DNA from: Sphingomonas sp.
GTDB taxonomy: Bacteria; Pseudomonadota; Alphaproteobacteria; Sphingomonadales; Sphingomonadaceae
Assembly: GCA_021732445.1 (NCBI GenBank)
Contig: JAKFUZ010000001.1
Span: 1-64,000 of the forward strand
DNA: 64,000 nucleotides
Direction of reading: 5' to 3'
Part shown: positions 1 to 64,000 of the stretch, one piece after another
Layout: every line of letters starts with the position of its first letter
Position numbering within the stretch: the first letter of the stretch is position 1
The notes under the pieces: generated by a model
What the model was told of the DNA's origin: nothing
The model's input: only the letters and a program-made list of their open reading frames with translations
Databases searched by the model: none
Position numbers and translations under genes: made by a program

Positions 1-124
1 TCGCGCAAATCATCCGAATAGGGTCTCGCCATCTCTGCTGGCCTCCATCCCCAGCCAGCAGGTTGAATCAGAACAAACCGCGCTTGGGAATCCCAAATCG
101 ATTCAATCAATCAGAAATCGAGTC
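1..124 (-). mobile_element. 5' end of an IS630-family insertion sequence (partial, runs off the left edge)
   Basis: The minus strand reads ATGGCGAGACCCTATTCGGATGATTTGCGC = MARPYSDDLR, the typical N-terminus of IS630-type transposases, followed by the window edge. Upstream of it is an AT-richer terminal region bounded by CTAG (TA at 125-126) inside another coding frame. Confidence 0.72.
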
Positions 125-307
125 TAGCGACAGGAGCAGGTGCTCAAACAACGGCTCGTCCGCCAAATGCACTGCGAGATCCAAATCGGAATGCGGGCGC
201 GTCTGCCGGCCAAGCAGCGCATCAACCCCCCAGCCCCCGTCAATCCAGAACGCGAGGCCCGCCGTTTCAAACGCCCGGCACAAAGCAGTTACGGTTTCAA
301 GCTGCAT
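107..307 (-). pseudogene. Truncated nucleotidyltransferase (aminoglycoside/lincosamide nucleotidyltransferase-like), interrupted by the IS element
   Basis: MQLETVTALCRAFETAGLAFWIDGGWGVDALLGRQTRPHSDLDLAVHLADEPLFEHLLLSL, with the GGWGVDALLGRQTRPHSDLD nucleotidyltransferase motif. The frame is cut at CTAG and stops within the IS end. Confidence 0.7.
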
Positions 308-363
308 GGATGGCGGCCTTGCACCATGTTTCTGTCTAAGCCGGTAACCCGGCACCGCGGCCC

Positions 364-900
364 TTAAAACGGTACCTCGTCGTCGAGATCGTCGGGGAAG
401 CCGCCGCCTGCGCCGGTGCCGCCGCCAAAGCCGCCGCCACCGCGTGATGCTCCACCGCCACGAGCCGCACCCCCACCGCTGCTGCTGCCGCCGAAATCGT
501 CGCCGCCACGGTCCCAGTCGCCGCCGCCCGCGCCGCCCCCTGCACCCGGCGCGCCATCGAGCATCGTCAGCACCGAGTTGAAGCCTTGCAGCACAATCTC
601 CGTCGAATACCGGTCCTGGCCCTGCTGGTCCTGCCACTTGCGCGTCTGGAGCTGGCCCTCGATATAAACCTTGCTGCCTTTGCGTAAGAACCGCTCGGCG
701 ACATTCGCCAGGCCTTCATTGAAGATCGCGACCGAATGCCACTCGGTCTTTTCCTTCTTTTCGCCGGAATTGCGGTCCTTCCAGCTTTCCGACGTGGCGA
801 TGCGCAGGTTCACCACCTTGCCGCCATTGCCAAAAGTGCGGCTTTCGGGGTCGCGCCCGAGATTGCCGACGAGAATTACCTTGTTGACGCTGCCCGCCAT
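364..900 (-). CDS. ssb: Single-stranded DNA-binding protein
   Basis: [21 protein letters not shown]..., OB fold, Gly-rich linker, acidic C-terminal tip DDLDDEVPF. Confidence 0.97.
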
Positions 901-908
901 GTTGCTTC

Positions 909-2774
909 CTATAATCCCATGCCAATGGCGGCCCAATAGGTCGCCCCTGCTGCGATGTAAGCCAGCGCGAACAGATAGCCAACCATGAACGCCGGCCACG
1001 CCCACGAATTGGTCTCGCGGCGCGTGACGGCGATGGTCGAGATGCACTGCGGCGCAAACACGAACCACATGAGGAAGGCAAGCGCCGTTGGCAGGCTCCA
1101 CCGCGCGCGCAGGCTGGCGGTAATGGTTGCTGGCCCGGCCGCGCCGCTGCCGTCATCGACCGCGTACACCGTGCCCAGCGCTGCCACCGCCACCTCGCGT
1201 GCGGCCATCGCGGGGATGAGCGCCAGCGCAATGTCGCGATCGAACCCGATGGGTTTCAGCACCACCGCCAGCCCGTTGGCGATGCGGCCAGCCACCGAAT
1301 AATTCACTGGCGTAATCGGGCTGCCGGCAGGCGGTTTGGGAAAACTGAGCAACAGCCACAGCACAACGGTAGACCCCAGGATGATGGTGCCCGCCCGCCT
1401 GAGGAAGATATAGCACCGGCTCCACAGCCCAAGCGCAATGTCGCGCGGGTTTGGGAGCTGATATTTGGGCATTTCCATCATGAAGCCCGACGAGGCTCCC
1501 TTTGCAACGGTGTTGCGCAGGATCAGCGCGGCCACAAACGCGCCAACAATGCCAAATACATAAAGCGCAAACATTACCAGCCCCTGCAGCCCGATAATGC
1601 CGCCGACAAGGCGGTTGGGGATGAGCGCGGAAATGATGAGCGTATAGACCGGCAGCCGCGCCGAACACGTCATGAGCGGCGCGATGAGGATGGTCGTCAG
1701 CCGGTCCTTTTCATCCTCGATGGTGCGCGTCGCCATGATGCCGGGCACCGCGCAGGCAAAAGATGACAGCAGCGGAATGAACGCGCGGCCCGACAGGCCA
1801 ACGCTTGCCATCACCCCGTCCATCAAAAAAGCTGCCCGCACCATATAGCCCGACGCCTCAAGCAGCAGGATGAACAGGAACAGGATGAGGATTTGCGGCA
1901 GAAACACGAGCACGGCCCCCACGCCGGCGATAATCCCGTCCACCAGCAGCGAGCGGAAGAACCCGGCCGGCAAAACGCCCGATATGGCGGCGCCCAGTGT
2001 GCCAAACGCACTGTTGATCGCGTCGGCGGGCACCGTTGCCCAGGAGAACACCGCCTGGAACATGAGGAACAAAACCGCCCCGAGCAGCACGACGCCCCCG
2101 ACCGGGTGCAGCGCCAGCGCATCAAAAGTCTGCGTCCAGCGTCTGACCGGCGTTTCGGAAATAATCGCTTGCCGGGCAATGGCGCGCGCGCGCCGCTGCA
2201 GCAGCGCCATATCCTCCGCTAGCGGACCGTCCGTCGCGCGCGGTCGCGCCGCACCTGCATGTGCTACCAGACCACCAAGCGCTTCCTTCAAATCCTCAAG
2301 CCCGCGTTTGCGCACGGCCACCGTTGGGATGACGGGCACGCCGAGAGCATGCGCAAGCGCTGCGCTGTCCAGCTCCAGCCCGTCCCGCCGCGCCAGATCG
2401 ACCATGTTGAGCGCGACCACTACCGGCAGGCCCAGCGCGATGAGCTGCAACGTGAAGCGCAGATGATTGTCGAGATTGGCAGCATCGACCACCACTACAA
2501 GCGCGTCGGGCCGTCGCTCGCCCGCCTGTGCGCCCATCACGACATCGCGGGTCACGCGCTCGTCGGGGCTGCCGGGGGTGAGGCTGTAGGCGCCGGGCAA
2601 ATCGACCAGCTCAACCGGGCGGCCATCGGCCAGCGCCATCCGCCCGGCGTGCCGCTCAACCGTAACGCCCGGATAATTGCCCACTTTTTGCCGTGCGCCG
2701 GTCAGCGCGTTGAACAGCGCGCTTTTGCCGGCATTGGGGTTGCCGACCAGCGCGACAAGCGGGATCGCGGTCAT
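909..2774 (-). CDS. feoB: Ferrous iron transport protein B
   Basis: [40 protein letters not shown] (G1/G2 motifs) and a multi-TM permease region. Confidence 0.96.
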
Positions 2775-3031
2775 TCCGCGGGGGCGAGCGGGGCGACGTG
2801 GATGGTGCCGGCAACCGCTCGCCTCAGCGCCACCGTCATCCGCCCGATGCGGCACGCGATTGGCCCGCGGCCAAAGCGCGCGCGGTGCAGCACTTCCACC
2901 GGCACGCCTTCGTCAAAGCCAAGCTCGCGCAGGCGCCGCGCTTCGGGCGCCGCAAGCCCGGCCCAGTCAACAGCGACTACTGTGCCGGGTTGGTGCGCGG
3001 GCAGATTTTCCAGGCTGAATCGCGTATTCAC
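2771..3031 (-). CDS. feoA: FeoA family protein (GTG start)
   Basis: VNTRFSLENLPAHQPGTVVAVDWAGLAAPEARRLRELGFDEGVPVEVLHRARFGRGPIACRIG..., SH3-like FeoA; 4-nt overlap with feoB. Confidence 0.88.
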   Translation of the reverse strand: MNTRFSLENLPAHQPGTVVAVDWAGLAAPEARRLRELGFDEGVPVEVLHRARFGRGPIACRIGRMTVALRRAVAGTIHVAPLAPAE

Positions 3032-3051
3032 GATCCATATATATTGCTGCT

Positions 3052-3070
3052 GCAACTGATTATCAATAAC
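3052..3070 (-). promoter_or_regulatory. Putative Fur-box upstream of feoAB
   Basis: Minus strand GTTATTGATAATCAGTTGC matches the classical Fur box GATAATGATAATCATTATC at 14/19 positions, about 20 bp upstream of feoA. Confidence 0.7.
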
Positions 3071-3104
3071 GCTTGTTACTTGCCCGCTGCCTCGCCCGGA
3101 CCCT

Positions 3105-3767
3105 TCACACGGCCGGGTACCGCAGCCGCCCGACAAAGCGCGACAGGCTTGGCAGATTGGCGGTGCGCTCGGCCAGGCCCGCCTTGGCCTTTTCAAAGCG
3201 CATAATGCCCTCGATCCGCCGGGCAAGGAACGCGCGGGTCTCGGCCCAGCCGTCGCTCTCGTCGTTCAGGAACACGGCAATGGTGGCTCCATACACCCCG
3301 CCCAGGATCATCCGCTTGGTATAATGATTATAGTCGGTCGCGGTATCGCCCGCCAGGCGCCACATCAGGTCGACCGACCGCCAGCCAAGCGCGGCCGCGC
3401 GCACGGCGTTTTGCGGCATTGCGAGCAGGGCAATCGCCCGGCGGAGCGCCTCGCGCTGATGCGCCACGGCCGCGAGCCGCGCTTCCACCAGCGCGGTGAT
3501 TTTCGCGCGCACCTTCATCGTGGCGAGCGTCTCGGGCGGCAGCAGCTCGGCCATTTGCGCATCGACATGAGCGAACCACGCGTCGATCATGCTAACGGCG
3601 CCCGGAAAGGCGAGCGCGGCAACGTCGCGGTCAACGCCTGCGCCATCAGCGGCAAGGTTCAGCGCGGCCGCGCTCCAGCCGTCGAAAGCGGCGTTGTCGG
3701 CTATGGCAGGGGCAAGCGCGAGCCGAATTTCGTCAAGCGTTGCATCAGCGGGGATGGTCGTCGTCAT
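3105..3767 (-). CDS. COQ9 family ubiquinone biosynthesis protein
   Basis: AALNLAADGAGVDRDVAALAFPGAVSMIDAWF...; DLMWRLAGDTATDYNHYTKRMILGGVYGAT, typical COQ9 C-terminus. Confidence 0.92.
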   Translation of the reverse strand: MTTTIPADATLDEIRLALAPAIADNAAFDGWSAAALNLAADGAGVDRDVAALAFPGAVSMIDAWFAHVDAQMAELLPPETLATMKVRAKITALVEARLAAVAHQREALRRAIALLAMPQNAVRAAALGWRSVDLMWRLAGDTATDYNHYTKRMILGGVYGATIAVFLNDESDGWAETRAFLARRIEGIMRFEKAKAGLAERTANLPSLSRFVGRLRYPAV

Positions 3768-3776
3768 GCCACGAGC

Positions 3777-4763
3777 TTACCCGCGCGGGCGCGTGGTGCC
3801 AAGCGGGGCAGTAACTTGCGCGACCGGCCGGCGCACCAGCACGAGCGCTGCCGCCACCAGCGCGGCGCCGAACAAATCGGGCGCCGCCAGTTTTTCACCA
3901 TAGACTATCCACCCGACGCTTCCGGCAACAATCGGCTGGGTCAGCAGGCCAATGCCGACCACCAGCGGCGACAGCCGTCCAAGCGCATAGATCAGGCACC
4001 CTTGCCCCAAAATCTGGCTGCACAGCGCCAGGCCGATGAGCGGCCCCCAGTGCAGCGGCCACACCCGTTCGCCAAGCGCCAGCGCAACCAGCAGCAGCGG
4101 CGCGATGCTCGCCAGCGTCGACAGCGCCAGCGCGGGCAGCGGTGGCATGGTGGCGCGGGCCTGCGCCATTGCGATGAAGTAAAAGGTGTAGAGTATGCCC
4201 GCCAGCAGGCACAGCGCGTCGCCCGCCAGATGGCGCGGATCAAGCGCATAGGAGCGACCCATCAGCAGTGCCGCGCCAATCGTCGCCAGGGTCAGCGCCA
4301 GCGCCTGCACAGGGCTGGGCCTCGCGCGGGCGACGATGAAACCATAAACCGGGAAGAACAACGTGGCCGAATTGCCAAACAGCGTGGCATTGGCCAGCGT
4401 GGTGCGCAAAATGCCAATATGCCAGCTCGCCAAATCGGCGGCAAAGCACATCCCGGCAAGCGCCAGCACCCACCACAAACTCTTGCCAAGCCCGGCCGGG
4501 CGCCAGCCGGTGCCAAGGGCGGCCGCCGCCAGCAGCGGTGCCGCCAGCGTAATTCGCCAGAAGGCCGATGCAACAGGCCCGGTATCAGCCAGGCGCACGA
4601 ACCACGGGCCAAAGGCCAGCGCTGCATTGGCGATGAGCAGCGCCGCGAGCGCGCGGCCCGGGGCGTCCGCCATGCGACCGGGCGCCCCATCGGCGGCGCC
4701 TCCCAGGCTGGAGGAACCGGGCGCGGTGGCCAGGGGTGGCCCTGCGGCCCGGTTTTTGTTCAT
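3777..4763 (-). CDS. EamA/DMT superfamily transporter
   Basis: Ten hydrophobic segments and duplicated EamA organisation, e.g. ALAFGPWFVRLADTGPVASAFWR. Confidence 0.87.
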   Translation of the reverse strand: MNKNRAAGPPLATAPGSSSLGGAADGAPGRMADAPGRALAALLIANAALAFGPWFVRLADTGPVASAFWRITLAAPLLAAAALGTGWRPAGLGKSLWWVLALAGMCFAADLASWHIGILRTTLANATLFGNSATLFFPVYGFIVARARPSPVQALALTLATIGAALLMGRSYALDPRHLAGDALCLLAGILYTFYFIAMAQARATMPPLPALALSTLASIAPLLLVALALGERVWPLHWGPLIGLALCSQILGQGCLIYALGRLSPLVVGIGLLTQPIVAGSVGWIVYGEKLAAPDLFGAALVAAALVLVRRPVAQVTAPLGTTRPRG

Positions 4764-4851
4764 GGAAGAAATTCTTCGTCGCCCCCGCTATGGCGCATTG
4801 TGCAACGCGCGCTATCTCACCGACCATCAACGCGCAAAGGAAAAGCCGCTT

Positions 4852-5940
4852 ATGCCCACCCTGTTCGATCCGCTTCGCCTTGGCGCGATTACCGCGCCCA
4901 ACCGGGTGCTGATGGCGCCGCTCACGCGCGGCCGGGCCTCGCGCGGGCATGTGCCGCAGCCAATCATGGCGGCCTATTATGCGCAACGCGCCAGCGCCGG
5001 CCTGATTATTTCCGAAGCCACCGGCATCAGCCAGGAAGGGCTGGGCTGGCCGTTTGCGCCGGGCCTGTGGAGCGACGAGCAGGCCGAGGCATGGGTGCCG
5101 GTGGTCGCCGCCGTTCACGCAGCGGGCGGGCGGATTTTTGCCCAGCTCTGGCACATGGGCCGCATTGTTCACCCAGATTTTCTGGGCGGCGCCAAGCCTG
5201 TCTCGGCGTCGGCGACGACCGCGCCCGGCCAGGCGCACACTTATGCCGGCAAACAGGATTATGTCGAAGCCAGGCCGCTCGACATTGCGGAAATCCCGCG
5301 CCTGCTCGCCGATTATGAGCGCGCCACCCGCAATGCCCTTGCCGCCGGGTTTGACGGGGTGCAGATCCATGCGGCGAACGGCTATCTCATCGACCAGTTC
5401 TTGCGCGACAACAGCAATTTCCGCGAGGACGCCTATGGCGGCGCACCTGAAAACCGCATTCGGCTGCTGCGGGAGGTGACCGAGCGCGTCGCGGGCGTTG
5501 CCGGCGCAGACCGCACCGCCGTTCGCCTTTCCCCTAATGGCAATTCGCAAGGCGTGAAGGATTCGGCGCCCGAAACGGTGTTCGTGCCCGCCGCCCGCGC
5601 GCTTGCCGATATCGGCATTGCGTTTCTGGAACTGCGCGAACCCGGCCCCGATGGCACCTTTGGCCGGTCGGAGCAGCCCAAGGTTTCGCCTGCGATCCGT
5701 TCGGCATTTGCTGCCCCGCTGGTGCTCAATTCCGATTACACCGGCGCGACGGCACAAGCGGCGCTTGATTCAGGCATTGCCGACGCGATCAGCTTTGGCC
5801 GCCCGTTCCTTGCCAATCCTGACCTGCCCGAGCGGCTGCGCACCGGCGCTCCGCTTAATGCCGATGTGATGGCGACGTGGTACAGCCAGGGTGCCGAGGG
5901 CTATACTGACTATGCCGCGATGGAGCCGGCCGCCGCCTGA
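4852..5940 (+). CDS. Alkene reductase / NADH:flavin oxidoreductase (Old Yellow Enzyme family)
   Basis: MPTLFDPLRLGAITAPNRVLMAPLTRGRAS...; GFDGVQIHAANGYLIDQFLRDNSNFREDAYGG. Confidence 0.95.
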   Translation: MPTLFDPLRLGAITAPNRVLMAPLTRGRASRGHVPQPIMAAYYAQRASAGLIISEATGISQEGLGWPFAPGLWSDEQAEAWVPVVAAVHAAGGRIFAQLWHMGRIVHPDFLGGAKPVSASATTAPGQAHTYAGKQDYVEARPLDIAEIPRLLADYERATRNALAAGFDGVQIHAANGYLIDQFLRDNSNFREDAYGGAPENRIRLLREVTERVAGVAGADRTAVRLSPNGNSQGVKDSAPETVFVPAARALADIGIAFLELREPGPDGTFGRSEQPKVSPAIRSAFAAPLVLNSDYTGATAQAALDSGIADAISFGRPFLANPDLPERLRTGAPLNADVMATWYSQGAEGYTDYAAMEPAAA

Positions 5941-5944
5941 CGGG

Positions 5945-7321
5945 TCAGAGCGGCACAAAGGTAAGCGGCAGGCCATCCTTGGGCTGGGGAATCGGCCAGG
6001 GCTGCCACGCAGCGCCGCTGCCGGGTGCCAGCTCGATGCGGTAGCGCCGGAGCAATTGCACCATCAGGAGGCGCATCTGCATCGTCGCAAAGTGCAGGCC
6101 AAGGCACATATGGGCGCCACCGCCAAAGGGCGTCCACGCATATTTGTGGCGGCCCCTCGAGGCTTCCGGCGTGAAGCGCATGGGGTCGAAAATATCGGGG
6201 TCTGGCCACAGCTCGGGCATTTTGTGGGTATAGCCGATTGCGATGTTCACATAGGCCCCGGCGGGAATTTTATAGCCCCCGAACTCAAAGGATTTCAGCG
6301 CGCGGCGGGGGATCGAAGGCACCGGCGGAATCATCCGCAGCGCTTCTTTGAAGGCATAATCGGTCAGCACCAGCCGGTCGAGCTGCGAATAGGCGAGGCC
6401 ATCGGCGTCGTTCAGCCCGAGCTCGCTGATTTCGGCGCGCAGCTTCTCCTGCCATTCGGGGTGCCGGCCCAGCATCATCACCAGCGACGTGGCCGATGAG
6501 GTGATGGTGTCATGCGCGGCCATCATGAGGAAGTTCATATGGTCGACAATGGCGTCGTCCGACAGCATGTTGCCGTCGTCATCGGTTGCGCGGCAGAACT
6601 GCGAGAAAAAATCGCGGCCCGCATGGCCGGCGACGCGGCGTTTGGGGATTTCGCGCTTGAACAGGTCGATCAGATAGGCGCGCGCCTTGGTGCCCTTGGC
6701 CATTTTGGAACCCGGCAGCGGCACGCGGATGGCGCCGACAGTGGCCTGCACCTCATCGACAAAAGCCTGGTTGACGCGGGTCGCCTCTGGCCCGAGCGGC
6801 ATGCCAAGAAAGCTCTCCGCCGCAAGATCGAGCGTCAGTGCCTTGACCGCGCTGTAGAACTTCATCGGCCGGTTGCCCCAGCCTGCCACCTCGCGCGCGA
6901 TTCCGGCGTTGAGGCTTTCGGCATAATGGCGCATCGGCTCGGGCTTGAAGGCGACTGACAGGATGCGCCGGTCCGCCCTGTGCTTTTCGAAATCCATCAG
7001 CATCAGGCCGCGCGGGAACAACAGGTTGAGCAACTGCCCCCAGCCCTGTTCCGATGAAAAGATATGCTCCCGGTCAAACAAGATCAGCTCATTGGCATCG
7101 GGGCCGACCATGTTGACCTGCGGGTTGCCAAAGGCGTGGTTGCGAAACACCAGCCCATAGCGATCGACCATCATTTTGCCGAAACCCACCGGGTCTTTCA
7201 GCATTCTAAGCGTATTGCCGACAAATGGCAGGCCATCTTCGCCGGGCAAATCGCGCAGCGCCGACTTGGAAATGCGGGGCAGCCAATGCGGGTTGGCCTT
7301 GATGGTGTGGGCATAGGGCAT
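5945..7321 (-). CDS. Cytochrome P450
   Basis: I-helix MMAAHDTITSS, ExxR EALR, heme loop FGGGAHMCLGLHFA. Confidence 0.95.
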   Translation of the reverse strand: MPYAHTIKANPHWLPRISKSALRDLPGEDGLPFVGNTLRMLKDPVGFGKMMVDRYGLVFRNHAFGNPQVNMVGPDANELILFDREHIFSSEQGWGQLLNLLFPRGLMLMDFEKHRADRRILSVAFKPEPMRHYAESLNAGIAREVAGWGNRPMKFYSAVKALTLDLAAESFLGMPLGPEATRVNQAFVDEVQATVGAIRVPLPGSKMAKGTKARAYLIDLFKREIPKRRVAGHAGRDFFSQFCRATDDDGNMLSDDAIVDHMNFLMMAAHDTITSSATSLVMMLGRHPEWQEKLRAEISELGLNDADGLAYSQLDRLVLTDYAFKEALRMIPPVPSIPRRALKSFEFGGYKIPAGAYVNIAIGYTHKMPELWPDPDIFDPMRFTPEASRGRHKYAWTPFGGGAHMCLGLHFATMQMRLLMVQLLRRYRIELAPGSGAAWQPWPIPQPKDGLPLTFVPL

Positions 7322-7386
7322 CAGTCAGGCTCCGGCGGGTCGGACGTTACTTACATTAGTATAAGCAGGCGCGCGGGCCAAGCGTT

Positions 7387-7926
7387 CTAGCGACTGCGCC
7401 GTGCCCGCCAGGCGGCGGCGCTCTGGCCCCAGTCATCGCACTTGCTCATGTCGAACGGCGGCGGCATCTGCGTGGGACCACGATTGTCCGCGCCAAGCCG
7501 CGTCGCCAGCGCAATCGAGGGCGCATTGTCGGGGTCGATGATGTGCATCACAGCGTCCCAGCCGAGCACATCGAACGCATAGTCGATCGTGGCGATGGCT
7601 GCTTCGTGCGCATATCCTTTGCCGGCAAACGCCCGCGCGAGGCCCCAGCCGACTTCGCGGCCCGGCCACCCATCGGGATAGTGCGGGCCGATCCGCCCCA
7701 TCCATTGCCCCGTCGCCCGGTCGATGACCGAAAACATCGAATAGCCGCGGATGCTCCACGCACCCGCCATGCCGCACAGGCTCCGCCAGGCGACCGAGCG
7801 CGGCTGCACGCCGCCCAGGAATCGCATCGTCTGCTCATCGGCGTGGAACGCGGCCCAGTCTTCGAAATCATCGGCGCAAGGCGCGCGCAGGAGGAGGCGT
7901 TCAGTGAATAATATCGGCGATGCCAT
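7387..7926 (-). CDS. GNAT family N-acetyltransferase
   Basis: ASPILFTERLLLRAPCADDFEDWAAFHAD...GWGLARAFAGKGYAHEAAIATIDYAF. Confidence 0.9.
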   Translation of the reverse strand: MASPILFTERLLLRAPCADDFEDWAAFHADEQTMRFLGGVQPRSVAWRSLCGMAGAWSIRGYSMFSVIDRATGQWMGRIGPHYPDGWPGREVGWGLARAFAGKGYAHEAAIATIDYAFDVLGWDAVMHIIDPDNAPSIALATRLGADNRGPTQMPPPFDMSKCDDWGQSAAAWRARRSR

Positions 7927-7941
7927 GTGCGCTTCTCCCAC

Positions 7942-8370
7942 TTACCCCGATGCCGCCGCAACCCGGTCGAGCCATGCGGTTAGCTGCCGGCGGATTGGCG
8001 CGCGCACGGCCTTGTTCAGCGCGAGCGGCACGATGACCAGCGTTACCGGATAGGCAAAGGCCGCCGCCACCATGACCAGCACCGCTATTGCCATTGCAAC
8101 CCGGGCGCCCTTGACAAGCGCGGCAGCGCCGGGGTCGAGCGGTATCGTCCGGGGGCCATTGTCATCATAAAGGGCGAGCGTGCGGAGCGTGCTCCGGCCG
8201 TCAAACGCCGTTCTGGTGATCGCAATCGGCGCCGCCCATGCCCGTTTGGCAGGTTGCGCGTTGCTGGCACCGCCCTCTGGAGACCGATCCCGGCCGGCCC
8301 AGCGATCAATCACCACCAGCCGCCGGTCGCGCTCGACGACCTTGTAGCGGGATTGGGGCGCGTCGGCCAT
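7942..8370 (-). CDS. Conserved hypothetical protein with C-terminal membrane segments
   Basis: MADAPQSRYKVVERDRRLVVIDRW..., hydrophobic VAMAIAVLVMVAAAFAYPVTLVIVPLAL; 4 bp from ribH. Confidence 0.6.
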   Translation of the reverse strand: MADAPQSRYKVVERDRRLVVIDRWAGRDRSPEGGASNAQPAKRAWAAPIAITRTAFDGRSTLRTLALYDDNGPRTIPLDPGAAALVKGARVAMAIAVLVMVAAAFAYPVTLVIVPLALNKAVRAPIRRQLTAWLDRVAAASG

Positions 8371-8374
8371 GGCG

Positions 8375-8794
8375 TCAGGCGAACCGCTGCCTCAGTGCCA
8401 GCATCGCCAGCGCCGCCTTGGCCGCTTCGCCGCCTTTGTCTTTTTCGTCGGGCCTGGCGCGGGTGAGCGCCTGCGCCTCATTCTCGGTCGTCAGGATGCC
8501 GTTCCCGATGGCAAGCCCATCCATGCTGAGCGCCATCAGCCCGCGCGCGCTTTCCCCCGCCACGATTTCGAAATGATAGGTTTCGCCGCGAATGACGACG
8601 CCAATCGCGACATAGCCGTCATAGCCGCCGGTCTCGCTTGCCAGCGCAATCGCGCCTGGAATTTCGAGCGCGCCGGGCACGGTTATGGTTTCATGCGCAT
8701 GGCCTGCCTCCTCGATGGCGGCCCGCGCACCGGCCAGCAACAGGTCGTTCAGATGCTCATAGAAACGCGCTTCGACGATTAAGATTCTGGCCAT
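8375..8794 (-). CDS. ribH: 6,7-dimethyl-8-ribityllumazine synthase
   Basis: [30 protein letters not shown]...[14 protein letters not shown]...[18 protein letters not shown]. Confidence 0.96.
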
Positions 8795-9318
8795 TATCGC
8801 TCCTGTGGCGCCCCGTTCTGAGCAAGGGCTGCGCCCTGATATCGCGGGTCGCTGCTTACCTCTCGTACTGCCCAGGCGGGCGGCTGCAAAGCCCTAAGCC
8901 CGGCATCGTCAGGCCATTCGATTTCGCAAAGTTCAAGCGGGGCGAGCGCACCGTCGAAGACGTCGAGGCTGAAGCTCGCGCCGCAATCGATGAGCAGATA
9001 GCGGCGCTTGGCCAGGGCCGCCGCCGGGAGCGCCGCGAACACGGCATATTCGGCCGCGGTCAGATAAGCGGTAACGATGGGCCGGGCGAGCGGATCGGCG
9101 GCGTCATATTTCTTGGTGAGCTTCAGCGCGCAGGCGCCGGATACTGCGGTCATCCGCCGCAGCCTCAGCCTCGTACCGGTTATGTAGCGGTCCTCGATCA
9201 GCACCGTCGGCACTTCGGCAAGCGCGGGCCGCCGGGCCGGGTCAACCAGCCAGCGGCGTTCGCGCTCGATATGTGCATATTTGGGCGCTTCGGCCTCGCC
9301 GCAGGCGGTGCGGATCAC
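8794..9318 (-). CDS. CYTH domain-containing protein
   Basis: [20 protein letters not shown] (ExExK-like signature), [17 protein letters not shown]; overlaps ribH and ribB termini. Confidence 0.85.
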
Positions 9319-10616
9319 TCGCCGCCCGTTCCCGGTATCGGCCGTTCGCCAACGATGCTCAGCCCGTAGCCGTCAAGCCCCACCAGCATGTGGTGGGTGT
9401 TGGTCAGCAATATCATGTCGGCCACGCCGAGTTCGGCCAGAATTTGCGCGCCGACGCCATAGTCGCGCAGCTCCTCCACCTCGGGCGCGCCCGCGCTTTT
9501 GCCCTCGGCGCGCAGCTTCATGAAACGTGTGACAAGATCCTTCATCGGCCGGTTGATGACGACGATGACGCCGGCGCCTTCCTCGGCAATCAGCTCCATC
9601 GAGCGTGACAGGAGCCCCGCACGCTGATTGTCTTCGCCAAAGACATCGACGAACATCGACATGGTGTGCATACGCACAAGCGTTGGCTTGTCGGGGTCGA
9701 TCTTGCCCTTCACCAGCGCAATCTGTTCATCGCCCGTGGCCTTGTTGAAAAAGGTCATCGCGCGCCAGTCGCCGCCCCACTTGCTGTGGAACGCCATTTC
9801 CGCCCGCTTCTCAACGAGATGGTCGTGGCGGCGGCGATAGGCGATCAGGTCGCGGATCGTGCCGATCTTGAGCTTGTGGAGCCGCGCAAAGCCGATCAGG
9901 TCGTCGAGCCGGGCCATCGACCCGTCGTCGTTCATGATTTCGCAAATCACGCCAGACGGGTTCAGCCCGGCGAGGCGCGACACATCCACCGCCGCCTCGG
10001 TATGCCCGGCCCGCACGAGCACACCGCCGTCGCGCGCGACCAGCGGAAAGACGTGGCCGGGCGTCACAATCTCGTCCTTGCCCTTTGATGCGTCGATGGC
10101 GACGGCAACGGTGCGGGCCCGGTCGGCGGCCGAAATGCCGGTTGTCACCCCGTCGCGCGCCTCGATCGAGACGGTGAAGGCGGTTTCGTGCCGGGTGCCG
10201 TTGTGGCGGCTCATCAGGTCGAGGCCGAGCTGGTCCACCCGTGCCTTGTGGAGCGCCAGGCAAATGAGGCCGCGGCCGTGCGTTGCCATGAAGTTGATGG
10301 CGTCTGGTGTAGCCATTTGTGCCGGAATGATGAGGTCGCCCTCATTCTCGCGGTCTTCATCATCGACAAGAATGAACATGCGCCCGTTGCGCGCCTCGTC
10401 GATTATCTCCTCGATGGGCACCAGCGCCGGGGCGTCATCGCTGTCGAACAGGACGCGTTCAAGCTTGCGCAGCGTGTCGGCGGTCGGGTTCCAGTCGGGC
10501 GAGTCGAGGTCGCGCAAACTGTTGGCGTGGAGCCCGGCGGCGCGGGCAAGACCAGAGCGGGACATGCCACCCTGCGTGACGAGGCCGCGAACGCGGCTGA
10601 TAAGATCGATGCTCAT
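9315..10616 (-). CDS. ribB: HTH-3,4-dihydroxy-2-butanone-4-phosphate synthase with degenerate GTP cyclohydrolase II-like C-terminus
   Basis: N-term GMSRSGLARAAGLHANSLRDLDSPDWNPTADTLRKLERVL (XRE-like HTH), then RNGRMFILVDDEDRENEGDLIIPAQ...TRHETAFTVSIEA...GGVLVRAGHTEAAVD (RibB). The C-term LVRMHTMSMFVDVFG lacks the RibA Cys ligands. Confidence 0.93.
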   Translation of the reverse strand: MSIDLISRVRGLVTQGGMSRSGLARAAGLHANSLRDLDSPDWNPTADTLRKLERVLFDSDDAPALVPIEEIIDEARNGRMFILVDDEDRENEGDLIIPAQMATPDAINFMATHGRGLICLALHKARVDQLGLDLMSRHNGTRHETAFTVSIEARDGVTTGISAADRARTVAVAIDASKGKDEIVTPGHVFPLVARDGGVLVRAGHTEAAVDVSRLAGLNPSGVICEIMNDDGSMARLDDLIGFARLHKLKIGTIRDLIAYRRRHDHLVEKRAEMAFHSKWGGDWRAMTFFNKATGDEQIALVKGKIDPDKPTLVRMHTMSMFVDVFGEDNQRAGLLSRSMELIAEEGAGVIVVINRPMKDLVTRFMKLRAEGKSAGAPEVEELRDYGVGAQILAELGVADMILLTNTHHMLVGLDGYGLSIVGERPIPGTGGE

Positions 10617-10627
10617 GCGACGCATAA

Positions 10628-10674
10628 ATCACACCACAATGTGATTGTCAACATCACAAACCACATTGTGGTGT
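10628..10674 (-). promoter_or_regulatory. Candidate ribB promoter/operator: inverted-repeat cluster
   Basis: Perfect 13-bp arms ACACCACAATGTG (10631-10643) and CACATTGTGGTGT (10662-10674). Six TGTGRT/AYCACA half-sites. TTGACA on the minus strand (10651-10646) inside the loop. Confidence 0.65.
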
Positions 10675-11307
10675 TTAGGCGTGCGCCGCAATCCATTGGC
10701 GCTGCTGTTCCATTCGCGCGAGATAGCGGGCCAGCACGTCGATTTCGATGTTGACTGCCTGCCCCGGCGCCAGCCCGCCAAGCGTGGTGACCGATTGCGT
10801 GTGCGGAATGATGTTCACTGAAAAATGCGCGCCTCCGGCCTGATCGGTCACCTGATTGACGGTCAGCGACACACCGTCGATCGTAACCGATCCCTTGCTG
10901 GCGAGAAACGGGGCCAGCGCATCGTCGACGCCAATGCCGATCCGCTTTGAATCGCCGTCCGCGCAGACGCCAATCACCTCGCCGAAGCCATCGACATGCC
11001 CCGTCACAATATGGCCGCCCAGTTCGTCGCCAAGCTTCATCGCGCGTTCCAGGTTAAGGCGGCGGCCCGCAGACCACTGGCCTTGCGCAGAGCGGCTTAT
11101 CGTTTCGTGCGAGACATCGGCGGCAAACCAGTTGCTGGTTCCATCATGGCCCTTGTCGATGACGGTCAGGCACACGCCCGAACACGCGATGGACGCGCCA
11201 AGATCGACCAGCGCCATGTCATAGCCTGTGCGCACGACGATGCGCCTGTCGCCGGCTTCCTCGACCCGCTCGATGGTGCCAATATCGGTGATGATGCCGG
11301 TGAACAT
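10675..11307 (-). CDS. ribE: Riboflavin synthase
   Basis: MFTGIITDIGTIERVEEAGDRR..., two lumazine-binding repeats; SIACSGVCLTVIDKG, VTIDGVSLTVNQV. Confidence 0.96.
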   Translation of the reverse strand: MFTGIITDIGTIERVEEAGDRRIVVRTGYDMALVDLGASIACSGVCLTVIDKGHDGTSNWFAADVSHETISRSAQGQWSAGRRLNLERAMKLGDELGGHIVTGHVDGFGEVIGVCADGDSKRIGIGVDDALAPFLASKGSVTIDGVSLTVNQVTDQAGGAHFSVNIIPHTQSVTTLGGLAPGQAVNIEIDVLARYLARMEQQRQWIAAHA

Positions 11308-11311
11308 GCGA

Positions 11312-12298
11312 TTATCCCTGCTGTGTTTCGTAGACCTCAAGCCGGTCGTCGCCAAGCATGCGTGAGTCGGCAAGCTGCCAGCGGCCATGCGCGTCCGCAA
11401 GCTTTTCCAGACCGATATCGCCAAGCGCCGGCTTGCCCGCGCCCAGCAACACCGGCGCGCGGTACAGCAGCAGCCGGTCGACCAGCCCGGCGCGCACAAA
11501 AGCCGCCGCGGCACCGGCGCCGCCCTCCACCAGCACCTCGTTCACCGCCTCAAGCGCGCCGATGGCGGCGGGTGTCGCGACGGCCGTCCAGCCCGGCGGT
11601 GCTGTGCCGTGCGTCAGCAGCAGGCGCTGGGGCGCGCGCGCTTCCAGCCCTGGCAGCCGCACATCTAGGCGGGGCGCGTCGGCCGCAAATGTGCCGCGCC
11701 CGACCAGGATGGCGTCATGGCGGCACCGTTCAACATGCGTGTGCGCGCGCGCCACCGCGCCGGTGATCCACTGGCTTTCGCCACTTGCGGTCGCGATACA
11801 GCCGTCGAGCGACATCGCCAGTTTCAGCGTTACCGCAGGCCGGCCAAGCCGCTGGCGGGTGAGGAAGCCGCGCATCGAGCGCTCGGCGTCGGCGCGGCGC
11901 AGCCCCGGCTCGACCGCGATTCCTGCCGCCGCCAGCAGCGCAAAACCGCGCCCGTCGATCTTGGGAAACGGGTCTTGCAGCGCGGCCACCACCCGCGTGA
12001 CGCCGCTTTCGATGAGCACGTCGGCACAGGCCGGCCCGCGCCCGCCGCGCACGGAGCAGGGTTCAAGCGTAACATAAGCAGTGCCGCCGCGCGCCGCAGC
12101 TCCAGCTTGGGCGAGCGCCATTGCTTCGGCGTGCGGCCGGCCGCCGGGCTGCGTCCAGCCTTGCCCGACGACCTTGTCATCCTTCACGATGACGCAGCCC
12201 ACACTTGGGTTGGGTGCGGTCTGCCCGCGGCCGCGCTCGCCAAGCGCCAGGGCCGCGCCCATGGCCTGCCAGTCGCTTATGGCCCGCCGCTGGCGCAT
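11312..12298 (-). CDS. ribD: Bifunctional diaminohydroxyphosphoribosylaminopyrimidine deaminase / 5-amino-6-(5-phosphoribosylamino)uracil reductase
   Basis: APNPSVGCVIVKD...GRPHAEAMAL...VTLEPCSVRGGRGPACADVLIE; C-terminal RibD reductase LKLAMSLDGCIATASGESQWITG. Confidence 0.95.
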   Translation of the reverse strand: MRQRRAISDWQAMGAALALGERGRGQTAPNPSVGCVIVKDDKVVGQGWTQPGGRPHAEAMALAQAGAAARGGTAYVTLEPCSVRGGRGPACADVLIESGVTRVVAALQDPFPKIDGRGFALLAAAGIAVEPGLRRADAERSMRGFLTRQRLGRPAVTLKLAMSLDGCIATASGESQWITGAVARAHTHVERCRHDAILVGRGTFAADAPRLDVRLPGLEARAPQRLLLTHGTAPPGWTAVATPAAIGALEAVNEVLVEGGAGAAAAFVRAGLVDRLLLYRAPVLLGAGKPALGDIGLEKLADAHGRWQLADSRMLGDDRLEVYETQQG

Positions 12299-12309
12299 CG
12301 CAGCGCTGC

Positions 12310-12657
12310 TCAGAGGCCCCAGGCTTTCAGCTTGTCGTCCAGTTTCTTGAATTCGGCCTGCCGCGCCTTTTGCAGCTTGTCCAGTTCGGCCTTTTCCCGG
12401 GCTCGGGCGACCGAATCGAGCTTTTGCTGGGCGATGATCTGCCCATCGGAGCGGTCGGCCGGCCATTGCTGCACATAGATTATCTCGCGCCTATAGGGCC
12501 GGGCCTGATGCGAATCATGCACAAAACCCGCAACAATAACGCCGGTGACCACCATCGCTATCACCAGAAACACCAATTCATACCGCGACCGGTGCCTGAG
12601 AAAGACCCTAAGGTCGCGAATCGCATGAAATGGCGAGAAGCGCGCAAAATATGACAT
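12310..12657 (-). CDS. Conserved hypothetical single-TM protein
   Basis: MSYFARFSPFHAIRDLRVFLRHRSRYELVFLVIAMVVTGVIVAGF, followed by a charged coiled-coil tail; 11 bp from ribD. Confidence 0.65.
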   Translation of the reverse strand: MSYFARFSPFHAIRDLRVFLRHRSRYELVFLVIAMVVTGVIVAGFVHDSHQARPYRREIIYVQQWPADRSDGQIIAQQKLDSVARAREKAELDKLQKARQAEFKKLDDKLKAWGL

Positions 12658-12744
12658 GGATAGAGACGATAAGCCGGATGCCGCGCGCGCGCCAGCCCCT
12701 CGTTGGGCGGCGCCGGCGCCGGTTTTGGCGCCGTGCCGGCCGGG

Positions 12745-14070
12745 TCAGCCTCGCAACCGGCGCACCGCCCGGTCGCGGCCGATCAGCGGCAGCAACGCCG
12801 CCATGTCGGGGCCATGATCGAGCCCGGTCAGCGCCTGCCGCAGCGGCAGGAACAGCGCCTTGCCGGTACGCCCGCTTTTTGCCTTCAGCGCAGCGGTCAG
12901 CGCGTGCCATGGGCTGTCGGACCAGTCGAGCCCCTCGGCAAGCATCGCCGCCTGCGCCAGAAAGTCGGCATCGTCGGCACGCCGCTCGGCCGTCACTGGA
13001 CCCTCAACCACGCGCCACCAACCGGCTGCGTCGCTGATCCGAGACAGGTTGGGCCGAATGGCGCCCCATGCGGCTTCGTCCATCCCGGCCGGCAGCGCGC
13101 CCGCCACGCGCGCGAACGGAAATTGATGGACGATCTTGGCGTTGAGCGCGGCCAGCTCGCCTTCGTCGAAGCGCGCCGGGGCACGGCTGAACCGGGCAAA
13201 GTCGAAACTGTCGAGCAGCGCGCCGCGCTCCACTAGCGGCTCGACCGGATCGCTCGTGCCCAGCCGTGCGAGCAGGGCGACGATAGTTTCCGGCTCGATG
13301 CCGTCCGCCCGAAACGCCTCGACTCCTACCGAGCCAAGCCGTTTGGAGAGCTTGCCCTCGGCGCCGGTGAGCAGCGCGGCATGGGCAAAATGCGGCGGCG
13401 CCGCGCCCATTGCCTCGAACATCTGGAGCTGGAGTGCGGTGTTCGACACATGATCTTCGCCGCGCACCACATGGGTGATGCCAAGCTCTGCATCGTCAAT
13501 CGCCGAAGGCAGCATATAGAGCCATGATCCGTCGGCGCGGCGGATGACGGGGTCGCTCATGGTGGCTGCGTCAAACTGCTGGGGCCCGCGCACCATATCA
13601 TCCCAACCAATCGGCCGGCCATGGTCGAGCTTGAAGCGCCAGTGCGGCGTCACGCCGCCGGCCTCCAGCGTGGCCCGCGCGGCCTCGCTCAGCTTGAGCG
13701 CTGCCCGGTCATAAACCGGCGGCAGGCCGCGTCCGGCGGCGATCTTGCGTTTCAGGTCGAGCTCCTGCGCTGTCTCATAGGCCGGGTAAATCCGCCCCGC
13801 TGCCACCAGATCTGCAAAGCGCGCCTCGTAGCGCGCAAACCGGGCCGACTGGCGCACCTCGCCATCGGGCGCCAGCCCCAGCCAGGCAAGGTCGGCGCGG
13901 ATGGCATCGACAAAACGCTCGTCGCTGCGCTGTGCGTCGGTATCGTCGATGCGCAGCAGGAAGCACCCGCCGTGCTTTTTCGCCCAAAGCCAGTTGTGGA
14001 GCGCGGCGCGGATGTTGCCGACATGCAGCATGCCGGTGGGTGACGGGGCAAAACGCGTAGTGACGGTCAT
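12745..14070 (-). CDS. gltX: Glutamate--tRNA ligase
   Basis: [39 protein letters not shown] (KMSKS). Confidence 0.95.
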
Positions 14071-14172
14071 GCCCGCTTCGTTAGGCCGTGGGTTCGCGTG
14101 CCGCAATGCCCCCTTTGCGTTCCCCGAATCGCCGCTTTATGGGAAGGGGATCAGTGCTGGGGACGATGCGCA

Positions 14173-15108
14173 ATGAAATTGATGACCGGCAATGCCAACC
14201 TGCCTTTGGCCCGCGATGTCGCACGCTATCTTGACCTCAGCCTGACAGATGCCAGCGTGCGCCGTTTCGCCGACGAAGAAGTTTTCGTAGAAATCCACGA
14301 AAATGTGCGCGGCGAAGACGTATTCGTGCTGCAATCGACGGGCTATCCGGCAAACGACAATCTGATGGAGCTGCTGATCTGCATCGACGCGCTGAGGCGT
14401 GCCTCGGCCAAGCGGATCACCGCGGTGATCCCTTATTTCGGCTATGCCCGGCAGGATCGCAAATCCGGCTCGCGCACGCCGATTTCGGCCAAGCTGGTCG
14501 CCAATCTCATTACCGTGGCCGGTGCCAACCGGGTGCTGTCGATTGATCTGCATGCCGGACAAATCCAGGGTTTTTTCGATATCCCGACCGATAATCTGTT
14601 CGCTGCACCGGTGATGTCGGCAGATATCGTCGCGCGCTATGGCGGGCGCAACCTGATGGTCGTGTCACCCGATGTCGGCGGCGTGGTGCGCGCGCGCGCG
14701 CTTGCCAAGCGGCTCGACAACGCGCCGCTCGCCATTGTCGACAAGCGTCGCGAACGCGCGGGCGAATCGGAAGTGATGAACATCATCGGCGATGTCGAGG
14801 GGCGGTTCTGCGTGCTGATCGACGACATGGTCGATTCCGCCGGCACCTTGTGCAACGCGGCCGCCGCGCTGAAACAGGCGGGCGCGGCTGACGTCGTCGC
14901 TTATTGCACCCACGGCGTGCTGTCGGGCGGGGCGGTCGCGCGGGTCGAAAGCTCGGCGCTCTTGGAACTGGTGATTACCGATTCGATCGGCCAGCATGAT
15001 GTCATCAAGGACGCCAAACGCATCCGCCACCTGACCATCGCCCCGCTGCTGGCCGAGGCGATCAAGCGCATTGCGGACGAAACAAGCGTGTCGTCGCTGT
15101 TTGATTGA
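14173..15108 (+). CDS. prs: Ribose-phosphate pyrophosphokinase
   Basis: [43 protein letters not shown]. Confidence 0.97.
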
Positions 15109-15183
15109 GGGGGACAACGACCCGGCTTTCACCCAAAGATCCGGCGGCGGCCGCCGTTGAGGGAGGCCAAGGCCGAGCGCGCG

Positions 15184-15696
15184 TTAAGCCTGCTCCATCG
15201 CCCCGCGCGACACCCTGACGCCCGCCATTTCGCGCCGTTTCAGCTCGGCCTTCAGCAGCTCGGGCCGGGGCGCGACCAGAAAGCCGAAGCTCACCGTGCC
15301 GTCCTTCGTTTCCACCACATGGTGCAGCCGGTGTGCCTGGACGATGCGCTTCATGTAATTGGAGCGCGGCACATAGCCCGTTGCCACGCGCCGGTGGACG
15401 ATGATGTCGTGGAAGCCCAGATAAATCGCGCCATAAGCGGCAATCCCCGCGCCCACCCATGTCGCCCATGTGCCCCAGGTGCCGCTCGTGCCCAGCAGCA
15501 GCAGGGCGATCGATGGCGTCGCGAAAATCACGAAATAGGCGTCGTTCAGTTCCCAAAACCCGGTGCGCGGGGCATGGTGGCTCTTGTGCAGAAACCAGCC
15601 CGGCCCGTGCATCACCCAGCGGTGCGCCACATAGGCAACGCCTTCCATCGCGGCGACGGTGAGCAGGAACAGGCCAAGGCCAGCGAGTATCGACAT
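15184..15696 (-). CDS. crtZ: Beta-carotene hydroxylase (sterol desaturase/fatty acid hydroxylase family)
   Basis: AHRWVMHGPGWFLHKSHHAPRTGFWELNDAYFV...HDIIVHRR...AHRLHHVVETKDG (His clusters). Confidence 0.92.
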   Translation of the reverse strand: MSILAGLGLFLLTVAAMEGVAYVAHRWVMHGPGWFLHKSHHAPRTGFWELNDAYFVIFATPSIALLLLGTSGTWGTWATWVGAGIAAYGAIYLGFHDIIVHRRVATGYVPRSNYMKRIVQAHRLHHVVETKDGTVSFGFLVAPRPELLKAELKRREMAGVRVSRGAMEQA

Positions 15697-15831
15697 GGCA
15701 CCCGATATAGCGCCGCGCGGCGGCAATGGCGAGAGCGCAGCGCACCCATCCGCCACTGGATTCGCGGGCCGCACTGTGCTTTAGCCAGCGCGTCCTGTTT
15801 CTTTCTGTCCGCACGAGGCTAGAGCCATCCC

Positions 15832-17031
15832 ATGAACATCCACGAATATCAGGCCAAAGAGCTGCTCGCGACGTTCGGCGTGCCGGTGCCGGCGGGCTTT
15901 GCCGCGATGAGCGTGGACGCGGCCGTTGAGGCGGCGAGCAAACTGCCCGGTCCGCTTTATGTGGTAAAGGCGCAGATCCATGCCGGCGGCCGCGGCAAGG
16001 GCAAGTTCAAGGAGCTGGGGCCAGACGCCAAGGGCGGGGTTCGCTTGGCCAAAACGCCGGAGGAGGTGCGCGCCGCCGCCACCGATATGCTCGGCAACAC
16101 GTTGGTCACGATCCAGACCGGCGAGCACGGCAAGCAGGTCAACCGGCTGTACGTGACCGACGGCGTCGATATCGACCGAGAATTCTACCTCGCCCTGCTC
16201 GTCAACCGCGCAACCGGCCGCATTGGCATGGTCGTCTCCACCGAAGGCGGTGTCGACATCGAAACAGTCGCGCACGACACGCCGGAGAAAATCCACACCA
16301 TCGACATTGATCCGGCGACCGGATTCATGCCGCATCACGGGCGCAGCGTGGCAGCGGCGCTGTGCCTGTCGGGCGATCTCGCCAAGCAGGCCGCCGCGAC
16401 TGCCTCAAAACTTTATGACGCGTTTCTGGGCACGGACGCGGCGCAGATCGAGATCAACCCGCTTGCCGTGACGAAGGATGGGAAGTTGCTGGTGCTCGAC
16501 GCCAAGGTCGGCTTCGATTCGAACGCGATGTTCCGCCACAAGGAGTTGCTGGCGCTGCGCGACGAGACGGAGGAAGACCCCGCAGAGCTCGAAGCGTCGA
16601 AGTACGATCTTGCCTATATCAAGCTCGATGGCGATATCGGCTGCATGGTGAACGGCGCGGGCCTTGCCATGGCGACGATGGACATCATCAAGCTGAACGG
16701 CATGTTCCCCGCCAATTTCCTCGATGTGGGCGGCGGCGCGAGCAAGGAAAAGGTGACGGCGGCGTTCAAGATCATCCTCGCTGACCCGAATGTGAAGGGC
16801 ATTCTCGTCAACATCTTTGGCGGCATCATGAAGTGCGACATCATCGCCGATGGCATTGTCGCAGCGGCGAAGGAAGTGAATTTGTCGGTACCGCTCGTCG
16901 TCCGGCTGGAAGGCACCAATGTGGAAGCGGGCAAGGCAATCCTCGCCAATTCGGGGCTGGCCATCGTGCCGGCCAATGATCTGGGCGACGCCGCACGGAA
17001 AATTGTGGCGGAGGTGAAGGCGGTGGCGTGA
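15832..17031 (+). CDS. sucC: Succinate--CoA ligase [ADP-forming] subunit beta
   Basis: [22 protein letters not shown]...[20 protein letters not shown]. Confidence 0.98.
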
Positions 17032-17076
17032 TCCCCTCCCCAGGGCAGGTTTTGGAATACTGGAGTAAAGGACGAC

Positions 17077-17826
17077 ATGAAAATTCTGGTCCCCGTCAAG
17101 CGCGTGCTTGATTACAACGTAAAGCCTCGGGTGAAGGCAGATGGCACGGGCGTTGACCTGGCCAACGTCAAGATGAGCATGAACCCGTTTGACGAAATCG
17201 CGGTCGAAGAAGCGATCCGCCTGCGCGAAAAAGGTGCCGCGACCGAAGTTATCGTCGTGTCGATTGGCGAGGCCAAGGCACAGGAAACGCTGCGCACCGC
17301 GCTCGCCATGGGGGCTGATCGCGCGATCCTGATCGTCAGCGAGGAAAAGGTCGAGCCGCTCGGCGTCGCCAAGCTGCTCGCCAAGGTGGCCGCAGAAGAA
17401 GCGCCCGGCCTCATCATCCTCGGCAAGCAGGCGATTGATGACGACAACAACCAGACCGGGCAAATGCTCGCAGGCCTGCTTGGCTGGGGTCAGGGCACCT
17501 TTGCCAGCGCCGTAGTGGTCGAAGGTGACACTGTTACCGTGACGCGCGAGGTCGATGGCGGGGCGGAGACGGAACGGTTCACCATGCCTGCCATCGTCAC
17601 CACCGACCTGCGCCTCAACGAGCCGCGCTATGCCTCGCTGCCCAACATCATGAAGGCCAAGTCCAAGCCGCTCGCCCAGAAGGCGCCAGCGGATTATGGC
17701 GTGGACGTGGCGCCCCGCCTCACGACGCTAAAGGTAGTGGAGCCGCCCAAGCGGACCGCCGGCATCAAGGTGGCGGACGTCGACGAGCTGGTCGGCAAAC
17801 TGAAAGCAATGGGAGTGGCAAAGTGA
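17077..17826 (+). CDS. etfB: Electron transfer flavoprotein subunit beta
   Basis: [49 protein letters not shown]. Confidence 0.97.
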
Positions 17827-18752
17827 AGGCGCTGGTCTGGGTCGAGCATGACGGTGCAGCCGTCAAGGATGCAACGCTTGCGGCGGTGACGGCAGCGGCA
17901 AAGCTGGGCGACGTTCATCTGCTGGTTGCCGGCCAGGGTGTCGGCGCAGTGTCCGGGCAGGCCGCCAAAATCATGGGCGTCGCCAAGGTGCATGTCGCTG
18001 ATGATGCAGCCTATGCCCATGCGCTGGCTGAAAATGTGGCGCCGCTCGTGGCCGGGCTGATGGACCATCATGACGCGTTCGTGGCGCCTGCCACCACCAA
18101 CGGCAAGAACATCGCCCCGCGTGTAGCAGCACTCCTCGACGTAATGCAGATTTCCGACATTCTTTCAGTTGAAAGCGCCGACACCTTCACGCGCCCAATC
18201 TATGCCGGCAATGCGATTGCCACCGTGCAGACCCGTGACACAAAGCTTGTGCTCACCGTGCGCGGCACTGCGTTTGACAAGGCGGCGATGGAAGGCGGCG
18301 CGGGCATTATCGAGGCGGTGGCGTCGATGGGCGACAAGGGCGTATCCACCTTTGTTTCGGCCGAAATCGCCAAATCCGAGCGGCCTGAACTCACCAGCGC
18401 CAAGGTGATCGTGTCGGGCGGCCGGGCACTGCAGAATTCGGAGAATTTCCACACGATCATCGAGCCGCTCGCCGACAAGCTGGGCGCGGGCGTTGGCGCC
18501 AGCCGGGCGGCGGTGGACGCGGGCTATGTGCCCAACGACTATCAGGTCGGCCAAACCGGCAAGATCGTGGCGCCCGAAGTCTATATCGCCATCGGCATTT
18601 CGGGCGCGATCCAGCATCTGGCGGGGATGAAGGACTCCAAGACCATCATCGCGATCAACAAGGATGAGGACGCGCCGATCTTTCAGGTCGCCGACATTGG
18701 CCTGGTGGGCGATTTGTTTAAAATCGTGCCGGAGCTGACGGGCAAATTGTGA
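17823..18752 (+). CDS. etfA: Electron transfer flavoprotein subunit alpha
   Basis: [11 protein letters not shown]...[65 protein letters not shown]. Confidence 0.97.
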
Positions 18753-18834
18753 GTACCGGCGGCGCAGATTGCGCAAGGGGGGTGATGGTCGGCGGCGCGC
18801 TGCTGCGGTATCGCGGACAGGGAGAAACCTTGCC

Positions 18835-19815
18835 ATGAAGCCTTCCCGCCACCGCGTCGCCGTTGTGCAGGCCGGCTCCACACTGTTCGATACGCCGGCC
18901 ACGCTGGAGCGGATGGCCGCTCATGTCTCCGCACTGGGCGTGGCGGGGGCGCGGTTGGCGGTGTTCCCCGAAGCCTATGTTGGCGGTTATCCCAAGGGGC
19001 TCGATTTTGGCGCGCGGGTTGGCTCGCGCTCGCCCCGGGGTCGCGACGATTTCGCGCGCTATTTCGCCAGCGCGATCGCCGTGCCGGGGCCGGAAACCGC
19101 GCGCATGGGCGATATGGCCGCCAGCATTGCCGCGACGCTCGTCGTCGGTGTCATCGAGCGCGGCATGGAGACGGGCGGTGGCACGCTATATTGCACCGCG
19201 CTCACCTTCGGCCCTGACGGCGCGCTCATCGCCCGGCACCGCAAGCTGATGCCCACCGCCAGCGAGCGGCTGATCTGGGGGCAGGGCGACGGATCGACGC
19301 TCGGCGTGGCCGACACGCCCGTTGGCCGGGTGGGCGCGGCCATTTGCTGGGAAAATTACATGCCGGCGCTGCGCCAGCATTATTATGCCCGGGGCGTGGA
19401 GTTTTATTGCGCGCCGACGGTGGACGAGCGCGACATCTGGCAGGCGACGATGCGCCACATCGCCTATGAGGGCCGCTGTTTCGTGCTGAGCGCGTGCCAG
19501 TATCTGACCCGCGCCGACGCGCCTGCCGATTATGACTGCATCCAGGGTAATGACCCGGCAACGGAGCTGATCCGTGGCGGCAGCGTGATCGTGTCGCCTC
19601 TGGGCGAGGTGCTGGCCGGGCCGGTTTATGGGGCCGAAGCGATCCTGACGGCGGACATCGACAGGGCAGACATCGCGCGCGGCAAATATGATCTCGACGT
19701 GAGCGGCCATTATGCCCGGCCAGACATTTTCACGCTGCTGGTGGACGAGCGCGCCAGATCGCCTGTAGCATCGGCCGGCGCGGGCATGGATCGGCGCGTC
19801 CGGGGGGAAGGATGA
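18835..19815 (+). CDS. Nitrilase / carbon-nitrogen hydrolase family protein
   Basis: Catalytic E (VFPEAYVGGYPKG), K (HRKLMPTASERLIWGQGDGS), C (GAAICWENYMP). Confidence 0.94.
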   Translation: MKPSRHRVAVVQAGSTLFDTPATLERMAAHVSALGVAGARLAVFPEAYVGGYPKGLDFGARVGSRSPRGRDDFARYFASAIAVPGPETARMGDMAASIAATLVVGVIERGMETGGGTLYCTALTFGPDGALIARHRKLMPTASERLIWGQGDGSTLGVADTPVGRVGAAICWENYMPALRQHYYARGVEFYCAPTVDERDIWQATMRHIAYEGRCFVLSACQYLTRADAPADYDCIQGNDPATELIRGGSVIVSPLGEVLAGPVYGAEAILTADIDRADIARGKYDLDVSGHYARPDIFTLLVDERARSPVASAGAGMDRRVRGEG

Positions 19816-21047
19816 TGATCGCTATGCTGGTCGCGCTGCTGCTGGCCGCGCCTGTCGCGCCCCCGACGCCGGAAGCGCGCGCGGGAAAAGTGCTGGCGGC
19901 AACGCCTGTGGTTGACGGGCATAACGACTTGCCGTGGGAAATCCGCCAGACCGCTGACGGCCATGTCGAGGCGGTCGATTTGAACACCAGCACCGCCACA
20001 GGCCCCAGGCCGCTGCAAACCGACTGGCCGCGCGCCCGCGCCGGGCATCTCGGCGGGCAATTCTGGTCGGTCTATATCCCGGCGGGCTCGCTTGGGCCCA
20101 TCGCCGTGCAGCAGACGCTGGAGCAGATCGACATCGTTCACCGCCTCGCCGCGCGCTATCCGCAGGTGATGATGCTCGCCCGCACCGCAGCGGACGTGCG
20201 CCGCGCGCAAGGAGCGGGCAAAATCGCGTCGATGATCGGCGTTGAAGGCGGCCATCAGATCGACGGGCGGCTATCGGTGCTGCGGCAATATCATGCGCTT
20301 GGCGCGGGGTATATGACGCTCACTCATTTCAAGAGCCTCGCCTGGGCCGATGCCTCGACCGATGCGCCGCGCGCCAATGGCCTCACCGAATTTGGCCGCA
20401 ACGTGGTGCGCGAGATGAACCGGCTGGGAATGCTCGTCGATGTGAGCCATGTATCTGACGCGACCATGGCGGCGGCGCTTGCGATAACGAAGGCGCCGGT
20501 CATCGCCTCGCACTCGGATGCGCGCGCGCTGTCGGGCGCGCCGCGCGCCATTCCTGACGATTTGCTTCGCAAGATTGCCGAAAATGGCGGGGTGGTGATG
20601 GTCAATTTCGCGCTCTCGCACCTGTCATCGGCGTGGCGCGCCTGGGATGTGGCGCGGCAGGCCTATGCCAGGTCGGCGGGCGTGCCCGACGATGTTTACG
20701 GCGCCAAGGCGCCCGCGCCGCTCGTCGCGTGGGACCGGGAGCACCCGGCGCCGCGCGTTACCGTGGCGACGGTTGCGGACCATATCGACTATGTCGCGAA
20801 GATTGCTGGCCATGACCATGTCGGCATTGGCGGCGATCTTGACGGGATTGGCGGCCTGTCGCCTGAGGGTCTGTCGGGCGTTGACGGTTATCCGCTGCTG
20901 TTTGCCGAACTCGCCCGGCGCGGCTGGAGCGATGCCGATCTGGCAAAACTGGCGCAGGGCAATATTTTGCGGGTGATGGAAGCGGCCGAAGCGGTGGCAA
21001 GGTCGATGGCCGGCACGCCGCCAATCGACGCGACCGACCCGGGCTAG
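19812..21047 (+). CDS. Membrane dipeptidase (peptidase M19) with signal peptide
   Basis: VVDGHNDLPWEIR...MIGVEGGHQIDGRLSVLRQYHALGAGYMTLTH...DVSHVSDATM. Confidence 0.95.
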   Translation: MMIAMLVALLLAAPVAPPTPEARAGKVLAATPVVDGHNDLPWEIRQTADGHVEAVDLNTSTATGPRPLQTDWPRARAGHLGGQFWSVYIPAGSLGPIAVQQTLEQIDIVHRLAARYPQVMMLARTAADVRRAQGAGKIASMIGVEGGHQIDGRLSVLRQYHALGAGYMTLTHFKSLAWADASTDAPRANGLTEFGRNVVREMNRLGMLVDVSHVSDATMAAALAITKAPVIASHSDARALSGAPRAIPDDLLRKIAENGGVVMVNFALSHLSSAWRAWDVARQAYARSAGVPDDVYGAKAPAPLVAWDREHPAPRVTVATVADHIDYVAKIAGHDHVGIGGDLDGIGGLSPEGLSGVDGYPLLFAELARRGWSDADLAKLAQGNILRVMEAAEAVARSMAGTPPIDATDPG

Positions 21048-22060
21048 AATCCGCTCAGAAAGCTGCCGACATTGGCGCCGAGCGCGTCAACCGCATAGCC
21101 GCCTTCCATGAGGATGACGGTTGGCCAGCCCAAAGCCGCAATGTCGCGCGCAAGCACTGCATAATCGGCGGTCGCGAGTTTCAGGTGCGAGATCGGGTCG
21201 CCCTCCCACGTGTCGGCGCCAAAGCTCACGATCAGCAGGTCGGGCGAAAAGCGCGCGATTGCGTCCAGCGCCTTGCCCTGCGCGCGGCGGAACGGGTCGA
21301 GCGCGGTACCCTGTGGCAGCGGCAGGTTGAGGGTCGCGCCGCACCCGTCGCCTTCGCCCGTCTCATCGGCATGGCCCCAGTAGAAGGGATAATCGGTCGC
21401 AGGGTCAGCATGGAGCGAGGCGTAGAACACATCGCCGCGCGCCCAGAAAATGTCCTGCGTGCCATTGCCGTGATGATAGTCGATATCGAGAATGGCAACG
21501 CGCGCGGCGCCTGCATCGCGCGCCGCTTGTGCGGCAATGGCGGCGGCGTTCAGGTGGCAATAGCCGCCAAGATAATCGGCGCCGGCATGGTGCCCCGGTG
21601 GGCGGCACAGCGCAAACGCGGCCGCCTCGCCGCCCTGCACCGCGCCAAGCGCCGACAGCGCCGTCTGCGCGCTCCAGTAAGACGCGGCGAAACTGTCGGC
21701 GGTCAGCGGCGTTGACGCATCAAAGCTGAACTGGCCGATCAGCGCATCAATCCGCGACAAAGCGAGCGGGCGGCGCCCGACAACGGGCCACACATAGCCG
21801 GTCACGTCCCCCGGCCGGCCGGCTTCCAGCCATTTGGCCGGCGCCGTCTTCAGAAAATCAAGATAACCGGCGGTGTGGACGGCGGCGATGGGTGCCTCGC
21901 CATGGTCAGCGCCCTGGGTTGCCTCGCCCAATGCGGTGCGCAGTGCCCGGGCGATTGCCTCGGCCCGTGCCGGCGTTTCGGCGTAATCGGTAAAGCCGCC
22001 ATTGTGCAGTTCGCGCGTCGGTGCATGGGCCAGTTGGCGCGCATCAAAAAACCACCGCAT
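21044..22060 (-). CDS. Histone deacetylase family protein (acetylpolyamine amidohydrolase-like)
   Basis: CRPPGHHAGADYLGGYCHLN...VAILDIDYHHGNGTQDIFW. Confidence 0.94.
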   Translation of the reverse strand: MRWFFDARQLAHAPTRELHNGGFTDYAETPARAEAIARALRTALGEATQGADHGEAPIAAVHTAGYLDFLKTAPAKWLEAGRPGDVTGYVWPVVGRRPLALSRIDALIGQFSFDASTPLTADSFAASYWSAQTALSALGAVQGGEAAAFALCRPPGHHAGADYLGGYCHLNAAAIAAQAARDAGAARVAILDIDYHHGNGTQDIFWARGDVFYASLHADPATDYPFYWGHADETGEGDGCGATLNLPLPQGTALDPFRRAQGKALDAIARFSPDLLIVSFGADTWEGDPISHLKLATADYAVLARDIAALGWPTVILMEGGYAVDALGANVGSFLSGF

Positions 22061-23290
22061 CTAGCACCTCTCCCCATGGTTGCGCCCCGCCGGCGCGCAT
22101 CGCAGCACCACGAAACCCGCCACTCCCGACAGCAGCGACCCTGCCAATACGCCGATCTTCACCGCATCCTGCATGGCGGCGTTGCCGGGAAAGGCGAGGC
22201 CGCCGATGAACAGGCTCATCGTAAACCCAATCCCGGCCAGCAGCGACACGCCGTAAAGCTGGAGCCAGCTTGCACCGCCCGGCCGGGTGCCAAGCCCCAG
22301 CCTCACCGACACCCACAGGCTGACGAAAATGCCGAGCTGTTTGCCGATAAACAACCCGGCAATAATTGCGACGGCCAGCGGTTCGGCAAGCGCGCCGGCG
22401 GCCTTGCTCCCCAGGCTGACCCCGGCATTGGCAAAGCCGAACAGCGGCACCACGCCAAAGCTCACCCAGGGGTGGAGCCCGTTTTCCAGCCGGTGGAGCG
22501 GCGAGGCGGAATCGTCGGGGCTGCCCGGCGAGCGGGCGATGGGAACGATCATCGCCGTAAGCACGCCGGCAATGGTTGCGTGCACGCCGGCCTGGAAAAC
22601 CAGCAGCCACAATAGGCAAAACCCTGTCAGAAACACGGCCAGCCGCCGCTCCCCGCGCCGCGCCGCCGCCCATAGCACGCCCGCGACCCCGCTCGCGCCA
22701 AGCAGCGCGGCCCAGTCGATATGGTCGGTATAGGCAATCGCGATTACGCCCACTGCGCCCATGTCATCGACAATCGCAACGGTTGTAAGAAACAGCTTGA
22801 GCGCGGGCGGCGCGCGCGTGCCGAGCAGCGCCAGCACCCCAATGGCAAAGGCGATGTCGGTAGCCGCCGGAATCGCCCAGCCGCGCTGCGTTGCCGGCGC
22901 CCCTTGCGTGACCGCGAGATAGACGATGGCGGGCACGATCATGCCAGCGGCGGCGGCGACAACCGGCATCCGCCGCCGCTCCCAGGTTGACAATTGCCCG
23001 TCCAGAAATTCCCGCTTGATCTCCAGGCCAACCAGCAGAAAGAACAGTGCCATCAGCCCGTCGTTGATCCACAGATGGACGGTCATCGGCCCGTGGCCTG
23101 TGCTGAGCGTGGGGCCAAGGCGGGTGTCGAGCAGCGCGAAATAGCCGTCCGACAGGCGCCCCGGCGCATTTGCGACGAGCAGCGCCGCTATGGCCGCTGC
23201 CATCAATACCACGCCGCCCACCGCCTCGCCGTGCAAAAACTGGCGTAGCGCGGAGATTGCGGCCACCCGTTTGCGCCCTGCCATGGTCAT
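22061..23290 (-). CDS. nhaA: Na+/H+ antiporter NhaA
   Basis: LWINDGLMALFFLLVGLEIKREFLDGQLS; AIPAATDIAFAIGVLALLG. Confidence 0.97.
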   Translation of the reverse strand: MTMAGRKRVAAISALRQFLHGEAVGGVVLMAAAIAALLVANAPGRLSDGYFALLDTRLGPTLSTGHGPMTVHLWINDGLMALFFLLVGLEIKREFLDGQLSTWERRRMPVVAAAAGMIVPAIVYLAVTQGAPATQRGWAIPAATDIAFAIGVLALLGTRAPPALKLFLTTVAIVDDMGAVGVIAIAYTDHIDWAALLGASGVAGVLWAAARRGERRLAVFLTGFCLLWLLVFQAGVHATIAGVLTAMIVPIARSPGSPDDSASPLHRLENGLHPWVSFGVVPLFGFANAGVSLGSKAAGALAEPLAVAIIAGLFIGKQLGIFVSLWVSVRLGLGTRPGGASWLQLYGVSLLAGIGFTMSLFIGGLAFPGNAAMQDAVKIGVLAGSLLSGVAGFVVLRCAPAGRNHGERC

Positions 23291-23731
23291 GCCCCTTGTT
23301 ATTGGCGGTGATGAGACATGGGCGGCGGCAACGCAACCCGACTGATCCAAGGGCGTCGCTGATTGCGTAAAACGCAATCCAGCATGCGCCACACGCATTC
23401 ATTCCGATTGTCATTTCGGGCGCGCGGCGGCCCGGCTATATAGTGCAGGTGCGATGGGCGCACAGGAGCAAAATATCGGACGACGTGGCTGAGGCCGTTT
23501 GGGCGGTATGTTTCGACCTCGAAACATGGTGTTGTGGCTGTTGCTTTTTCGTCGTGCGGTGCGCGCCTGTGTGCATTTGCCGACCAGCCCCGCAAAAAGT
23601 GGCCGGCGTCTGACCAGCGCCGCGCGCTTTTTTTCCGTTTCCCCGACTTCGTCCGTGCCGAACATGGACCCACCTGGCGCCTTGCGGACAATTCACCGGG
23701 CATGTGTCGCTCGATTTTTGGGAGATGAAGC

Positions 23732-24622
23732 ATGGGATATTTGAATAGAAGCGCTGGCCTGGGCGAGCGTGGCCCCGTGGCGCGCTTGGCATGGGCGCTG
23801 GGCACCTCGCTGGTTGCCATCGTGGTGCTGGTGATTGCGCTCACCTCCGCCTTTGGCCGGGTGCAGCCGGGCTATGTCGGCATCCGCGTGAACAATATTG
23901 GCCCCGGCGCAGGCGTTGCGTCGGCGGCGCTGCCGGTTGGATGGTACTTCGCGCCGCCGGGCACCAATATTTATGAGTATCCGGTGTTCACCAGCACCTA
24001 TACTTGGACGCGCTCGACTACCGAGCAGAGCCCGATCGACGAATCCTTCAGCTTTCAGGACAAGAACGGCCTGGGGCTGCTGGCTGATGTGGCGGTGGCC
24101 TATCATGTTGACCCCACGCGGGCGCCCATTCTGTTCCAGCGCTATCGCAGTGACATGGCCGCTATTGTCTCGGGGCCACTGCGCAACGCCATTCGCAACG
24201 CCATTGTCGAACGGGCCTCGCAGCTTGGCGTGGAGGAGATTTACGGACCCCATAAGAGCGAGTTGATCGCCACTGCCCTGCGCAAAGTGCAGGCCTATTT
24301 CGCCCCGGCCGGCCTGCAAGTGGAACAGCTTTACTGGGCCGGGAACATTGTGGTGCCAGATGCGGTGCTTCAGCAGATCAACGCAAAGATCGCCAATGAG
24401 CAGCAGGCACTTGCCGCCCAGGCCAATGTGGCCACCGCGCGGGCCGATGCCGATGCGCGCATCGCCAAGGCGCAGGGCGATGCCAAGGCGATTCAGGTGG
24501 AGGCAGAAGCCATCCGCACCAACCCGGAAATCATCAATCTGCGGGCGGTGGAAAAATGGGACGGCAAGCTGCCGACTTATACCGGCGCGGGCGCGCCGCT
24601 GCCGTTCATCGGGGCGAAGTAA
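23732..24622 (+). CDS. SPFH/prohibitin-domain membrane protein
   Basis: N-term TM, GRVQPGYVGIRVNNIGPGAG...YEYPVFTSTYTWTRS...coiled-coil AQANVATARADADARIAKAQGDAKAIQVEAEAI. Confidence 0.92.
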   Translation: MGYLNRSAGLGERGPVARLAWALGTSLVAIVVLVIALTSAFGRVQPGYVGIRVNNIGPGAGVASAALPVGWYFAPPGTNIYEYPVFTSTYTWTRSTTEQSPIDESFSFQDKNGLGLLADVAVAYHVDPTRAPILFQRYRSDMAAIVSGPLRNAIRNAIVERASQLGVEEIYGPHKSELIATALRKVQAYFAPAGLQVEQLYWAGNIVVPDAVLQQINAKIANEQQALAAQANVATARADADARIAKAQGDAKAIQVEAEAIRTNPEIINLRAVEKWDGKLPTYTGAGAPLPFIGAK

Positions 24623-24707
24623 GCAATGCGCGAGCAGCAGCGGGGCCGGGGAGGGGAGGCCGTCCCCGCCCTGTCCGTCCGCCCTGTCCGTCGGCCCTTG
24701 CCGCGCG

Positions 24708-26288
24708 TTACGCCCGCGCCAGCGCCTCGGCGATGAGGTTGCGGCTATTCTCGATGCCATAAAGCGCGATGAAGCTGCCCATGCGCGGGCCCTGCGATGA
24801 CCCCAACAGGGTTTCATACAGCGCCTTGAACCAGTCGCGCAAATTCTCGAACCCGGCCGACTTGCCGATTTCATAAACGATGTTCTGGATGTCTTCAGCG
24901 GTTGCATCGGGCGCAAGGCCGGCAAGCGACGCGGCGAGTTGCTGCAGCGCTGCCACCTCAACGCCCTCAGGCGCGCGGCGCACCAGCGTTGGCGCCACAA
25001 AATCGCGGCCATAGGCCAGCGCCCGGTCGATGAGGATTGCAAGATCGGGGTAACGCTCAGGGCTTGCATCCGGCACGTAATTGGCAAGATAGCCCCACAC
25101 CTGCTCGCGACTAGCCTCGCCCATCACGCTCACCAGATTGAGCAGCAGGCCAAAGGTTACCGGCAGCGTCGTTTCCGGCACCGCGCCGTCATGAATGTGG
25201 TGGACGGGGTTGCCGAGCTTTTCCCTGGCTTCCTGCCCTGCATAATTTTCGCGAAACTGCCAATAGTCGTCAATCGCGCGCGGAATTAGGCCCAGATGCA
25301 ATGACTTGGCCTTTTTCGGCTCGCGATAGATGTAGAAGGCAAGGCTCTCCTCCGAGCCATATGTCAGCCATTCCTCAAGGCTCAGGCCATTGCCCTTCGA
25401 CTTGGAAATCTTCTCGCCCTTTTCGTCGAGGAACATCTCGTAGATCAGGCTCTCCGGCGGCCGGGCGCCCAGCACGCGGGCGATTTTACCGGACTGGATG
25501 CCGCTGTCGATCAGGTCCTTGCCGTACATTTCATAATCAACGCCAAGCGCTGCCCAGCGCATGGCCCAGTCAACCTTCCATTGCAGCTTGGCCTTGCCGC
25601 CCAACACGGTCTGTTCGATCCGCTCGCCGGCATCGACAAACGCTATTCTGCCGGTTTCGGCATCGAGCACCTCGACGGGCACTTGCAGCACGGCGCCTGT
25701 TTTGGGGCTGATCGGCAGAACGGGTGAATAGGTTGCCGCGCGCTCTGCCCGCAATGTGGGCAGCATGATGTCGAGGATCGCCTGATATTGGCGCAGCACG
25801 CCCTTCAGCGCGCCGTCAAACCCCCCGCTATTGTAGAGCGCGGCCGCGGACTGAAATTCGTACTCAAAGCCGAACCGGTCGAGAAAATCGCGCAGCATCG
25901 CGTTGTTGTGCGCGGCGAAACTCTCGAACTTATCGAACGGATCGGGGATGCGCGACAAGGGCATGCCGAGATGCTCGGCCAGCATCGCCTTGTTTGGCAC
26001 ATTGTCGGGCACCTTGCGCAGCCCGTCCATATCGTCGGAAAAGGCGATGAGCCGCGTTGGCGCATCGGTCAGCGCGTGCAGCGCGCGCCGCACCATCGTG
26101 GTGCGCAGCACTTCGTTGAACGTGCCGATATGCGGCAGGCCGGAAGGGCCATAGCCGGTTTCAAACAGGATCGGAGCGCCGCCAGGCTTGCCGTGCGGAA
26201 AGCGCTTGAGCAATTTGCGCGCCTCTTCATAGGGCCATGCCTTTGACTGTAGGGCGGTGGCGCGCAGTGTTGCTGGGTCGATCGGCAT
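24708..26288 (-). CDS. lysS: Lysine--tRNA ligase, class I
   Basis: FETGYGPSGLPHIGTFNEVLRTTMV, EKISKSKGNGLS; class I LysRS. Confidence 0.95.
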   Translation of the reverse strand: MPIDPATLRATALQSKAWPYEEARKLLKRFPHGKPGGAPILFETGYGPSGLPHIGTFNEVLRTTMVRRALHALTDAPTRLIAFSDDMDGLRKVPDNVPNKAMLAEHLGMPLSRIPDPFDKFESFAAHNNAMLRDFLDRFGFEYEFQSAAALYNSGGFDGALKGVLRQYQAILDIMLPTLRAERAATYSPVLPISPKTGAVLQVPVEVLDAETGRIAFVDAGERIEQTVLGGKAKLQWKVDWAMRWAALGVDYEMYGKDLIDSGIQSGKIARVLGARPPESLIYEMFLDEKGEKISKSKGNGLSLEEWLTYGSEESLAFYIYREPKKAKSLHLGLIPRAIDDYWQFRENYAGQEAREKLGNPVHHIHDGAVPETTLPVTFGLLLNLVSVMGEASREQVWGYLANYVPDASPERYPDLAILIDRALAYGRDFVAPTLVRRAPEGVEVAALQQLAASLAGLAPDATAEDIQNIVYEIGKSAGFENLRDWFKALYETLLGSSQGPRMGSFIALYGIENSRNLIAEALARA

Positions 26289-26366
26289 GAAAAAATCCGG
26301 CGATTGAATTTTGGGCACGGGACAGCTTCCTAGCGAAGCGGCGCGCGTGAGGCTAGCATAGCGGGT

Positions 26367-27383
26367 ATGACCGCGCCGCTGCCCCCCGTCACTGCCTATC
26401 AATCAATGGACCGCATGCGGTTTGAGGCGGAGGTCGTGCCCGCCGCCCGGCCGGCTGTGTTTCGCGGCGCGGTGGCTGATTGGCCCGTGGTTGCGGCCGG
26501 GCGCGCCGGGCCGGCAGCGTTTGCCGCCTATCTGCGCGGCCAGGCAACTGAGGTGGCGGGCGAGGCGTGGTTCGGCGCGCCCGAAATTGCCGGGCGCTTC
26601 AGCTTCAACCCCGCGCTCGACGGCTATAATCATGAGCGCAAGGCGGCCAGCATCGCGCAGTTGCTCGATTTGCTGCTGCGGCAGCAGGCCGATCCGCACC
26701 CCTGGTCGATTTTCGCAGGTGCCCTGCCGCTTGGCCGGCACCTGCCGCGTTTTGCGGCCGATCATCCGCAAAAGCTGCTTGATGCGGCCCGGCCAATGCT
26801 CGTGTCGCTGTGGCTTGGGAATGGCACCTCCACCGCCGCACACTGGGATTTGCCGCAGAACCTTGCCTGTGTGGTTGCGGGCAACCGCCGGTTCACGCTG
26901 TTTCCGACCGAGCAGCTTGGCAATCTTTATGTCGGCCCGCTTGATTTCACGCTTGCCGGGCAACCGAGCAGTCTGGTCGATGTCGATGCGCCCGATTTTG
27001 AGCGTTTCCCGAAGTTTCGTGACGCTTTGGCCCATGCGCAGGTCGCCGAGCTTGAGCCGGGCGACGTGCTGTATATGCCAAGCCTGTGGTGGCACGCGGT
27101 GCGCTCTACCGGCCCTGCGTCGGCCATGATAAATTATTGGTGGCGCGATGCCCCGGTTGACGCGATTTCGCCAATGAAGGCGCTGATGCTCGCGATTCTG
27201 ACGCTGCGCGACACCGCGCCGCAAGAGCGTGCGCGGTGGCAGCACATGTTCGACCATTATCTGTTTGGGCAAGGGGAACCGCTTGCCCATGTGCCAGCCG
27301 ATGCGCGCGGCATTCTGGGCAAGCGTGATGCAGCGGCGACGGCAGCAGCCAAGGCGATGATTGCCCGGTCGCTGGTGGGCTGA
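26367..27383 (+). CDS. Cupin-like (JmjC-type) domain-containing protein
   Basis: GTSTAAHWDLPQNLACVVAGNRRFTLFPTEQLGNLYVGPLD...PGDVLYMPSLWWHAV (HxD...H). Confidence 0.9.
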   Translation: MTAPLPPVTAYQSMDRMRFEAEVVPAARPAVFRGAVADWPVVAAGRAGPAAFAAYLRGQATEVAGEAWFGAPEIAGRFSFNPALDGYNHERKAASIAQLLDLLLRQQADPHPWSIFAGALPLGRHLPRFAADHPQKLLDAARPMLVSLWLGNGTSTAAHWDLPQNLACVVAGNRRFTLFPTEQLGNLYVGPLDFTLAGQPSSLVDVDAPDFERFPKFRDALAHAQVAELEPGDVLYMPSLWWHAVRSTGPASAMINYWWRDAPVDAISPMKALMLAILTLRDTAPQERARWQHMFDHYLFGQGEPLAHVPADARGILGKRDAAATAAAKAMIARSLVG

Positions 27384-27386
27384 ACG

Positions 27387-30104
27387 ATGGTCGATCCGCT
27401 TGCCTTTCCTGCGCTGCACGCAAGCCATGGCGGCATCTGGGTGTCGCAAGGGCAGCAGACCCGGCAGGTCGCGCGCGGTGAGGCGATCAGGCTGGCGACC
27501 GATACCCCGGTGTTGCTGCTGAATGCGCCGCTCGTTGCGCAGCGGCTGGGCTATGCCGAGCTTTCGGGGCTTGATGTGCTGGAGCTGTTTGCGTTTCTCC
27601 ACCCGGCCCGGTTCATGGTGCCCACCGCGCGTGGGCTGGCCCGCGAAACTGCCCTGCCGGAGCCGTCATCGGAGGGGGCAATCGCTGCATTCCTTCGTGA
27701 GGCGGCCACCGCGCTGATTGTGCGAACGCGCGGCAATTGGCCTGAGCGTGAAGGGGCGTGGACAGCGCTTCAGGCGCTTGCGCGTCTGCGCTGGCCTTGG
27801 GGAGGCGTTCTGTCGCCCCCTGTCGAAGCGCCCGAACAGGCTGAGCGCTGGCTGTTCTCAAGGCTTGCGGAATGGGAAGAGGCCGCTGCCCGCCCGGCGC
27901 CCCGGTCGCTCAGGCTTGCAGGCGAGGCGGTGCAGGCCCGGTTGACCGAGCTTACGGGGCATGGCGCAGAGACGCGGCCCGGCCAGCGTGCCTATGCCAC
28001 TGCCGCAACCGCCGCTTTTGCGCCGCGTGATCGCGCCGATGCGCCCAATCTGGTGCTGGCGGAGGCGGGCACCGGCATCGGCAAGACGCTGGGCTATCTG
28101 GCGCCAGCCTCGCTCTGGGCGCAAAACGCAGGCGGGCCGGTTTGGATTTCAACCTTTACCAAGACGTTGCAGCGGCAATTGGCGCAGGAAAGCGCGCGGG
28201 TGTATCCCGATGCGGCTGAGCGCAAGCTGCGCGTTGTGACGCGCAAGGGCCGGGAAAATTATGCCTGCCTACTAAATCTTGAAGAGGCGCTTCAAGGCGG
28301 CTTCACTGGCCGGGCAGCGGTGTTGGCGCAGCTCGTCGCGCGCTGGGCGGCCTATACGGCCGATGGGGACATGGTCGGCGGCGATTTGCCCGGCTGGCTG
28401 CCGGTGCTGTTCCGCCGCAATGGGCCGGCTGCGCTCACCGACAGGCGGGGAGAGTGCGTCTATGCCGGCTGCCCGCATTACCGCAAATGCTTTATCGAGC
28501 GCAGCGCCCGTGCCAGCGCCGCCGCCGATATCGTTATCGCCAACCATGCGCTGGTGATGGTCAATGCAGCCCGCGGCCGCGAGCAGGCCAGCCGGCCGAC
28601 GCGCTATGTCTTCGACGAGGGGCATCATGTGTTTGATGCCGCCGATTCGATGTTTTCGGTTGCGCTCACCGGGCAGGAAACGATTGAACTGAGGCGCTGG
28701 GTGCTCGGGCCGGAATCCGGCGGGCGGGGGCGCAGGCGCGGGCTGGCGGCGCGGCTTTCCGACGTCGCAAGTTATGACGGCGAGGGCGCGCGCGCGATTG
28801 CCGAGGCAGCAGCGGCAGTGGGTGCGTTGCCATCGGATGGCTGGTTGCAGCGGCTTGCCGAGGGGCAGCCTTTTGGCCCCATCGAAGCGCTGCTGGCGAG
28901 CGTGCGCGCGCTGGTTTATGCCCGCGACCAGAACCATGACGAGGCCGGTTACGGCCTGGAAACGGAGCTTGTCGAGGTCGATGGCGCGCTGGTGGCCGCA
29001 GCCGGTGCCGGGGTGGCCGCGCTGTCGGCGCTTCACCGCCCGCTGATGGCGCTTGGCCAGCGGCTGGAGGCGGTGCTCGCCGAGGCGCCTGACTGGATGG
29101 ACGGTGCGGCCCGCGCGCGGATCGACGGGGCGATCCATTCACTGGCGTGGCGTGCAGATATGGTCGCTGCATGGCTTGCCCTGCTCGCCCGTGTGGGCGG
29201 CCCGGCTGACCCCGATTTTGTGGACTGGCTGGCGGTTGACCGGATCGAGGGCCGCGACATCGACATTGGCCTGAACCGCCACTGGCTTGATCCGTCGCGC
29301 CCCTTTGCGGCGGCGGTGCTCGCGCCCGCTGACGGTGCGCTCATCACCTCGGCGACGCTCACTGGCGGCGGTGACTGGGCGGTGGCCGAAGCGCGCACGG
29401 GTGTAGGGCATCTCGCCGGGCCGGTCGCCCGGTTCGAGGCGCCGAGCCCGTTTGATTATGCAGCGGCGGCGCAGGTGCTGGTCGTAACCGATGTAAAACG
29501 CGGCGACATGGCGGCGCTGGCCAATGCCTATGCCCGTCTTGTCGTCGCAGCGGGCGGCGGAACGCTTGGGCTGTTTACCGCGATCAGGCGGCTGCGCGGC
29601 GTCCACGCGGCGATTGCCGACCGCCTCGCACGCGACGGGCTGCCGCTTTATGCCCAGCATGTCGACCCCGTTGATACCGGCACCCTGGTGGATATTTTTC
29701 GCGATGATCCGCGCGCCTCGCTGCTCGGCACCGATGCACTGCGCGACGGGGTGGACGTGCCCGGCCATTCGCTGCGGCTGGTGGTAATGGAAGGGGTGCC
29801 CTGGCCAAAGCCCAGCGTGCTCCACGCCGCGCGGCGGCGGGCGGGCGGCGGCAAGGCTTACGACGACCGTCTGGTGCGGGCCCGGCTTGCACAGGCTTTT
29901 GGCCGCCTCATCCGCCGGGCGGATGATCGCGGCGCGTTCGTGCTGTTGTCGGCGGCGATGCCATCGCGCTTGCTCGGCGCCTTTCCGCCGGGCGTGCCCG
30001 TGGCGCGGGTCACGCTTGACGAGGCGGTCGCACGGGTTAGGCAACGTCTTTCCTCCGTCACGCCGGTGGGGCATGACAGGGCGTCATTGGCACAGCCGGG
30101 ATAG
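27387..30104 (+). CDS. ATP-dependent DNA helicase, DinG/XPD family
   Basis: LVLAEAGTGIGKTLGYLAPASLWA, CVYAGCPHYRKCF (FeS Cys), FDEGHHVFDAADS (DEGH), LRLVVMEGVPWPKP. Confidence 0.92.
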   Translation: MVDPLAFPALHASHGGIWVSQGQQTRQVARGEAIRLATDTPVLLLNAPLVAQRLGYAELSGLDVLELFAFLHPARFMVPTARGLARETALPEPSSEGAIAAFLREAATALIVRTRGNWPEREGAWTALQALARLRWPWGGVLSPPVEAPEQAERWLFSRLAEWEEAAARPAPRSLRLAGEAVQARLTELTGHGAETRPGQRAYATAATAAFAPRDRADAPNLVLAEAGTGIGKTLGYLAPASLWAQNAGGPVWISTFTKTLQRQLAQESARVYPDAAERKLRVVTRKGRENYACLLNLEEALQGGFTGRAAVLAQLVARWAAYTADGDMVGGDLPGWLPVLFRRNGPAALTDRRGECVYAGCPHYRKCFIERSARASAAADIVIANHALVMVNAARGREQASRPTRYVFDEGHHVFDAADSMFSVALTGQETIELRRWVLGPESGGRGRRRGLAARLSDVASYDGEGARAIAEAAAAVGALPSDGWLQRLAEGQPFGPIEALLASVRALVYARDQNHDEAGYGLETELVEVDGALVAAAGAGVAALSALHRPLMALGQRLEAVLAEAPDWMDGAARARIDGAIHSLAWRADMVAAWLALLARVGGPADPDFVDWLAVDRIEGRDIDIGLNRHWLDPSRPFAAAVLAPADGALITSATLTGGGDWAVAEARTGVGHLAGPVARFEAPSPFDYAAAAQVLVVTDVKRGDMAALANAYARLVVAAGGGTLGLFTAIRRLRGVHAAIADRLARDGLPLYAQHVDPVDTGTLVDIFRDDPRASLLGTDALRDGVDVPGHSLRLVVMEGVPWPKPSVLHAARRRAGGGKAYDDRLVRARLAQAFGRLIRRADDRGAFVLLSAAMPSRLLGAFPPGVPVARVTLDEAVARVRQRLSSVTPVGHDRASLAQPG

Positions 30105-30107
30105 GGA

Positions 30108-30650
30108 ATGAAAACGCTCGCACTGCTCCGGCACGCCAAATCCGGCTGGGACGACCCGGCGCAGCGCGACTATGACCGGACGCTGAACCTCAAAGGGCAC
30201 CGGGCAGCGGCGTTGATGGGGCAATATCTGGCGCGCGAGCGGCTGCGGTTTGACCATGTCATCGCCTCACCGGCAATCCGCGTGGCCGAAACGCTGACCG
30301 AGCTTGCGCGTGGCTATGGCGAAGGCACCAAAATCCACTGGGAAAAGCGCATTTATCTGGCATCGGCCATAACGTTGCTCGACGTGATCCACAGCCTGCC
30401 TGATGCTGCCCAAACCGTGCTGCTGGCGGGGCATAATCCGGGCCTGGAAGATCTGGTGCTGCTGCTCGTGCCCGATAGCGACGACGATGCCCTGCGCGCG
30501 CGCGCCGAGGAGAAATTTCCCACCGCAACGCTTGCCGAGCTGACGCTGGACGTGGCGCGGTGGGACGCGGTGCGGCCACAGGGTGCCACGCTGTCGCGCT
30601 TTGTGCGGCCGCGCGATCTTGACCCCACCCTGGGGCCGGACGCCGACTAG
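30108..30650 (+). CDS. Phosphohistidine phosphatase SixA-like (histidine phosphatase family)
   Basis: MKTLALLRHAKSGWDDPAQRDYDRTLNLKGHRAA (RHG motif). Confidence 0.92.
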   Translation: MKTLALLRHAKSGWDDPAQRDYDRTLNLKGHRAAALMGQYLARERLRFDHVIASPAIRVAETLTELARGYGEGTKIHWEKRIYLASAITLLDVIHSLPDAAQTVLLAGHNPGLEDLVLLLVPDSDDDALRARAEEKFPTATLAELTLDVARWDAVRPQGATLSRFVRPRDLDPTLGPDAD

Positions 30651-30753
30651 CGCGGTCTTTCGATCGGGGGCGAACCAGATTGATCGCTCCCGCCGCTCGA
30701 TTTGCGGCGGTTCGGCGGGGCGCTGCGTAATGTCACCCTGCTTGGGCATCGCT

Positions 30754-31305
30754 TCAGGGTTCGCCGGCGGGCGGGTCGCCCGAAAGCACGGCGCGCAGGC
30801 CGGCAAGCGCGCCAAACGGCCCGGCTTCCTCTTCCTTCAGCACGCCGGCCTTGCGCAGCTCTTCGTCGGCCCGGGCGCCGCGCGGAAAGGGATCAAGCGC
30901 GAGCGCCATGGTTTCGGCGACCGCCTCGCCCAGATCAATCGCGCCGCCGGAAAAGGGAATGACGTCGAGCGCGTCGGGCGACAGCTCGATTTCTTCAGGC
31001 GCTGCGTCGTGTGCCGCGTCACTGGCCACGAAGCGCAGCGCCAGCGGTTCGTCGATCATGGCCGCGACCTCGTCGCCCGTCACGACGCAGTGTTGCACCA
31101 CGCGCGCGTGCACCACCCCGGTGACGGCCACCCCTTGCGCGTCGCGGTGCAACGCGCAGGTGGCTGAAAGCGCCCCGACCGAGCGCAGCCCAAACCGTTC
31201 GGCAAGCGCACGGCACTCGGCCTCGGTTGCCTCGATGGTGACGCTTCGGGCGCTGTCGCCGATCCGGTCAAGCGGCTGGGGCCGCGAAAATTCAGGCGCC
31301 GTCAT
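30754..31305 (-). CDS. YceD/DUF177 family protein
   Basis: VVQHCVVTGDEVAAMIDEPLALRF...IDLGEAVAETMALALDPFPRG. Confidence 0.85.
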   Translation of the reverse strand: MTAPEFSRPQPLDRIGDSARSVTIEATEAECRALAERFGLRSVGALSATCALHRDAQGVAVTGVVHARVVQHCVVTGDEVAAMIDEPLALRFVASDAAHDAAPEEIELSPDALDVIPFSGGAIDLGEAVAETMALALDPFPRGARADEELRKAGVLKEEEAGPFGALAGLRAVLSGDPPAGEP

Positions 31306-31808
31306 GCGGGCATGTCGCCGGCGAGCAGCCTTTGGGCAGAAATTTCGCCAAGACCCGCGCTGAACGCTGTCAGCGCGGCCGCCACATGCGCGCATGCCGC
31401 AGGCGGGGCATCGCCACGATAGAGGTTGCGCGTGAGCGCGCCCGTCAGGTCACCCGCCGCCAGACCCTCACGATAGGCGCCTAGGCGGCCGCCGAGCAGC
31501 GCCATCATCTGCCCGACATGCTTGCCGATGCCGACATCGCCGACCCCGCTCTGGCGCAGTTGGGCATCCATATCGGCGATGAAATCCTCTGCCAGCCGCG
31601 CGCTTGTGGCGCGTGCGGCCAGCGCCTCCAGCCGGAGCATCACCAGGCACATAATCGCGGTAATCATGTCGAACCGCCCGTCGAGCGTGTCGGGCACGCC
31701 ACCGCGCAGATACCAGTGCGGCGCCCGCCCGCGGGCCACAATCGCCTCATACAGCGCGGCCGTGGGCGACGCTTTGGCGCGGCCGAATAGCGTGTCGATC
31801 AATCCCAT
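31302..31808 (-). CDS. Ubiquinol-cytochrome c chaperone family protein
   Basis: PHWYLRGGVPDTLDGRFDMITAIMCLVMLRLE...FIADMDAQLRQSGVGDVGIGKHVGQMM. Confidence 0.9.
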   Translation of the reverse strand: MGLIDTLFGRAKASPTAALYEAIVARGRAPHWYLRGGVPDTLDGRFDMITAIMCLVMLRLEALAARATSARLAEDFIADMDAQLRQSGVGDVGIGKHVGQMMALLGGRLGAYREGLAAGDLTGALTRNLYRGDAPPAACAHVAAALTAFSAGLGEISAQRLLAGDMPA

Positions 31809-31937
31809 GCCCGTTTCCCGCTCGTGTCCGCGCAGCAGGTGGTGGCATCGGCCTTGTATGGCAAGCCCGCCCGGCATATTGAGGCGCATTGCAGCGCTTG
31901 CACTGTTTGGCGAGCCACGCCCCGGTCGGAGAGTTTG

Positions 31938-32435
31938 ATGTCCCTCGTTTCCCCGCGCGCCAAGCTGGTTCTGTTGCTGGCGGTGGCGGCCACCGTGCTT
32001 GGCGGCTGCGTGCGGCTGCGCGCGCATGAAGGCTATATCATTGATGCCGATCTGGTGAACTCGGTGCAGCCCAATGTCGATACCCGCGATTCGGTGTTGC
32101 AGGTGCTCGGCAAGCCCACCTTCACCAGCCAGTTTGACGAGAGTTCCTGGTATTATGTCTCGCGCGATACCAAGCATCTGGCGTTCAACGTCCCCAAACC
32201 GAACACGCAGATAACCCTGCGCATCCAGTTTGACGACAAGGGCGTGGTGCGCAAGGTTGATCGAACCGGGCTGGAGCTGGTCGCCAGCATTACGCCCGAG
32301 CGCAAATCCACGCCGACACTTGGCCGGCGGCGGACCTTCTTCCAGGATCTGTTCGGCAATATCGGCGCGGTTGGCGCCGGTGCAGCAGGCCCAGGCGGCG
32401 GGCAGGGAGGCGGCCAGGGCGGCAACGGGCCCTAG
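31938..32435 (+). CDS. bamE: Outer membrane protein assembly factor BamE
   Basis: Lipobox LGGC, VNSVQPNVDTRDSVLQVLGKPTFTSQFDESSWYYVSRDT (SmpA/OmlA). Confidence 0.92.
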   Translation: MSLVSPRAKLVLLLAVAATVLGGCVRLRAHEGYIIDADLVNSVQPNVDTRDSVLQVLGKPTFTSQFDESSWYYVSRDTKHLAFNVPKPNTQITLRIQFDDKGVVRKVDRTGLELVASITPERKSTPTLGRRRTFFQDLFGNIGAVGAGAAGPGGGQGGGQGGNGP

Positions 32436-32463
32436 GGCCGTTTCGTTTCCGCCTGACACTTCC

Positions 32464-34653
32464 CTAGCGCACGGTGAAGCGCACCTGATCGACTAGCCGC
32501 CCGCCGGTATCGACCAGCGCCAGCCGGTGGCGGCCGGGCGCCGGCAGGATGGCAGGCCCAGCCCCCGCTGCACCCAGATCGCGATTGTCGAGCATTAGCC
32601 GGTGGGCGCCGGCATCGCCCGACACCGCAACGATGAGTCGCTGCTTTGCTGGCGGGATGTCAGGATCAAGCGCATAAACGCTCCCGCCCACCGGGTTGCT
32701 GATGCGCGGACGGCGGGCGGCCGCTGGCGCGCTCGCGACGACCGACTGCGCGGTACCGCGCAGAAAATACTCCCGGCGTGGCTGCTCCAGCGCGTTTGCA
32801 AAGCGCACCCGGCGCGCGTCGATGCCCGCGGGTGGCGCTGGCCCGGCAGCGCCGCCACCGGCGTGGAGCGCCAGCATGAGGTCGCGCCAGACGGGTGCTG
32901 CACCGCTCACGCCAGACACCGCGTGCATGGCGTCGCCTTCAAGATTGCCCACCCACACGCCCACCGTAAAGCGTGGGGAAAAGCCGATGCACCAATTGTC
33001 GCGCAGCCCCTTTGACGTGCCGGTTTTGACCGCCGCCCAGAAGGGCAGCCGCAGCGCGCTGTCGATGCCAAAGCTGGTCGCGCGCGCATTGGCGTCCGCC
33101 AGCATGTCGCCCACCAGCCAGGCTGCCTGGGCCGAGGTGATCGCGCGCGCCGGCGGCGCCGGGGTGTCCAGCGTGAAGCGAAGCGGCGTCCATCGCCCGC
33201 CATTGGCCAGCGCGCGATATGCCGCGACCTGTTCGGCAAGCGTGACTTCGGCCGATCCCAGCGCCAGCGAAAAACCGTAATAAGCGCCGTCCTCGATCAG
33301 GCCCTGATAGCCGCTGTCCCACAACCGGTCGCGAAAGGCGTCCACCCCCACCAGCAGCAGCGTGCGCACCGCCGGCACGTTGAGCGACCCGGCAAGTGCG
33401 GTGCGCGCCGATACCGGCCCCTTGAAATCGCGATCATAATTTTGCGGGACATACAGGCCAGACGCCGTATCGAGCTGCACGGGCGAATCGTCGAGAATGG
33501 AGGCAGGCGTCAGATAGCCCTTTTCCAGCGCCTGCGCGTAGAGAAACGGTTTGAGCGTGGAGCCGGCCTGGCGATAGCTTGCCGCCCCGTCAACCTGCGC
33601 TGCGGTGGAAGCCCCGCCCACACCGCCGACATAAGCGAGCACGTCGCCGCTTGCATTGTCGGCGATGATGGCCGCGCCGTCGCGGGCGCGCGCGCCGCCC
33701 AGCCCGCGCAACTGTCGCGACAGCGCGGTTGCGGCCAGCCGTTGCAGCCGTGCGTCGATCGTGCTGGAGACGGTGAGGCCAGGCGCCGTCAGTAGCCGCT
33801 GCGCCAGATGCGGGGCAAGGCCGGGGTCAAGCGCCAGCGCCCGCTTTGGCCCGAGCATCGCCCAGCTCGCCGCCTCAAACGGCGTACAATCTGCCGATCG
33901 GGCGAGTGCACAGGCGCGCGCGGCGATGGCCGGTGGCGGCGCTTGCGGGTTGGGCAGGAGGGCGGCCAGCAGCGCCGCGTCATCGGGCGAAAGCGCTTCG
34001 GGCGTTTTGTCGAACAGCCCGAGCGCCGCCGCGCCCACCCCTTGCGCCTCACCGCGAAAGCCCGCCAGATTCAGATAGGCTTCCAAAATCTGCGGCTTCG
34101 TCCAGCCGCGCTCCAGCGCCCAGGCAGCGCGCATCTGGCGCAATTTGTCGCGCCAGCTGCGGTGCCCCGGCGGCGCCAGATCCGGCGCCAGAAAGCCCGA
34201 AAGCTGCATGGTGATGGTGCTCGCCCCGCGCGCGCGGCCGTCTGCCAGCCGGGTGCGCACCACGCTGGCCAGCGCCAGAAAATCCACGCCGCCATGGCGG
34301 AAGAAGCGCTTGTCTTCCGCCGCGATGATGGCGCGCCCAAGCACGGGCGCCATGGCGGCAAGCGGCACCCAGGCCAGCCGCCGGGCCGCGAAATTCACGC
34401 GGGCGCTGTCGATCAGCACGCCGTGCCGGTCGTTGAGCCATGCCTCGGACGGCCGCCACGCCGCGCGAACGCTGGCATAGGCCGGCAGCGCCGGCGGCAA
34501 TGTTGCATAGTCGAGCGCGCCCGCGCCCATTGCCGCGAGCATCAGCGCCACAAGCGCCGCAGGGACCGGGCGGAGGCGCCTCAAGCCCGCGCCTACCGCC
34601 TCCCAGAACCGGTCGGGAAAGGCCAGACACCAGGCGATCAGGCGGCCGGGCAT
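32464..34653 (-). CDS. pbpC: Penicillin-binding protein 1C
   Basis: EDKRFFRHGGVDFLAL...STITMQL (GT51); QAGSTLKPFLYAQAL (transpeptidase SxxK); VKTGTS; C-terminal BiPBP domain. Confidence 0.95.
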   Translation of the reverse strand: MPGRLIAWCLAFPDRFWEAVGAGLRRLRPVPAALVALMLAAMGAGALDYATLPPALPAYASVRAAWRPSEAWLNDRHGVLIDSARVNFAARRLAWVPLAAMAPVLGRAIIAAEDKRFFRHGGVDFLALASVVRTRLADGRARGASTITMQLSGFLAPDLAPPGHRSWRDKLRQMRAAWALERGWTKPQILEAYLNLAGFRGEAQGVGAAALGLFDKTPEALSPDDAALLAALLPNPQAPPPAIAARACALARSADCTPFEAASWAMLGPKRALALDPGLAPHLAQRLLTAPGLTVSSTIDARLQRLAATALSRQLRGLGGARARDGAAIIADNASGDVLAYVGGVGGASTAAQVDGAASYRQAGSTLKPFLYAQALEKGYLTPASILDDSPVQLDTASGLYVPQNYDRDFKGPVSARTALAGSLNVPAVRTLLLVGVDAFRDRLWDSGYQGLIEDGAYYGFSLALGSAEVTLAEQVAAYRALANGGRWTPLRFTLDTPAPPARAITSAQAAWLVGDMLADANARATSFGIDSALRLPFWAAVKTGTSKGLRDNWCIGFSPRFTVGVWVGNLEGDAMHAVSGVSGAAPVWRDLMLALHAGGGAAGPAPPAGIDARRVRFANALEQPRREYFLRGTAQSVVASAPAAARRPRISNPVGGSVYALDPDIPPAKQRLIVAVSGDAGAHRLMLDNRDLGAAGAGPAILPAPGRHRLALVDTGGRLVDQVRFTVR

Positions 34654-34664
34654 GGCGCGGCGCC

Positions 34665-37600
34665 TCAGTTGGGCCGCACGGAAACGGGCGCATTGGGCAG
34701 CGCGGCATGGATGGCCGGTGAATACATTGCCTCCACCCGGCTCGGCGGCAGGACGAAGCGGCCCGAGCTGTTCAGCCGCACAGCATAGCTCACCGAAAAA
34801 CTGCCGCGCGGCACCCGGTCATAATAGCCGCGCCAGGCTGCCCCGCCACGCTCGACATAGCTTGGCTGGCGCCCGCCATCGCCCGCGAGCAGCGCCGACT
34901 GCCCGCCGCTATCGCTGATGATGGTGGCGCCGGCGGGCACAGGGTCGCTGACCACCACCCAGTTGCGCTCGGCAGACGCCTCCACGGTGAGCGTAATCCG
35001 CACGACATCACCGCGGCTAAGCACGCCCTTGGTCCGCGCCTGCACCACCTCGATCTTTTTGTTGAGCCTGTATCCGGCGGCAAGCGGCTGGGTGAGCGGC
35101 ACAGCGGCGGTGACGGAAACCATCGCCCATGGCCCTGCGCCACCTGCCTGCCCCAGCCGCAGCGGCGTAGCGGTGCCGGGCAGTGGGAGCGAGAGCAGCC
35201 GCGATGCTTCCGCCAGCGGCCATGCGCGGTCAAGCCTTGCACCCCCCAGCGCCACAGTCGTTGTGCCTGCTATCGCCGATGCCGGGTAAAGTGCCGCAAA
35301 TTTGCGTGCAGCGATCACGCCCCAGGCATTGGCCGTCGTCGTGTCCCAATGCCCGCGCTGCTGGCGAAGCGCGGTGCCCACCATCATCCGTGCCGCCTCA
35401 TCCTGCCACCCGGCGCGGCCAAGTGTCGCGGAGAGTGCTTTGATCGCGGCCTCGTCACCCGACGACATCAGCCACCAGGCGGCGCGGTCCTGATCGGACA
35501 AGTCGAGCCGCGCCCCTTCATACACCAGCCGGGTGCGCAACGCCGCTTGCGCCGCGCCTTTCAGCGCGGGGCCGTTCGCAAGGCCCGGCACCCGGTCAAG
35601 CGCCACCAGATAATCGGCGAGTTGCGCAGTCGGCATATCGGCCGGCGCCATGCCGAGCTGGCCGAGCATGGCCGGCGTTGCGGCGCCCGCCCGGGCCAGC
35701 GCGGTGAAGGCCGCCAGCCGCCGCAGCCGCTGATCGCCAAAGCTTTCGCGCGCCAGCCGCCCGTCAAGCACGGCGCGCAACGCCTCCACCATCCTTGCGC
35801 GCGGCGCAGCCGGCAGGGCAAGCCCGGCCTCGCTCGTCAGCGAAAGCACATAGGCGGTGAGCGCTTCGGACCCGTTCAGGCTGTCGCTTGGCCAGTATCG
35901 CAGCAGCCCGTCCGGCGCCTGATAGGTGGGGATGTCGCCGCTGAGCGCTGCCCAGCCGGCCGCATCGCCCAGCACCACGACGCGTGACAGGCGCTGCTCG
36001 AAACAGGAATAGGGATAGTCCGCCATATAGCCGCGCACCCCGGCCAGCGGCGGCGCAAGCGTGTCGCTAAGCCTTATGTCGACCATGCCGCGCCCGGCCA
36101 GCGCACCGCGCGGCGGCGCAATCGGCAGCACCGTGTCGGTGCCGATCCGGGTGAGCGCCGACGCCCAGACCTCGGTCGGCACCGCCGGAATGATCTGCTG
36201 GTCAACCGTGATCTGGTCGGCCGCCTTGCCATCCGCCGACTTGGCCGACACGTGCCAGCGCAGCCCCGAAACCCCCTCGCGCGTGGCAAGATTCCACATG
36301 ACGGGCACCGCACCGCCCGCTGGAATGGTGACGGTCAGCGGTTTGCCACGGGCAATCGCCGGCGCGACATCGACCTTTGCCGTCACCGTCATCGCCGCGG
36401 CCGACCCGTTGCGCAGCGTGAAGACCGCGCCAAACTGGTCACCGGTGCGCGCGATCGGCGGAATACCGGCAAAAATGCTCAGGTCCTGCGCGGCGCGGAT
36501 GCTTGTCTCGCCGGTGCCGAACAGGCTGGTCCCGTCCGTCGCGATGGCAACGAGCCTGAAGGCGGAAAGCGCATCCGACAGCGGCACGGCGACACGCGCA
36601 TGCCCCTTGCCATCGAGCGGCACATGCCCGCGCCACAGCAATACCGGCTGAAAATTCTCGCGGTTGAGCCCGGAGGCATCGCCCGCGCCGCCACCGCCGC
36701 CTGCCGCGACCGCCTTTTTCCCATAATGGCGCTTGCCGACAACCTGCGTCTGCGCGGTCGAGGTGAGCACGCTCAGCGAGCGTTCGCCCATCATTGCCGA
36801 CAGAATGTCCCAGCTCGGGTTGGGGGCCAGTTGCAACAACGCCTCGTCAACCGCGACAAAGGCAAGGTCAGCGCCCGCTGCGGGCTTGCCGGCGGGTGTT
36901 GCGACTGCCACATCGACCTGCGCCACATCGCGCGCGGCATAGCGCTCGCGGTCGGCCATTACGGTCACGCCCAGCCGGCTCGCCTCCCATCCGACATTCA
37001 CCCGGGCGATGCCCAGCCGATATGCCGGCTTGCTGAGGTCAACCAGCGCGGTCGGCGGCGGCGCGGGGTCAGGCGCAGCGGCAAGGCCAAGCGCATGGCC
37101 AAGGCGCGTGAGCCAGTCCCAAAAGCCCGGTTGCACCCGGCCCCTGACCGCCATGACCGACACGAACACATCCGGCGCATAAGCCCCGGGCAGCGTCACC
37201 TCGACTACCGGGTTGCTGCCGGAAAGCTCGGTCACAAAGCTCGCCAGCACGCCTTCGCGCTCCACGGTTACCAGCGCGGTTGCCTGGCGGAAGGGCATCC
37301 GCACCTGGAATTTGGCGGTGTCGCCCGCCTTATAATCGGTGCGTTCCGGCACCAGGTCCATCCGGTCGCCATTGTCGCCGCCAAACCACCATTCGTCATC
37401 GCCGGTCAGCCACACCGGCTGCACCGCGCGCGCGACATTGCCGCTTGCATCAGTGGTCGTGGCGACGGCGTAGACTTCGCCTGAAACGCCCGGGCTGAGC
37501 GCGCATTGCGCCAGGCCTTGCGCGTCGCTCGTCGCGGTGCACGACGCGCTCAGCTTTGCCGTCCTCATCTGGTTGTCATAGGCATAAAAGCCGCCGATCA

Positions 37601-40409
37601 GCCGGCGCCGTGCAGTGAGAATTTCCCGCGAATAGAGCGCGACCGAGACTTTCTGGCCCCTTAGCGGCTGGCCATCGGCATCAAGCGTTACAAAGCGCAG
37701 GCGCATGTCGTCCTGCTTCATCAGCCAGCCATCGGTCTTCATGCCAAGCTGCGCTGCGGCGGGCAGGATGGGGATGGTGCGCGAGGCGGTCAGCACTTCG
37801 CCATTGGCATCCTGATAATCCATTTCCACAACCATGTTGGTTGCGTTTTCCAGATTTTGCGGGACCTCGATGCTGCTGTGCGCGGTGCCGTCGCGGCCAA
37901 GCGTCAGCGGGAGCGATTGGGTCGGCGGGAGCGGCGTCTGCTCTTCCTCGCCGTCGCCGTTCAGCGGCCTTGTGCCTTCGCGTACTGGCCGTCCGCCAAA
38001 ATTATAGGCCGAATAGCCCGGCGGCACCGCCTCGCGCGCCAGCCAGGCGATGCGCAGCTCAACCGGCAGATTGGCCGCGCCTCCGCCGGACAGAAAGCCG
38101 GCGAACAGGTCAAGCGGCATGGTCTTGGGGCGGACCTGTGCCGGCTTTGGCCCGGTAACGCTCGCGCGCATCGTCGGCAGGCGATATTCGTCGACGCGAA
38201 AGGATTGCCCGGTGTCAACCGTTTCACCGCCGCGCTCGATTTGCAGGTCGTAATCGCCAAGCGGGGCGCCTTTGGGCGCGGTCCATCGGGTCTCGCCACT
38301 GCCGCTTGCACTGATCGACACGGGCAGGTCAAAGCTTGTGTCCGACCCGCGATGGACCAGCTTTAGCGTGCCCGTAAACCCCGCGCTGCGCACGAACCCG
38401 CGCCCGACCGGCAGGCGCTGCACATGCTTCATGTTGAGGGTTTCGCCCTGGCGCACCAGCGCGCGATCAAACACGGTGTGGAAAATCTCGCCGCGCGCTG
38501 CATAGCCATAGGGCAGGTCGAAATCATAGGGGCCGATACCCTCCCCCCAATCGGTGAGCGTAAAGCTGAAATCACCGTTCTTGCGCGCCGACACCATCAG
38601 CGGGTGTGCGCCGCCATCCTCGCTGTCCGCGTCCGGGCAATAGCCATAAGTTTCGGGGGCGGGCAGGCCGCGAGTGACGAGCAGCCGGCCCTGTGCGTCG
38701 GTGCGCCCCCTGGCGAGCAGCGCGCCTGAGCAGCTATCTGTCACCTGTACATCGGCGGCGCTCACCGGCTTGCCGCTGCTGAGCGCCGTCACCCAGACAA
38801 GGCTTGCCTCGCCGCCCCATTTGAAATGCACCGCCATGTTGGTGACAAGCGCAGCCGTTGCCACATAACGCGGCGCGCGCCGCCCGAGCAGCGCAGCGCC
38901 CAGTGCCGGGCTTGCCAGCTCCACGACGTAGAAACCCGGCTTGCCCAGGGGAAGGCCGACCACCTCAAATGCGCGGCCCTTGCCCGGCAAGGCGACCGAA
39001 AGGGAACTGCCCGCACCGGGCGCCAGTATCGGCCGGGCGCCGGTGTCGTTGATGGTCACCGTCTCGCTGCCGCGCTTTTCGTCATGGCTGTCGCGGTCGC
39101 CGGCATGGGCCGCGGTGCGCAGCCACCGCGCAACCGCGCCGTCATTACCCTCCACCCGCAGCCGCTGGCCCGCGACGGCGAGGCTGCGGCCCTGGAGCGC
39201 CGGCTCCACATTGCGCACGGTGACAGGCAGCACGCCGCCTTCGGCCGCCTCGATGATGCCAAAGCTGCCGGCGAATTTCACCAGCGGGGGGGCTGTATCA
39301 AAGCGCAGGTCGAGCGGGAAACGCGCAGCATTGGCGAGCGCGCGGCCGCTTTCATCCTTCAGCCCGGCGGGCAGCAGCAGCCGCGCCGCCGTGGCAAAGG
39401 GCAGTGGTGGGGCAAAGGCGACATCGCTGATGGTGGCGCGGCGCCTATCGGCATCGTCGAATTTGGGCGCGATCTGCCTGCCATCGGCGGTTTGGAGGCG
39501 GATCGCGCTTGCCTGCGCAAAGGGGATCGGCGCGGTAAAGCGCACCCATGCCTGCTCGACGGGGCTGCACCCGGCCTGCGCGCTCGTGCGGGTGCACTCA
39601 AGCCGCGCGGTGAAGGGCTTGCGCACGGTGTAATAGAATTTCTGGTCGGCGCCTGCTTTTCTGCCGCCCGCCCCGGCGATGCCCGCGCCCCACACCAGCG
39701 TCATGTCGCGCCCCGGCGGCAGCGGGCGCTGGCATCTGAGCGCCACAATGCCGGCGAGCATCGCCGCGCGGTCGGCCCGGGCGGCGGGCAGGGTTGTCGG
39801 CAGGCCCGCCTGGTCGAGAAAATTCGTCACGCTGTATGCGTCTTGGCCCAGGCTGCTCAGCAGCTTTTCGGGCAGCCCGGCGTCCAGCACCTCAACCGGA
39901 ATCCGCTCGCCAATGCCGTCAACCGCGCAATAGGCCCCGGCTGCCACCGAAGCGCGGGCAGGTGGAATGTTGGCCGCGACAAGGAAGAGCTGGTCTTCCT
40001 CAATCTCCCCGCCACCGCCGGCCAGCACCGCGCGGGCAACCGGGCCGCCTGCATCGAGCACGAAATGCCGCTGGCCCGAAACCGCCACCCCGCGCGCCGA
40101 TTTCAGCCCGTCGACGAGATCAAAGGCGCAGCGCGTGCCGCCGGGCAGCCCGGCATCGAACGCATAGACATAGGTTTGCTGGTCGGCCCAGCGCCCGCTG
40201 CCGCCGACCGGGCAGTTCCCCCTGACCGGTGCTGCCGCGCGCGGATCGCCCAGGCCAATCATGGGTTCGCTGAACCGCCAGGAGAAGCGTTCGATCGACC
40301 CGCTGCCGGTGCCCGGCGTGGCGACCAATACGCGCGGGCTGTTGTCGGCGGAAGCCGCGATGGGTGCCGCGACAAGGGCAAGCAGCCCCAATTGGGTGAA
40401 AAGCCGCAT
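34665..40409 (-). CDS. Alpha-2-macroglobulin family protein
   Basis: 1914 aa with signal peptide; MG domains; thioester-like YPYSCFEQRLSR; adjacent to pbpC. Confidence 0.95.
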   Translation of the reverse strand: MRLFTQLGLLALVAAPIAASADNSPRVLVATPGTGSGSIERFSWRFSEPMIGLGDPRAAAPVRGNCPVGGSGRWADQQTYVYAFDAGLPGGTRCAFDLVDGLKSARGVAVSGQRHFVLDAGGPVARAVLAGGGGEIEEDQLFLVAANIPPARASVAAGAYCAVDGIGERIPVEVLDAGLPEKLLSSLGQDAYSVTNFLDQAGLPTTLPAARADRAAMLAGIVALRCQRPLPPGRDMTLVWGAGIAGAGGRKAGADQKFYYTVRKPFTARLECTRTSAQAGCSPVEQAWVRFTAPIPFAQASAIRLQTADGRQIAPKFDDADRRRATISDVAFAPPLPFATAARLLLPAGLKDESGRALANAARFPLDLRFDTAPPLVKFAGSFGIIEAAEGGVLPVTVRNVEPALQGRSLAVAGQRLRVEGNDGAVARWLRTAAHAGDRDSHDEKRGSETVTINDTGARPILAPGAGSSLSVALPGKGRAFEVVGLPLGKPGFYVVELASPALGAALLGRRAPRYVATAALVTNMAVHFKWGGEASLVWVTALSSGKPVSAADVQVTDSCSGALLARGRTDAQGRLLVTRGLPAPETYGYCPDADSEDGGAHPLMVSARKNGDFSFTLTDWGEGIGPYDFDLPYGYAARGEIFHTVFDRALVRQGETLNMKHVQRLPVGRGFVRSAGFTGTLKLVHRGSDTSFDLPVSISASGSGETRWTAPKGAPLGDYDLQIERGGETVDTGQSFRVDEYRLPTMRASVTGPKPAQVRPKTMPLDLFAGFLSGGGAANLPVELRIAWLAREAVPPGYSAYNFGGRPVREGTRPLNGDGEEEQTPLPPTQSLPLTLGRDGTAHSSIEVPQNLENATNMVVEMDYQDANGEVLTASRTIPILPAAAQLGMKTDGWLMKQDDMRLRFVTLDADGQPLRGQKVSVALYSREILTARRRLIGGFYAYDNQMRTAKLSASCTATSDAQGLAQCALSPGVSGEVYAVATTTDASGNVARAVQPVWLTGDDEWWFGGDNGDRMDLVPERTDYKAGDTAKFQVRMPFRQATALVTVEREGVLASFVTELSGSNPVVEVTLPGAYAPDVFVSVMAVRGRVQPGFWDWLTRLGHALGLAAAPDPAPPPTALVDLSKPAYRLGIARVNVGWEASRLGVTVMADRERYAARDVAQVDVAVATPAGKPAAGADLAFVAVDEALLQLAPNPSWDILSAMMGERSLSVLTSTAQTQVVGKRHYGKKAVAAGGGGGAGDASGLNRENFQPVLLWRGHVPLDGKGHARVAVPLSDALSAFRLVAIATDGTSLFGTGETSIRAAQDLSIFAGIPPIARTGDQFGAVFTLRNGSAAAMTVTAKVDVAPAIARGKPLTVTIPAGGAVPVMWNLATREGVSGLRWHVSAKSADGKAADQITVDQQIIPAVPTEVWASALTRIGTDTVLPIAPPRGALAGRGMVDIRLSDTLAPPLAGVRGYMADYPYSCFEQRLSRVVVLGDAAGWAALSGDIPTYQAPDGLLRYWPSDSLNGSEALTAYVLSLTSEAGLALPAAPRARMVEALRAVLDGRLARESFGDQRLRRLAAFTALARAGAATPAMLGQLGMAPADMPTAQLADYLVALDRVPGLANGPALKGAAQAALRTRLVYEGARLDLSDQDRAAWWLMSSGDEAAIKALSATLGRAGWQDEAARMMVGTALRQQRGHWDTTTANAWGVIAARKFAALYPASAIAGTTTVALGGARLDRAWPLAEASRLLSLPLPGTATPLRLGQAGGAGPWAMVSVTAAVPLTQPLAAGYRLNKKIEVVQARTKGVLSRGDVVRITLTVEASAERNWVVVSDPVPAGATIISDSGGQSALLAGDGGRQPSYVERGGAAWRGYYDRVPRGSFSVSYAVRLNSSGRFVLPPSRVEAMYSPAIHAALPNAPVSVRPN

Positions 40410-40607
40410 TCCGCCCTCCCAGCGCAAGCCTTGCTTGCACGGTACGGCCTTGGCGGTAACCGAGTCCAGCGCCGAAGATGATTTTCATCCCCCAAAGCGC
40501 GCGCGCCATGCGGCGCTTGTGTCGCACCGCACATTGCGCGACATAGGCAGGCGCAAGGCTGGTCGGGCAAGCACCGCCAAGAGGCGGGCAGGGGGAGCAT
40601 TCCGGGC

Positions 40608-42002
40608 GTGATCTCGGTCGTCGACGTCATTTTTCGCGAAACCTTGATGTTTGCTGCGTTCGGCTTTCTCATCGGTGGAGTCGATGATCTGGCGGTCGAT
40701 CTTGCGTTTGGCGTGCGGCTGGTGCGCCAATGGTTCGCCCGGGCGGGCCACGCGGCGACGCTTGCTGATCTGCCACAGCCGCCCAGCAACGGGCGAATCG
40801 CGGTTTTCGTGGCCGCCTGGAGCGAGGCCGAGGTGATCGGCAAGATGCTTGCCAGCGCGCTTTCGCGGTTCGACCACGATGATTATCTGATCTATGTTGG
40901 TGCCTATCCCAATGACCGGGCAACTATTGCCGCCGTGGCGCGGGTTGCAGCACGGGACAAGCGTGTGCGGCTGGTAGTTGGCCCGGTTGACGGGCCGACG
41001 ACCAAGGCGGCGTGCCTCAACACCATCTGGCACGCGCTGCTGCGCGATGAGGCGGCGGCGGGTGGCGCTGCCCGGGTTATCGTGCTGCACGATGCCGAAG
41101 ATGTGGTCCACCCGGCCGAGCTGCGCGTGTTCGATGCGCTCATCGGCCCGCATGCGCTGGTGCAGCTTCCGGTCCTGCCGCTGGTTGATCGCGGATCGCG
41201 GCTCGTCTCGGGGCATTATTGCGATGAATTTGCCGAAAGCCACGCCAAGCAACTGGTGGTGCGCCAGGCACTGGGCGCGGCGCTTCCGCTGGCGGGCGTC
41301 GGGTGCGCGGTGGCACGCGACGCGCTGGAGCTTCTGGCGGCGGCACGCGGGGGGGAGCCGTTCGATCCGGTGAGCATTACCGAAGATTATGAGCTGGGTC
41401 TGGCGGTTTCGGCGTTGGGCGGAACGGGCATTGTTGCGCGCATTCGTGAATATCGCGGTGGGCCGCTGGTCGCGGTGCGGGCATATTTCCCGGCGACGCT
41501 GGATGCCGCTGTCCGCCAGAAGGCGCGGTGGATGCTGGGCATAGCGCTTGCCGGATGGGACCGGATCGGCTGGGGCAGGCGTGGCGACTGGCGCGAGCAC
41601 TGGATGCGGATGCGCGACCGGCGCGCGCCGCTTGCCGTGCTGGTGCTGCTTGCCGCCTATGTCGCGCTGATCGCCTGGGCGGTGGCCGGCGTGCTGCGCT
41701 GGATAAACGACGATGGCGCGGCACCGCTGCCGGTTCCCGCATGGCTGCTGGGGCTCAACACCGCGCTGCTCGGCTGGCGGCTGGCAATGCGGGTTTTGTT
41801 TACCGGCTGGGCCTATGGCGGGCGCGAAGCCTTATGGTCGGTCCCGCGCGTTTTCGTCTCAAACCTCATTTCGCTGCTGGCCGCGCGTCGGGCGGTGACG
41901 CGCTATGTCGCCGGATTGCGCGGCCGCACGCTCGTCTGGGAAAAGACGGCGCATCATTTTCCGGCCGATATGGTGCCCGCCGCCGGGGCATCGGCTGAAT
42001 GA
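40608..42002 (+). CDS. Membrane glycosyltransferase family 2 protein (NfrB-like)
   Basis: FVAAWSEAEVIGKMLASALSRFDHDDYLIYVGAYPND; VIVLHDAEDVVHPAELRVF; ITEDYELGLAV; QKARWMLGIAL; C-terminal TMs. Confidence 0.88.
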   Translation: MISVVDVIFRETLMFAAFGFLIGGVDDLAVDLAFGVRLVRQWFARAGHAATLADLPQPPSNGRIAVFVAAWSEAEVIGKMLASALSRFDHDDYLIYVGAYPNDRATIAAVARVAARDKRVRLVVGPVDGPTTKAACLNTIWHALLRDEAAAGGAARVIVLHDAEDVVHPAELRVFDALIGPHALVQLPVLPLVDRGSRLVSGHYCDEFAESHAKQLVVRQALGAALPLAGVGCAVARDALELLAAARGGEPFDPVSITEDYELGLAVSALGGTGIVARIREYRGGPLVAVRAYFPATLDAAVRQKARWMLGIALAGWDRIGWGRRGDWREHWMRMRDRRAPLAVLVLLAAYVALIAWAVAGVLRWINDDGAAPLPVPAWLLGLNTALLGWRLAMRVLFTGWAYGGREALWSVPRVFVSNLISLLAARRAVTRYVAGLRGRTLVWEKTAHHFPADMVPAAGASAE

Positions 42003-43138
42003 CGCGCGCAGGCCAACCTTTACGGTTTCTAGCGGTGGCGTTGGTGGGCTGGGCGGGCGTGCGCGCCGCGATGATCTATGCCGATGCCCGTCGGGCGGCG
42101 GGCGGGCCGGCCACGCTGGCGGCCGGCGCGATGAGGCACGATTTTGGCGGGGCAATTCTGCCGCCGCTGCTTGATCTGGCGCCGGGCGGCCCGCGCGTGG
42201 CGGCGCTGCGCGGGGCGTTTCAGGGCGCACGTGCGGTTGTAGCGCCGCCGCCCGGTGGTGCCGGCGCGGTGGTGCACCAATCGGGCCCGGCGGGCGAGGT
42301 GCAGCGCGTGTTTGCCGCCCTTGGCTTCATGCAGTTTGGCTATGCAACGCCCGTTGAAAGCGCGACCGAGGCCGCCGGGCAGGCTGAGCGGTCAGCGCCA
42401 TCCCATGCCCCATCCTTCGGGCCACTCTCGGCGCCGTCCGCTGCGGCGCCGCCGCCGCAATTGCTCGCCCCGGTGGATCCGCCGCCTGAGCGCGCGGGGA
42501 GCGCCGCCTCGCGCTGGACGGGCAGTGCATGGTTCATTGCGCGGGGCGGTGCCGGCATTGATCCGGGCCTGCGCGGCGGGCAGCTTGGCGGCGGGCAGGC
42601 CGGGCTGCGGATTGGCTATGCGCTGGGCGCGTCGCGGCGCGTGTCGCTGGTGACGCGGGTCGCGACACCGCTGTCGGGCCCGGGCCGCGAGGCCGCGTTC
42701 GGGGCCGAATGGCAGCCGACGCGCCTGCCTGTGCGGCTGATTGCGGAGCACCGGGTGGCGCTTGGCGGCGGCGGCGGCGGCCCGTCGGTTGCGATCATCG
42801 GCGGTGCGGGGCCGGGTGCTGTCGGCCACGGGTTCCGGCTGGAAGGCTATGGCGCGGCCGGGGTCATCAGACGGGCGCGTGTCGAGAGCTTTGCCGATGG
42901 CGCGGTGCGCCTTGACCACGGGCTTGGCCGGCTTGGCCCGGTTGCGGTGGGTGCCGGCGCGGGCGCCTGGGGGGCGGCACAGCGCGGTGCAGCCCGGCTC
43001 GATATTGGCCCCACAATTGGTGCCGACGCGCCGGTTGGCGGCAAAAGCCTGCGGCTCGCGCTCGACTGGCGCCAGCGCATCGCGGGCAGCGCGCGACCCG
43101 GATCAGGCCTGGCGCTGTCGCTCGGGGTCAATTTCTAG
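41999..43138 (+). CDS. Protein with NfrA C-terminal-like beta-rich domain
   Basis: 4-nt overlap with the NfrB-like gene. C-terminus SLRLALDWRQRIAGSARPGSGLALSLGVNF resembles the NfrA (phage N4 adsorption protein A) C-terminal domain. Confidence 0.65.
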   Translation: MTRAGQPLRFLAVALVGWAGVRAAMIYADARRAAGGPATLAAGAMRHDFGGAILPPLLDLAPGGPRVAALRGAFQGARAVVAPPPGGAGAVVHQSGPAGEVQRVFAALGFMQFGYATPVESATEAAGQAERSAPSHAPSFGPLSAPSAAAPPPQLLAPVDPPPERAGSAASRWTGSAWFIARGGAGIDPGLRGGQLGGGQAGLRIGYALGASRRVSLVTRVATPLSGPGREAAFGAEWQPTRLPVRLIAEHRVALGGGGGGPSVAIIGGAGPGAVGHGFRLEGYGAAGVIRRARVESFADGAVRLDHGLGRLGPVAVGAGAGAWGAAQRGAARLDIGPTIGADAPVGGKSLRLALDWRQRIAGSARPGSGLALSLGVNF

Positions 43139-43208
43139 CGCTGCCGCGGCCGAGCGGCGCAGCGATGCTTTGCGCTGCGCGCGCCAACAGGATATTCGCA
43201 CAGCCAGC

Positions 43209-44123
43209 ATGGATATTTACCTTCCCATCGCCAATCTCAGCGTCAATGCGCTGGTCATCATCCTGCTGGGTGGCGGCGTGGGACTGTTGTCGGGCATGTT
43301 CGGTGTGGGCGGCGGGTTTCTCACCACCCCGCTGCTGATTGTATACGGCATTCCGCCAACGGTTGCCGCCGCCTCTGCGGCAAGCCAGGTCACGGGCGCC
43401 AGCGTGTCGGGCGTGTTTGCGCATTTGCGCCGCAAGGGTGTGGACGTGAAAATGGGCAGTGTGCTGGTGGTGGGAGGCATTGTCGGCTCGTTTTCGGGCG
43501 CGGGGCTGTTCAAGGCGCTGCAGGCGACCGGGCAGATCGACACGGTCATCGCCATCATTTATGTGTTGCTGCTCGGCTCGGTCGGCTCGATGATGGCGCG
43601 GGAATCGCTTAAGAGCATCGGCGCGCTCAAATCGGGCGTCGCGCTGAAGCCGCGTACCAGGCGTCATCACCCGCTGGTGGCTGCGCTGCCGCTGCGCACG
43701 CGCTTTTATCGCTCGGGCCTGTATATTTCGCCGCTGGCACCGCTGCTGCTGGGGTTTTTCGTTGGCAACCTGACCATTTTGCTGGGCGTGGGCGGCGGGT
43801 TCATTCTGGTGCCGGCAATGCTGTATCTACTGGGAATGACGACGCAGGTGGTGGTGGGCACGTCGCTGTTCCAGACATTGTTCGTTACCGCCGTTGCGAC
43901 GATGGTCCATGCAACCACCACCAAGGCCGTCGATATCGTGCTGGCGGCGCTGCTGTTGCTGGGATCGGTTGCCGGCGCGCAGCTTGGCGCGCGCTTTGCC
44001 AACAAGGTGCGGCCGGAATATCTGCGGCTGGGTCTTGCCATTATCGTGCTGCTGGTGGCGCTGCGGGTGGCGCTGGGGCTTGGTTGGCGGCCCGACGAGA
44101 TTTATTCGGTGCAGCTCGCGTGA
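43209..44123 (+). CDS. Sulfite exporter TauE/SafE (TSUP) family protein
   Basis: ILLGGGVGLLSGMFGVGGGFLTTPLLIVYGIPPTVAAASAASQV; second repeat ILLGVGGGFILVPAMLYLLGM. Confidence 0.94.
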   Translation: MDIYLPIANLSVNALVIILLGGGVGLLSGMFGVGGGFLTTPLLIVYGIPPTVAAASAASQVTGASVSGVFAHLRRKGVDVKMGSVLVVGGIVGSFSGAGLFKALQATGQIDTVIAIIYVLLLGSVGSMMARESLKSIGALKSGVALKPRTRRHHPLVAALPLRTRFYRSGLYISPLAPLLLGFFVGNLTILLGVGGGFILVPAMLYLLGMTTQVVVGTSLFQTLFVTAVATMVHATTTKAVDIVLAALLLLGSVAGAQLGARFANKVRPEYLRLGLAIIVLLVALRVALGLGWRPDEIYSVQLA

Positions 44124-44881
44124 GCGCGCGGCTTGGCTGGCTGGCGCTTGCCGCGCCCTTGCTGATGGGTCAGGCCAAGCCGGTGCTTGTGCCTGATGTG
44201 TCGCAGCGCGACATTGAAATTGCGTATAGCTTCACTGGCGCCGAGTTGTTGCTGTTTGGCGCCATCCTCTATCCCGGCGGGCGGGTGCCGCAGGAGGAGG
44301 GAGCCGACATCGTGGTGGTCGTGAAGGGCCCGGCCCAGCCGATTCTGGTGCGCGAGAAGCAGCAGATTGCCGGTATCTGGGTGAATGCGGCGCGCATTCG
44401 CTATCTTTCGGCCCCGTCATTTTATGCGATCGCGTCATCCAAGCCGATCAGCCGCCTGGTCGATGAGCGCACCCGCGCCATTTACGAACTGGGGCTGGGC
44501 AGCCTGCAACTGTCGCCCGCAAGCGTGGCGCCGATTGCCGAGCAGAACCGTTTTGCCAGGGGGCTGGTGGATTTGAAGCGCCGCAGCGGGCTTTATTATG
44601 AATCGCCAGGCGCTGTGGAAATTACCGATGGCGTGCTTTACCGCGCGCGCATCAGCATTCCTGCCCGGGTGCCGGTCGGCCGGTTCACCGCCGAGACGTT
44701 TCTCGTCCGCGACGGGCGGGTGCTGGCGGCGGCGGTGCGCGACATTGACATCAGGAAGTCGGGCTTTGAGCGCTTTGTCGCGCGCGCGGCCGAGCGCCGG
44801 TCGGTCGCCTATGGCATGGCCGCGGTTGGCCTGTCGGTGCTGTTCGGCTGGGGTGCAGGGGTTGTCGCCAGGCGCTTTTAA
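44120..44881 (+). CDS. TIGR02186 family protein (GTG start)
   Basis: LVPDVSQRDIEIAYSFTGAELLLFGAILYPGGR...DIVVVVKGPAQPILVREKQQIAGIWVNA; one C-term TM; overlaps the TSUP stop. Confidence 0.88.
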   Translation: MSARLGWLALAAPLLMGQAKPVLVPDVSQRDIEIAYSFTGAELLLFGAILYPGGRVPQEEGADIVVVVKGPAQPILVREKQQIAGIWVNAARIRYLSAPSFYAIASSKPISRLVDERTRAIYELGLGSLQLSPASVAPIAEQNRFARGLVDLKRRSGLYYESPGAVEITDGVLYRARISIPARVPVGRFTAETFLVRDGRVLAAAVRDIDIRKSGFERFVARAAERRSVAYGMAAVGLSVLFGWGAGVVARRF

Positions 44882-44951
44882 CAAGCTGGGTAAACGCAAT
44901 CTTAACGTCTGATCTGCAAGTTGCGCGCTCCCAAGTCGCAGGTGATATTGC

Positions 44952-46631
44952 ATGACCGAACACGTCGATATGCGCGCGGTTGAACAGGCGATCCGCTCGG
45001 CCGAAGCGGGTGCGGCCGCCGCCGACGACGCCGCAGGGGCCGGCATTGGCGCCGTTATGGATATTTCAGGCTCAAGCAGCCAGATTTTGCTCGATGTGGC
45101 AGCACTTGATGCGCACATGAACAGCGCGGATCCGGCAATTGCGGCGGCCGGCCAGGTCGGCAGTCAGGTCAAGATGCGCGTGGGGCACCACTGGCTGATC
45201 GCCAATGTTCGTTCGCTGCGCCTTGCCGAGGGCTTTCGCGACCGCATTGTCGCCAGCATCGATTTTCTGGGCGAAGGCCAGGAAGAAAGGCTGACGGGCA
45301 AGCTCTATCAGTTCCGTCGCGGCGTCACGCGCTATCCCACGCCAGGCTGCCCGGTGTTTCCGGTGTCGACCGGCGATATGAAACAGATTTATGCCGCCGA
45401 TGACCGCGCGCATATTGGCATCGGCACGGTCTATCCCACGCGTGACATTCGCGCCGCTATTTATGTTGACGCGTTTCTGGGCAAGCATTTCGCGCTGCTC
45501 GGCTCGACCGGCACCGGCAAGTCAACGGCGGCCGCGCTCATCCTGCACCGCATCTGCGACATGGCCCCGCAGGCGCACATTGTCATGATCGACCCGCACG
45601 GTGAATATGGCGCGGCGTTCAAGTCCAATGGCGCCATTTACGACGTCAACAACCTGCAAATGCCTTATTGGCTGATGAATTTTGAGGAACATTGCGAGGT
45701 GTTCCTGACAACATCGGGCTCCGAGCGGCAGATTGATGCGGATATCCTTGCCAAATGCCTGCTCATGGCGCGGGCCAAGGGGCGGCTGGGGCAGGAGATC
45801 GGCAAGCTGACGGTCGACGCGCCGGTACCCTATCTGCTCAGCGACCTGACCAATCTCATTTCGCTTGAAATGGGCAAGATGGACCGGGCGGGCGACACCG
45901 CGCCCTATCTGCGGTTAAAGACCAAGGTCGATGAAGTCCACGCTGATCCGCGCTATGGCTTTATGTTCTCGGGCATGCTGGTCGCCGACACGATGGCGCA
46001 GTTTGTCGAGCGCGTGTTCCGCCTGCCAAGCGGCGGCAAGCCGATTTCGATCATCGACGTATCCGGCGTACCGTCTGAAATCACGTCGGTGGTGGTCGCC
46101 GTGCTCAGTCGCATGGTGTTCGATTTTGCGATCTGGTCGCGCAACGAGCCGCAGCGGCCGATCCTGCTGGTGTGCGAAGAGGCGCACCGCTACATCCCCA
46201 ATGATGCCAATGCCGACTCCTCCTCGGTTGGCCGCATTCTCAGCCGCATCGCCAAGGAAGGCCGCAAATATGGCGTGGCGCTCGGGCTCGTGACGCAGCG
46301 CCCGTCCGATCTTGCCGAAGGCGTGCTGTCGCAGTGCGGCACGATCATTTCGATGCGGCTGAACAACGACCGCGACCAGGCGTTCGTCCGCGCGGCAATG
46401 CCCGAAGGCGCGCGCGGGTTTCTCGATTCCATCCCGGCACTGCGCAACCGCGAATGCATTATCTGCGGCGAAGGCGTGTCGGTGCCGATCCGCGTGTCGT
46501 TCGATTCGCTTGAGGAAAACAAGCGACCGGCCTCCGACGATCCGCTATTCTCCGAGCTGTGGCGCGAGGCCGGCCATGAAGACGAGATTATCGCGCGCAC
46601 GCTGAAGCGGTGGCGCGCCCAGGGGCATTGA
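44952..46631 (+). CDS. HerA-like ATP-binding protein (DUF87)
   Basis: FALLGSTGTGKSTAAALILHR (Walker A), PILLVCEEAHRY (Walker B), GRKYGVALGLVTQRPSDL. Confidence 0.92.
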   Translation: MTEHVDMRAVEQAIRSAEAGAAAADDAAGAGIGAVMDISGSSSQILLDVAALDAHMNSADPAIAAAGQVGSQVKMRVGHHWLIANVRSLRLAEGFRDRIVASIDFLGEGQEERLTGKLYQFRRGVTRYPTPGCPVFPVSTGDMKQIYAADDRAHIGIGTVYPTRDIRAAIYVDAFLGKHFALLGSTGTGKSTAAALILHRICDMAPQAHIVMIDPHGEYGAAFKSNGAIYDVNNLQMPYWLMNFEEHCEVFLTTSGSERQIDADILAKCLLMARAKGRLGQEIGKLTVDAPVPYLLSDLTNLISLEMGKMDRAGDTAPYLRLKTKVDEVHADPRYGFMFSGMLVADTMAQFVERVFRLPSGGKPISIIDVSGVPSEITSVVVAVLSRMVFDFAIWSRNEPQRPILLVCEEAHRYIPNDANADSSSVGRILSRIAKEGRKYGVALGLVTQRPSDLAEGVLSQCGTIISMRLNNDRDQAFVRAAMPEGARGFLDSIPALRNRECIICGEGVSVPIRVSFDSLEENKRPASDDPLFSELWREAGHEDEIIARTLKRWRAQGH

Positions 46632-46671
46632 TCGCCGCGGAAATGTCGTGCGCGCCTTGCCAGCGGCGCCG

Positions 46672-48177
46672 CTATTGGCTATCGGGCTGCACTGCGAGCA
46701 GGCTTGCCACGCGCGCCTTGAACCGGCTGAGCGCCTCGCCCGACAATTGCGCCACCGTGGTGAAGGACATTGACGCGGGGTTTATCGGCGCGCCGTTGCG
46801 CCACAGTTCATAATGGAGGTGTGCGCCTGTCGACAGGCCGGTTGAGCCGACCGCGCCAATGATTTGCCCTTGCGACACACGGCTGCCCGGCTGCACCAGA
46901 ATGCGGCTCATATGGCCATAGCCGGTCGCCAGCCCGCTGCCATGGGTGAGTTTTACGAAATTGCCATAACCGGCATTGCGCCCGGCAAAAGCGACGATGC
47001 CGCTCATTGCCGCGCGAACGGGCGTGCCATAGGCCGCGCCGATATCAAGCCCGTTATGCATCCGCACAAACCCCAAAATCGGGTGGCGGCGAGAGCCAAA
47101 GCCGGAGGTGAGGTGCCCTTGCACTGGCATGGTCATCAGCCCGCGCCGCTCCCCCACGCCCTTGGGATCGAGCCATTCATTGCGCCCATCGCGTTCCCAG
47201 CGGACCAGTTGCAGCTTCTTCCCGTCACGCTCAAGCCCGGCAAACAGCAACTGGCCAAGCTGCACTTCGCCCGTGGCGGCGCGCGCGCGCTCGACGATGA
47301 GGTCAAACGCATTGTTGGCCAAGACGTCGCGCCCGACCGAGACTTTTTCGGCAATCGCGCGGATATAGGCCTCAACCGCCTTGGCGGGCGCGCCGGCGGC
47401 GCGGGCCGAGCGGTACAGGCTGGCGCCCACCAGACCGCGGATGCGAAGCGGTGTGTTGTCGATGGCAATCGGCTGCGGGTCGAGCACCAGCCCGTCGCCG
47501 GCGCGGTTGATCGACAGGTTTAGGTCAAAGCGCGCGCGAAAATGCAAGTTTTCCAGCGGGCGCGGCTCGGCGCGCGATGCCCGGCGGCCAAGGGTCAGGG
47601 CAAATTGCGTCCCGGGCTTGAGCGACGACAGCGCGACTTCGTTGCCAATGAGGCGCGCCACCCGGCCGGCTTCGGCGCGGGCAATTCCGGCGCGTTCCAG
47701 CATGCCCGACACGTCGTCGCCGCTGCCAAGCGTGGCGGCAAGCTCGATGATCGGGCGTTCGGGCGTTTCGGCAAGCGGGCGGACGAGGTCGTTGGCGGCC
47801 AATCGGCGGCCGGAATTGGCGCCCCAGGCAAGCGGGGATATAGAAAGGCTGCGCGCCTCTTCCCAGGCGGCGCCGGTGAGCGGGGCGGGCACTGCGGCAA
47901 TGACCGGCCGGTCAAAGCCCGGTGACATATAGCAGGTGGCCGCAATGAGCGCCCCACAGCTCAAGACCCCGCGATACCAGTCGGCGGTGCCGATGCGGGC
48001 GCCGAGATCGGGCGTCCAGTCGACAGTGTCGGCAAACGCGCGGGCGCGGTCCACCCAGCCGGATGGCATGGCGGCTACGCCTGCTCGCCCAAAGGAAAGC
48101 GCGGCGGCACCCCCGCCCTGTTCCAAGCCATGATCGCTGCGCAGAAACACTGCAGCCCCCGAAATCATGCCACACAA
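46672..48177 (-). CDS. M23 family metallopeptidase
   Basis: GHLTSGFGSRRHPILGFVRMHNGLDIGAAYGTPVRAAMSGIV...GYGHMSRI...TGAHLHYELWRNG. Confidence 0.95.
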   Translation of the reverse strand: MCGMISGAAVFLRSDHGLEQGGGAAALSFGRAGVAAMPSGWVDRARAFADTVDWTPDLGARIGTADWYRGVLSCGALIAATCYMSPGFDRPVIAAVPAPLTGAAWEEARSLSISPLAWGANSGRRLAANDLVRPLAETPERPIIELAATLGSGDDVSGMLERAGIARAEAGRVARLIGNEVALSSLKPGTQFALTLGRRASRAEPRPLENLHFRARFDLNLSINRAGDGLVLDPQPIAIDNTPLRIRGLVGASLYRSARAAGAPAKAVEAYIRAIAEKVSVGRDVLANNAFDLIVERARAATGEVQLGQLLFAGLERDGKKLQLVRWERDGRNEWLDPKGVGERRGLMTMPVQGHLTSGFGSRRHPILGFVRMHNGLDIGAAYGTPVRAAMSGIVAFAGRNAGYGNFVKLTHGSGLATGYGHMSRILVQPGSRVSQGQIIGAVGSTGLSTGAHLHYELWRNGAPINPASMSFTTVAQLSGEALSRFKARVASLLAVQPDSQ

Positions 48178-48389
48178 CCTGCCCGCGCGGCGCGTTGCAT
48201 GGGGTTGTGGGGGCAGGCCGTTAAAGTCAAATTAACCTGGCCCCTGCGCGGCCCCGATTGCGCTGAACTGTGGCTGGTAAACGGCGAGCCGACTGGCTTT
48301 TTGGCAAAGCCCGCAAAATGCCGGAGTCGCTGCATTTTTGCGCCGGTCAGAGGTTGCGAAATCGCTGCCGCCGGCCGATCTTGCAGCGC

Positions 48390-50912
48390 ATGTCGGCTTC
48401 CATAAATTCCCCGGGCCAGGCGCGGGTCACGGCCGTGCTAGGGCCAACGAACACCGGCAAGACGCACCTCGCTATCGAGCGGATGTGCGGCCATTCCAGC
48501 GGCATGATCGGCTTCCCGCTCCGGTTGCTGGCGCGCGAGGTTTATGACCGCGTCGTCAAACTCAAGGGCGCGGGGGAGGTCGCGCTCATCACCGGCGAGG
48601 AAAAGATCCTGCCGGCCAAGGCGCGCTGGTTTTTGTGCACGGCCGAAAGCATGCCGCTTGACCGCGAACTGGGCTTTGTCGCGCTTGATGAGGCGCAGCT
48701 CGGGGCTGATCGTGAGCGCGGGCATGTGTTTACCGACCGGCTGCTGCATGCCCGTGGCCGGGACGAGACGATGCTGCTGGGCTCCGAGGCGCTCCGCCCG
48801 GTCATCAAGGCGTTGGTGCCGCAGGCCGAAATCGTCAACCGGCCGCGCTTTTCCACGCTGAGCTATGCCGGTGCGCGCAAACTCTCGCGCTTGCCCAAGC
48901 GCTCTGTCGTGGTCGCGTTTTCGGCCGAGGAAGTCTATGCGGTTGCCGAGATGCTCCGGCGACTGCGCGGTGGCGCGGCGGTGGTGATGGGCGCGCTGAG
49001 CCCGCGCACCCGCAACGCGCAGGTCGCCATGTTTCAGGCCGGCGAGGTCGATTATCTGGTGGCAACCGACGCCATTGGCATGGGGCTGAACATGGATGTC
49101 GCGCATGTGGCGTTTGCCAGCCTGGTCAAGTTTGACGGGCATCGCCAGCGGCGGCTGACAGTGGCGGAAATGGCGCAGATTGCCGGGCGTGCCGGGCGCC
49201 ATCAGCGCGACGGGAGCTTCGGGGCGCTGGCCGAGGACGGGCCAGGCGCGTTTACGCCAGACGAAGTGGCCGCCATCGAAGGCCACCGTTTCCCCCGGCT
49301 CAGCCAATTATGGTGGCGGCACGGCAGCCCGTCTGAGCAGAGCATCGACGCGCTCATCGCCGATCTGGAGCTTAAGCCCGATGACGATGCCTTGCGCGCG
49401 GCGCCCGAGGCGCTCGATCTTGCGGTGCTCAGGCGGCTGGCGGGGGAGGATTGGGTGCGCGATCGCGCGCGGTCGCCGGCGATGGTCAGGCGGTTGTGGG
49501 CGGCGTGTGGCGTGCCGGATTTCCGCAAGCTTGGGCTCGATCCCCATGCGCGGTTCGTCGGGCGGCTGTTTGGCCATTTGTCGGAGGCGGCCGGGCATGT
49601 CCCGCAGGAGTGGTTTGCGGCCGAACTTGCCCGGCTGAATGAGGTGACGGGCGATGTCGAGACGATCGCCGGGCGGATCGCCGCGGTGCGGAGCTGGGCC
49701 TATATCGCGCACCGGGCCGACTGGCTGGCCGAGCCTGCGCATTGGGCCGCGCGCACCGCGGCCGTGGAGGAGCGGCTGTCCGATGCGCTTCACGACCGGC
49801 TGACGCAGCGCTTCGTTGATCGGCGCACGACAATGCTGATGCGTCAGACCGGCGTGGCGGCAAGCGCGCTGCCAGTCATGATCGGCGATGACGGGGCCGT
49901 GCTAGTCGAAGACCATGTGATCGGCCGGCTGGAAGGTTTTCGCTTTACCGTGGCCAGCGATGCGACGGCGGCCGACAAGCGCTTGCTGCTGGCGGCGGCC
50001 GAAAAGCGCCTTGGGCGCGAGCGGGCACGGCGCGGCGCGGCGCTCGCCGCAGCGGCGGATGCGGCCATCACGCTGGCGGCGCCCGTCGGGCAGACGCCCT
50101 GGCTGGCGTGGCAGGGTCATGCCATCGCCGTGCTTGGCCGGGGCAAGACGCTTGCCACGCCCCGCATAACGCTTGATCGGTCGCTCGACGTGCTGGAACC
50201 GGCACAGCGGGGCGAGATTGCAACACGGCTGGCCGCCTGGCTGACCGGCCATAATGCGCGCCACACCCCGGGGATCGCGGCCGCTGAGCGGCTGGCGACC
50301 GACCCCGAGGCAAGCGGCGCGCTGCGCCTGGTGGCAGCGGCGCTGGTGGCGGGCGGAGGCTTTGCCGCGCGGGCGCCGCTCGGCGAGGCGGTGGACGCGC
50401 TTGACGGCGCCGAGCGGCAGTGGCTGCGCCGGGCGGGCTTTGTCATTGGCGCGCTCGACCTGTTCGACGCGCGGCTGCTGCGCGAGCGGCCCGGCATGGT
50501 CCGGCGCGCGCTGATGGCGGCCGCCTCCGGCAGCGGCGTGGCGGTGGCGTCGCCGCCGGGCGCTGTGGTTCTGCCGCGCGGCGCGGCGGGCGCGACGGCG
50601 GCGCAGGGCTTTCGCGACATTGGCCAGCAGGCGGTGCGCATTGATCTCGTCGAGCGGCTCGCGCGTGCCGCCCATGATGCCCGCAGCGGCAAGGCGCCCT
50701 TTGCCCCGGACCCCGCACTCGCCACGTCGATTGGTCTGGTGCCGGAAACGCTCGCGCGGCTGATGGCGCAACTTGGCTTCCGGCCGGCACCGCCGCTTGA
50801 GGGGGAGCCGTGCTGGCGCTGGGCGGGGCGGGGCCCGCGTGTCACATCGAAAGCGCCGGCGCGCGACAATGGCTTTGCAGCGCTCGCCGCGCTTACGCGC
50901 CGCCATGGCTGA
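48390..50912 (+). CDS. Suv3-like ATP-dependent RNA/DNA helicase
   Basis: VTAVLGPTNTGKTHLAIERM, VALDEAQLGAD, VATDAIGMGLNMDVAHVAFASLVKFDG, QIAGRAGRH. Confidence 0.93.
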   Translation: MSASINSPGQARVTAVLGPTNTGKTHLAIERMCGHSSGMIGFPLRLLAREVYDRVVKLKGAGEVALITGEEKILPAKARWFLCTAESMPLDRELGFVALDEAQLGADRERGHVFTDRLLHARGRDETMLLGSEALRPVIKALVPQAEIVNRPRFSTLSYAGARKLSRLPKRSVVVAFSAEEVYAVAEMLRRLRGGAAVVMGALSPRTRNAQVAMFQAGEVDYLVATDAIGMGLNMDVAHVAFASLVKFDGHRQRRLTVAEMAQIAGRAGRHQRDGSFGALAEDGPGAFTPDEVAAIEGHRFPRLSQLWWRHGSPSEQSIDALIADLELKPDDDALRAAPEALDLAVLRRLAGEDWVRDRARSPAMVRRLWAACGVPDFRKLGLDPHARFVGRLFGHLSEAAGHVPQEWFAAELARLNEVTGDVETIAGRIAAVRSWAYIAHRADWLAEPAHWAARTAAVEERLSDALHDRLTQRFVDRRTTMLMRQTGVAASALPVMIGDDGAVLVEDHVIGRLEGFRFTVASDATAADKRLLLAAAEKRLGRERARRGAALAAAADAAITLAAPVGQTPWLAWQGHAIAVLGRGKTLATPRITLDRSLDVLEPAQRGEIATRLAAWLTGHNARHTPGIAAAERLATDPEASGALRLVAAALVAGGGFAARAPLGEAVDALDGAERQWLRRAGFVIGALDLFDARLLRERPGMVRRALMAAASGSGVAVASPPGAVVLPRGAAGATAAQGFRDIGQQAVRIDLVERLARAAHDARSGKAPFAPDPALATSIGLVPETLARLMAQLGFRPAPPLEGEPCWRWAGRGPRVTSKAPARDNGFAALAALTRRHG

Positions 50913-51195
50913 GCCGCCTGTCGACGCTGCTGCTGCCATGCGGATCGACAAGTTCCTGTGGTTTGCACGGCTTGCCAGAACACGCAGCGCCGCGCAGGCG
51001 ATGGCCGAATCCGGCACGATCCGCCTCGACGGCCGCCGGGTCGAGCGCGCGCACCTGCCCGTCCGTGTGGGCGCGGTGATTGCGCTGATGCACGCCGGCG
51101 CCGTTCGAGTGCTGCGCGTTGAGGCACTGCCGCGCCGCCGCGGGCCGGCGCTCGAAGCGGCCGCGCTCGTCACCGATCTCGCAAACCCCGGTTGA
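50905..51195 (+). CDS. S4 RNA-binding domain protein (Hsp15-like)
   Basis: MRIDKFLWFARLARTRSAAQAMAESGTIRLDGRRVE...VRVGAVIAL. Confidence 0.92.
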   Translation: MAEPPVDAAAAMRIDKFLWFARLARTRSAAQAMAESGTIRLDGRRVERAHLPVRVGAVIALMHAGAVRVLRVEALPRRRGPALEAAALVTDLANPG

Positions 51196-51254
51196 CGCGC
51201 TGGCGCCGCGCGCATAGCAGATAATGCAACGCCATCTCCGGGAGTGAGCCGAAC

Positions 51255-51593
51255 ATGACCTACGTCGTCACCGACGCCTGTATCCGTTGCAAATACATGG
51301 ATTGTGTCGAGGTGTGTCCGGTCGATTGCTTCTATGAAGGCGAGAACATGCTCGTCATCAACCCGAGCGAATGCATTGACTGCGGGGTGTGCGAGCCTGA
51401 ATGCCCGGCCGAAGCGATTTTGCCCGATACCGAGGCCGGCCTCGAAAAATGGCTTGAGCTGAACAACAATTTTTCCGCACAATGGCCCAACATTACGCGC
51501 AAGCGCGAAAGCCCGGACGATGCAGACGCCTTTAAGGGGCAGGACGGCAAGTTCGACAAATATTTCTCGGCCGAACCCGGCGAGGGCGACTGA
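51255..51593 (+). CDS. fdxA: Ferredoxin FdxA (7Fe-type)
   Basis: [47 protein letters not shown]. Confidence 0.97.
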
Positions 51594-51790
51594 GCGGCGC
51601 CCGCCCGCGCGATAGCACCGCCCGCCCGTTATCGGTGCCGATAGTCTCAAAGCGAGGCAATCGCTGCTCATTATGGGCGCCGTCGGCAGATGTGCGTGCG
51701 ACGCAGGGCTGGTAATAATATTACGACTATGTTAAAAGCTTGGGACGGAAGCGACATAATCTGCTTTCGACCCGGAGACACACGATCCAT

Positions 51791-51847
51791 CACCCCGATC
51801 GCCTAGGCCCTTTGATGCTGGCTGGCGGCGCTTCCCCAATCGGGGTG
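51791..51847 (+). promoter_or_regulatory. Putative structured leader of carD (long-range inverted repeat)
   Basis: CACCCCGAT (51791-51799) and ATCGGGGTG (51839-51847) are perfect 9-bp complements, ending 25 bp before the carD ATG. Confidence 0.5.
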
Positions 51848-51872
51848 TTTGACCACAGAAAGGTTCAACAGA

Positions 51873-52406
51873 ATGGCTGCCAAGGCGCTGTCCTTCGACG
51901 TCGGTGACTATGTTGTTTATCCCAAGCACGGCGTTGGCCGTGTCATCGAGCTGCAGCGCCAGGAAATCGCCGGCATGCAGCTTGAGCTTTACGTGCTGCG
52001 TTTCGAAAAGGAACGCATGACGCTGCGCGTGCCTACCAACAAGGCTGAAAGCGTCGGCATGCGCAAGCTCTCTTCCGACAAGACGCTGCGGGAAGCGCTC
52101 GATACGCTCAAGGGCAAGCCCCGGGTAAAGCGCACCATGTGGTCGCGCCGCGCGCAGGAATATGAAGGCAAGATCAATTCGGGCGATCTGGTGTCGATTG
52201 CCGAAGTCGTGCGCGATCTCTTCCGGGCCGATGATCAGCCCGAACAAAGCTATTCCGAGCGGCAGATTTTTGAGGCAGCGACCAGCCGCCTCGCGCGCGA
52301 ACTGGCGGCGATGGAAGAAGTCGACGAGCCGACCGCACAGGAAAAAATCCTCGAGATCCTCCGCAAGGCGGCCGCAATCTACAACAAGGATAAAGAGCCG
52401 GCCTGA
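51873..52406 (+). CDS. carD: CarD family transcriptional regulator
   Basis: FDVGDYVVYPKHGVGRVIELQRQEIAGMQLELYVLRFEKERMTLRVPTNKA. Confidence 0.96.
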   Translation: MAAKALSFDVGDYVVYPKHGVGRVIELQRQEIAGMQLELYVLRFEKERMTLRVPTNKAESVGMRKLSSDKTLREALDTLKGKPRVKRTMWSRRAQEYEGKINSGDLVSIAEVVRDLFRADDQPEQSYSERQIFEAATSRLARELAAMEEVDEPTAQEKILEILRKAAAIYNKDKEPA

Positions 52407-52450
52407 CGCGGCCGGTGCCTGTCGGGCGCCTTGTTTTTCAAGACACTGAA

Positions 52451-52477
52451 GGGGCGGCCTGCGGGGTCGCCCTTTTC
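52451..52477 (+). terminator. Rho-independent terminator downstream of carD
   Basis: GGGCGGCC-tgcgg-GGTCGCCC stem (8 bp, one G-U) followed by TTTT. Confidence 0.7.
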
Positions 52478-52497
52478 ATTTGGTCGCGCCGCCAAAG

Positions 52498-52517
52498 TGT
52501 GTTATTGTGATAACACA
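52498..52517. promoter_or_regulatory. Operator-like palindrome upstream of the GIN-domain gene
   Basis: TGTGTTAT-tgtg-ATAACACA, perfect 8-bp arms, 16 bp upstream of the ATG at 52534. Confidence 0.65.
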
Positions 52518-52533
52518 GACAATGGAGGTCGAT

Positions 52534-53250
52534 ATGGCAAACTGGATGATAATCGCAGCACTGCCGCTGGCGGCGTGTTCGGCGAGCGCAACTGGCGGCG
52601 TTGCGGCGAGTGGCGCGGGCGGCGAGCGGCAATTTGCGGTCGCGGATTTTACCGGCGTCAGCCTGCGCGGGTCGGATGATGTCGAGGTGCGGGTTGGCCC
52701 GGCGTTTTCCGTGCGGGCGCAGGGCCCTTCCGACGTGCTGGACAAGCTGCTGATTGAGCGCCGCGGCGACACGCTGGTGGTGGAGCGCAAGCGGGAAAGC
52801 TGGGGCAACTGGGGCAACTCAGGCCATGCCCGGGTCATCGTCACCATGCCGCGTATCGCAAAGGCAAGCATTGGCGGATCGGGCAATATGTCGGTCGACC
52901 GGGCCGAGGGCGCATCGGTTGAAGCCGCCATTGGCGGATCGGGCGATCTGCGGATCGCCGCACTCGCGGCGCGCACCGCGCAATTTTCCATCGCCGGGTC
53001 TGGGAATATTTCGGCAAGCGGCACCGCCGACAGGCTGGAGGCATCGATCGCGGGCTCGGGCGACATCGACGCGGCCGGCTTGCAGGCCCGCGCCGCCGAT
53101 GTGTCGATTGCGGGGTCCGGAGATTTGCGCGCGACCGTAAATGGCGATGCATCGGTGTCGATCGTTGGCTCGGGCGATGTTGATCTGGGGCCGGACGCCC
53201 GGTGCACGACACACAAGCTCGGCTCGGGCGAGGCGCGCTGCGGCAAATAG
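52534..53250 (+). CDS. GIN domain (DUF2807) lipoprotein-like protein
   Basis: Lipobox LAAC; repeated GGSGNM/GGSGDL/AGSGNI/AGSGDI/AGSGDL/VGSGDV motifs of a beta-solenoid. Confidence 0.9.
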   Translation: MANWMIIAALPLAACSASATGGVAASGAGGERQFAVADFTGVSLRGSDDVEVRVGPAFSVRAQGPSDVLDKLLIERRGDTLVVERKRESWGNWGNSGHARVIVTMPRIAKASIGGSGNMSVDRAEGASVEAAIGGSGDLRIAALAARTAQFSIAGSGNISASGTADRLEASIAGSGDIDAAGLQARAADVSIAGSGDLRATVNGDASVSIVGSGDVDLGPDARCTTHKLGSGEARCGK

Positions 53251-53306
53251 CGCGCGACGCGACGGCTCCGGTGGCGGACGGCAGGGCTTGTGCCGCCCGG
53301 CCGAAG

Positions 53307-54017
53307 ATGCGAGCACCGGCTATGGTCCGGTTCGTCGCTATCCTGCCGCTGCTGCTTGTGCCGTCGCTCGCCCATGCCGATGAGCGGCGCTATTCAGTGG
53401 CGAGCTTCGAGCGGATCCGCATCGAAGGGCCGTTCGAAGTCCGGCTGGAGGCTGGCAAGGCGCCGAGCGGCACCGTGGTGAGCGACACGCGCACGCTTGA
53501 CCTGCTCGACCTGCATGTCGACGGCATAACGCTGATCGTGCGGCTGAACGGCAAGGGTTGGGCAGAATCGCCGGCGGCGCGCAAGCAGGCGCCGGTGCTG
53601 ACGCTGACGACGCTGCAACTCCGTTCGGCGGTGGTCAACGCCGGCGGCCGGCTGACGCTGGCCGGTGCGCGTGGCCCCCGTGTTGACATGGCGGTCAATG
53701 GCAGCGGCGCAATCACTGCCAGCGCGATCGCAACCGAGGATCTGCGCGCTACCATTATCGGCAGCGGCACGCTGTCGCTTGCCGGGCGGGCGGGCCATGC
53801 CGAGTTGCTGAGCAACGGCTCGGGGGCAATCGCGGCTGCGGCGCTTCAGGCGGATGATCTGGTCGTCCGGCTCGACGGCACCGGCGAGACCACCGCGCAG
53901 GCCCGCTACACCGCCCGCGTCACGACCAGCGGGCTTGGCCGTGTCACGATCAGCGGCAACCCCAAATGCACGGTCAAGGCGCTCGCTGGCGGCCCCGTCC
54001 GCTGCGGCAAGGATTAG
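53307..54017 (+). CDS. Second GIN domain (DUF2807) secreted protein
   Basis: Signal peptide (FVAILPLLLVPSLAHA), NGSGAITASAIATEDLRATIIGSGTLSLAG...LSNGSGAIAAAAL; shared ...VRCGKD/ARCGK ending. Confidence 0.85.
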   Translation: MRAPAMVRFVAILPLLLVPSLAHADERRYSVASFERIRIEGPFEVRLEAGKAPSGTVVSDTRTLDLLDLHVDGITLIVRLNGKGWAESPAARKQAPVLTLTTLQLRSAVVNAGGRLTLAGARGPRVDMAVNGSGAITASAIATEDLRATIIGSGTLSLAGRAGHAELLSNGSGAIAAAALQADDLVVRLDGTGETTAQARYTARVTTSGLGRVTISGNPKCTVKALAGGPVRCGKD

Positions 54018-54131
54018 GGGGCCGGGCGGACGCGACGCCTGGCATTTGGCCGATCCCGGGGGGCTGACGAGGCGACAAGCCCCATCGCCGGCGCTGGCCA
54101 AAACGTTTCGCGGCCGCGACCTGCCCGGCGC

Positions 54132-54536
54132 TTACAGCAACCCCAGCGCGGCGAGTTTGCCCAGCAGCGCACCGGGCAGGGCATCACCTGCCGCCATTCC
54201 CTCGGCCCAGTCGGGCGGGGCGTCGGCATCGTCGAGATACCGCCAGCCCTGATGCGCGCGTTTGGGTTGCGGCCGCACCCGCACGAGCGGACCGCCCAGC
54301 AGAATAGCGACCCGGCCGCCCTCTGCCTCGCCAAAGCCGGTGATAGGCGAGCGCGCCACGAGCTGGTGCTTCAAAATCCAGAACAGCGCACCGTGCCCGG
54401 CAATTTCCTCGTGCCGCTTGGGCAGATAGCGTGTGGTGAGGAATAATTCCCCTTGCGCGAGCCGCTGGGCAAGGCGCTCTTCAAGCTGCTCCAGGCTGGT
54501 GGTGCCGAACGCGACTTTGGTGAGGTGGAGCGCCAT
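54132..54536 (-). CDS. DUF1489 family protein
   Basis: MALHLTKVAFGTTSLEQLEERLAQR...LTTRYLPKRHEEIAGHGALFWILKHQLVARSPITGF. Confidence 0.88.
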   Translation of the reverse strand: MALHLTKVAFGTTSLEQLEERLAQRLAQGELFLTTRYLPKRHEEIAGHGALFWILKHQLVARSPITGFGEAEGGRVAILLGGPLVRVRPQPKRAHQGWRYLDDADAPPDWAEGMAAGDALPGALLGKLAALGLL

Positions 54537-54600
54537 GCCCTGCGCGATTGGGTGCTTGGGTGCCGCTCGTCAAGCCACCGCGTGCCGCCGCCGCGCCGCG

Positions 54601-56001
54601 CTAGCCGGCCAGGCCCCATAAAGCGGCGAGGCCCAGAAACGAAAAAAACCCCATCACATCGGTCATCATGGTCACGAACACGGCCGATGACACGGCCGGG
54701 TCAACGCCGGCGCGTTCCAGCGTTACCGGCACCAGCACGCCCGACAGCCCGGCCACGAGATTGTTCAGCAGCATGGCCAGCGCAATCACCAGTGCCAGAT
54801 CGGCATTGCCAAAGGCCAGATAGGTGCCAATGCCCACCAGCGCGCCCAGCATGGCGCCGTTGGCGGCGGCAATGCGGAATTCGCGCAAGATCATCCGCTG
54901 CGTGTTCGAGCTGGTGAGCTGGTTGGTGGCAAGCGCACGCACCACCACCGCCAGCGTTTGCGTGCCGGCATTGCCGCCCATGCCCGAGACGATCGGCATC
55001 AGCACCGCCAGCAGCGCCAGCCGCGCGATTTCGCCCTGAAACAGCCCGACCACTGACGCGGCGAGCATGGCGGTGCCAAGGTTCACGACAAGCCAGGTGA
55101 TCCGCGTGCGCACGGTGAGCACGATTGGCTCGTTGATGTCGCCCTCGCCAGCGCCCGACAGCCGCAAAATGTCTTCGCCGGCTTCCTGGCTGATGATGTG
55201 GACCACATCGTCGACCGTAATCATGCCGACCAGCCGGCCGCTTGCATCGACCACGGCGGCGGAGATCAGCGCATATTTCTGGAAGCGCAGCGCGACTTCC
55301 TCCTGGTCCATGTCCGCCGGGATCAGCGTCTGCTCGCGCTTCATCACGTCGCCAATCGCAATCGAGCGCGGCGTGCGCATGATCCATGATAGCTGGCAGG
55401 CGCCGACCGGCTTGTGGCTGGGGTCAACCACGAAGATTTCCCAGAAATCGGTGGTCAGGTCTTCATGGCCGCGCAGATAATCGAGCACGTCGCCGACCGT
55501 CCAATGCTCGGGCACCGCAATCAGCTCGCGCTGCATCAGGCGGCCGGCGGTCTCCTCCGGATAGGACAGCGCCTCTTCAATCGCGGCCCGGTCATCGGGG
55601 TCGAGCGCGCGCAGCACGGCGCGCTGGTCGTCCTCCTCCATGTCCTCGATGATGGCAACCGCGTCATCGGTGTCGAGTTCAGAGGCAATGTCTGCGACCT
55701 GCGCCGGGTCAAGCGCGTCGATCAGCGTTTCGCGGACATAATCGTTCATTTCCGCAAACACGTCGCCGTCGAGCAAGTCCGTGATCGCGGTTGCGAGGTC
55801 GGCGCGCTGATCGGCGGGGGTCAGCTCGAACAGATCGGCAATGTCGGCCGGGTGGAGCGGCTCGACGAGCGCGCGCGCCGCCTCGGCATTGCCGTCGCCC
55901 ACCGCGTCGAGCACCGCGTTCACAAATTCGGGCTTCAGCCGGTCATCCTCGTCGAGCTGGGCTGTGTCCATCTCGGCCGGGGTCGTGTCGCTTTCGCTCA
56001 T
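54601..56001 (-). CDS. mgtE: Magnesium transporter MgtE
   Basis: LHPADIADLFELTPADQR, CBS domains, C-term MPIVSGMGGNAGTQTLAVVVRALA. Confidence 0.96.
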   Translation of the reverse strand: MSESDTTPAEMDTAQLDEDDRLKPEFVNAVLDAVGDGNAEAARALVEPLHPADIADLFELTPADQRADLATAITDLLDGDVFAEMNDYVRETLIDALDPAQVADIASELDTDDAVAIIEDMEEDDQRAVLRALDPDDRAAIEEALSYPEETAGRLMQRELIAVPEHWTVGDVLDYLRGHEDLTTDFWEIFVVDPSHKPVGACQLSWIMRTPRSIAIGDVMKREQTLIPADMDQEEVALRFQKYALISAAVVDASGRLVGMITVDDVVHIISQEAGEDILRLSGAGEGDINEPIVLTVRTRITWLVVNLGTAMLAASVVGLFQGEIARLALLAVLMPIVSGMGGNAGTQTLAVVVRALATNQLTSSNTQRMILREFRIAAANGAMLGALVGIGTYLAFGNADLALVIALAMLLNNLVAGLSGVLVPVTLERAGVDPAVSSAVFVTMMTDVMGFFSFLGLAALWGLAG

Positions 56002-56140
56002 TGGTCGACCTCCCTAGCTGGATGACGCCTAGCCGCTCTAGCCAGCCACGGCGCCAAAGCCAATGTTGGTTTGCATGCGCGCGCAGCGCAAGCTAGGGCC
56101 AGCGCCAAGATTTTTACGCGACACGCCTGAGGAGGCACCC

Positions 56141-56596
56141 ATGGCCGATAATTTCGAAACCCTGACACTGACGCTCGAAGGTGGCGTCGTCACCATCCGC
56201 TTGCGGGCGGATCTGGCGCCCGGCCATGTCGCGCGTATCGCAAGCCTTGCCAATGCCGGCTTTTATGACGGTGTGGTGTTCCACCGCGTGATCCCCGGCT
56301 TCATGGCGCAGGGCGGCGACCCAACGGGCACCGGCATGGGCGGGTCGCCCGAGCCCGATCTTGCCGCCGAATTCAGCCGCGAGCCGCATGTGCGCGGCGT
56401 CTGCTCGATGGCGCGCAGCTCAAACCCCAACAGCGCCAACAGCCAGTTCTTCATCTGCTTTGACGCGGCGCGCTTTCTTGACGGGCAATATACCGTGTGG
56501 GGCGAAGTGACCGACGGCATGGAGCATGTTGATGCGCTGCCGGTTGGCGAGCCGCCGCGCATGCCGGGCAAGATTGTTTCCGCGCGGGCAAGCTAG
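56141..56596 (+). CDS. Cyclophilin-type peptidyl-prolyl cis-trans isomerase
   Basis: FYDGVVFHRVIPGFMAQGGDPTGTGMGGS...NSANSQFFICF. Confidence 0.96.
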   Translation: MADNFETLTLTLEGGVVTIRLRADLAPGHVARIASLANAGFYDGVVFHRVIPGFMAQGGDPTGTGMGGSPEPDLAAEFSREPHVRGVCSMARSSNPNSANSQFFICFDAARFLDGQYTVWGEVTDGMEHVDALPVGEPPRMPGKIVSARAS

Positions 56597-56605
56597 CGCC
56601 CCCGC

Positions 56606-57496
56606 TTATGCGTCGGGCGCATCAAGCGCCTCGATCAGCCAGTCATGAAACATCTTCACCGGGCGCTGCTGCATGGCGCGCGCGCGGCTGACGAACCAAT
56701 AGCTGTACGGGCTCTCCACGGTGATATCGAACAGGCGGACCAGCCGGTCGTCATGTGCGTCGGCATAATGGCTTTCGTGCATGAAAGCGACGCCAAGCCC
56801 CTGCGCGACTGCCTCCAGCATCAGTGCGCCCGAATCGAAATGGTCAACCGCCAGCGGCTCCAGATCGCCCAGCCCGGCCGCGGTGCGCCAGGCGACGAAT
56901 GTGTCGGGCATGTCGCGGTGAACAAGCGCGGTCAGCTCGGCGAGCTGGCCAGGTTCCACCACCGGATGCGGCCCTTCGATGAGCGTGCGTGACCCGATGA
57001 CATAGACCAGGTTGCGGTCCAGCCGCCGGGCATAGAGTATGGGGTCGATCTCGCGGGCGAGCACGATTGCCGCATCCAGCCCTTCGCCAAGCCGCGTTAC
57101 GCCGTGGCCGCCGGTGTCGATATCAAGGTGAAGCTCGGGGTGGCGCGCGCGCAGCCCGGCCAGTTTGGGGAACAGGCGCTGCGAGGCGAAAAGCGGCAGC
57201 ACCCCCAGCCTCAGCCGCACCACCTCGCTGCCGCTCGTCATCGCTTCCACCGCGTCCGACAGCATGTCCAGTGCCGGCACGATTTGCGCAATCAGCCGCT
57301 CGCCATCGGCATTGAGCTGCATCGCCTGATGCCGCCGGTCGAACAGGGTACGGCCAATCGCGCGCTCCATGGCCTGAATGCGGCGGCTGAGCGCGGGGGC
57401 TGACAGCGCCAGCTCGTCGGCTGCCGCCTTTACCGAGCCGAGTCGCGCCACCTGCACAAAGGCTTCGATGGCCGTAAGCGGCGGCAATCTGCGCAT
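56606..57496 (-). CDS. LysR family transcriptional regulator
   Basis: RLPPLTAIEAFVQVARLGSVKAAADELALSAPALSRRIQAMERAIGRTLFDRR. Confidence 0.94.
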   Translation of the reverse strand: MRRLPPLTAIEAFVQVARLGSVKAAADELALSAPALSRRIQAMERAIGRTLFDRRHQAMQLNADGERLIAQIVPALDMLSDAVEAMTSGSEVVRLRLGVLPLFASQRLFPKLAGLRARHPELHLDIDTGGHGVTRLGEGLDAAIVLAREIDPILYARRLDRNLVYVIGSRTLIEGPHPVVEPGQLAELTALVHRDMPDTFVAWRTAAGLGDLEPLAVDHFDSGALMLEAVAQGLGVAFMHESHYADAHDDRLVRLFDITVESPYSYWFVSRARAMQQRPVKMFHDWLIEALDAPDA

Positions 57497-57580
57497 TCAA
57501 CCCCCTGTTTTGTTGTGCAACGCGTCATTCCAGGCAATTTCGCCAAAGCATAACAATCCCCGCTTTTGCTGACTAGTGGA

Positions 57581-57595
57581 ATGCAAATTTTGCAT
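57581..57595. promoter_or_regulatory. Palindrome between the LysR gene and the sRNA candidate
   Basis: ATGCAAA-T-TTTGCAT, perfect 7-bp arms, 22 bp upstream of a TTGCAC box. Confidence 0.5.
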
Positions 57596-57649
57596 CTTGG
57601 GTTTTTCCTTTCGCACTTGCACAATTTTCTGCCGCACTGCACATAGGGC

Positions 57650-57715
57650 GTGCCTTTCAGGCATCCTCTCCTAAAACTTTCAAGGCCGGTCCCGCCTGGG
57701 GCCGGCTCTTTTTTT
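57650..57715 (+). ncRNA. Candidate ~66-nt small RNA with 5' hairpin, CCTCTCCT single-stranded stretch and strong intrinsic terminator
   Basis: Putative promoter TTGCAC-17-CACATA at 57617-57645. Hairpin TGCCT-ttc-AGGCA. Unpaired CCTCTCCTAAAACTTTCAA. Terminator GCCGGTCCC-gcct-GGGGCCGGC then CTTTTTTT. Confidence 0.6.
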
Positions 57716-57720
57716 GTGCG

Positions 57721-59046
57721 CTAAAGGGCAGGGTCAGTGTCCGCCGCGTGCAGCGGTGCATCTGCCAGGTGCCGCCCCGCGAGCGCCAGCAGCATAAGGA
57801 GCGCGGCCGATGCGGTGAGATAGGGCAGCGGTTTGAACAGTTCATAAAGCGCCACGCCAATTGACGGGCCGAGCACGAACGACGCGCCATTGACCGAGGT
57901 TACCTTGCCCGCGACCGACCCCTGTGCGCTGGCCCCCACCGCAAGCGAAGCGCCGGCGGTAAAGCCCGGCCGGGTGAAGCCAAAGCCCAGCGACGCCAGC
58001 GCATAGGCCAGGGCAATCCCGTAGAGCGACGTCGCCAGCCCAGTGAGCGCGGTGCCAAGCGCCGCCAGCACCAGCCCGCTCAGCACCAGCCGGCGCGGCG
58101 ACAGGTTCAGCAGTGGAATCAGCCCCCATTGTGCCAGCAGCGCGGCACCGGCCCCCATGATGAGCACCAGCCCGGTTGGTTGCAGCGCCAGCACCGGCGG
58201 CAGGTGGAGCCGGTCGATCACCAGAAAGCCAATCGCCTGGCCGGTCATCGCCTGGGCATGGCCCATCACCAGCCCGGCGACCATCCACCCCCTGATCCGC
58301 GGGTCGCCATAGCCGATCTGTTCCGCGCCGCGCGCCGTGGCGGCGGTTATGCTCGCGCCCGAGCTTTGGCCGCCAATTGAGGGATAGGCGGTTGCTGCGC
58401 CGTGCCCGTCGGGCATCACCCCGTCATTGGCGAGCAGGCGCTGCACCGTTACGAACATGCCAGCGCCGAACAGCGCAAACACAAAGGCCGGGCCGGCGAG
58501 CCCGATGGTCACGCCGCCAAGCGCGCCGAGCACCAGATAGGGTGCAATCGCCGGCCCCAAAATGGTGCCCAGCCCAAAGGCGGAGGCAAGCAGGGTCAGC
58601 GCCTTGGTCCGCTCCTCGCGCGATGTTCGCCCGGCGACCAGCGCCTGTACCGCCGGGGGTGCAGCGGCGCCAAACACGCCGTAAATCAGCCGCCCGCCGA
58701 TAAACGCCAGAAAAGCCGCCGGCCCCGAAATCCAGCCATTAATGCCCGCCAGCAACATCGCCCCGCAGAGCGACAGCGACACGACAAAGCCGCCCATGCC
58801 CAGCAGGATCATCGCGCGCCGCCCTTGCCGGTCCGACCGTTTCGCCCAGAAAGGCGCGGCGATGACCCACAACAGCGCCGATACCGAAAACGCCGCCGCC
58901 ACCCCGCTGTCTGCCACATGCAGCGAGCGCCCGAGCGCGGGCAGCACGGATTGCAGCGCGGTATTGCCCGCCGCGATGGTCAGCATCACCATGAAAAGCA
59001 GCGTGAAATCGCGGTTTAGGGCGGGCGCCGCCTTCACGCCCCGCAC
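57721..59046 (-). CDS. MFS transporter
   Basis: 12-TM pattern; APFWAKRSDRQGRRAMILLGMGGF; GRLIYGVFGAAAPPAVQALVA. Confidence 0.93.
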   Translation of the reverse strand: MRGVKAAPALNRDFTLLFMVMLTIAAGNTALQSVLPALGRSLHVADSGVAAAFSVSALLWVIAAPFWAKRSDRQGRRAMILLGMGGFVVSLSLCGAMLLAGINGWISGPAAFLAFIGGRLIYGVFGAAAPPAVQALVAGRTSREERTKALTLLASAFGLGTILGPAIAPYLVLGALGGVTIGLAGPAFVFALFGAGMFVTVQRLLANDGVMPDGHGAATAYPSIGGQSSGASITAATARGAEQIGYGDPRIRGWMVAGLVMGHAQAMTGQAIGFLVIDRLHLPPVLALQPTGLVLIMGAGAALLAQWGLIPLLNLSPRRLVLSGLVLAALGTALTGLATSLYGIALAYALASLGFGFTRPGFTAGASLAVGASAQGSVAGKVTSVNGASFVLGPSIGVALYELFKPLPYLTASAALLMLLALAGRHLADAPLHAADTDPAL

Positions 59047-59381
59047 GCCGTGCCCGGCGCGGCGGGCCGGGCCCAGCTATAGGAGCGGCTGACCTCGGCC
59101 ACGACCACTTCATACCATTCATACCAGCGCGCGCGGCCGGCATCGCGAATGGCCTTGTGGTCGGGCTGGTCGCGCCAGGCGATGGCGCTTGCTTCGCTGG
59201 CCCAATAGCTGATGGTGACGCCCAGGCCGTCGGCCCCGCGCGCGCTCTCAAACCCGCAATAACCGGGCTGTTCGGCCGCGAGCGCTTCCATCGCCACGGC
59301 GGCCGCGCCATAGCCGTCGGCGTCGGCTGCGGTGCGCACCGACAGGAAGATAACCGCGGTCTGGCCGGTACGGTCGCCCAT
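59034..59381 (-). CDS. Antibiotic biosynthesis monooxygenase (ABM) family protein
   Basis: AVIFLSVRTAADADGYGAAAVAMEALAAEQPGYCGFESARGADGLGVTISYWASEASAIAWRDQPDHKAIRDAGRARWYEWYEVVVAEV. Confidence 0.9.
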   Translation of the reverse strand: MGDRTGQTAVIFLSVRTAADADGYGAAAVAMEALAAEQPGYCGFESARGADGLGVTISYWASEASAIAWRDQPDHKAIRDAGRARWYEWYEVVVAEVSRSYSWARPAAPGTACGA

Positions 59382-59522
59382 GCGGTCCGATTAGGCGCTT
59401 TGCCGCGGGGCGCAACCCCTGTTCTCGCCGCACACCCCGGGCGCGGTCGTGGATTTCTTGACTTGCGCGCGCTTGCCCCGTAAGGCCGCGCTCTTTCCCA
59501 TATTCGCAAAGGTGGCGTTGGT

Positions 59523-59867
59523 ATGGCGCGCGTGACAGTCGAGGATTGCGTCGACAAAATTTCCAACCGGTTTGATCTGGTGCTGTTTGCAGCGCAACGC
59601 GCCCGGCAGATTTCCGGTGGTGCTGACCTGACGATTGACCGGGACCGCGACAAGAACCCGGTGGTGGCGCTGCGCGAAATCGCCGAGGAAACCGTGCGCC
59701 CGGCGCATCTGAAGGAAGCGGCGATCCAGAGCCTCCAGCGTGTGCAGGTTGATGATGACGATGCGCCCGACGAGCTTGGCTCGCTGTCGGCCTCGGCAGA
59801 GGCGCTGCGGCTGACGGCCGCTGCCCCGCCGCGCAACCAGAATCTGGGCAGCGATTACGAGGGCTGA
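59523..59867 (+). CDS. rpoZ: DNA-directed RNA polymerase subunit omega
   Basis: [58 protein letters not shown]. Confidence 0.97.
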
Positions 59868-59928
59868 GCGCGGGCGCTGGTGCAGCGGGCGGTTGCGCCG
59901 CCGCCGCGTGCCGCCGGGGGAAGGCTGG

Positions 59929-60645
59929 TCAGGCGACGGTGTCGTTCGGCGCGGCGCTTGCGGGCGCTGCGTCAGCACGCGCGGCCCGGCCTTTGAACCC
60001 TTGCGCGACGACATACCATTCCGACGAATCCTTGCGGCTCGCCGGTGGCTTGGCGTGTTTGACAGCGGTGAAATTGCGCTTCAACGCGCTCACCAGCGCG
60101 CTGTCGGCGCCACCTGCCAGCACCTTGGCCACAAACGCGCCGCCCGGTTGCAGCACCTCGCAGGCAAAGGCCGCCGCCGTTTCAACCAGCCCCATCGTGC
60201 GCAAATGGTCCGTCTGCGGGTGGCCGACCGTGTTGGCGGCCATGTCTGACAAGATGAGGTCGGGTGCGCCGCCCAGCGCCTCGATGAGCAAGTCGGGCGC
60301 GCGGTCGTCGGTGAAATCGAGCTGGTAGATCGCAACGCCGTCGATAGGGTCCACGGGCAGCAGGTCAATGCCGGCAATCGCGGCCCTGGGTGCCAGTTTG
60401 CGCACCACCTGGCTCCATCCGCCCGGCGCGATGCCCAGATCAACGACGCGGCGCACGCCGTTCAGGAAATGAAAGCGTTCGTCCAGTTCCATCAGCTTGT
60501 AGGCGGCGCGGCTGCGATACCCCTCGGCCTTGGCGCGGCGCACATAGGGGTCATTCAACTGGCGTTCGAGCCAGCGATTGGATTGCGGCGTGCGCCCGCG
60601 CGAGGTTTTTACCCGGGTGCGCCCGCCCGATCCGCCGCGGCTCAC
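59929..60645 (-). CDS. rlmE: 23S rRNA (uridine-2'-O-)-methyltransferase RlmE/FtsJ (GTG start)
   Basis: YRSRAAYKLMELDERFHFLNGVRRVVDLGIAPGGWSQVV...LILSDMAANTVGHPQTDHLR. Confidence 0.94.
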   Translation of the reverse strand: MSRGGSGGRTRVKTSRGRTPQSNRWLERQLNDPYVRRAKAEGYRSRAAYKLMELDERFHFLNGVRRVVDLGIAPGGWSQVVRKLAPRAAIAGIDLLPVDPIDGVAIYQLDFTDDRAPDLLIEALGGAPDLILSDMAANTVGHPQTDHLRTMGLVETAAAFACEVLQPGGAFVAKVLAGGADSALVSALKRNFTAVKHAKPPASRKDSSEWYVVAQGFKGRAARADAAPASAAPNDTVA

Positions 60646-61685
60646 GCCGTGCCTCCCCGCATCAGCCGCCGCAAAATGCCCTCGCGAATGCCGCGATCGG
60701 CCACCCCCAGCCGTTCGGCGGGCCACAGATCGAGGATCGTCTCCAAGATCGCGCAGCCCGCCACCACCAGATCAGCCCGTTCGGTGCCGATACAGGGAAG
60801 CTGCGCGCGCTCGTCGATGGATTTGCCGGCGAGATCAGCGCTGATCCGCCGCATTGCTTCTGCCGGCACGATCAGCCCGTCAACGGCGGCCCGGTCATAG
60901 CGTTCGAGTGCCAGGTGCACGCTGGCAAGCGTCGTCACCGTGCCGCTTGTCCCCAGCAGCCTTGGCCGTGCGATATCCTTTGGCAGGCGGGCGGCAAAGC
61001 CGGCAAAGCTCCCCGCCACCAGCCGCCGCATTTCGGCATAGGCAGCGGCGCGGCCGGCCGCGCTGTCGGGTGCGGTTACGCTCTCGGTGAGCGATACCAC
61101 CCCCCATGGCGCGCTGTGCCAGTCGATGACGCGCGGCACGGCGCTGCGCGTGTCGATCAGCACCAGCTCAGTCGAGCCGCCGCCAATGTCGAACACCAGC
61201 GCCGGGTCGTCGCCGGGCTCAATCAGAATGTGGCAGCCAAGCACCGCCAGCCGCGCCTCTTCCTCGGCGGTGATGATGTCGAGCGCGATGCCGGTTTCGC
61301 GATAGGCGCGTTCGATGAAGTCAGCACCGTTGGTTGCCCGGCGGCAGGCCTCGGTTGCCACCGAGCGCGACAGCGCGACATGGCGCCGCCGCAGCTTTTC
61401 GGCGCAGATGCTGAGCGCCGCCAGCGTGCGGTCAATCGCGTCGTCGCTCAGCCGTCCGGTCGCGGCCAGCCCTTCGCCCAGCCGCACGATGCGCGAAAAA
61501 GCGTCGACTACGGTAAACCCGGTGGCGCTCGGCCGGGCGATCAGCAACCGGCAATTGTTGGTGCCAAGATCAAGCGCTGCATAATGGCGCGCGTCAGGAA
61601 AGCGTCCCCGCGCCGGGTTGGTCGCTGCCGAACGGGCTTGGCCTGCGCCGCGCCGGTACGGCATCTGGGTGGAAGAATCCCCCAT
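60642..61685 (-). CDS. Ppx/GppA family phosphatase (exopolyphosphatase-like)
   Basis: YAALDLGTNNCRLLIARP...LVFDIGGGSTELVLID; 4-nt overlap with rlmE. Confidence 0.94.
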   Translation of the reverse strand: MGDSSTQMPYRRGAGQARSAATNPARGRFPDARHYAALDLGTNNCRLLIARPSATGFTVVDAFSRIVRLGEGLAATGRLSDDAIDRTLAALSICAEKLRRRHVALSRSVATEACRRATNGADFIERAYRETGIALDIITAEEEARLAVLGCHILIEPGDDPALVFDIGGGSTELVLIDTRSAVPRVIDWHSAPWGVVSLTESVTAPDSAAGRAAAYAEMRRLVAGSFAGFAARLPKDIARPRLLGTSGTVTTLASVHLALERYDRAAVDGLIVPAEAMRRISADLAGKSIDERAQLPCIGTERADLVVAGCAILETILDLWPAERLGVADRGIREGILRRLMRGGTA

Positions 61686-61859
61686 GCCGTCAGTGCCTTT
61701 ATGTTCTCCGGCAGGCGGATTTATTAACCGCTTGCCGGTACTTGCGGCCATGATAGCGCAGGCGGCGCGGGGGGACAAGGCATGTGGCGCCGGCGCCTAT
61801 GCCGGGTGCGTGTCATGCGTTGACAGGCAAACCCCTGGCGCTTATCGCGCGGCTGATAG

Positions 61860-61933
61860 TGCCCCGTCGTCTAAAGGTAAGACTACGGACTCTGACTCCG
61901 TTAATTGAGGTTCGAATCCTCACGGGGCATCCA
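61860..61933 (+). tRNA. tRNA-Gln (anticodon CTG) with encoded CCA
   Basis: TGCCCCG...CGGGGCA acceptor stem, ACGGA-ctCTGac-TCCGT anticodon arm, GGTTCGAATCC T-arm, then TCCA. Confidence 0.96.
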
Positions 61934-61958
61934 GCTTTTCGGGTCGGCTGTCAGCACA

Positions 61959-62019
61959 GGCCCGTCAATCGCACCGGCCCGTCAACCGCACCGGCCCGTC
62001 AACCGCACCGGCCCGTCAG
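61959..62019. repeat. 17-bp tandem repeat (about 3.6 copies)
   Basis: GGCCCGTCAATCGCACC / GGCCCGTCAACCGCACC / GGCCCGTCAACCGCACC / GGCCCGTCAGC. Confidence 0.9.
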
Positions 62020-62336
62020 CGTTTGCGCACAAATTCGGCGCGCAGTACCAGCCCTTTGATCCCGTCATATTTGCAGTCGATTTCCTGCGCGTCGCCCGTC
62101 AGACGGATGGATTTGATGAGCGTGCCGCGCTTGAGCGTTTGGCCGGCGCCTTTCACCGCCAAATCCTTGATGAGCGTCACCTGATCGCCATTGGCCAGCA
62201 GATTCCCAACCGCGTCACGCACCTCAACCGGGCCATTGGCCGCGTCGTCCGCGCTGCCCGCTGCCCTGGCCGCGCTGATCCACTCGCCGCTTGCCTCGTC
62301 ATAAACGAAGCTGTCGTCTTCGCCCATCACCGGCAC
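62016..62336 (-). CDS. PhnA/YjdM-like (alkylphosphonate utilization operon protein) family protein
   Basis: FVYDEASGEWIS...VEVRDAVGNLLANGDQVTLIKDLAVKGAGQTLKRGTLIKSIRLTGDAQEIDCKYDGIKGLVLRAEFVRK. Confidence 0.9.
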   Translation of the reverse strand: MPVMGEDDSFVYDEASGEWISAARAAGSADDAANGPVEVRDAVGNLLANGDQVTLIKDLAVKGAGQTLKRGTLIKSIRLTGDAQEIDCKYDGIKGLVLRAEFVRKR

Positions 62337-62339
62337 CGA

Positions 62340-62468
62340 TCAGCTTTTCAGCGTTACCATGGTGACGGGCTTGTCCTTGGTGGAGGGGTTGGAGGCATTT
62401 TGCTTGGGCGCCTTTTCGGCCTTGGGCTTGCGCACTTCACGGTTCGATTTTTTCTGGCTCTTGGCCAT
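62340..62468 (-). CDS. 42-aa highly basic small protein (missing from ORF track)
   Basis: MAKSQKKSNREVRKPKAEKAPKQNASNPSTKDKPVTMVTLKS*; ends 3 bp before the PhnA-like ATG on the same strand. Confidence 0.75.
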   Translation of the reverse strand: MAKSQKKSNREVRKPKAEKAPKQNASNPSTKDKPVTMVTLKS

Positions 62469-62616
62469 CATGGTTCCCATCAGGGGCGGGGTGCCCCGAG
62501 CGCACCATAGACCCAAGCGGCGAGCAAGGCGCGCCTTTTTCGACCGGGCGCTGGCCCCGCTGGGCTGGATAAGAATTTTCTGTCCTACACGTTCTTTTTA
62601 TGTTCCAAGCTGGTCA

Positions 62617-63090
62617 ATGCCTCAACGCCTCTTTCTTGCCGCCATCCGCCAGGTGCTTGCCCGCCTGACCGGCCCGGTCGCGCCTTTTGCCCGGGCGCTG
62701 GGCATTGCCCTGGCGGTTATGCTGGCGCTTGCGGTGATCTGGGCGACGGTCCTTCGCCCGCGCCAGCTTGCAACCCAGGCGGCAACCGCGAAGATCGCCG
62801 CTGCTCAGGCCAATGCAAGCGCCGGCGCCGCCCGCGACACTATCACCATCCAGCGCGACCATGACCGCGAGGTTGAGCGCATCCGCATCATCACCAGGGA
62901 GGGCGAACATGCCGTATCCACCGCGCCGGGGGCCGGCGACCCGAGCCCCGCTGTTGCTGCTGCCTTGCGCGCTGCTGTGTGCGTGCACGCCAGCTATCGT
63001 GCTGACGCCGCCTGCCATCCCGTGCCGGGAAATAGTGGCGGCGACGGGGATGCTGGCGGCAACGCCGGGGGCAGCGCTCCCCGCCAATGA
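62617..63090 (+). CDS. Rz-like inner-membrane spanin candidate
   Basis: Single N-terminal TM (ALGIALAVMLALAVIWATV), then coiled coil AATAKIAAAQANASAGAARDTITIQRDHDREVERIRIITREGEHAV and LRAAVCVHASYRADAACH tail. Confidence 0.6.
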   Translation: MPQRLFLAAIRQVLARLTGPVAPFARALGIALAVMLALAVIWATVLRPRQLATQAATAKIAAAQANASAGAARDTITIQRDHDREVERIRIITREGEHAVSTAPGAGDPSPAVAAALRAAVCVHASYRADAACHPVPGNSGGDGDAGGNAGGSAPRQ

Positions 63091-63253
63091 CACGGTCGGC
63101 GAGATTGCCGCGTTCGGCGTGCGCCAGACCGGGCAGCTCGACAAGGCCAATGCCGACAAGGCCGGCGTCGCGCGGGTGCTCCAAGTCTGCGACGACTGGC
63201 GCGACAGGGCCGCCAAGGCAGTGCGGCGGCGGCGCATTTTGGGTATCTTCTAG
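62909..63253 (+). CDS. Rz1-like outer-membrane lipoprotein spanin candidate, overlapping in another frame
   Basis: MPYPPRRGPATRAPLLLLPCALLCACTPAIVLTPPAIPC... (lipobox LLCAC), starts inside the Rz-like gene with a 182-nt overlap. Confidence 0.6.
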   Translation: MPYPPRRGPATRAPLLLLPCALLCACTPAIVLTPPAIPCREIVAATGMLAATPGAALPANDTVGEIAAFGVRQTGQLDKANADKAGVARVLQVCDDWRDRAAKAVRRRRILGIF

Positions 63254-63320
63254 CGCGGCCGCGCTCGCGCATCCGGTAACGGTCGTGGTAGCGTGGCGGT
63301 AACATTCAGGGAGAGCGGCT

Positions 63321-64000
63321 ATGGCGATGAAGCAGACACGCGTGGCACGGGCCGGGCTTGGTGCGGTGGCGCTGGCGATCGGGCTGGTGGCGGTGCCGGG
63401 TGCGGCAAAAGCGCCGGCGCAGCTTGGCGGCGTGCTGGGCGGGGCCGGTGTTGGCGGGCCGGTCACCAAGCTGCTCGGCGGGGCGTCGGACAGGGCGCTC
63501 GACAAGCTGGCCGTGCCGGGCACCTTCTATGCCGATACAGCGATTCGCATTCTGCTCCCCGGTGCGGGCGGCAAGACGCTGTCGTCAGTGTTCAAGGCGG
63601 CGGACAAGCTCGGCGTGACGGCGGGCCTCACGCGCAGCATGAACGACGCCGCCGGGCTTGCCGCCAAAGAGGCAAAGCCGGTGTTCCGCGCAGCGATTGA
63701 CGGCTTGTCGCTGCAGGATGTGCCGGGCATCGCCACCCAGCGCGACGGGGCGACGCAATATCTGCAGCGGACCTCGGGCGAGGTGCTGCGCACCAAGATG
63801 CGGCCGCTTTTCGAGGCGGCCCTAACCAAGGTTGGCGCGTATAAGCTGCTCGACAAGCTGCCCAAGCTCAACACCGGGTCGCTTGGCCAATTGGGCAATC
63901 TGGGCGGGCTGGGCGGGCTTTCGCTCAACCGTGACACGCTGACCGACAGCGTGACCGATCAGGCGATGAAGGGCATCTACACCTATATGGCCCGCGAAGA
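63321..64000 (+). CDS. DUF4197 domain-containing protein (partial, runs off right edge)
   Basis: GGVLGGAGVGGPVTKLLGGASDRALDKLAVPGTFYADTAIRILLPG...AMKGIYTYMARE; open to window end. Confidence 0.88.
   Translation, partial: MAMKQTRVARAGLGAVALAIGLVAVPGAAKAPAQLGGVLGGAGVGGPVTKLLGGASDRALDKLAVPGTFYADTAIRILLPGAGGKTLSSVFKAADKLGVTAGLTRSMNDAAGLAAKEAKPVFRAAIDGLSLQDVPGIATQRDGATQYLQRTSGEVLRTKMRPLFEAALTKVGAYKLLDKLPKLNTGSLGQLGNLGGLGGLSLNRDTLTDSVTDQAMKGIYTYMARE

Follow-up and report, generated by a model that had tools for sequence, protein, structure and literature searches.

The window, the whole 64,000-nucleotide stretch of Sphingomonas DNA that we analyzed, carries a cluster of riboflavin genes on the reverse strand in the order ribD, ribE, HTH-ribB, ORF174 and ribH. 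The gene for riboflavin synthase, ribE (10675-11307, - strand), follows ribD (11312-12466, - strand; the true gene start may be further in) and is the immediate upstream neighbor of HTH-ribB (9315-10616, - strand), which encodes 433 amino acids from a start codon that is conserved in relatives; a second in-frame ATG lies at 10625, within the predicted -10 element. Between ribB and the lumazine synthase gene ribH (8375-8794, - strand), which ends the cluster, is ORF174 (8794-9318, - strand), a frame of 174 codons that overlaps the end of ribB by 4 bp and matches no Pfam model; its start reads like that of a CYTH/triphosphate-tunnel protein. An FMN riboswitch or other RNA control of ribB was considered and rejected, with no Rfam match near the gene and none to an FMN riboswitch in the window. 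Elsewhere in the window, a suhB/mmgR small RNA matched above the Rfam threshold at 57645-57722 (+ strand).

Domains and promoter of HTH-ribB

The product of the gene, HTH-RibBX, is named only ribB in public annotation. Its first 60 residues (10437-10616, - strand) are a Cro/XRE-type helix-turn-helix (HTH) domain, assigned by profile and fold similarity and homologous to standalone phage Cro proteins. A full-length DHBP synthase domain follows (9837-10412, - strand; Pfam DHBP_synthase, E = 8e-83 at residues 72-263 of the 436-residue open reading frame), with its active-site residues intact, including the DDEDRENEGD loop and the catalytic Cys, His and Glu, and with key residues invariant in 96 of 96 HTH-bearing relatives. 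The C-terminal RibX domain (9342-9806, - strand) resembles GTP cyclohydrolase II (GCHII; GTP_cyclohydro2-like, E = 3e-34 at residues 274-428 of the same frame) and lacks the three zinc-binding cysteines of the active enzyme, RibA, their positions being held by S320, Q331 and A333. A separate RibA is encoded elsewhere in the same genome (G000:C11:53700-54185), and a domain search of HTH-RibBX revealed no riboflavin kinase domain of the kind found in the archaeal regulator RbkR. Among solved structures, the closest relative of residues 69-425 is RibBX from Acinetobacter baumannii (6mnz); it aligns end to end (E = 1e-83) and shares both the complete RibB domain and the lost GCHII ligands, but it has no N-terminal HTH; the HTH and the operators described below are additions in the window gene.

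No Pfam HTH model reached its cut-off on the RibB N-terminus, the best being HTH_3 (E = 0.005 on the isolated domain), a model whose cut-off is narrowly passed by the standalone homolog L204. The nearest solved sequences were XRE repressors and a C-protein, all of them weak matches (E = 0.06-1.2). An AlphaFold2 model of residues 1-66 (pLDDT 82) contained helices at residues 2-14, 20-27 and 46-61, with the recognition-helix segment at about residues 30-38 not called helical, and Foldseek matched this model mostly to XRE-type HTH proteins (HipB, C.BclI, SinR and CapH) with a probability of 0.97-1.0 and a TM score of about 0.6; the accompanying E value of about 0.2 is explained by the shortness of the domain. 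The predicted structure thus places the RibB N-terminus in the HTH fold of the XRE/lambda-repressor superfamily. These results confirm a preliminary description of the locus, made from the sequence alone, which had read the gene as a fusion of an XRE/lambda-type HTH with a complete DHBP synthase and a GCHII-like tail that lacks the zinc ligands, and had proposed a structural comparison with XRE folds.

Two palindromes of the type TCACAT-N4-ATGTGA lie in the gap between ribE and ribB, with a TTGACA between them. The proximal putative operator, TCACATTGTGGTGTGA (10629-10644, - strand), is located 28 bp before the ATG and takes up 16 of the 17 bases that separate a probable -35 element, TTGACA (10646-10651, - strand; assigned from the sequence and the promoter consensus of 96 relatives), from a probable -10 element, TTTATG (10623-10628, - strand). 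The distal putative operator, AAACACCACAATGTGG (10661-10676, - strand), is 32 bp upstream of the proximal site and overlaps the ribE stop codon. Transcription would start near 10616, and the mRNA is therefore predicted to be leaderless. The same arrangement recurs in the aligned promoters of 96 HTH-ribB genes, in which TTG (-35) and TA (-10) are separated by a 17-bp spacer formed by the operator, most often at 28-29 bp from the start codon. A second site is enriched at 31-32 bp from the first across these promoters and is often degenerate, with two or fewer mismatches in only 19 of the 96.

Co-occurrence of the HTH and the operator

HTH-RibB is common in the Sphingomonadaceae, a family of soil and water bacteria. 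The preliminary description had suggested surveying the spread of the fusion; we sampled 337 genomes across the class and found none outside this family, and the only other HTH match was a 78-residue standalone protein. We compared 134 Sphingomonadaceae ribB loci, comprising 96 with the HTH (74 in a first set and 22 held out) and 38 without it (23 and 15, respectively), and scored the best upstream site of each by its mismatches to the 12 defined positions of TCACAT-N4-ATGTGA; a few genomes are counted twice in these totals (for example, L003 and G233). The operator, at 0-3 mismatches, was present in all 96 promoters of HTH-bearing genes (22 of 22 held out) and in none of the 38 HTH-less loci (0 of 15 held out), where the best site had 4-6 mismatches in every case. 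Control stretches within the gene likewise gave 4-6 mismatches, with a single exception at 3. On the RibB tree the HTH changed state approximately 11 times (Fitch parsimony), and the operator followed each change; under Dollo parsimony there was one gain and 13 losses, some of them among the nearest relatives of the window.

Gene order accounts for part of this pattern. Most HTH-less ribB genes (36 of 38) adjoin ribE in a ribE operon, so that loss of the HTH accompanies the entry of ribB into this operon and loss of the intergenic region contributes to the correlation. However, 34 HTH-bearing genes, including that of the window, have ribE directly upstream yet keep the operator, and gene order alone is therefore no explanation. 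Across 81 Sphingomonadaceae genomes an exact copy of the operator occurred at most once per genome, with 29 of 30 copies just upstream of HTH-ribB and the remaining one in a prophage of genome G311. In the 2.8-Mb genome of the window no site other than that of ribB has one mismatch or fewer, and a wider regulon was rejected on that ground.

Several further observations concern the distribution of RibB itself. Second, HTH-less copies of RibB (54-56% identical) occur in genomes that also encode HTH-RibB (G313:C10:38113, G320:C3:17758 and G336:C93:29415), and one HTH-RibB gene, annotated only as ribB, is carried on the 620-kb plasmid p1 of Novosphingobium sp. ES2-1 (L231, 2501-3775). Two near-complete genomes of genus g2 (G162 and G247) gave no RibB match and may represent riboflavin auxotrophs or encode a different RibB.

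Phage Cro relatives and their operators

Similarity searches with the HTH returned standalone proteins of approximately 65-100 amino acids, which in L203, L204 and L205 are encoded divergently from CI/S24-type repressors. Both sites recur, at a distance of 31 bp, in the CI-Cro intergenic region of L203, with a further pair beyond CI. In the G311 prophage, the cro gene to which HTH similarity led is divergent from a CI/S24 repressor and has these sites at -29 and -60. Approaching from the operator alone, we scanned 2.9 million viral contigs and obtained 11 matches, two of which (L211 and L212) encode a relative of the HTH (E = 4e-18 and 2e-17), starting 29 bp downstream of the operator, together with a CI/S24 gene. 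Lambda-like immunity regions occur in L203 (1-10001), L211 (6532-8653) and L212 (9409-11321), with one pair of operators between CI and Cro and another on the far side of CI, an arrangement like that of OR and OL.

Standalone members with a different recognition helix have other palindromes in the same place. A Cro-like protein of Pseudanabaena phage Pan3 is 48% identical, and in Pan3, L204 and L205 the TCACAT palindrome is replaced by GCATAT-N4-ATATGC; L225 and L229 have palindromes of the GCGCAT/ACGCAT type. Position and spacing are therefore traits of the family, within which HTH-RibB appears, judging by its promoters, to carry the TCACAT specificity. The window gene has the phage layout, with a homologous HTH, a 6-N4-6 site 28-29 bp before the ATG and, about 31 bp further upstream, a second one. 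The lambda-like Cros (L203/L219, L211 and L212) share with it the HTH, the operator, the 31-32 bp pairing, the placement in the -35/-10 spacer and the distance of 28-29 bp to the ATG. They differ in being short free proteins opposite CI/S24, whereas the HTH of the window is fused to an enzyme and no divergent CI gene adjoins it, the upstream neighbor being ribE on the same strand. Prophages of the TCACAT class were rare, with one clear case in 401 genomes (G311, whose RibB has no HTH), too few to judge a possible incompatibility between HTH-RibB and such prophages.

RibB as a putative repressor of its own gene

Taken with the family-wide comparisons, this architecture makes it highly probable, in our view, that an ancestral sphingomonad acquired a fusion of ribB to a cro-operator unit of the phage type and that RibB represses a single target, its own gene. 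A working DHBP synthase would then also repress the unit from which it is transcribed (HTH-ribB, ORF174 and ribH). RibB is a dimer, in keeping with a 16-bp palindrome whose half-sites are spaced by one turn; each dimer would put two Cro-type HTHs on a TCACAT-N4-ATGTGA palindrome. The two sites, three helical turns apart on the same face of the DNA, would suit two dimers, which may bind cooperatively. Because the proximal site covers the -35/-10 spacer, we propose that the bound enzyme blocks RNA polymerase, occluding the promoter of ribB and of the downstream ribH. That RibB very probably turns down its own gene agrees with the self-repression suggested in the preliminary description, which is now strongly supported by a palindromic operator in the gene's own promoter, present exactly where the HTH is; the region proposed there for binding, 10620-10680, proved the right one and holds both palindromes. 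The operators themselves, their conservation across the family and the relationship to phage Cro were absent from that description.

In its HTH, its pair of operators, the spacing of its promoter and the distance from operator to ATG, the ribB unit matches the cro unit in lambda-like immunity regions of temperate phages, and such a unit was therefore probably captured whole. The fusion would have taken place in an ancestor of most Sphingomonadaceae and been followed by several losses, with the operators lost each time.

It is quite possible, if short of probable, that this self-repression is also gated by a metabolite, with FMN, riboflavin, Ru5P or DHBP bound either by the active site of RibB or by its RibX tail and the ligand changing the affinity of HTH-RibB for DNA. 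The preliminary description had likewise suggested an enzyme that senses its own pathway; the alternative would be a response to the level of the protein alone. The archaeal HTH-riboflavin kinase RbkR, a flavin-pathway enzyme that also acts as a regulator, provides a precedent (PMC8305020). The RibX domain has been retained despite the loss of its catalytic ligands, but it is kept equally in HTH-less relatives of RibB and is therefore not there for regulation alone, and the sequence itself gives no hint of a ligand.

The direction of transfer could also have been the reverse, with ribB evolving the HTH and operators first and phages taking them up as cro, although we regard this as unlikely. 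HTH-ribB is far commoner than matching phages in current collections, and a tree of the 60-residue HTH domain, with a support of 0.35, does not separate the two directions. However, the phage Cros are more diverse, with at least three operator types (TCACAT, GCATAT and GCGCAT) and a mean identity of 40%, compared with one type and 59% among the RibB HTHs, a difference that favors capture from phage by host. In addition, another pair of sites lies beyond CI in the phages, which is what a native immunity region should have, and RibB bears no HTH of this kind in the other alphaproteobacterial genomes that we sampled.

Very improbable, finally, is a reading in which another repressor, acting in trans, has the palindromes as its operator, and the HTH that RibB carries is vestigial or serves protein interaction. 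In its favor, an HTH linked to an enzyme can lack binding activity, and this one scores below Pfam cut-offs. Against it, the operator is missing wherever the HTH has been lost, even in close relatives of the window; in phages, free-standing relatives of exactly this HTH lie 28-29 bp behind a palindrome of the same kind; and the genomes contain no second perfect site elsewhere.

Since the operator of host RibB is also that of certain temperate phages, a self-repressing RibB and these phages might cross-regulate, with HTH-RibB acting on the phage immunity region and phage CI/Cro on host riboflavin synthesis. We consider this distinctly unlikely; if true, it would make a vitamin enzyme a partial superinfection immunity.

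Enzyme-repressors as such are already known. NadR, PutA and BirA are metabolic enzymes that repress genes of their own pathways, with folds and pathways other than those of HTH-RibB, and RbkR has, like HTH-RibB, an N-terminal HTH on a flavin-pathway enzyme, but it is archaeal and a different enzyme. To our knowledge, RbkR has no phage-type operator unit, and we know of no evidence that NadR, PutA or BirA arose by capture of a phage cro unit and its operators. Our search of the open-access literature found no report of a bacterial HTH-RibB or its regulation. The window gene would be a clear case of a core metabolic enzyme bearing a phage-type repressor domain with the whole operator-promoter unit, and it suggests a specific, easily tested control of riboflavin synthesis in Sphingomonadaceae that needs no FMN riboswitch.

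A related Cro-type HTH was also found N-terminal to a CoaBC-like protein, an identity that comes from reading the sequence and points to CoA biosynthesis, in another family of the order (L223, 988-2481, - strand, in G034; L224, 806-2290, - strand, in G086). No palindromic operator was seen upstream of either gene, and their occurrence in a second family suggests that fusions of this kind recur.
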